Source of the DNA: an uncultured Pelagibacteraceae bacterium
GTDB lineage: Bacteria; Pseudomonadota; Alphaproteobacteria; Pelagibacterales; Pelagibacteraceae
Assembly: GCA_902572155.1 (NCBI GenBank)
Contig: CACGET010000002.1
Coordinates: 1-36,530, forward strand
DNA length: 36,530 nucleotides
Direction: 5' to 3'
Shown here piece by piece: positions 1 through 36,530 of the stretch. Position 1 is the stretch's first letter; the number at the start of each line of letters is the position of its first letter. Made by a program: the position numbers and the translations under genes. The notes below the pieces were generated by a model that worked only from the letters and a program-made list of their open reading frames with translations, was not told where the DNA came from and did not search any database.

Positions 1-712
1 CTTCTACATGTGCATCAGGTAACCAAGTATGTACTGGCCACATTGGCGTTTTAACAGCAAAAGAACTAAAAAAGGCAAGCCATAATAAATTTTGGTATTT
101 TGCATCAATGCCTAACTCGTAAAGTTTAATCACATCTGTAGTACCTGATATCCAATAAATAGATATTATAGCAATTAACATCAAAACGGATCCAAGCAAA
201 GTGTATAAAAAAAATTTGAATGCTGAGTAAACTCTTTTTGGACCTCCCCAAATACCAATTATTAAAAACATTGGAATTAAACCAGCTTCAAAGAATAGAT
301 AAAAAACGACCAAATCAAGGGAACAGAAAACTCCAATCATAAAACTTTCCATAATTAATATAGCAATTAGAAAATCTCTTAATCTATTTTTAATAGTATT
401 ATTCACAGAAATAATACAAAGAGGTGTTATAAAGGTAGTTAATAATATAAATAATATTGAAATACCATCTACTCCAACTTTGTAATTAATAAAATCTTTT
501 ATCCAATTTCTTTCTTCTACAAATTGAAAGGAGGAAGTTGTTGGGTCAAAAGATATCCATAGATAAATTGAAATTAAAAAATTTACAATTGTGGTAAATA
601 AAGCGACATACTTTGCAGTTAAATTATTTCCATCTTTGTCTTTAGTAAAAAATAAAAAAAGTGCTCCAACTATTGGTAATAATATTAAAGATGATAATAT
701 TGGAAAATTCAT
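1..712 (-). CDS. nuoM: NADH-quinone oxidoreductase subunit M (partial, 3' end beyond window)
   Basis: Reverse-strand ATG at 712 reads MNFPILSSLILLPIVGALFLFFTKDKDGNNL..., open to the window edge, directly downstream of nuoL. Confidence 0.9.
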   Translation of the reverse strand, partial: MNFPILSSLILLPIVGALFLFFTKDKDGNNLTAKYVALFTTIVNFLISIYLWISFDPTTSSFQFVEERNWIKDFINYKVGVDGISILFILLTTFITPLCIISVNNTIKNRLRDFLIAILIMESFMIGVFCSLDLVVFYLFFEAGLIPMFLIIGIWGGPKRVYSAFKFFLYTLLGSVLMLIAIISIYWISGTTDVIKLYELGIDAKYQNLLWLAFFSSFAVKTPMWPVHTWLPDAHVE

Positions 713-2625
713 TACCTAACTATTAAAAAGGTTAAAAAAGCTGAAAAACCCACAAGCATTATAAATGCATATTGATAAATGAAGCCACTTTGAAATTTAT
801 TTGCTTTTATAGAACATTTTTTTATAAAAGAAGAAATCCCATCTGGACCAAAACCATCAATTATTGTGCCGTCAAAAAATTTCCATAAAAATAAACCTAA
901 ACGTTTAGAAGATTTAATAAATAAAACTTCGTATAGTTCATCAAAGTACCATTTATTTACTAAAAAATTATATAAAGGTTTGTTTATTGACACTATACTT
1001 TTTGGAATTTCTTTATTCTTAACAAATAGATAATGGGCAATTGGAATTGAAATTAATACTAGACACGGTGTTAAAAGTAAAAACCATATAGGTGGATGAT
1101 CAGTACTTAAAGGTTTTAAAAACATTATAGACTCTGACCAAAAATAATTTTCACCTCCATGACCTATAAAAAGTCCTTTAAATAAAAAACCAGCAAACAC
1201 TGCACCAATGGAAAGAATAAATAGTGGAATTAGCATTACTAATGGTGACTCGTGAGTTTCTTCTATTTTTATATTTTGGTTGTTATAATCTCCATGGAAA
1301 GTTTTAAAAATTAATCTCCAGGAATATATTGATGTCATAAATGCTGTTAATATTCCTATGCCAGCTGCGTAATAGCCCGTTGTGTTTCCTTTCAAGTAAG
1401 CAAATTCTATAATTGCGTCTTTTGAGTAAAAACCTGATAAGAAAGGAAAACCAGTTAATGCTAGTGTGCCAATGATCATTAAAGCATAAGTGTAAGGCAA
1501 TTTTTTCCAAACACCGCCCATTTTATTAATATCTTGCTCCTCTTTAAAAGCATGGATGACAGAGCCAGATCCTAAAAAGAGTAAAGCTTTGAAAAAAGCA
1601 TGAGTGAATAAATGAAACATTGCAACGTTGTAAGCGCCAACCCCGGCTGCAAAAAACATGTATCCTAATTGGCTACATGTAGAATATGCAATAATTTTTT
1701 TGATGTCAGTTTGAACTAAAGCTACTGTTGCTGCAAAAAAAGCTGTGGTCATACCAACAATAGTTATTAAATTTAGTATTAACGGTGAGTATTCATAAAT
1801 ATGCGAACATCTTACTACTAAAAATACTCCTGCAGTTACCATAGTAGCTGCGTGTATTAATGCAGAAACTGGAGTTGGACCTTCCATTGCATCTGGTAAC
1901 CAGGTATGTAATAAAATTTGAGCTGATTTACCCATTGCACCTATAAATAAAAGTAAGCAAATCAAGTCTATTGCTTTAATTTTGAGTCCAAGAAATAATA
2001 AATTTTTATCAATGACGGTTGGTATTTGTTCAAAAACTTCGGAGTAATTTACTGTACCAAATAAATAAAATATTAAAAAAATTCCTAAAGCAAATCCAAA
2101 ATCTCCAACTCTGTTTACAACAAATGCTTTAATCGCTGCGGCATTGGCACTTTCTTTTTTAAACCAAAAACCAATTAAAAAATACGAACATAGACCTACT
2201 CCTTCCCATCCAAAAAATAATTGAACAAAATTATCTGAAGTTACAAGCATTAACATTGCAAATGTAAATAAAGATAAATAAGCCATGAATCTTTGTTTAT
2301 GCGGATCATGGGACATGTAACCAATTGAATAAATATGGACTAAAGAAGATACAGAAGTAACCACAACCAACATTACAGCTGATAAAGGATCGATTAACAT
2401 TGACCAATTTACATCTAGTGATCCAGAGTTGATCCATGTTGCGATTACTATATTTTCCTCATATTGATTTATAATTACTTGATATAAAACAAAAATTGAT
2501 AGCAATGCAGAAATTGAAACTAAAGCACTTGTTACTATTTCTGAATTTCTATCACCAATAAATTTACCAAAGAAGCCTGATATTATTGATGCGATTAATG
2601 GAAGGAATATAATTAAAAGTTCCAT
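712..2625 (-). CDS. nuoL: NADH-quinone oxidoreductase subunit L
   Basis: 637 aa polytopic protein with NuoL motifs (FFGWEGVGLCSYFLIGFW, HTWLPDAMEGPTPVSALIHAATMVTAGV). Confidence 0.98.
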   Translation of the reverse strand: MELLIIFLPLIASIISGFFGKFIGDRNSEIVTSALVSISALLSIFVLYQVIINQYEENIVIATWINSGSLDVNWSMLIDPLSAVMLVVVTSVSSLVHIYSIGYMSHDPHKQRFMAYLSLFTFAMLMLVTSDNFVQLFFGWEGVGLCSYFLIGFWFKKESANAAAIKAFVVNRVGDFGFALGIFLIFYLFGTVNYSEVFEQIPTVIDKNLLFLGLKIKAIDLICLLLFIGAMGKSAQILLHTWLPDAMEGPTPVSALIHAATMVTAGVFLVVRCSHIYEYSPLILNLITIVGMTTAFFAATVALVQTDIKKIIAYSTCSQLGYMFFAAGVGAYNVAMFHLFTHAFFKALLFLGSGSVIHAFKEEQDINKMGGVWKKLPYTYALMIIGTLALTGFPFLSGFYSKDAIIEFAYLKGNTTGYYAAGIGILTAFMTSIYSWRLIFKTFHGDYNNQNIKIEETHESPLVMLIPLFILSIGAVFAGFLFKGLFIGHGGENYFWSESIMFLKPLSTDHPPIWFLLLTPCLVLISIPIAHYLFVKNKEIPKSIVSINKPLYNFLVNKWYFDELYEVLFIKSSKRLGLFLWKFFDGTIIDGFGPDGISSFIKKCSIKANKFQSGFIYQYAFIMLVGFSAFLTFLIVR

Positions 2626-2627
2626 CC

Positions 2628-2942
2628 CTATCCTTTCAGCTCATCTATTTCTTCAACTCTAATAGTTCCAGAATTTCGATAATAAACTACAATAATTGCA
2701 AGTCCGATAGCAGCTTCAGCAGCAGCTACTGTTAAAATAAATAATGTAAAAACCTGACCAGTTAAATCTCCTAAAAATATTGAAAAAGAAACTAAATTAA
2801 TATTAACAGCTAACAATATCAACTCGATACTCATTAATATAACAATGATATTTTTTCTATTTAAAAATATTCCGATAATTCCAATTGAAAATATAATTGC
2901 ACCTAATGTTAAATAATGTCCTAGACCTATTTCAGTCATCAA
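2628..2942 (-). CDS. nuoK: NADH-quinone oxidoreductase subunit K
   Basis: About 103 aa, three TM helices, [14 protein letters not shown] and [11 protein letters not shown] motifs. Confidence 0.97.
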
Positions 2943-3564
2943 TCTTAACTCCTTTATTGGACTCGACTTTTAGAACACTTACACCATCAGATCTCTCTCT
3001 AGAAATTTGCTTTATATAACTTTGTGTTTTGACACCTTCTCTTTTTCTAAAAGTGAGAACAATTGCACCAATCATTGCAACTAACAAAATCATTCCACTG
3101 ATTTGAAATACATGAATGTAATCTGTGTATAAAACCTGTCCCAAAGAATGAGTGTTACTAATTTTAATACTTTCTATGGAGTTATTTATATCAAACAAGT
3201 CAGGTTTAAATTTCCAACCACCTATAACAATAATTAACTCAACAAATATAACAGTACCAATAATTAAGCCTACTGGAATATGTTTTGAACTATCTTCAGA
3301 TGAAAACCATTGATTTTTTTGCTGAGCAACATTTAACATCATTACAACAAATAAAAATAAAACTGCTACTGCGCCAACATAAACAATTAGCATTATCATT
3401 CCTAAAAATTCTGCTCCAATCATTATAAAGAGACACGAAATGCTTATAAAATCTAAGATTAGAAAGAAAACAGAGTGAACTGTGTTTTTTGAAGCAGTAA
3501 CCATTATAGCTGAAACAATAGCTATTATTGAAAACGTATAAAAAAATATAGAGTGTGCAATCAT
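2932..3564 (-). CDS. nuoJ: NADH-quinone oxidoreductase subunit J
   Basis: [27 protein letters not shown] motif and nuo cluster position. Confidence 0.97.
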
Positions 3565-3566
3565 TT

Positions 3567-4052
3567 TTATCTATGAGAACTATCAGCTTTAATATTAGCC
3601 TCTAAAATATTTTCCCATCTATCACCATTATCTAAAAGTTTTTCCTTGGTGTAATAAAGTTCTTCTCTTGTTTCGGTTGAAAATTCGAAATTTGGACCCT
3701 GAACAATTGCATCAACTGGACAAGATTCTTCACACAAACCACAATAAATACATTTCATCATGTCAATGTCGTAACGAGTGGTTTTTCTACTTCCATCCTT
3801 TCTTTCAGAGGATTCAATGGTTATCGCTTGAGCAGGACAAACAGCTTCACACAATTTGCATGCGATGCATCTCTCTTCACCATTTGAATATCTTCTTAAA
3901 GCATGTTCGCCTCTAAAGCGTGGGCTTATTTTACCCTTTTCAAACGGATAATTAATTGTTTTTTTTGATTTAAAGATTTCTTTAATTGCCATGTATAGAC
4001 CACTAGCAAAATCTGTCATAAATATTGTTTTACAAAATCTTGATATTTTCAT
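3567..4052 (-). CDS. nuoI: NADH-quinone oxidoreductase subunit I (2x[4Fe-4S])
   Basis: [12 protein letters not shown] and [12 protein letters not shown] motifs. Confidence 0.98.
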
Positions 4053-4054
4053 GA

Positions 4055-5053
4055 TTAATTCACTGGTAAAAGATTAAAATAAAATAAAAAACTAGCTGTC
4101 AATACAACCCATATTAAAGAAATTGGAAGGAATACTTTCCAACCTAATCTCATCAATTGATCATACCTGTACCTTGGAACAATAGCTTTTACTAAAGCGA
4201 AAAGGAAAAATAATAATAATATCTTTAGTATTAACCAAACAGGACCTGGAACTAAAGTAAAAGGATAAATTTCAAGAGGAGATAACCAGCCTCCTAAAAA
4301 TAATACTGAACCAATCGCACACATTAAAAGAATATTTGCATATTCACCAAGCCAAAACATAGCATACATCATGCCAGAATATTCTGTTTGATATCCAGCT
4401 ACCAATTCAGCTTCTGCTTCTGGTAGATCGAATGGTGGTCTATTTGTTTCAGCTAATGCTGAAATAAAAAAAATAATAAACATTGGGAACAGAGGAATAA
4501 CAAACCATAAGTCTTGCTGAGCTATTACAATATCATTTAAATTAAGTGACCCAACACACAGTAAAACATTTATAATTATTACTCCAATAGATACCTCATA
4601 GGAAACCATTTGAGCTGCAGATCTAATTGCTCCTAAAAATGGATATTTAGAATTTGATGCCCAACCACCCATTATAATTCCATAAACACCAAGAGATGAA
4701 ACAGCAAATAAATAAAGAATTCCAACATTGATATCAGCCAATACCTGAGTTGCACTAAATGGTATTACGGCCCAAGCAATTAATGCAAGAGTCATTGTTA
4801 CAATAGGTGCAAGGATAAAAATTACTTTATTTGCACTTGATGGGATGATAATTTCCTTAAATACATATTTTAATGCATCAGCAATAGTTTGTAACAATCC
4901 AAAAGGTCCTACAACATTAGGTCCTTGTCTTTTTTGAACAAAAGCCCAAACTCTTCTATCAAGCCAGACAATCATGGCAACAGAAACCAGAACAGGAACA
5001 AGTAAAAAAATAATTTTGTAAACTTCATCAAAAAAAATACTTAAATATTCCAT
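4055..5053 (-). CDS. nuoH: NADH-quinone oxidoreductase subunit H
   Basis: [23 protein letters not shown] and [27 protein letters not shown] motifs. Confidence 0.98.
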
Positions 5054-7084
5054 TTAACCTTCTGTTCCAGTCGACTTAAGGTTTAATTTAGAGTTGTTAC
5101 ACTCAATCATAGTTTTTGAAGATTTAGCAATAACATTTGAAAAATAATAATCTTTTAATTGAATATTTAATTTTTCATTTTGAAAATTTAGAGTTTCTAT
5201 TTCTTTATAATCTAAATTTTTGTTTTCTTGTTGAAGTTTTATATAATTAAACATGCTACTTTCTAATTCCTCTTTATCATTAAATAATTTTCGATTATTC
5301 ATGATTTCGGCTAATTCATTAATAATTTGCCAGTCTTCTTTGGCTTCACCTGGAGGGTAAGATGCTTTATATGCTTTTTGTATTTTCCCCTCTAAATTTG
5401 TAAAATATCCATCCTGTTCAGTAAAAGCCGATCCTGGTAAAATAATATCTGCTATCTCTGCACCCTTATCTCCATGACTACCTTGATAAATTATAAATTC
5501 ATCTTTTTTATTAAATTCTAAGTTATCTTGTCCTGCTAGATAAACAATTTCAAATTTATTTGATTTTAATTCTTCCAATAAATTAATTCTATTATTTAAT
5601 ATTCCTAAATCAAAATTACCAACTGTTGATGCATCACAAGATAAAATATTTAAAGGATTCCAGTTCTCAGTGAATTTATTATTTTTTTTTAAAAAATTTT
5701 TAATTAAATCAAATAAATATTTTGCTGAATTTAATTTTAATAATGACTCGCCTAACACAATCATTGGATTATTTGCCATAATAATATCTTTAGATATTTC
5801 ATTAGAGCCCTCAAAAATATTTTTTATTAATTGAGTTTGGCCATCTAAATTTTCATAAGGATAGGTTAAATCACCAACATCGTTTAATGAGATTACTTTT
5901 GTTTTATTATTTACATAAGCTTTTCGAATTCTTGCATTTAAGATTGTGGCTTCATATCTTGGATTTGTACCAATTAAAAATATCAAATCTGAGTCTTCAA
6001 TTCCATTTATAGAAGAATTAAATATATAATTCTCTCTTTCAGAGTTATCTACAAATCTATTATCTGATCTTGAGTCGTAATTATTATTATTTAAAGTTCG
6101 ATCAAAAAATTCTTTAAAGATATATCCTGTTTCCATATTGGTTAAGTCACCAACAAAACCACAAATCTTATCCTTATGTGTGTTTTCAAATTTAGATTTA
6201 ATAATTTTAAACACTTCATTCCATGAAGCTTTTTCAAATTTATCATTATATTTTATATAAGGTGTATCTAATCTTTGATTTAATAGGCCATCACATGCAT
6301 ATCTTGTCTTGTCTGAAATCCATTCTTCATTAATGTCCTCATTAATCAATGGTAAAACTCTTTTGACTTCCCATTCATATGTATCTACTCTCACATTTGA
6401 TCCAACTGCATCCATTACATCAATTGTCTCTGTTTTTTTTAATTCCCAAGGTCTTGCCTCAAATACATAAGGTTTAGATGTTAAAGCTCCTACTGGACAA
6501 AGATCTATTACATTTGCAGATAATTCAGATTGCATAGCTTCTTCTAAGTATGTTGTTATTTGCATATCTTCACCTCTACCGATTGCACCAATTTCAGAAA
6601 CTCCGGCGATTTCAGTCGCAAATCTTACGCATCTAGTACAATGAATACATCTTGTCATTTGAGTTTTTATTAATGGCCCCATATATTTTTCTGGAACAGC
6701 TCGTTTATTTTCTTTAAATCTAGATTTATCTACGCCATAAAACATAGATTGATCTTGAAGATCACATTCACCACCTTGGTCGCATACTGGACAATCTAAA
6801 GGGTGATTAGCTAATAAAAACTCCATTACTCCCTTTCTTGCTTTTTCAACAAAAGGTGTGTTGGTTTTAATATTCATTCCTTCAGCAGCTGGCATTGCAC
6901 AAGATGCAACAGGTTTAGGAGATTTTTCCATCTCAACCAAACACATTCTGCAGTTACCTGCTATAGATAGTTTTTCATGGTAACAAAACCGTGGAATTTC
7001 AACCCCTGCTTTTTCGCAAGCTTGTAAAACTGTCAAACCCTCATCTATCTCCACTTCTATATCATTAACTTTTAATTTAGGCAT
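5054..7084 (-). CDS. nuoG: NADH-quinone oxidoreductase subunit G
   Basis: N-terminal 2Fe-2S ferredoxin domain, [25 protein letters not shown]. Confidence 0.97.
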
Positions 7085-8408
7085 TTTTTTTATCTAATAA
7101 ATGTTGATCAACTAAATAAGGAATATTATTTTTTTTCTGAACAATAGGATCTAAATTATTTCTTTCCTCAATTTCTTTTTTAAAATGTCTTAACAATCCC
7201 TGAACAGGCCATGATGATCCTTCACCAAATGCACAGATAGTATGACCGGCTATTTGGTTTGTTACATCACCTAACATATCTACTTCGTCTTTGGTAGCTT
7301 CTCCTTTTGCCATTCTTTCTAGCATTCTCCACATCCATCCAGAACCTTCTCTACATGGTGTACATTGACCACAGCTTTCATGTTTATAAAATCTTGCTAT
7401 CCTTGCCATACATTTAATAATGTCTTGATCTTTATTAATTACAACAATTCCTGCAGTTCCTAATCCACTTTTTTCAGCCATTAATGAGTCAAAATCCATG
7501 GTTAACGTCTCACATTTTTCTTTTGGTATTAAAGGCATTGATGAACCACCCGGAATAACAGCTTGTAAATTTTCCCATCCACCAATTACACCTCCAGCAT
7601 GGACTTCAATTAATTCTTTTAAAGGTATATTCATCTCTTCTTCAACGTTGCATGGATTATTAACATTACCTGATATACAAAAAATTTTTGTACCAGTGTT
7701 TTTTTCTCTCCCTAAAGAAGAAAACCATTTTCCACCTTTTCTAAGAATTGTTGGAACTACAGCTATTGTTTCAACATTATTTATAATTGTTGGACATCCA
7801 TAAAGTCCTATTAATGCTGGGAATGGTGGTTTTAATCTTGGCTGACCTTTTTTACCTTCTATACTTTCTAATAAAGCTGTTTCTTCACCACATATGTAAG
7901 CTCCTGCACCATAGTGTATAAAAATGTCTAAATCCCAACCTGTGCCAGCCGAATTTTTACCTATTAAATTTTTTTCATAAGCCTCATCAATGGCTGCTTG
8001 AAGTTTTTGACCCTCAATAAAATATTCACCTCTTATGTAAATATAGCACACATGAGCTTGAACAGCATAGGAAGCTATAAGACAACCTTCAATTAGTTTG
8101 TGAGGTTCAAATCTAAGAATATCTCTATCTTTGCATGTACCTGGTTCAGATTCATCTGCATTAATCACTAAATAATGTGGCCTAGATCCAACTTCCTTAG
8201 GGGCAAAAGACCACTTTAAACCTGTAGGGAATCCTGCTCCCCCTCTACCTCTTAACTGAGAATCTTTTACTTCATTAATAATCCAATCTCTTCCTTTTGC
8301 TATCAAATCCGAAGTATTTACCCAGTCACCTCTTGTTTGAGCAGATTTAACATCTGAACCCATATCATTGTATAAATTTTTAAATATTCTATCTTGATCT
8401 TTAAGCAT
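7077..8408 (-). CDS. nuoF: NADH-quinone oxidoreductase subunit F
   Basis: [47 protein letters not shown] motifs. Confidence 0.98.
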
Positions 8409-9009
8409 TTTTTACGTCCATGAGTGTTTTTCTATTATTTTCTGGCTCAGTATTTAATCGACCTCGATATGAGCCTGGTTTAGGAGTTTCACCTTTTAAA
8501 ATTTTTTCAAATATTTCTATTGTCTTTTCCTTATCTAAATCTTCATAGTAATCATCATTAATTTGCAACATAGGAGCGTTCACACATGCACCTAAACATT
8601 CTACCTCCATCCAAGAACAACTATTATCATTTGATAACACATTTTCGTTTTCAGAAATTTTTTCTTTACAAGCTTCAACTAATTTATTAGCACCTCTAAT
8701 CATACAGGGAGTAGTAGTACAAACCTGGATAAAATACTTTCCTACTGGTGATAAGTTATACATAGAATAAAAAGTTGCTACCTCATAAACTTTTATGTAA
8801 GGCATATCTAATAACTTTGCGATATATTTCATGGCTGCTAAAGGAATCCAGTTATCATTCTGTTTTTGAGCAATATAGAGTAAAGCCATCACAGCACTTT
8901 GTTGTTTACCTTTAGGATATTTTGAAACTATTTTGTTTGCTTCTTCCATTGAGGGAGAACTAAACTCAAAAGTTTCTGGTTGATTTTTTGCAGGTCTTTT
9001 TAAACTCAT
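8401..9009 (-). CDS. nuoE: NADH-quinone oxidoreductase subunit E
   Basis: Thioredoxin-like 2Fe-2S family; [12 protein letters not shown] and [15 protein letters not shown] motifs. Confidence 0.97.
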
Positions 9010-10181
9010 CTGTCTACCTCTCCAAAAACTATATCTAAAGAACCTAATACTGCTGGTACATCAGCTAGCATATGTCCTTTGATAAGATAATCCATTGACT
9101 GAAGATGTGAAAATCCAGGAGCTCTAATTTTACATTTGTATGGTTTATTCGATCCATCTGAAATTAGGTAAACACCAAACTCTCCTTTTGGAGCTTCAAC
9201 AGCTGTATAGATTTCATCCTTGGGAACTCGATAACCTTCTGTAAAAAGTTTAAAATGATGAATAAGAGCTTCCATTGATTGTTTAATTTCTTTTTTAGAT
9301 GGTGGGCTTATTTTACCATCTAATGATTTAATTGGGCCCTTCTCCATTTTTGCAAGACACTGTTTAATTATTGAAACGCTTTCTTTCATTTCTTCTATTC
9401 TGCACAAGTATCTATCATAACAGTCTCCATTTTTTCCAACTGGAATTTTAAAATCTAATTGTTCATAACAATCGTATGGTTGAGATTTTCTTAAATCCCA
9501 TGGAACGCCTGATCCTCTAATCATTACGCCTGAAAAAGAATAGTCTAAGGCGTCTTCTTTTGTAACAACTCCAATATCTACATTTCTTTGTTTGAAAATT
9601 CTGTTCTCGGTTAATAAGCTTTCTAAATCGTTAATTATTTTTGGAAATGTCTCACAAAATTCAGCTATATCTTCCTCCAAACCTTGTGGTAGATCTTGAT
9701 GAACTCCTCCAGCTCTAAAATAATTAGCATGAAGTCTTGAACCAGAAACTCTTTCATAAAATCCCATTAACTTTTCTCTTTCCTCAAATCCCCAAAGCGT
9801 GGGAGTTAAAGCTCCAACATCCATAGCTTGAGTAGTGACATTTAAAATATGACTTAAAATTCGGCCAATCTCACAAAAAATCACTCTTATATATTTTGCC
9901 CTGATTGGTACATCTAATTCAAGAACCCTCTCTATTGCTAAAGCAAAAGCATGCTCTTGATTCATTGGAGCGACATAATCTAATCGATCAAAGTAAGGAA
10001 CTGCTTGCATATACGTTTTACTTTCAATTAATTTTTCCGTACCTCTATGTAATAGTCCAATGTGTGGATCTGCTTTCTCTACAACTTCACCATCAAGTTC
10101 TAAAATTAGTCTTAATACTCCGTGTGCTGCGGGGTGTTGGGGTCCAAAATTTAAATTTAGGTTTTTAATTTTTTTTGTCAT
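9006..10181 (-). CDS. nuoD: NADH-quinone oxidoreductase subunit D
   Basis: [22 protein letters not shown] and [15 protein letters not shown] motifs. Confidence 0.98.
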
Positions 10182-10770
10182 TACTGTCTAATTCCTCTTT
10201 AATATATTTAGTACCTACCCATGGACTCTCATAATCAAAATTTCTATAGTTCTGCTCAAGCTTTACAGGTTCGTTTATTACTTTTTTTAGATCTTCGCTG
10301 TACCTAACTTCAGTATGTCCAGTTAATGGAAAATCCTTTCTAAGAGGATGGCCTTCAAATCCATAATCAGTAAGTATTCTTCTCAAATCTGGATGATCTT
10401 TAAAAGAAACACCATACATATCAAAAACTTCTCTTTCCATCCAGTTAGCAGCAGGAAAAATACTTGTTACTGATGGTATTATTTCATTTTCAGCAATAGA
10501 ATATTTTAATATTATTCTTTGGTTATATTCATGACTCAAAAACAAATAAACAATTTGAAATCTTGGGTTATTTTCAGGATAGTCAATTACTGTAATATCA
10601 ATAAGTTGTCTAAATTTTGTATCTGAATTTGTTTTTAAAAACAAAATTACATCAATAAGATCATCTTTGTCTGTTTCAAGATAAACTTGATTATGCTTAA
10701 TCTCGCTTTTATTAATTTTAGTTGTTAATTCAGAATTAATTTTTTTTTCTAAATCTATTAAATTGTTCAT
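10165..10770 (-). CDS. nuoC: NADH-quinone oxidoreductase subunit C
   Basis: [40 protein letters not shown] motif. Confidence 0.97.
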
Positions 10771-10772
10771 GA

Positions 10773-11288
10773 TTACCTTGTAATTGAACCTTTGTTTCTA
10801 ATTTTTTTTTGAAGTTGCAAAATTCCATATAATAAAGCCTCTGCTGAAGGGGGGCATCCAGGAACATAAATATCAACAGGAACTATTCTATCGCAACCTC
10901 TAACTACAGAATATGAATAATGATAATAACCACCTCCATTAGCACAACTTCCCATAGAAATTACATATCTTGGTTCTGGCATTTGGTCATAAACTTTTCT
11001 CAAAGCTGGGGCCATTTTATTTGTTAAAGTACCTGCTACAATCATTACATCAGATTGTCTCGGGGAAGCTCGAGGTGCAGCACCAAATCTTTCAAGATCA
11101 TATCTTGGCATTGATGTTTGCATCATTTCAACAGCACAACATGCCAGACCAAATGTCATCCAGTGTAAAGATCCTGATCTAGACCAATTTATTAAATTGT
11201 CTAAAGAAGTTGTTATGAACCCATTTTTACTGAAGTCATCAGCAAGTTGTTTAAATTCATCAGGAACTTGATCTATTTTACTATTCAT
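10773..11288 (-). CDS. nuoB: NADH-quinone oxidoreductase subunit B
   Basis: [35 protein letters not shown] and [15 protein letters not shown] motifs. Confidence 0.98.
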
Positions 11289-11300
11289 TTTTATTTTATT

Positions 11301-11669
11301 TTATTCCCAGTCTAAAGCACCTTTTTTCCATTCATAAATAAAGCCAACTGTTAATATGAATAAAAAAATCATCATTGAAGAGAATCCTAAAATACCAATA
11401 TTTCCCAACGATATTGCCCAGGGAAATAAAAATGCTATTTCTAAATCAAAGATTATAAATAAGATTGCAACTAAATAAAATCTTACATCAAATTCCATTC
11501 TTGAGTCTTCAAAAGGTTCAAAACCGCATTCATAAGCAGATAATTTTTCTGGGTCAGGTTTTTTTGGAGACAAAATAAAATTAACTATGACAAAAGCACA
11601 ACTTAAGCCTAATGCAATAATTAGAAATATTATTATTGGCAAATAATCTTTTAAAAATTCGGATAACAT
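11301..11669 (-). CDS. nuoA: NADH-quinone oxidoreductase subunit A
   Basis: [44 protein letters not shown] signature. Confidence 0.97.
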
Positions 11670-11731
11670 GTGAGTCTATATAGCAAGTTTTATAGCATGT
11701 TGAAGAGGATAAAAGTCACATTTTTAACAGA

Positions 11732-11752
11732 TATTGATAAGGATTATCAATA
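11732..11752. promoter_or_regulatory. Perfect 9-3-9 inverted repeat TATTGATAA-GGA-TTATCAATA, Fur-box-like, upstream of nuoA
   Basis: Direct inspection; core TGATAAGGATTATCA differs at one position from the 7-1-7 Fur consensus TGATAATnATTATCA; 63 bp upstream of the nuoA start. Confidence 0.5.
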
Positions 11753-11767
11753 AATAACAGAAAAAAG

Positions 11768-11844
11768 TGGCGGGAGTGAAGGGACTCGAACCCTCGACCT
11801 ATCGCGTGACAGGCGATCGCTCTAACCAACTGAGCTACACCCCC
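11768..11844 (-). tRNA. tRNA-Asp(GTC)
   Basis: Cloverleaf read on reverse strand GGGGGTGTAGCTCAGTTGGTTAGAGC...CCTGTCACGCG...GGTTCGAGTCCC...CCA; acceptor GGGGGTG/CACTCCC, encoded CCA. Confidence 0.95.
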
Positions 11845-11857
11845 ACTTATGTTTTTT

Positions 11858-11933
11858 TGGTGGGCAGTAAAGGACTCGAACCTTTGACCCCCTCGGTGTA
11901 AACGAGATGCTCTACCAACTGAGCTAACCGCCC
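11858..11933 (-). tRNA. tRNA-Val(TAC)
   Basis: Reverse strand GGGCGGTTAGCTCAGTTGGTAGAGCATCTCGTTTACACCGAGGGGGTC...GGTTCGAGTCC...CCA; anticodon TAC, encoded CCA. Confidence 0.95.
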
Positions 11934-11981
11934 AAAACATGGCTACTAATACATCAACGTTTAGATAAAGTAAATTAATTA

Positions 11982-14360
11982 TTATTGAATGCTAGCTTGA
12001 GATTTTTCATCTTTTTTTGATATATCTACCTCAACCCATTCTGTTTTTTTTAATTCTTTAGTTAAAGCTATCTTAAGAACTTGGTCAGCATGTTCAACTA
12101 CAGTGATTTTAATATCATCAATAATTTTTTTAGGCATATCAACAAGATCTTTTTCATTTTCTTTAGGTATTAATACCTCTTTAATACCTGCTCTATGAGC
12201 AGCTAATAATTTTTCTTTTAAACCACCTATAGGTAAAACTTGTCCTGTTAAAGTTACCTCTCCTGTCATAGCTACATCTCTTCTTACAGGTATATTTGTT
12301 ATAGATGAAACTATAGATGTTACCATTCCAATACCAGCTGAAGGTCCATCTTTTGGAGTTGCTCCTTCTGGAACATGAATATGAAAATCTTTTTTTTCGA
12401 ATAAAGGAGGAATAATTCCATACTCTAAACATTTGGATCTAACAAAAGATTTTGCTGCTTTAATTGATTCTTGCATTACATCTCCAAGTTTTCCTGTAAT
12501 TTGCATTCTTCCTTTTCCAGGCATTGTTACAGTTTCAATTTTTAATATTTCCCCTCCATATTCAGTCCAGGCCAATCCAGTTACAACTCCAACTCTATTT
12601 TCAGCCTCTAATTCACCAGACTTAAATTTAGCAACTCCAAGAAAGTCATGTAGGTTTTTATTGTTAATATTAACCTCTTTTTCTTCTCCAGAAACAATTT
12701 TTTTAACAACCTTTCTAGCTAGCTTGGATATTTCTCTTTCTAAATTTCTAACACCAGACTCTTTTGTGTAACCTCTAATAACTTCTTTGATAATGTCCTC
12801 GTCTAATTTCATTTCTTTTTCTTTAACACCGTTATCTTTGATTTGTTTTGGTAATAAATATTTATTAGCAATACTGATTTTTTCATCCTCTGTATAACCA
12901 GCCAATCTAATTACCTCCATTCTGTCTAGAAGTGGTGGTAGAATATTAAGTGTATTCGCAGTTGTAACAAACATTACATCTGATAAGTCGTAATCAACCT
13001 CTAAATAATGATCATTAAATGTTGTATTTTGCTCAGGGTCTAAAGCTTCTAAAAGAGCTGAAGAAGGATCACCTCGATAATCATTTCCTATTTTATCAAT
13101 TTCATCTAATAAAATTAATGGATTTTTAGTTCCAGCTTTTTTCATCATTTGAATAATTTTACCAGGTAAAGAGCCAATGTAAGTTCTTCTATGTCCTCTA
13201 ATTTCAGCTTCATCTCTCATACCGCCTACTGACATTCTTACAAATTCTCTATTAGTTGCTTTTGCAATAGATTTTCCTAAAGATGTTTTTCCTACTCCAG
13301 GAGGACCTACTAAACATAATATTGGACCTTTAATTTTTTCCATTCTTTTTTGAACAGCAAGAAATTCGACTATTCTCTCTTTTACTTTTTCCAATCCAAA
13401 ATGATCTTTATCTAGAATGTTTAGTGCTTTAGTTAAATCTATATCCATTTCACTTTTTTTATGCCATGGAAGTTCTGTCATCCAGTCTAAATAATTTCTG
13501 ACCACAGTAGCTTCTGCGGACATTGGACTCATATTTTTAAGTTTTTTAAGTTCTTGAAGACATTTCTTTTCAACTTCTTTTGGCATTTTAGCTTTAGTAA
13601 TAGCTTTATTAAGATTTGTATTTTCGTCTTTACCATCTTCGATTTCGCCAAGCTCTTTTTGAATGGCTTTTAATTGCTCATTTAAATAATATTCTCGCTG
13701 GGTTTTTTCCATTTGAGTTTTAACCCTACCCCTTATTCTTTTTTCAACACCAATTATACTTGTCTCATTTTCCATTATTTTGATAATGGCATTCAATCTT
13801 TTCTTTACATCTACTGTTTCAAAAATTTGCTGTTTTTCAGAAATTGTTGCAGATATGTGTGAAGCTATATTATCTGCAATTTGAGATGGGTCTTTTAATT
13901 GTTTTATTGTATTTATCGTTTCATTAGATATTTTTTTATTAATTGAAGTTAATTTTTCTAATCTTCTTAATGCAGTGCTCGCTAATGGAAATAAATCTTC
14001 ATCTTTAGAAAAGATATCATTATAAATTGAATAATCACATGTTATGAATTTTTCATTATCGATAAAATCTAAAATTTTTACCCTCTTAGTGCCTTCTACC
14101 AACACTTTAACTGTTCCATCTGGTAATTTTAAAAGTTGTAAAATATTACCCTCACAACCATACATGAAAATATCAGTTTTCTTAGGGTCATCAATCTCTG
14201 AATTTTTTTGAGTAACTAATATTATTTTTTTATCTTTTTTCATCACTTCATTCAAAGCTGAAATAGACTTATCTCTACCTACAAATAAAGGTATTACCAT
14301 ACTTGGAAAAACCACTATGTCTCTAAGGGGTAATAACGGTAATGAAAATTTTACATCCAT
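11982..14360 (-). CDS. lon: ATP-dependent protease La (Lon)
   Basis: GPPGVGKTSLGKSIA Walker A; catalytic PKDGPSAGIGM, GLKEKLLAAHRAGIK. Confidence 0.98.
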   Translation of the reverse strand: MDVKFSLPLLPLRDIVVFPSMVIPLFVGRDKSISALNEVMKKDKKIILVTQKNSEIDDPKKTDIFMYGCEGNILQLLKLPDGTVKVLVEGTKRVKILDFIDNEKFITCDYSIYNDIFSKDEDLFPLASTALRRLEKLTSINKKISNETINTIKQLKDPSQIADNIASHISATISEKQQIFETVDVKKRLNAIIKIMENETSIIGVEKRIRGRVKTQMEKTQREYYLNEQLKAIQKELGEIEDGKDENTNLNKAITKAKMPKEVEKKCLQELKKLKNMSPMSAEATVVRNYLDWMTELPWHKKSEMDIDLTKALNILDKDHFGLEKVKERIVEFLAVQKRMEKIKGPILCLVGPPGVGKTSLGKSIAKATNREFVRMSVGGMRDEAEIRGHRRTYIGSLPGKIIQMMKKAGTKNPLILLDEIDKIGNDYRGDPSSALLEALDPEQNTTFNDHYLEVDYDLSDVMFVTTANTLNILPPLLDRMEVIRLAGYTEDEKISIANKYLLPKQIKDNGVKEKEMKLDEDIIKEVIRGYTKESGVRNLEREISKLARKVVKKIVSGEEKEVNINNKNLHDFLGVAKFKSGELEAENRVGVVTGLAWTEYGGEILKIETVTMPGKGRMQITGKLGDVMQESIKAAKSFVRSKCLEYGIIPPLFEKKDFHIHVPEGATPKDGPSAGIGMVTSIVSSITNIPVRRDVAMTGEVTLTGQVLPIGGLKEKLLAAHRAGIKEVLIPKENEKDLVDMPKKIIDDIKITVVEHADQVLKIALTKELKKTEWVEVDISKKDEKSQASIQ

Positions 14361-14420
14361 TAGGTTAATATGGATATTATATCTTATATTGCAATAGTAA
14401 TTTATTACTTATTAAGGATA

Positions 14421-15689
14421 TTAAGCCGCTGATGTATTTTTTGATTTTGATTTACTGTCACTTTTTGAATGAACTAATATAGGTTGGGATTGTCCTTTTG
14501 CAGCACTAGCGTCAACTATTACCTCTTCTATATTTTCTTGACTTGGTAGATCATACATAGTTTTTAATAAAATATTTTCCAATATACTTCTCAATCCTCT
14601 AGCACCTGTTTTTTTCTTTATCGCTTTTTGTGCAATTTCTTTTAATGCGTTATCTTTAAAAGTTAATCTTGCACCATCTAATTTGAACAGTTCTTGATAC
14701 TGTTTAGTTAATGAATTTTTCGGTTCTTGTAATATTTTTATCAATGATTTTTCATCTAAATCTTCAAGGGTAGCTATCATTGGTAATCTACCTATAAATT
14801 CTGGAATTAATCCAAATTTCAATAAATCTTCGGGCTCTAAAGTTTTCATCCATTCACCAGTTTTTTTATCTTGTGTATTTTTGACATCTGCACCAAAACC
14901 TATAGAAGTTCCTTTATCTCTTTGGGATATAATCTTATCAAGTCCTGCAAAAGCACCTCCACAAATAAATAAAATATTAGTTGTATCAACCTGTAAAAAT
15001 TCTTGTTGCGGATGTTTTCTTCCACCTTGAGGAGGAACACTTGCAACCGTACCTTCCATAATTTTTAATAAAGCTTGTTGTACTCCTTCACCTGAAACAT
15101 CTCTTGTAATAGATGGGTTTTCTGATTTTCTACTTATTTTGTCAACCTCATCAATATAAACAATACCTCTTTGCGCTTTTTCAACATTATAATCGGAAGC
15201 TTGTAATAACTTTAAAATTATATTTTCAACATCTTCACCTACGTAACCAGCCTCAGTTAAAGTTGTGGCATCTGCCATTGTAAATGGAACGTCCAATATT
15301 CTTGCAAGAGTTTGTGCTAACAAAGTTTTACCACAACCTGTAGGTCCAACTAAAAGTATATTTGATTTAGCTAATTCTACATTTTTACTAGTTTTACTCT
15401 CATAATTTAATCTTTTATAATGATTATGAACAGCTACAGATAAAACTTTTTTTGCATGTGGTTGTCCAATTACATAATCATCCAAAACTGAACAAATTTC
15501 CTTTGGTGAAGGAAGTCCATCTTGATGTTTTACAAAAGTATCTTTACTTTCCTCTTTAATAATATCCATACATAACTCAACGCACTCATCACAAATAAAT
15601 ACAGTTGGGCCTGCAATTAATTTTCTAACTTCGTGCTGACTTTTCCCACAGAAGGAGCAGTAAAGAATATTTTTGTTATTTGTTGTCAT
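14421..15689 (-). CDS. clpX: ATP-dependent Clp protease ATP-binding subunit ClpX
   Basis: N-terminal zinc-binding domain [48 protein letters not shown]-like box. Confidence 0.98.
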
Positions 15690-15780
15690 AAAAAATTTTT
15701 AGCGAATCAATGATAGTATATTAATATAAATGAGACCCACTTATCAAGGAGCGATTATCATATATGCAATATATAGTATG

Positions 15781-16392
15781 TTAGGATCTTTTTTCTACAA
15801 CTTCATCAATTAAACCGAAGTCTTTAGCAATTTCTGCTGTCATAAAATTATCTCTTTCTAGTGCAGATTTAACTTCTTCAACAGTTTTGCCAGTATGTTT
15901 TGAATAAATTTCATTTAATCTTTTTTTAAGTGATAATACTTCATTCGCATGAATTTCTATGTCTGTTACCTGGCCTTGAAAGCCGGCTGAAGGCTGATGA
16001 ACCATAATTCTTGAATTAGGTAACGAAAATCTTTTTCCTTTAGTGCCTGCTGACAACAAAAATGATCCCATAGATGCTGCTTGGCCTATACATAATGTGG
16101 AAATATCAGGTTTGACATATTGCATTGTATCATAAATACCAAGACCGGCCGTTACTAGTCCACCAGGACTATTTATATATAAATAAATTTCTTTCTTGGG
16201 ATCTTCTGCTTCAAGAAACAATAATTGAGCAGTAACTAAAGATGCAACACTATCATTAATTTGACCAGTTAAAAAAATTATTCTTTCTTTTAAAAGTCTA
16301 GAATAAATATCATAAGCTCTCTCACCTTTATTAGATTGTTCAACAACCATGGGGACGAGATTACTCATTTGTTCAAATAGTTTTGTTGTCAT
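15781..16392 (-). CDS. clpP: ATP-dependent Clp protease proteolytic subunit ClpP
   Basis: [14 protein letters not shown] (Ser) and [14 protein letters not shown] (His) motifs. Confidence 0.98.
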
Positions 16393-16424
16393 AAATTGAT
16401 TCGTATTACTTATACAACTTGAGA

Positions 16425-17837
16425 TTACTTTTTGCTAACTTTTTTTACTATGGGCTTTGTTTTAGAGGCTTTTACTGAAGATTTTTTTTCTTTATTAGTT
16501 TTAGCTTCTACCTTTTTTTTTTCTGTCTCATTAAGATTTTGATCCTTTGAGTGTGCTTCTTTTAAAATTTGTTCAGCTTCATATTTTGTGATTTCTTTTT
16601 TATTAGCTTTAGCTTTTTCTTTAACGGAATTTAAAATTTTTTCTTCATAGACTGTTCCTCGTAAACTGGCAACGGCAGATGGGTTTTTTTGATAAAAATC
16701 CATTACCATTTTTTCTTGACCAGGCATCATTCTTAATTGCTTTTGGACCTCTGCTTGAATTTCTTGTTCACTGACATTGATTTTGTTTTGTTCTCCAAAT
16801 TCATTTAAAATAAGTCCAGTTTTAATTCTAGTTTTGGCTGTCTCTGTAAATTTTGTTTTATTTTTTTTGGCTTCATCTTCGGTCATTCCTTGAGAAAGAA
16901 TTTTAACTTCCTCCTCAATTAAATTTTCTGGAAGTTCATCAATTTTTATTTTTTCAATCTCTTTTAAAATTTGATTTTTGGACAATTGGTCTAAAGAATT
17001 TTTATATTCATCATTAATTTGTTTAGATATTAGTGTTTTTAAATCGTTTAAATCTTTTGCACCAAGATTTTTAGCAAATTCATCATCAATATTTACTTCT
17101 TCAGATCTTTGAACATTCATAATTTTACAATTAAATTTAGCTTTTTTATTTACCAAATCTTTTTCAGGATAATTTTCTGGTAATGTGGCTTCAACGATTT
17201 TTTCATCATCTTTTTTAACTCCAATAATTTGATCATCAAAACCTTTTAAAAATAAATCTTTTCCAAGTGTTAATTGTGTATTCTTTCCTTCATTTCCCTT
17301 GAAATCTTTACCATCAATAGTTGCCTTATAATCCAAGGTGACTAGGTCACCTTTTTTAGCCTTTGTTTCAGAAGGTGTGTCTTTAAAGTTTGGTTGATTT
17401 TTAGCTATTTCTTTGATTCTCTTATCTGTTTCACTTTTATCAATTTTAACTGAGTATTGATCAAATTTTATATTTTCTAATGATTTTATATCTACTTTTG
17501 GTAACTCTGTTACTGATAAAACATATTCTAATTCTTTGTCTTCCCCATAAGTTTTTAAATCCAGTTTAGGTTGGCCAGCAGGTTTTATTTTGTTATCTTC
17601 CAGAGCTTTTGTTGAAGTCTCCTTTAAAACTTTATCTAAAACTTCCCCAAAAACTGCTTTTCCAAATTGTCTTTTTAATACTTCTTTTGGAACTTTTCCG
17701 GGTCGAAAACCCTTGAGATTTACAGTAGTTTTAATTTCTTCGTATTTTTCATCCATATAAGAGTTCATCGTCTCTTTATCGATTAAAACTTTGATATCCT
17801 TATTTAAACCTTTTTTATTTTCTATAGTTACTTTCAT
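16425..17837 (-). CDS. tig: Trigger factor
   Basis: [17 protein letters not shown]-terminal signature, FKBP-like [17 protein letters not shown], Lys-rich C-terminus, upstream of clpP. Confidence 0.96.
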
Positions 17838-17847
17838 AATTTTATAA

Positions 17848-17932
17848 TGGTAGGGCGAAAAGGACTCGAACCTTCACATGTTGCCATATTGGTTCCTAAG
17901 ACCAACGCGTCTACCAATTCCGCCATCGCCCC
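17848..17932 (-). tRNA. tRNA-Leu(TAG)
   Basis: Reverse strand GGGGCGATGGCGGAATTGGTAGACGCGTTGGTCTTAGGAACC...GGTTCGAGTCC...CCA, long variable arm, anticodon TAG. Confidence 0.95.
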
Positions 17933-18031
17933 ACAAATTACGGGGTTTTATATATTATTGAAACAATTTGTCCAATGAGAATTAGAAAAAAATAACTATT
18001 TTTCTAATATAATTAATGTAAATAATTAAAA

Positions 18032-18283
18032 ATGATCATTTCTCCATGTATAAGTATTTGTAAAATGGATCCATCAACAGGTTATTGTTATGGGTGTGCA
18101 AGAACCAATGAAGAAAAAAGAATATGGAAACTTGAGAAGACAAATAATGAGTGGAAAACAAATAATCTTAAAAGTATAAGAGAAAGACTCACTGGGTGGC
18201 AATTAGAAAGTTTTAACGAGTCTTATCAATACAAGATTACTAATGGTATATCTCTTTTTAAAAAAAATTTGAAAAATGAATAA
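18032..18283 (+). CDS. DUF1289 family small protein
   Basis: SPCISICKMDPSTGYCYGCART cysteine pattern typical of DUF1289. Confidence 0.85.
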   Translation: MIISPCISICKMDPSTGYCYGCARTNEEKRIWKLEKTNNEWKTNNLKSIRERLTGWQLESFNESYQYKITNGISLFKKNLKNE

Positions 18284-18446
18284 AACTGTTGTTGTAACAA
18301 TCATATATGTAATAGGTATAATTTTTGGTGCCCTTGTAATTGGTATCTGGGACGCAGAAACCGATATAACTAAAGCTATGTTTGCACTTATTTGGACTGC
18401 AATATTTTTGATTGCATTATATTTTGCAGATAAAAAAGATGGTTAA
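18276..18446 (+). CDS. Small membrane protein (56 aa), not in the ORF track
   Basis: ATG at 18276 overlaps the end of the DUF1289 gene; MNKTVVVTIIYVIGIIFGALVIGIWDAETDITKAMFALIWTAIFLIALYFADKKDG, two predicted TM helices. Confidence 0.75.
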   Translation: MNKTVVVTIIYVIGIIFGALVIGIWDAETDITKAMFALIWTAIFLIALYFADKKDG

Positions 18447-18450
18447 TAAC

Positions 18451-18588
18451 TCAGCTAATTTTTATTTTTTTTTTATTTATTTTAAATAAATTTTCTTTTT
18501 TACTACTAAATCTGGTATTTGTAATATTGCTTCTATGTTTAGCAAAGGCTTGTTTTTGAGCTTGTTTCATTGCTTTTTTAGATGACAT
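18451..18588 (-). CDS. Small basic protein (45 aa), not in the ORF track
   Basis: MSSKKAMKQAQKQAFAKHRSNITNTRFSSKKENLFKINKKKIKIS; occupies an otherwise empty interval. Confidence 0.5.
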   Translation of the reverse strand: MSSKKAMKQAQKQAFAKHRSNITNTRFSSKKENLFKINKKKIKIS

Positions 18589-18635
18589 AAATAAATTATA
18601 TCAATAATTAAGATTATATAAATTAATTAATTTAT

Positions 18636-18692
18636 GAAAAATAGATTTACATTAATTGAATTACTAATTGTTCACCACCAGGCTTTATGAGT
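18636..18692 (+). pseudogene. Type IV pilin N-terminal remnant (MKNRFTLIELLIV...)
   Basis: Translation MKNRFTLIELLIVHHQAL*; FTLIELLIV is the prepilin signature, -1 Gly replaced by Arg, ORF ends after 18 codons. Confidence 0.55.
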
Positions 18693-18785
18693 GCTTGTCC
18701 GTCTCATCCTTATCAAGGTGGTTATTTATCTATATAGATTAAATAACATCACTGTTAGAGTTTTTTCTAACTTAGGTAGAACCAC
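18675..18785. other. Run of inverted repeats (candidate structured RNA or processed remnant)
   Basis: CCACC(18675-79)/GGTGG(18717-21) enclosing ATGAG/CTCAT; near-perfect 27-nt dyad GTTATTTATCTAT/ATAGATTAAATAAC (18721-18747); GTTAGA/TCTAAC (18754-18771); GTGGTT(18718-23)/AACCAC(18780-85). Confidence 0.4.
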
Positions 18786-18831
18786 ATGATCGGCTAAATA
18801 TATACAAACTGATATTACATATATTTAATCG

Positions 18832-19389
18832 TTAGTAGTCTATCTCTATACTATCTATTATACTAAAATTTTTATCAGAAACTATTATTTCCCCAGAGTT
18901 TACTCCCACTCCTAACATTTCAGAAATGACCACGTAATGTGTTATTAAAATTAAGTTTTTATCATCATCCCAAGTTTTTATAAATTTTTTTAAATCTTTA
19001 ATTTGTTTATCTTTATTTTTCATAAATTTAGATTGATAAAATGAATTTAAAGCATCAAAGGTTTTGAATTTATCAAATGCATATTTGGCTGTATCTTTAC
19101 ATCTACACCATTCACTTGTAAAAATTTCATTATTTATAATCTGATTTTTAATAAAAAAGTGCCCTATTTTTTTAGATTGTTCTATTCCCTCATTATTTAA
19201 ATTTCTTTGTGTTGAACAATCTTTTTTATCAAAGTTTTCTGGGTCTCCATTTCCTGGTGCATAAGCATGCCTAATAAATATTATTTTTCCACCTTCTTTA
19301 AGTTCATTTATTAATTTTTTTTGGGAATCTGCTTTTATAGATGATGTTAAAGATATAAATACTATAATTATAATCTTAAAAAATTTCAT
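18832..19389 (-). CDS. Histidine phosphatase (phosphoglycerate mutase-like) family protein with signal peptide
   Basis: Signal peptide MKFFKIIIIVFISLTSSIKA, then IIFIRHAYAPG (RHG-like) and LILITHYVVISEMLG. Confidence 0.85.
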   Translation of the reverse strand: MKFFKIIIIVFISLTSSIKADSQKKLINELKEGGKIIFIRHAYAPGNGDPENFDKKDCSTQRNLNNEGIEQSKKIGHFFIKNQIINNEIFTSEWCRCKDTAKYAFDKFKTFDALNSFYQSKFMKNKDKQIKDLKKFIKTWDDDKNLILITHYVVISEMLGVGVNSGEIIVSDKNFSIIDSIEIDY

Positions 19390-19391
19390 TT

Positions 19392-20072
19392 ATGGATATT
19401 AGATTAAAAGAATTAAACAAGACAATAGTTAACTGTAAAAAATGTCCAAGGTTAGTTAACTTTATTAAGAAAGTCTGTACTCATAAAAGAAAACAAAATA
19501 TCAATGAAATATATTGGGGAAAACCGGTTCCAGGATTTGGTAATATCAACTCAAAATTGGCCATAATAGGTCTTGCTCCTGCAGCACATGGAGGCACTAG
19601 AACGGGACGTGCATTTACTGGTGATAAATCTGGTGATTTTTTATTTGAATGTTTGTTTAAGTCAGGAATTTCAAATCAACCTTTTTCCATAAATATAAGT
19701 GATAATTTAAAATTAAAATCAACTTATATAACTAATATTCTTAAGTGTGTTCCACCCGAAGATAAACCAAATAATAAGGAATTATCAAATTGCTCAAATT
19801 ATTTTAATGAAGAAATCACAAAACTTAAAAATTTAAAAGTAATAGTGACACTTGGAAAAGTTGCTTTTGATAATTGTGTAAAAATTTATAAAAAAAAATT
19901 TCAAAATACAAAAAAATATATCTTTAAACACGGTCAAACTCAATTACTTACCAATAAAACTATAATAATCCCTTGTTATCATCCTAGTCCAAGAAATGTA
20001 AATACTGGGGTTGTATCAGATAAAATGATGGTTAGATTATTTATTAAAGCAAAAAAATTAGCTAAACTTTGA
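19392..20072 (+). CDS. Uracil-DNA glycosylase, family 4/5 (type 5 UdgB-like)
   Basis: CKKCPRLV Fe-S cysteines, GLAPAAHGGTRTGRAFTGDKSGDFLF motif, CYHPSPRNVNTG. Confidence 0.88.
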   Translation: MDIRLKELNKTIVNCKKCPRLVNFIKKVCTHKRKQNINEIYWGKPVPGFGNINSKLAIIGLAPAAHGGTRTGRAFTGDKSGDFLFECLFKSGISNQPFSINISDNLKLKSTYITNILKCVPPEDKPNNKELSNCSNYFNEEITKLKNLKVIVTLGKVAFDNCVKIYKKKFQNTKKYIFKHGQTQLLTNKTIIIPCYHPSPRNVNTGVVSDKMMVRLFIKAKKLAKL

Positions 20073-20484
20073 TAGTGTCACAAAAATAAGGTTTGAATTT
20101 TGAATAGATATCTTCTGGAATTCTCATTGGCCTTCCACTTTCATTTATAAAAACTAAATGTATTTCAGCGTTAACAATTTCATCATCACTCCTCGTAATA
20201 ATTTGATTCATAAAAAATGAAGTTTTAGAAATTGATTTTACAAAAGATCTTATTTTTAATTCATCTTCTAAGTGAGCAGTTTTTTGGTACTTAATATTGC
20301 ATGATTTAACAATTATTATTGAATTAAATTTTTCTCTAATCTTTTGATTGCTGTACCCTATGGAGAATAAAGCTTCTGTTCTTGCTCTTTCTAAAAATCT
20401 TAGATAATTAGCATAATAAACTACCCCACCAGAATCTGTATCCTCATAATAAACTTTTACCTTATGAAAGAAATTTTCATGCAT
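20062..20484 (-). CDS. ybgC: YbgC/4HBT-family acyl-CoA thioesterase
   Basis: VYYEDTDSGGVVYYANYLRFLERARTEAL signature. Confidence 0.9.
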   Translation of the reverse strand: MHENFFHKVKVYYEDTDSGGVVYYANYLRFLERARTEALFSIGYSNQKIREKFNSIIIVKSCNIKYQKTAHLEDELKIRSFVKSISKTSFFMNQIITRSDDEIVNAEIHLVFINESGRPMRIPEDIYSKFKPYFCDTIKV

Positions 20485-20541
20485 TAAATTATTATATCAA
20501 AATATTAATAATTTTACAGAAACTAAGATATAATAATTGTA

Positions 20542-20682
20542 ATGAATGTTTTTGTTATTTGGATTGTATTAGTAACAGCATGGAATTTTGGTTATCCCAG
20601 CGCAACACCTATAGAAGATGTGGTTGTAGCTATTGGATTATCTTTATTAAGTTTGATTTTAAAAAAATATCTTAAATTTTAG
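20542..20682 (+). CDS. Small membrane protein (46 aa), not in the ORF track
   Basis: MNVFVIWIVLVTAWNFGYPSATPIEDVVVAIGLSLLSLILKKYLKF; fills the gap between two annotated genes. Confidence 0.65.
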   Translation: MNVFVIWIVLVTAWNFGYPSATPIEDVVVAIGLSLLSLILKKYLKF

Positions 20683-21333
20683 TTATTCTGATGAAAAATA
20701 AATATTTTGGAAATATGCTATAGCTTTCATTTTTGAATTATCTGTATCAGACATAATAGCTAAGCCATCTAGCTCATTAACATCTAAATCATGAAATGTT
20801 TTAAAATCTTCTTTTACATTTGCTTTAACCGTTACCCATTTATCTAAATTTTCTTTTGTAGTTGATAGAACGTTATCTATAGATTTTTTTGTATATGGAC
20901 TTGGCCAATTTAATCCAACCTTATTGTTACTTGAAAATACATAATTTACCGCTCTATTGGAAAGTGGTGTTGCGCCTGTTTTTTTTATAGCAAATACCCT
21001 AGCTGCAAAATCATGACCTTTTTTAGTATCTTCTTTTATGCCAGGTAAATCCATTTCTATTTTCCACGTAATGTTAATAAATGGAGTTTTATTTAGGTCA
21101 ATTTTTACTTCTTTGCCTAATCCTGAAGCACCGTTATCAGCAATTGATTTTAAAAAATTTCCATTCTCATTTGTTCCTAAAGAATATGAAGTTTTATTAT
21201 CAGCACCTCTAACTTTTCTTACTTTTAATTCTGAAAGCTCACTTTCAGTAAAATCAAAGACTTTAATAATATCTGCAAAAGAATATGTTGATAAAACTAA
21301 ATAAGAAAAAACTAAATGTATAATCTTTATCAT
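20683..21333 (-). CDS. DUF3047 family secreted protein
   Basis: Signal peptide; PFINITWKIEMDLPG, DFAARVFAI, NRAVNYVFSS pattern typical of DUF3047. Confidence 0.8.
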   Translation of the reverse strand: MIKIIHLVFSYLVLSTYSFADIIKVFDFTESELSELKVRKVRGADNKTSYSLGTNENGNFLKSIADNGASGLGKEVKIDLNKTPFINITWKIEMDLPGIKEDTKKGHDFAARVFAIKKTGATPLSNRAVNYVFSSNNKVGLNWPSPYTKKSIDNVLSTTKENLDKWVTVKANVKEDFKTFHDLDVNELDGLAIMSDTDNSKMKAIAYFQNIYFSSE

Positions 21334-21346
21334 AATTTTCTTTTTG

Positions 21347-21423
21347 TGGTAGCGGGAAGTGGGATCGAACCACTGACCTCAGGCTTATGAGTCCTGCGCT
21401 CTAACCAACTGAGCTACCCCGCC
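21347..21423 (-). tRNA. tRNA-Met(CAT)
   Basis: Reverse strand GGCGGGGTAGCTCAGTTGGTTAGAGCGCAGGACTCATAAGCCTGAGGTC...GGTTCGATCCC...CCA; CAT could in principle be a lysidine-modified Ile tRNA. Confidence 0.93.
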
Positions 21424-21466
21424 GTTAATTAATGAAGATATATAATAGATTTTATTAATTGTGCAA

Positions 21467-21901
21467 TCAAGTATTTGATAATTTTAGTGGAGCAACTAAG
21501 TCGTAATTGAATTTTGATGGTTTCCATTTTTTTGGAGCAAGCTCTAAATCTTCAAATTCAAAAGCTGGAGCAACTGTACAACCTATTAAACTATAAGTAC
21601 CGCTGGATTTCATCGCAAACCAAGTGTTTTTTTCTATATTGAATATGAATTTATTATTTGCTCCTATCTCATTTTTTTTAAATCCATCTCCATCTTTAGA
21701 AGTAAATATAACTAAAGGATTTCCAGAATAAAAATGAATAGTTTCATTTTTTGTTATTCGATGCCAATGAGAATATTCATGCTCCTCTAATAAAAAATAA
21801 ATATGACTTACATCCTTATTTTTAAAAACTTCAACATAATGACCACCTTCAGGATGAGGTATCATTTTATGATAGTCAATGAGAGACTTAATAATATTCA
21901 T
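21467..21901 (-). CDS. DUF985/cupin superfamily protein
   Basis: MIPHPEGGHYVEVFKN, HWHRITKNETIHFYSGNPL, GCTVAPAFEFEDLELA. Confidence 0.85.
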   Translation of the reverse strand: MNIIKSLIDYHKMIPHPEGGHYVEVFKNKDVSHIYFLLEEHEYSHWHRITKNETIHFYSGNPLVIFTSKDGDGFKKNEIGANNKFIFNIEKNTWFAMKSSGTYSLIGCTVAPAFEFEDLELAPKKWKPSKFNYDLVAPLKLSNT

Positions 21902-21921
21902 ATATAATTTTTACTTTTAAT

Positions 21922-22758
21922 CTAACTTTGTTTTGCTACAGTGAATTTAACTTTTTTATCTTTATAATCTCTACCGGAACCAGTAACACTACCATCATCA
22001 TTCCAATTAAGTGTTCCAGCTGCGCCCATATTGTTTGAACAAGCTAATAACCATGTGCCTTTTCCACCATTTTGTAATAAATATGTTCCTTCACAGCTTC
22101 CATCATTGTTAGGTAATTCTAAACTCATAGAGGTTTTTCCATCATCAGATTCCTCATACCCTACAGTTCCAATTATTAATTCTTCGTAGCCATCCCAACT
22201 AATAGCAACAGATCTTTCACCTTTAACTTCTTTTTTCTTTGCAATTTTTTTTTCATTTTTTTTATCATCATTATTAGATTGAGACTTGTATCCACCATCA
22301 TAAAAACCTAATTCTTGAAGAATTTGTAATGTTTTTCCAGCTTTAATATCTTTACGTTTAAGTCGTCTCTTTTTATAAGGTGTACCATTGTCCCAAACAA
22401 TTGTATTTCTACTTGCAAAAAGATAGCATTCTTGACCTGATTTTTTTTTACATGATGATATGGCTTGACCTGTATAATGTCCTGGGGCCACATTATCTTT
22501 ATATCTTGTGGGTGTATTAAACCAAGAATAATAATTTCCATCTGCTGAAATTACAATTAGTTCACCTATCCATGACTCTTTTTGTGACTGAGCATACGCC
22601 CCTTTTTTACCCCCACTAAAATAATATTCTAATAAATTTGCAGTATCAGTGCTTATTTTTAAAGGTCCTTTTCCTTTTTTAAAGCTGCCAGAGACAGATG
22701 CTAGGGATAAATTAAAATTAAAAATAAATATTATTACTAAACAAAATATTTTTTTCAT
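21922..22758 (-). CDS. Secreted protein of unknown function, paralog B of a tandem pair
   Basis: Signal peptide; C-terminal domain (ERSVAISWDGYEELIIG...CEGTYLLQNGGKGTWLLACSNNMGAAGTLNW...KKVKFTVAKQS) shared with the adjacent gene. Confidence 0.8.
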   Translation of the reverse strand: MKKIFCLVIIFIFNFNLSLASVSGSFKKGKGPLKISTDTANLLEYYFSGGKKGAYAQSQKESWIGELIVISADGNYYSWFNTPTRYKDNVAPGHYTGQAISSCKKKSGQECYLFASRNTIVWDNGTPYKKRRLKRKDIKAGKTLQILQELGFYDGGYKSQSNNDDKKNEKKIAKKKEVKGERSVAISWDGYEELIIGTVGYEESDDGKTSMSLELPNNDGSCEGTYLLQNGGKGTWLLACSNNMGAAGTLNWNDDGSVTGSGRDYKDKKVKFTVAKQS

Positions 22759-23550
22759 TTAACTTTGTTTTGAAACGGTGAATTTAACTTTTTTATCATT
22801 ATGATCTCTTCCAGATCCAGTGACTCCTCCATCTCCCCATTTTAAGGTTCCAGCTGCACCCATTTTGTTTGTACAACCTATCTGCCATGTTCCCTTTCCA
22901 TCAGCTTGTAAAGAGTAAGTTCCTTCACATGTGCCATCATAATTTGGTAAAGATAAGTTTAGTGTACCTTTATAATTTTCTTCATCAAAATTTATAACTC
23001 CTGCTATCAAATCAGAGTAACCATCCCAACTTAAAGCAATTGATCTTTTGCCTTTAAGCTCGTATTTTTTTCCTAATATATCTTTTGTTTCATCTTTTTT
23101 ATTATTTTCTGATGAATTTGTTGTACTTTCAATAGTTTCTCCAACAAAACCTAATTCCGTTAGCTTGGCAACTAATTCCTCTTTACTCCATTTGCTACTA
23201 ACTCTAGAAACTTTTCCTCTACCAGGATTAGTTCCATTTTTCCATTTTATCGTTTTTCCTCTTGCAAAAGTTTTACATGCTGTACCTGCTTTAATTTCAC
23301 ATTGTCTTATTTTAACATTATCTCCTCCTGCACGACATGAACCAGTGGGACAGTACCAATACATTGCATAAGACCCATCTGTTGCAACAACAAATGTCTC
23401 TGGGCTTTTTCCACCTTTAATCGTTATATATTGATGAAAATAATCAATTAAAAAATCCTCCATCTTGAACTCTCCTTCACCAATATCTCCAGAATGAGCA
23501 TTAGTTGCTAAGAACAAACTAAGTATTAAAAATTTTAAGACTTTTTTCAT
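22759..23550 (-). CDS. Secreted protein of unknown function, paralog A of a tandem pair
   Basis: Start chosen at MKKVLKFLILSLFLATNAHS (23550), giving a clean signal peptide; same C-terminal domain as neighbour. Confidence 0.8.
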   Translation of the reverse strand: MKKVLKFLILSLFLATNAHSGDIGEGEFKMEDFLIDYFHQYITIKGGKSPETFVVATDGSYAMYWYCPTGSCRAGGDNVKIRQCEIKAGTACKTFARGKTIKWKNGTNPGRGKVSRVSSKWSKEELVAKLTELGFVGETIESTTNSSENNKKDETKDILGKKYELKGKRSIALSWDGYSDLIAGVINFDEENYKGTLNLSLPNYDGTCEGTYSLQADGKGTWQIGCTNKMGAAGTLKWGDGGVTGSGRDHNDKKVKFTVSKQS

Positions 23551-23593
23551 TTTATTTATCCTCACACTTTACACTTTTAATATCAAGATTGTT

Positions 23594-24229
23594 TTACAAA
23601 GGTACAAATATTTTATTTAACGCTGAATTCCATTTATTTTTATTGTCAGCATTAAAGATTAGATTAAGTTCAGTTTCTGCTAAAGACCATTGATCTCTTT
23701 CTAGTTCTCCTTCAAGTTGATTTTCACCCCATCCTGAAATTCCAATTAAAATCAAGTTTTCCTTAGGACCTTTATTTTCTGAAATATCAATTAAAATTTG
23801 TAAATCATTAGTTACTGATAGTGAATTAAAAATCTTAGTACTTTTACTTTTGTATTCATTAGTATGAAGAACAAAAATTCTATTTTCATCTACAGGACCT
23901 CCCCAATATATAGGTAACGTAAGTTTTTCCAGTTTCTTTTTATCAGTCTTTTTAATGTTATTATTATTACTAACTAATGATGATAGTGGATATTCTCCTA
24001 AAAACTTATTAACCGCAAAGCCAAATGCTCCTTTTTCATCATGTTCCAACAAGATTATAACTGATTTATAAAATTTAGAATCTGTATTATCGTTTTGTGC
24101 AACTAATAGATTATCCTTAAAACTCTGAGTATATATACCTTCTTTATAATTTTTTGGTAAATCTGTTGTATTTCCTGCAGTTACAAATATCTGCACAAAT
24201 ATAAATAACGTAATTAATCTTAAAATCAT
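23594..24229 (-). CDS. AlgH/YqgE (UPF0301)-like protein with N-terminal signal sequence
   Basis: FYKSVIILLEHDEKGAFGFAVNKFL, YWGGPVDENRIFVLHT, GISGWGENQLEGELERDQW; preceded by MILRLITLFIFVQIFVTAG. Confidence 0.85.
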   Translation of the reverse strand: MILRLITLFIFVQIFVTAGNTTDLPKNYKEGIYTQSFKDNLLVAQNDNTDSKFYKSVIILLEHDEKGAFGFAVNKFLGEYPLSSLVSNNNNIKKTDKKKLEKLTLPIYWGGPVDENRIFVLHTNEYKSKSTKIFNSLSVTNDLQILIDISENKGPKENLILIGISGWGENQLEGELERDQWSLAETELNLIFNADNKNKWNSALNKIFVPL

Positions 24230-24237
24230 ATGTAAAA

Positions 24238-24990
24238 TTAATTTATCAAATTTTTAAGTTTATTTTTTAATTTATCTTTTAATTTGTCTTTAATTTTTTC
24301 CTTTATTTTATCCTTATTTAAATCTTTAATTTTATCTAATTTGTCAGTTAATTTGCTTGAAATAATTTTGGTTTTTACAACATTAACTATTTTTTTTAGA
24401 ACATCACGTATGACTTTTTTATAATCATTACTATTTTTGGTATTTCCAATATTTTTAAACTTCATATCTTTTAATGAAATTTGATCGCTAATCTTTAATT
24501 CTGGATTATTAACAGATAAATTAATTTTTCTAACATTAAGTTCAGATATATTAAATTGCTTTGAGCTAGTTGACTTACCGCTTCCCTCAATCATTGTTTT
24601 ATCTAAAGATTTAACATTATCATCAACATTCTTGTAATCATTTAAACCTTTGATCTTCAATTTAAAAAAATAATTTAGATTTAAACCATCTATATCAACT
24701 TTATCAATTTTGATAATATTGCTAAATATTGATACTGAATCTAGTTTTACATAAGCATTTTTAATCGAAAATAATTCCTCTGAAAATTTTTTATTATTCA
24801 ATTTAATATCTTTAGCAATTGCTTCACCTTTGAGGTAATTAATCTTTAAATCACCGATCTCAGTATCTCTATCTAAACTATTAGAAATATTACTTTCAAC
24901 TATCTGTTTTATTATTCGATCACCAACAAACTCAGATAAGCAATAGATGGTTATTGTTAAAAAAATTAAAAATAGAATGATTTTTTTCAT
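24238..24990 (-). CDS. AsmA-like membrane-anchored protein with Lys-rich repetitive tail
   Basis: N-terminal TM helix; KINYLKGEAIAKDIKLNN...IKIDKVDIDGLNLNY resembles AsmA-type repeats; tail IKEKIKDKLKDKLKNKLKNLIN. Confidence 0.55.
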   Translation of the reverse strand: MKKIILFLIFLTITIYCLSEFVGDRIIKQIVESNISNSLDRDTEIGDLKINYLKGEAIAKDIKLNNKKFSEELFSIKNAYVKLDSVSIFSNIIKIDKVDIDGLNLNYFFKLKIKGLNDYKNVDDNVKSLDKTMIEGSGKSTSSKQFNISELNVRKINLSVNNPELKISDQISLKDMKFKNIGNTKNSNDYKKVIRDVLKKIVNVVKTKIISSKLTDKLDKIKDLNKDKIKEKIKDKLKDKLKNKLKNLIN

Positions 24991-24992
24991 AA

Positions 24993-25487
24993 TTAAAATT
25001 TAATTATACTCTCAATAATTTTTCCGTTACATCTTGTTCTAATCCGTGCTGTCTCACCTTGATTTCTAAATGTGGCATAAAAAGTATCTCCATCATTTGT
25101 TGGTGTTCCTGTATTTCCCATTAAACTATAACCCCAATGATTATTAGGGCTATAAACATTTTTTAAATAATTTGCTCTATCTATTAATGATCTTTGAACT
25201 AAATCAAATGTTGAGGTATTACAATTATAAATATATTCACTGCCTTGTTTAAAGTTTGAAAACCAGTTTCTAAGAGTAACTTTTTTATTAAGCTTACATA
25301 TTGAATAATTTTCCTTAATACTTTTAACTAAAATTTGGTGATTTTTTTTACACACTTTTTCTTTAGAGGAGGTCATATAATTATTATAACTAATTACACC
25401 TACAGCAGCCAAAACTCCTATAATTGCAACCACAACCAAAAGTTCTATTAAAGTGAATCCCTTTTTTTTTAACAAATAAAAACTCAT
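24993..25487 (-). CDS. Type IV pilin-like / type II secretion pseudopilin-like protein
   Basis: MSFYLLKKKGFTLIELLVVVAIIGVLAAVGVISYNNYM: prepilin peptidase site plus hydrophobic helix. Confidence 0.92.
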   Translation of the reverse strand: MSFYLLKKKGFTLIELLVVVAIIGVLAAVGVISYNNYMTSSKEKVCKKNHQILVKSIKENYSICKLNKKVTLRNWFSNFKQGSEYIYNCNTSTFDLVQRSLIDRANYLKNVYSPNNHWGYSLMGNTGTPTNDGDTFYATFRNQGETARIRTRCNGKIIESIIKF

Positions 25488-25510
25488 AATCTTAAGAAAA
25501 TAAGATTATG
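25485..25510. promoter_or_regulatory. Perfect 10-bp hairpin overlapping the pilin start codon
   Basis: CATAATCTTA-agaaaa-TAAGATTATG; ATG of the pilin gene (25487-25485) lies inside the 3' arm on the minus-strand transcript. Confidence 0.6.
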
Positions 25511-25535
25511 ATAATTCAATAAATTTTAAAAGATT

Positions 25536-27320
25536 TTAAGAGACTAAAGAAGGTTGTTTCTTCATATCTTCTTTATTTATACCAGCAACTTTAACAGGTT
25601 TTTTCATAGCATCTCTTCTAAAAGGTTCACCTAACTCTTGGTTTAAAATTACTTCAATAAATGTTGTAATTCCTTTCTTCTGATCTTCGCATGATTGTTT
25701 GATTGCATTAGTAGTTTCTTCCATGGTTCTGACTGTTACACCTTTTAATCCACAGGCATCAGCCACTTTTGCATAACTCAATTCTGGATCAAGTTCTGTA
25801 CCTACAAAATTATCATCAAACCACAAAGTAGTATTTCTTTTTTCAGCTCCCCATTGATAATTTCTAAAAATTACCATTGATATTGCTGGCCACTCTTCTC
25901 TTGCACATGAACTCATTTCATTCATACTTATTCCAAAAGCACCATCTCCAGCAAATCCTATAACTGGAGTATCTGGACAACCAATTTTTGCTCCAAGTAT
26001 TGATGGAAAACCATAACCACAAGGACCAAATAAACCAGGTGCTAGATATTTTCTTCCTTTTTCAAATGTAGGATATGCATTTCCAATTGCACAATTATTT
26101 CCAATATCACTTGATATAATTACATCTTCGGGCATACCTGCTTGAATTGCTCTCCACGCTTGTCTTGGTGACATTCTATCTATATCTCTTTTTCTTGCTT
26201 CTTTATTCCAAACAGTACCTTCATCATCATCTTCATGATCTAGACTTGATAGTTTTTGTAACCAAGCTGATTTGGTTTGATGAATTAAATCTTTTCTTTT
26301 TTGTCTATCAATATCACCTGCTGTTGGTGAAAGTTGTTCTAATAATTGTTGTGCAACTAATTTTGCATCACCACATATTCCTACAGTAACTTTCTTTGTT
26401 AAACCAATTCTGTCAGAATTCATATCTACTTGAATTATACTTGCATCTTTGGGCCAATAATCCATTCCATATCCTGGTAAAGTTGAAAAAGGGTTTAATC
26501 TTGTACCTAAAGCTAAAACTACATCTGCTTTTTGAATTAATTCCATTCCAGCTTTTGAACCATTGTATCCTAATGGACCTGCAGCTAATGGATGACTTCC
26601 AGGAAAACTGTCATTATGTTGATATCCAGAACATACAGGAGCATCTAATTTTTCAGCAAGTTTCTTACAATCTTCAATAGCGCCACCTATAACAACTCCT
26701 GCACCAGATAAAATTACTGGAAATTTTGCATTTGATAATAAGTCAGCAGCTTTTTTAATTGCATCAACACCACCTGCTTGTCTTTCTAATCTGACTATTG
26801 GAGGTAGATCAATATCAATAACTTGTGTCCAATAATCCCTTGGTACATTTATTTGAGCTGGTGCCGAACCTCTTATAGCTTTTTCAATAACTCTGTTTAA
26901 CACTTCAGCCATTCTTGATGGATCCCTAACTTCTTCTTGGTAACAAACCATATCTTTAAATAAATTCATTTGTTCGACTTCTTGAAAACCACCTTGACCC
27001 ATAGTTTTATTAGCTGCCTGAGGTGTAACTAATAAAAGAGGTGTATGATTCCAGTAAGCTGTTTTAATTGGAGTAACCAATCCAGTTATCCCTGGTCCAT
27101 TTTGGGCTATTACCATAGACATTTTTCCTGTAGCCCTTGTATAACCATCAGCGATAAGTCCACCATTTGTTTCATGAGCAACATCCCAAAAAGTAATTCC
27201 AGCGTCTGGAAAAATATCTGAAATAGGCATAAACGCGGATCCTATAATTCCAAAGGAATGTTCGATACCATGCATTTGTAAGACTTTTACAAACGCTTCC
27301 TCTGTTGTCATTTTTGTCAT
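25536..27320 (-). CDS. xsc: Sulfoacetaldehyde acetyltransferase (ThDP-dependent)
   Basis: MTKMTTEEAFVKVLQMHGIEHSFGIIGSAFMPISDIFPDAGITFWDVAHETNGGLIADGYTRATGKMSMVIAQNGPGITG; start set at 27320 rather than the ORF-track 27455. Confidence 0.93.
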   Translation of the reverse strand: MTKMTTEEAFVKVLQMHGIEHSFGIIGSAFMPISDIFPDAGITFWDVAHETNGGLIADGYTRATGKMSMVIAQNGPGITGLVTPIKTAYWNHTPLLLVTPQAANKTMGQGGFQEVEQMNLFKDMVCYQEEVRDPSRMAEVLNRVIEKAIRGSAPAQINVPRDYWTQVIDIDLPPIVRLERQAGGVDAIKKAADLLSNAKFPVILSGAGVVIGGAIEDCKKLAEKLDAPVCSGYQHNDSFPGSHPLAAGPLGYNGSKAGMELIQKADVVLALGTRLNPFSTLPGYGMDYWPKDASIIQVDMNSDRIGLTKKVTVGICGDAKLVAQQLLEQLSPTAGDIDRQKRKDLIHQTKSAWLQKLSSLDHEDDDEGTVWNKEARKRDIDRMSPRQAWRAIQAGMPEDVIISSDIGNNCAIGNAYPTFEKGRKYLAPGLFGPCGYGFPSILGAKIGCPDTPVIGFAGDGAFGISMNEMSSCAREEWPAISMVIFRNYQWGAEKRNTTLWFDDNFVGTELDPELSYAKVADACGLKGVTVRTMEETTNAIKQSCEDQKKGITTFIEVILNQELGEPFRRDAMKKPVKVAGINKEDMKKQPSLVS

Positions 27321-27366
27321 AATGCTTGATCCTCTATAAAATCTAATATTAAATACTATTATTAAA

Positions 27367-27425
27367 ATTCGTTTGTTAATTTTTGCGATTAATATATAAG
27401 ATTTTGAAAAATTCAAACAAACAAT
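27367..27425. promoter_or_regulatory. Imperfect long inverted repeat in the xsc/suyA divergent intergenic region
   Basis: Left arm ATTCGTTTGTTAATTTTT (27367-27384); right arm AAAAATTCAAACAAACAAT (27407-27425), whose reverse complement is ATTGTTTGTTTGAATTTTT. Confidence 0.5.
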
Positions 27426-27438
27426 TCGACACATAAAT

Positions 27439-27723
27439 ATGGCTACAGATATCATTATTCATGACAAAAAAGACAATGTTGGAGTAGTAGTTATTGAAAA
27501 AATAACTCCTAAGCAGGAATGTGCGTGTTGGATAATGGAAGATGACAGTTCAGCTAACATTCAATCTATGGATGAAATTCCTTTAGGTCACAAAATTGCA
27601 ATGATTGATTTAAATGAGGGCGATACAATCCTTAAATACGGTCATGATATTGGAAAAGTTGTTAAATCAATTAAAAAAGGTGAGCATGTTCATGTTCACA
27701 ATGTAAAAACAAAGAAGTGGTAA
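27439..27723 (+). CDS. suyA: (2R)-sulfolactate sulfo-lyase subunit alpha (UxaA-type SAF domain)
   Basis: 94 aa SAF-like domain ([27 protein letters not shown]) followed by the beta subunit and opposite xsc. Confidence 0.82.
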
Positions 27724-27727
27724 TTAT

Positions 27728-28894
27728 ATGGAAATCCCAAAAAGTTTTTTAGGCTACAAAAGAGAGAATGGAAGAGCAGGAACCAGAAATCATGTAATTA
27801 TTCTTCCAGTTGATGATATTTCAAATGCATGTGCTGAAGCGGTAGCAAATAATATCAAAGGAACAATTGCGCTCCCACACTCATATGGAAGATTGCAATT
27901 TGGTGCTGATTTAGAATTGCACTTTAGAACTATGATAGGAACTGGATGCAACCCAAATGTAGCTGCAGTAGTAGTAATTGGAATTGAGCCTAAATGGACA
28001 AAAAAAATTGTAGATGGAATTGCTAAAACTGGAAAACCAGTAGAAGGATTTCATATAGAACGTACCGGAGATATTGGAACTACAATGAAAGCTTCTAAAA
28101 AAGCTCAAGAATTTGTTATGTGGGCATCTGAAAAACAAAGAGAAGAATGTCCTTTAAGTGATTTATGGATATCAGTTAAGTGTGGAGAGTCAGACACAAC
28201 ATCGGGGTTAGCAGCTAATCCAACAGTTGGAAATTTAATGGATAAACTTGAGCCTCTTGGAGTTCATTTATGTTTTGGTGAAACTTCTGAACTTACAGGT
28301 GCTGAAAATGTTTGTGCAAAAAGAGGTGCAACTCCAGAAGCATCTGAAAAATTTATGAAGACTTGGAATTCTTACAATGATTTTATTTTAAAAGAAGCAA
28401 CAGACGATCTATCAGAAAGTCAACCTACAGCTGGAAATATAGCTGGAGGATTAACTACAATTGAAGAAAAAGCTTTTGGAAACTTTCAAAAAATAGGAAA
28501 TTGTAAATTCATTGATGTCTTAGAACCAGCAGAAGAGCCAACAAAAGGAAAAGGCTTGTACTTTATGGATACTTCCTCAGCGGCAGCGGAATGTGTTACT
28601 TTACAAGCTGCAGCTGGATTTAATATTCATCTTTTTCCAACGGGTCAAGGAAATATAGTTGGAAATCCAATTGAACCAGTTATTAAACTAACAGCTAACC
28701 CTTTGACTGTAAAAGGAATGGGCGAACATATTGATTGTGATGTATCAAAAATACTTACAAGAGAAATGAATATGTCTCAAGCTGGTGATGAATTGATAAA
28801 ATCTACATTAAGGGTAGCCAACGGTAGATTAACTTGCGCTGAAGCTTTAGGTCACAAAGAATTTGTAATGACCAAACTTTATAGAAGTGCTTAA
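27728..28894 (+). CDS. suyB: (2R)-sulfolactate sulfo-lyase subunit beta (UxaA family)
   Basis: [71 protein letters not shown]; neighbourhood supports SuyB over altronate dehydratase. Confidence 0.83.
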
Positions 28895-28911
28895 AAAAAT
28901 TTAATATAATC

Positions 28912-29985
28912 ATGAGTTACAAACAATGCCTGGTAGTAGTACCTGGAATTGTTCTTGCATTTGTTCTTTATACAATTTCACAAGGTTTTAATAATATTCT
29001 TGGTATTGAACTTTTAGGTTATGACAAAAGTCCAATTTCAACTGCTATGTTTGCAATTTTATTTGGAATGTTATTGGGAAACATCTTTAAAATAAGAGAG
29101 AGTTTTATTAAAGGTTTAGATTTTACACAATCATATATATTAAAACTTGGAATTATTTGTCTTGGCATACAGCTTAAACCATTTGAATTTTTAGAATTTG
29201 GTGCAATTGCAATCCCTTTAATAGTGATCTGTATAGTAAGTGTTTTATTGGTTATTAAACTTCTCATCAAAAAACTTAAGATACCAACTAGAATGGCTTA
29301 CTTAATATCTATTGGCAGCACAGTGTGTGGAACTACTGCAATCATGGCGACTGCGCCTGTGATAAAAGCAAATAAAAATGAGGTTTCATATGCTATTGCA
29401 AACATTACTTTATTTGGAATTCTGTCGATGTTGATTTATCCGTATTTTGCAAATTTTTATTTTGATGGAAATTCCTTATTTATAGGTCTATTTTTAGGAA
29501 CATCAATTCACGAAACATCACAAGTTGCTGCTGCTGGGCTAATCTATGATCAACAATTCAATAGTCCTGAAACATTAAATATAGCAACAATCACTAAATT
29601 AATAAGAAACACTTTTTTGGTAATTATGATTCCATTATTTGCATTTTTATATAATAGAAACACTGCTAAGGGGCAAAACTACTCAATTATTAAGATTTTT
29701 CCTTATTTTGTTTTAGGTTTTGTGGCAATGATAATTTTTAGAAATTTAGGTGATCAAGCATTTTTTAACTCAAATAATGAAATTTGGCTAAGTACAGTTG
29801 AAAATATTAAATTGTTTTCAAAAATATTTTTAACAATGGCGATGGCTGCTATAGGACTATCAACCAATCTTAATGACATTAAAAAAATGGGCTATAAACC
29901 TTTTATGGTAGGATTCATTGGAATGGCAACAGTTGGTATTATCAGTATTTTAACTATAGAATTTTATATATATTATTTATTTTAA
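28912..29985 (+). CDS. YeiH/UPF0324 family putative sulfate exporter
   Basis: GMLLGNIFKIRESFIKGLDFTQSYILKLGIICLGIQL, GSTVCGTTAIMATAPVIKA, GTSIHETSQVAAAGLIY. Confidence 0.88.
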   Translation: MSYKQCLVVVPGIVLAFVLYTISQGFNNILGIELLGYDKSPISTAMFAILFGMLLGNIFKIRESFIKGLDFTQSYILKLGIICLGIQLKPFEFLEFGAIAIPLIVICIVSVLLVIKLLIKKLKIPTRMAYLISIGSTVCGTTAIMATAPVIKANKNEVSYAIANITLFGILSMLIYPYFANFYFDGNSLFIGLFLGTSIHETSQVAAAGLIYDQQFNSPETLNIATITKLIRNTFLVIMIPLFAFLYNRNTAKGQNYSIIKIFPYFVLGFVAMIIFRNLGDQAFFNSNNEIWLSTVENIKLFSKIFLTMAMAAIGLSTNLNDIKKMGYKPFMVGFIGMATVGIISILTIEFYIYYLF

Positions 29986-31061
29986 GATTTAACAGCCATC
30001 TTTTTTTTAAAATTAGCAACAAAACGTCTTATGAAGGCTGCGGCTACACCTAAAAAAACTGCAAACATAATTGAAAACAAACCATAGAAAAATGGCATCT
30101 CTTCAGAAAATTTTTGAATAAATAATGAGAAAAAATTTAAATCTGCATCAAGAACTTTATCAATTTTTAAATCTGAGTGTTCTGCAAAAAAAGTATCGTA
30201 TGCAATTGCAATACCAACAACTAATAAAAGAATAGCTAATAAAGCTCTAAGTCCACTACTATTTACTTTTTCTCCTAATTTTTGTCCAACTTGAACACCG
30301 ATAATAGATCCAACAACAAGCATAAAAACTAACATTAAATCAATCGATCCATAGTTAAAAGAATGAAGAAATGTGACTATGACGCTGACAAAGATAGTTA
30401 CAAATAAGGAAGTTCCTGGAACTAGTTTTGTTGGCATTTTAATTATATAAATCATAGCAGGCACTAAAATAAAAGCACCACCTATACCCATTATTGCAGC
30501 AATAAAACCTACTACAAAACCAATTATAATTGGAGTAAAAGCACTTTCATATAATTTAGATTTAGGAAATCTCATTCTAAATGGAAGACCATGTATCCAA
30601 TAATGAACGTGCAATTTTTTTTTCTCCATAAGATTTCTTTTTGCTTTATCAATTTCACCAAGACTCTCCACCAACATCAGTGTTCCAATAATTGCTAAAA
30701 TATACATATAAGCTAAAGAGATAACGGTATCAATTTTACCTAAATCTTGAAAATAAGTAAAAGTATAGATACCAATAGAAGTTCCAATTACACCGCCCAC
30801 AACAATCATAAGTCCCATTTTGTAATCAAGAGTATCTTTTAAATAATGTGTTGTGGATCCTGAAACTGATGTGGCTAAAATATTGTTTGCTTCATTTGCA
30901 ACTGCATAAGCAGGAGGAACTCCTAAGAATATTAAAAAAGGTGTCATTAAAAAACCACCTCCAACTCCAAATAATCCAGAGAGAACTCCAACTATTGCAC
31001 TCAACATTAAAATTTCTATGGGATTAACAAATACTTGAGCTATAGGTAAAAATACTTCCAT
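29982..31061 (-). CDS. TauE/SafE (TSUP) family sulfite/sulfonate exporter
   Basis: GVLSGLFGVGGGFLMTPFLIFLGVPPAYAVANEANNI; second repeat GFVVGFIAAIMGIGGAFILVPAMIYIIKMPTKLVPGTSLF. Confidence 0.9.
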   Translation of the reverse strand: MEVFLPIAQVFVNPIEILMLSAIVGVLSGLFGVGGGFLMTPFLIFLGVPPAYAVANEANNILATSVSGSTTHYLKDTLDYKMGLMIVVGGVIGTSIGIYTFTYFQDLGKIDTVISLAYMYILAIIGTLMLVESLGEIDKAKRNLMEKKKLHVHYWIHGLPFRMRFPKSKLYESAFTPIIIGFVVGFIAAIMGIGGAFILVPAMIYIIKMPTKLVPGTSLFVTIFVSVIVTFLHSFNYGSIDLMLVFMLVVGSIIGVQVGQKLGEKVNSSGLRALLAILLLVVGIAIAYDTFFAEHSDLKIDKVLDADLNFFSLFIQKFSEEMPFFYGLFSIMFAVFLGVAAAFIRRFVANFKKKMAVKS

Positions 31062-31089
31062 AATTGATTAAATGCTGTTTAAAAACAAC

Positions 31090-31224
31090 TTAGTTAAAAG
31101 TGATAAAAGTTCCAACTAAAATAACACCCCAATAAGCTAAAAGACTTATACATATTCCAGTTTTAATTAAAGTATTTTTGAAGTTTGATATATTTTTATG
31201 AATTTTTAACTTAGAAAGTAACAT
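31090..31224 (-). CDS. Single-TM mini-protein (44 aa) upstream of TauE, not in the ORF track
   Basis: MLLSKLKIHKNISNFKNTLIKTGICISLLAYWGVILVGTFITFN; one TM helix. Confidence 0.65.
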   Translation of the reverse strand: MLLSKLKIHKNISNFKNTLIKTGICISLLAYWGVILVGTFITFN

Positions 31225-31231
31225 TTATCCC

Positions 31232-31259
31232 GTGATACACCCATAAGGGGATTTGTCAA
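31232..31259 (-). promoter_or_regulatory. Candidate sigma70-type promoter with a dyad in the spacer
   Basis: Minus strand TTGACA-AATCCCCTTATGGGTG-TATCAC: consensus -35, 16-bp spacer, weak -10; CCC-TTAT-GGG in the spacer. Confidence 0.4.
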
Positions 31260-31287
31260 ATAAATTTTGAATTTAAAATTATTTTTT

Positions 31288-31638
31288 TTAATAGATCGTA
31301 GCCCCAAAAACTTTTACCACATTATCCTCAACACCAAGAACTAAACGCCCAAGGAATTCTCCTGAAATTTCTTTATTGGTTTGTCTAATAAGGACAGTGA
31401 TGTGTACTCCTCTTCTTAAGCAACCGAATGGCTCAAAGGTTTCATGAAGATTTGTGATTATCTTGTTGTTAGCCCATTGTTTACCAAGTTCTACTTCATT
31501 TGCTCCAAAAAGCATTTGAGTTGAAAAATCTTTTGTAAAACCACCGTAATCTTTAAGATTAGATGACCTAACTAGATTCTCCCATATTGGTTTAGCTAAT
31601 TCAAATACTTCATCGTCAGTTTTTGATAAAATATCCAT
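31288..31638 (-). CDS. 116-aa protein of unknown function directly downstream of aprA; possible NTF2/SnoaL-like fold
   Basis: Starts 20 bp after the aprA stop; pattern ELAKPIWENLVRSSNLKDYGGFTKDFS...GRLVLGVEDNVVKVFGATIY. Confidence 0.8.
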   Translation of the reverse strand: MDILSKTDDEVFELAKPIWENLVRSSNLKDYGGFTKDFSTQMLFGANEVELGKQWANNKIITNLHETFEPFGCLRRGVHITVLIRQTNKEISGEFLGRLVLGVEDNVVKVFGATIY

Positions 31639-31658
31639 TAAATTTACTTAAAATTTGA

Positions 31659-33518
31659 TTAAGATGCTTTTTTCTTCTCGTTCTCGTCTACTATATGGTA
31701 CACAGGGACTTTCTCCATACTAAACTTACCAGTTTTTGGATCTCTTCTAGAAACTGTTAAACAGTGCCAATTATCATCATCTAGTTTCATATGATCTCCA
31801 CGATAATAGTAACCTGGCCATCTAGTCTCTTCCCTAAACATAGTATGTTCTGTTACACATTGAGAAGTTATAGCTCTATGCTTAAGCTCCCAAGCTCTCA
31901 TTAATTGGTGATAATCCTCTGCTCCAACATTTTCAAGGTCTTCTTCTAGCCAAGCTAACAGTTCTAGGCCTCTTTTAAGCATATTTGCGTTTGTCATGTA
32001 ATTTGTTGCTATACCACCTACATATTCATCCATAATTCTTTGTAAACGTTGTAAGCCTTGAATTGGAGATATGTAACTTGGAGAAACTGTTCCTCCAGTA
32101 ATCTCGTTTTGAGCCACTGTATATGTTTCTAATGGTTTGTAGACTTTTGTCTTGAAATCTTCGCATTGTTTGTCTGAAACCTTTAAACCTTCAGCTTTTT
32201 TATCTTCTATATATTTAACCGCTGCTTTTGCTGCCAGTCTACCTTCTGTAAAAGATCCTGATGAAAACTTATGTGCACTACCACCAACTGTATCTCCAGC
32301 ACCAAATAAACCATCAATTGTCAGCATTCTGTTATAACCCCAGAAATATTCTGGTGGAGATAGATCTTCAGGACCACTAACCCATGCCCCAGAACATGTA
32401 GCATGTGAGCCCATAACATATGGCTCAGAAGTTGTAAGTTCTGGATTTGTGTATTTAGGATCTATATTTTGAGAAGCCCAAACTACAGCCTGACCTACAG
32501 TCATTCCTAAGAAATTTTCCCAACCAACTGTTTCTAAATGTGGATCTTGAAAAGCTTCAGTAGTAACCATATGAATTGGTCCACCACCTGCCATAGTTTC
32601 TTGAATAAATGCATGATTTCTTAAACAAGTCGGTGTTGGATGATGATCAATATATTCTCCCACCAATTCTTTTGTTTGATCATACCATTTTTTTTCATAG
32701 TTCTCACCATTGGCGTTTTGAGTATAAGTTTTTAAATGTAAAAAATAGGCTCCAACTGGACCATATCCATCTTTAAATCTACATAAAACAATTCTATTTT
32801 CCATTTGAGTCATTTTTGCTCCAGCAGCAATAGGTAATGCATAAGCTGAACCATTACTCCAAGGTGCATACCAGGTTCTTCCCATTCCTTCGCCAACAGC
32901 TCTAGGTTTAAATATGTGAGAAGCACCTCCAGCTGCAACTATCACTGCTTTTGCTCTAAAGACATGAAAATCTCCAGTTCTCATATTAAATCCGACTGCT
33001 CCGCCTACTCTATTTTCTTGGGCCTCATCCATTAAGAGATGAGTTATCATAATTCTGTTGTATATTTTATCTGCTGATTTTTTTGCTGCTTCAGCAACAA
33101 TTGGTTTATAACTTTCACCATGAATCATTATCTGCCATTTACCCTCTCTAAGATATCTGCCAGTCTCCTCATTTTTCATCATAGGAAGACCCCACTCATC
33201 AAACATATGAACAGTTGAGTCTACATGACGAGCCATATCATAACCTAAATCCTCTCTTACCATTCCCATCAAGTCATTTCGTGCATATCGCACATGATCC
33301 TCAGGTTGGTTTTCACCCCATTGCATTCCCATGTAACAGTTTATTGCATAAAGACCTTGGGCAACCGCACCACTTCTATCTATATTAGCTTTTTCAACAC
33401 AGATAATTTTCATGTCTCTACCCCAGTGTCTAGCTTCAAAGGTTGCACCAGTACCAGCCATACCACCACCAACTACTAAGACATCACAATCTTCATAATG
33501 AGTTTTATGCTTAGCCAT
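31659..33518 (-). CDS. aprA: Adenylylsulfate (APS) reductase subunit alpha
   Basis: DVLVVGGGMAGTGATFEARHWG FAD motif, IHGESYKPIVAEAAKK, CVTEHTMFREETRWPGYYYRGDHMKLDDDNWHCL. Confidence 0.96.
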   Translation of the reverse strand: MAKHKTHYEDCDVLVVGGGMAGTGATFEARHWGRDMKIICVEKANIDRSGAVAQGLYAINCYMGMQWGENQPEDHVRYARNDLMGMVREDLGYDMARHVDSTVHMFDEWGLPMMKNEETGRYLREGKWQIMIHGESYKPIVAEAAKKSADKIYNRIMITHLLMDEAQENRVGGAVGFNMRTGDFHVFRAKAVIVAAGGASHIFKPRAVGEGMGRTWYAPWSNGSAYALPIAAGAKMTQMENRIVLCRFKDGYGPVGAYFLHLKTYTQNANGENYEKKWYDQTKELVGEYIDHHPTPTCLRNHAFIQETMAGGGPIHMVTTEAFQDPHLETVGWENFLGMTVGQAVVWASQNIDPKYTNPELTTSEPYVMGSHATCSGAWVSGPEDLSPPEYFWGYNRMLTIDGLFGAGDTVGGSAHKFSSGSFTEGRLAAKAAVKYIEDKKAEGLKVSDKQCEDFKTKVYKPLETYTVAQNEITGGTVSPSYISPIQGLQRLQRIMDEYVGGIATNYMTNANMLKRGLELLAWLEEDLENVGAEDYHQLMRAWELKHRAITSQCVTEHTMFREETRWPGYYYRGDHMKLDDDNWHCLTVSRRDPKTGKFSMEKVPVYHIVDENEKKKAS

Positions 33519-33988
33519 TAATAGTAGACTCCTTTTTTAAAAGTTTCTTTTGGAACAGAGGGTAATTCTCCATCTATATTTAATCCCTCTGGTTCGGAAT
33601 ATAATCTTTGTGAATTAATTTCACCTTGTTTTATTTTTTCACCTTCAGCAAGTTTTGGAATAAATTTTCCCCAAGGTTTTGTAGTAATTGGAGAAACAAA
33701 ATCTTTTTCTGTTCCATTTCGAAATTTAATTTTCCATGAAATAGTGCCTTTCTCCTCTTCTCTTCTTACTCGAACACTATGACCCATTGGAGCAAAATCA
33801 GCATAACCTCTTACATCAATTGCATGATTAGGACATGCTTTCACGCATGAATAACATTCCCAACAAAAATTTGGTTCTATATTTTTTGCACGTCTAATAT
33901 TTTCATCAATATGCATTATATCTGATGGACAAATATCCACGCAATGACCACAGCCATCACATCTAGTCATATATACAAATGTTGACAT
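33518..33988 (-). CDS. aprB: Adenylylsulfate reductase subunit beta (2x[4Fe-4S])
   Basis: MSTFVYMTRCDGCGHCVDICPSDIMHID, NFCWECYSCVKACPNHAIDVRGYADFAPMGHSV. Confidence 0.96.
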   Translation of the reverse strand: MSTFVYMTRCDGCGHCVDICPSDIMHIDENIRRAKNIEPNFCWECYSCVKACPNHAIDVRGYADFAPMGHSVRVRREEEKGTISWKIKFRNGTEKDFVSPITTKPWGKFIPKLAEGEKIKQGEINSQRLYSEPEGLNIDGELPSVPKETFKKGVYY

Positions 33989-34022
33989 ATTTTAATTTTC
34001 TCCTTCTATATTATTTAACATA

Positions 34023-34817
34023 TTAATAGTGTTTTGGCTCTTCTCTTTTTATACCTAGGCCAAATTGCTCAGGTGCATCAGCAGGTGGTGGTAAATTATC
34101 TCTTGATCCATCAGCTTCTGCTAGATTTTTTTGAATTGCTGCTCCAGGTTTATAAAACATATGTGCAAATTTGGACCAGTACACTCCTCCAAATAAAACT
34201 AAATTTGAAAGAACATAAAGTGCTAAAAATAAATATGATAATCCAAATTGACCATTAAATTGTGTATAAGACCAAAGCAAAGCAAAAGTTGAACAAGCTA
34301 ATAATGCTAAAACAAATAAATCTGCTTTAATAATTCTATACCAAGGGTGTGCTTCAGCAGAAACATCTACTCTTAAAAAAAACCAAAACCAATATCCTCC
34401 TAAACAAGTTAATATGGCACCCGCATGCCATAACATCGACCAAGTTGATGATGATGCTTTGTCTACACCAGTGTAACTAAAAATTAATACTGCAGTTGAA
34501 ATCCAAAACAATATAGTGCCATACATTCCCATGACATGTGAAAGTCTTCTTTTACCAAAACCAAGTTCTGAAGTTGTTCCAATATCATGAACAACAGTTT
34601 TAGCTATTATAGAAACTTTTTCACCTGAACCAATTTCTCTAGTAGCTTGAAGCTTTGCTTTTTTTGCATTGTTAAAAAAGTAAGTAATATTTTTGTGATG
34701 TATCATCTGAATGATAGTTCCCATTGCGATCAAAACTACCATAGCAATAATAAAACCTTGCATTGCTAAAGGAGATACTGTTTCAGCTAAAACAGAAAAT
34801 GGATTTAATTGTAACAT
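34023..34817 (-). CDS. aprM: AprM-like membrane protein (putative APS reductase membrane anchor)
   Basis: Polytopic protein with conserved-looking His in KRRLSHVMGMYG, MLWHAG, SKFAHMFYKPG; immediately upstream of aprBA. Confidence 0.75.
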   Translation of the reverse strand: MLQLNPFSVLAETVSPLAMQGFIIAMVVLIAMGTIIQMIHHKNITYFFNNAKKAKLQATREIGSGEKVSIIAKTVVHDIGTTSELGFGKRRLSHVMGMYGTILFWISTAVLIFSYTGVDKASSSTWSMLWHAGAILTCLGGYWFWFFLRVDVSAEAHPWYRIIKADLFVLALLACSTFALLWSYTQFNGQFGLSYLFLALYVLSNLVLFGGVYWSKFAHMFYKPGAAIQKNLAEADGSRDNLPPPADAPEQFGLGIKREEPKHY

Positions 34818-34897
34818 ATTACCCTTATTCTAAATCTTTTTAATGATTTTTAAAGTTTTCTAATCTAGTTAATTTTATAGTTCAACCCTAACAATCG

Positions 34898-34908
34898 GAC
34901 AATTTGTC
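34898..34908. promoter_or_regulatory. Palindrome GACAA-T-TTGTC upstream of aprM
   Basis: Perfect 11-bp dyad embedded in aacaatcggacaatttgtcttt, 81 bp upstream of the aprM start. Confidence 0.3.
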
Positions 34909-34925
34909 TTTAATAACAGCTAATA

Positions 34926-35321
34926 TTAACGTTTGTAGTGTTGTTTTTTAGGAATAACAGAGCGCACACCCCCTTGAGGATTGTCAACATCACCTTCCCT
35001 TCTAGGAATCAAGTGAATATGACAATGCATAATTGATTGACCAGCTGTTTTTTCTATATTAGAGCCAACATTAAATCCTTTAACAGTATTGTCTTTAATG
35101 ATAATTTCCTCTTTAACAATTTTAATTAACTCATTGCACGCAATCAATTCATTATTACTTAGATCAAAGTAGCTTTTAATATGTCTTTTAGGAATAATTA
35201 AACAATGATCATCTGAAACAGGATAGGTGTCATAACTTGCATAAGCTAAATCATTTTCATGAGCCACACCACTTTCTTTTATATTACAAAATAAACAAGG
35301 ATTGTTGGGGTCTCTTATCAT
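34926..35321 (-). CDS. HIT family hydrolase
   Basis: CLFCNIKESG, HCLIIPKRHIKSYFDL, GQSIMHCHIHLIPRREGD (HxHxH triad region). Confidence 0.93.
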   Translation of the reverse strand: MIRDPNNPCLFCNIKESGVAHENDLAYASYDTYPVSDDHCLIIPKRHIKSYFDLSNNELIACNELIKIVKEEIIIKDNTVKGFNVGSNIEKTAGQSIMHCHIHLIPRREGDVDNPQGGVRSVIPKKQHYKR

Positions 35322-36092
35322 TTAATTATAATTAGGAGAATTTTTAATTGCTGCCAAATAATGTTTTAAGCATAATTTATAAAATTTTAAACTTTTTCTT
35401 TTCCAATTGATTTGGTTTATTGTTTTAACTGAAGTCACACCTTTACCAGAACCAATCAATATAATTTCATCATATTGTTTAATTGAATTAACAAAAATAT
35501 CTTTATTGATGATTTTCTTAATTTTTTTTCTAAAAAAATTATAAGTAATACCTTTGTAAAACTTATTTATTGGAGAATAAACTTTGTTATCTTTAACGAA
35601 TAGAAGGTTTGATGTTCCTGTTTCATAAATTTTTTTATTTGAACATAAACCAATGTCTGATTTTGAATTATCAAGTTTTGATAAGTGTTTTAAAATAGCC
35701 TTATATTTTAAATTTTTATATTCTGGTTTATCCCGCTTTAAATTAACTAATTTAAGATTAAAATTTAATTTTGGTTTAACTCGTTTTCTAAGGGAAATAG
35801 ACAAAGTCTTTTTATTAAGAGCTACACGTAGTAGATGATTATAATTCTTTTTTTTATTTAAATTTTTTCTAATTAATCTTAATATATCAGTTTTAATACT
35901 AACATTAGATATTTTGTAAATTTTTATAGATTTGATTAAGTTTTCTATATGCTTTTTGAAAAATAAAATTTTTGGTGGTTTGTTAAAAATCCACATTGTA
36001 GTGAAAACACCATGATCACCCCAAAGATCATTAAAATTGACCTCTTTTAGATCTTTAAGTCGATAGGATTTTTTTAATGAGTAAGTTACCAT
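35322..36092 (-). CDS. pabC: Class IV PLP aminotransferase, probable aminodeoxychorismate lyase
   Basis: WGDHGVFTTMWIFNKPPKILFFKKHIENL, KYKAILKHL, YETGTSNLLFVKDNKVYSP; adjacent to pabA-like gene. Confidence 0.75.
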   Translation of the reverse strand: MVTYSLKKSYRLKDLKEVNFNDLWGDHGVFTTMWIFNKPPKILFFKKHIENLIKSIKIYKISNVSIKTDILRLIRKNLNKKKNYNHLLRVALNKKTLSISLRKRVKPKLNFNLKLVNLKRDKPEYKNLKYKAILKHLSKLDNSKSDIGLCSNKKIYETGTSNLLFVKDNKVYSPINKFYKGITYNFFRKKIKKIINKDIFVNSIKQYDEIILIGSGKGVTSVKTINQINWKRKSLKFYKLCLKHYLAAIKNSPNYN

Positions 36093-36530
36093 CGATAGTT
36101 AAAAAAGATTCTGGGTGAAATTGAAATCCATAAACCTTATCTATATTGTTTTCAAACGACATTGCAACTTTTGAAATAGCACATCTCATAGTTATTTTAA
36201 AATTTCTAACATTAAAAGGTTCCTTTAACTTTAAAGAATGATATCTGCCTACTTTAAATTTTTTACCTCTATTAAACAATTTGCTTGAATTATTGACTAT
36301 CACTTCAGACTGAAATCCATGATATATCTTTTTTTGTTCAATAATTTTTGCACCCTCAGAAAATAATATTTGTTGAAAACCCAAGCATATTCCAATAATT
36401 TTTTTCTTTCCCTTAAACTGATTATATATTTTGGATGATAACGGGTAATCCCTAGGTGAGCCTGGTCCTGGAGAAAAAACTATTGTATCAGCTGTATTTA
36501 ATTTAGATTTATTGATTTCAGAAAAATCAT
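36055..36530 (-). CDS. pabA: Glutamine amidotransferase, PabA/TrpG family (partial, 5' end beyond window)
   Basis: Frame open to the window edge: ...DTIVFSPGPGSPRDYP...KKIIGICLGFQQILF...VGRYHSLKL...VYGFQFHPESFLT (Cys-His-Glu triad). Confidence 0.88.
   Translation of the reverse strand, partial: DFSEINKSKLNTADTIVFSPGPGSPRDYPLSSKIYNQFKGKKKIIGICLGFQQILFSEGAKIIEQKKIYHGFQSEVIVNNSSKLFNRGKKFKVGRYHSLKLKEPFNVRNFKITMRCAISKVAMSFENNIDKVYGFQFHPESFLTIDGNLLIKKILST

Follow-up and report, generated by a model that had tools for sequence, protein, structure and literature searches.

A predicted NTF2-like protein encoded directly downstream of aprA as a candidate partner of the AprM-type (SOB lineage I) APS reductase

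The dissimilatory APS reductase (Apr) of SOB occurs in two lineages which, according to the available parts of the published description, are accompanied by aprM (lineage I) and by qmo (lineage II) (PMC2211403), and SAR11 has been assigned to lineage I (PMC5864207). As far as the accessible text of the respective accounts extends, the lineage-I operon of organisms such as Allochromatium vinosum and Pelagibacter comprises three genes, aprM-aprB-aprA, and the two downstream genes considered here, ORF116 and a SlyD-like FKBP, are not discussed (PMC2211403, PMC3779200). ORF116 also goes unmentioned in the accessible sections of the wider set of aprMBA accounts (PMC2211403, PMC3779200, PMC8269255, PMC10504309). 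A literature search for aprA together with FKBP or NTF2 gave no result; most subscription journals lie outside its coverage, and an earlier description is possible. In A. vinosum, the locus tag following aprA (Alvin_1121) is Alvin_1122, a 'conserved hypothetical protein' regulated on pyrite (PMC11267869). The AprM-type enzyme belongs to the core of SAR11, one of the most abundant bacterial groups of the ocean, and is found in many sulfur oxidisers, but its assembly and the destination of its electrons represent an open question, the redox partner being called unknown in those parts of the literature that were available. Among flavoproteins of AprA's superfamily, SdhA and FrdA have small dedicated helpers, the SdhE-type assembly factors, which serve covalent flavinylation; in AprA, by contrast, FAD binding is described as non-covalent. 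As a small dedicated helper of a flavoprotein, ORF116 would resemble SdhE, but its predicted fold differs.

The locus described here lies in a 36,530-bp stretch of Pelagibacteraceae DNA (the window), which belongs to contig C2 of an 839-kb assembly that is about 69% complete. Its aprM-aprB-aprA order and AprA type are as in the lineage-I operons of A. vinosum and Pelagibacter, within the accessible text of PMC2211403 and PMC3779200. All four genes are located on the minus strand: aprM (34023-34817), assigned by position and by similarity common to all lineage-I loci read, matching no Pfam family and showing weak similarity to QmoC (NCBIfam E = 0.0067, far below cut-off); aprB (33518-33988; TIGR02060, 184 bits against a cut-off of 135.65; PF12139); aprA of the lineage I type (31659-33518; TIGR02061, 987 bits against a cut-off of 641.75); and ORF116 (31288-31638 including the stop codon), supported by its open frame, conservation, dN/dS and an AlphaFold2 model. 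The coding part of ORF116 occupies 31291-31638, with an ATG start, a TAA stop at 31288-31290 and 116 codons for amino acids. The aprA stop codon ends at 31659 and the ORF116 ATG begins at 31638, leaving a 20-bp gap on one strand, and the ORF list and the position of the aprA stop agree with the original prediction in coordinates, strand, length and spacing. From this 20-bp spacing we infer co-transcription of ORF116 with aprMBA, as well as the translational linkage to aprA named in the original prediction; the ORF116/apr region of the window holds no terminator- or promoter-like excess. Across the 80 named SAR11 loci the gap always measures 17-27 bp; it shrinks to 0 bp in four relatives (L037, L038, L178 and L181) and becomes a 4-bp overlap (ATGA) in L039, and it is mostly about 100-290 bp in non-SAR11 loci. 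ORF116 is a real gene under strong purifying selection: 152 of 197 Pelagibacterales genomes carry a single copy, always with an intact frame of full length unless a contig end cuts it, and its median dN/dS is 0.028 (1015 usable pairs) compared to 0.016 for aprA at the same loci.

Within Pelagibacterales, the presence of ORF116 follows that of aprA. Of the 197 genomes, 176 yielded an aprA match at E ≤ 0.001; 20 of these matches are weak (E about 1e-4 to 1e-6), as might be expected from related flavoproteins, and were set aside, leaving 156. ORF116 was detected in 152 of these and in none of the 41 genomes without aprA. As for the four aprA-positive genomes lacking it, aprA of G195 runs off the contig end, as was checked, and in the other three the aprA match is weak and evidently partial. 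ORF116 is directly 3' of aprA and co-directional in 80 of 80 named SAR11 loci, and the order aprM-aprB-aprA-orf116-tauE-yeiH-xsc is found in 61 of them. Searches of phage records returned no ORF116 relative, and a 'viral' relative from IMG/VR (L001) was discarded, as only its first ~90 bp (L001:1-90) correspond to SAR11 ORF116 before the frame enters unrelated phage-like DNA; it is probably a chimeric contig end and not a phage-borne gene.

Outside SAR11, 399 Pseudomonadota genomes were searched for aprA with TIGR02061, the flanks were read, and the loci were divided by phmmer score to SAR11 AprA into a lineage-I group (>1040 bits) and a sulfate-reducer-type, lineage-II group (<700 bits). The two groups match SOB lineage I (aprM) and SOB lineage II (qmo) of PMC2211403, as defined in the accessible part of that work, the lineage-II loci also being without aprM. 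In this phylum sample, an ORF116 ortholog is located directly downstream in 8 of 8 lineage-I loci, window included, and in 0 of 22 lineage-II aprA loci; two genomes, G551 and G490, carry both AprA types, with ORF116 only beside that of lineage I. Of 215 gammaproteobacterial genomes, 27 have lineage-I aprA, defined by at least 69% identity to a lineage-I query, and ORF116 occurs in 25 of these; the 36 genomes with lineage-II aprA only are all without it. Neither aprM, nor FKBP, nor ORF116 was found in 27 lineage-II loci. Allowing for one IS insertion, ORF116 is adjacent to and co-directional with lineage-I aprA in 36 of 36 high-scoring loci, the seemingly unlinked ORF116 of G1023, a complete gammaproteobacterial genome, being explained by an IS3-type transposase (L228:5395-6225) between the two genes. 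Evolutionary distances of ORF116 and AprA correlate (r = 0.90), a correlation that also reflects shared species history. Hence, ORF116 is near-exclusively linked to lineage-I aprMBA across alpha- and gammaproteobacteria and one further class of Pseudomonadota, and the neighbourhood analysis proposed with the original prediction finds close orthologs tied to aprA in essentially every genome.

These distributions also bear on whether ORF116 is a passenger, or an unrelated gene that operon inertia has left next to aprA. In favour of this, gene order is conserved over the whole neighbourhood (the 61 of 80 loci above) in the compact genomes of SAR11, but the position of ORF116 is kept in distant alpha- and gammaproteobacteria and in the further class, where the neighbours are otherwise different, and ORF116 is absent whenever lineage-I aprA is absent. 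The presence/absence data thereby largely refute this explanation, which we consider highly improbable.

The linkage has genuine exceptions. In G1005 and G1018, aprM, aprB and aprA are present with neither ORF116 nor FKBP in the flanks; ORF116 is hence not found in every lineage-I locus, aprMBA can evidently do without it, and its presence is usual rather than universal. Conversely, distant relatives (profile E 1e-7 to 1e-22) occur away from apr in gammaproteobacteria (L216-L225) in varied contexts, in L217 and L218 between RND-efflux genes and a TldD/PmbA-like gene, and none of them has a convincing Pfam match. The fold family is therefore not intrinsically an Apr factor. Homologs without apr association had been named beforehand as evidence against the original prediction; for close orthologs, which are apr-tied, the predicted association stands, and for the distant paralogs it does not. 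Comparison of the two sets separates family-wide residues, including A15, P17, F38, R76 and G93, from those largely restricted to apr-linked proteins, namely the G45-x-N47-E48 motif, Q54, G97, R98, G102 and F111, which represent first candidates for Apr contact. The single cysteine, C73, is conserved in SAR11-like loci only, most other orthologs lacking it; this speaks against a redox carrier, and a redox role via this residue was rejected.

Single-sequence and profile searches of ORF116 against Pfam, NCBIfam, PHROG and PDB sequences gave no family or chain match, and no score exceeded the curated cut-off of any Pfam, NCBIfam or PHROG family. Profile matches to HSP90 and CD28 chains (E 0.02-1.5) were regarded as chance, and so were Pfam matches above E 0.02, which fell on assorted unrelated families. 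This agrees with the original prediction, in which no named family was recognised, and a match to an unrelated enzyme family, which would have weighed against the original prediction, was found in none of the four collections. The AlphaFold2 model (mean pLDDT 73.7, pTM 0.68) places a long N-terminal helix and a second helix before four antiparallel strands in a sheet; residues 30-57 are poorly resolved, likely because the underlying alignment held close relatives only (42 sequences, 83-98% identity). The best 50 PDB matches listed by Foldseek are all NTF2-like, SnoaL-like, ketosteroid-isomerase-like, CaMKII hub, cystatin-like or designed curved-sheet proteins, the best with probabilities up to 0.99 and E-values of 0.005-0.09 (lowest 0.0046), none at E ≤ 0.001. 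Topology and structural matches agree in suggesting a cone-like alpha+beta fold with a curved antiparallel sheet packed on helices, although at E ≥ 0.0046 and with a poorly modelled middle segment. The small NTF2/SnoaL-like alpha+beta fold proposed originally is supported by these models, and given the range of E-values we accept NTF2-like as the likely fold and not as proven family membership. Like the NTF2-like and SnoaL-like proteins 3b7c, 4ovm (SgcJ), 4u13 and 6d63 (AtzH), ORF116 is predicted to have a helix-helix-beta(4) arrangement in about 110-130 residues; unlike them, it is without a sequence-level match, leaves residues 30-57 unresolved in the model and has its own conserved motifs, G-x-N-E, RR and G-E-x-L-G-R-L-V-L-G.

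Downstream of ORF116, the usual non-SAR11 order is aprM-aprB-aprA-orf116-SlyD-like FKBP. A SlyD-family FKBP of ~170 residues directly follows ORF116 in the non-SAR11-like lineage-I loci examined (L155-L157, L158-L161 and L162-L163), assigned by phmmer to solved SlyD structures (E 1e-17) and by NCBIfam SlyD-type models (E 1e-15 to 1e-18, below cut-off). With the same query, a SlyD-like FKBP was detected in 0 of 147 SAR11 genomes and in 11 of 12 genomes chosen as positive control. To judge by gene content, SAR11 has kept ORF116 and lost the FKBP, and the argument from a chaperone neighbour is consequently inapplicable in the window itself. Five gammaproteobacterial genomes of 1.0-1.1 Mb (G885, G983, G1091, G1121 and G1183; L230-L234) have a SAR11-like aprMBA-orf116 arrangement, with AprA 83-86% identical to that of SAR11 and an ORF116 that is also SAR11-like; in three of them a diverged SlyD-like gene lies ~5 kb away or less, beyond the other end of the operon or on the opposite strand. 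As AprA and ORF116 give the same affiliation, these loci fit a transfer of all four genes together, which suggests that the apr operon moved between SAR11 and streamlined gammaproteobacteria.

The strongest statement that the data allow is that ORF116 functions together with the AprM-type APS reductase rather than with every kind of APS reductase, probably as a dedicated helper or small subunit of the lineage-I enzyme. More specifically, we propose, as a reading that we regard as evenly poised between right and wrong, that it is an NTF2-like dedicated assembly/stability partner of the AprM-type (SOB lineage I) APS reductase. ORF116 would bind AprA/AprB as an assembly or stabilising partner and help the flavo-iron-sulfur AprBA to form, or to keep contact with the AprM membrane anchor, thus enabling AprBA to oxidise sulfite released from sulfonates, xsc/suy genes being next to apr in SAR11. 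In the common non-SAR11 arrangement, it may work next to the SlyD-family folding helper encoded by the next gene, and this recurrent neighbour favours assembly.

Alternatively, a pocket of ORF116 may bind or convert a small anionic pathway ligand (sulfite, APS or AMP) in substrate or product handling. Ten polar or basic residues (S26, N27, Y31, N47, E48, Q54, R75, R76, T81 and R98) are nearly invariant in 87 distinct orthologs, and the fold family is rich in pocket enzymes, but neither a catalytic signature of characterised SnoaL/KSI families nor a Pfam or NCBIfam match was found. As lineage-II Apr makes the same products and is never accompanied by ORF116, an AprM-type-specific role in assembly, stability or docking is likelier than general product handling, and we regard the ligand proposal as unlikely. 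ORF116 might instead be a stable small structural subunit of an AprMBA complex, for instance one that docks AprBA to AprM. Oligomeric scaffolds are often built from NTF2-like folds, NTF2-like beta subunits occur in ring-hydroxylating dioxygenases, and linkage to the AprM-type enzyme only, never to the Qmo-linked type, fits such a role. The lineage-I AprB docking surface is also different, with an extra acidic loop proposed, in the accessible text, to contact AprM (PMC2211403). However, ORF116 orthologs are mostly acidic (pI 4.5-6.6 in most) and so not an obvious partner for this loop, and the idea of a basic counterpart was rejected on that ground. Published purifications are moreover described as AprBA, with no third soluble subunit reported in the parts available, and the two operons lacking ORF116 argue against a simple subunit role, which by analogy is conceivable and in our view rather improbable. 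A broader version, which we offer as speculative and hold to be rather unlikely, would make ORF116 an integral fourth component (AprM-AprB-AprA-ORF116), a docking or gating subunit helping to set the route of electrons from the enzyme to their acceptor, and the founder of a new protein family, mostly tied to a dedicated SlyD-type folding helper.

Returning to the assembly/stability partner that we prefer, a need for ORF116 would, if true, explain possible difficulty in making active lineage-I AprBA from aprBA or aprMBA alone. As a small conserved gene tracking one enzyme type only, ORF116 offers a concrete handle on the AprM-type APS reductase, and it can already serve to mark lineage-I apr loci in genomes.

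The region surrounding apr permits some additional observations. A sulfonate module lies beside apr at 25536-31061 of the window and comprises xsc (25536-27455, minus strand), two plus-strand ORFs resembling a split altronate-dehydratase-type sulfolactate sulfo-lyase SuyA/SuyB (27439-27723 and 27728-28894), a YeiH-family transporter (28912-29985, plus strand) and TauE (29982-31061, minus strand). The listed xsc ORF carries an N-terminal surplus of ~45 residues ahead of the conserved domain and runs into the start of the opposite-strand gene; the true xsc start is probably internal to it. Upstream of aprM, the window encodes a HIT-domain protein (34926-35321, minus strand; PF01230, motif HCHIH); in 66 of 67 testable SAR11 loci such a gene precedes aprM on the same strand, at 108-123 bp in nearly all. 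Proteins of the HIT family can split APS into AMP and sulfate. Fifteen aprA-bearing SAR11 genomes, the incomplete genome of the window among them, were tested for ATP sulfurylase, which was found in two and in none of the other 13. The HIT protein may be a candidate APS sulfohydrolase/phosphorylase that removes AprBA-made APS, and may be how SAR11 disposes of APS without Sat. Finally, genes for calcineurin-like metallophosphoesterases are repeatedly found close to apr in both lineages (L159:2703-3461, L161:1146-1964, L163:9494-10258, L164:1635-2447, L237:5055-5828 and L230:7146-7667), beginning 3 bp after ORF116 in L230 and directly after aprA in L237.
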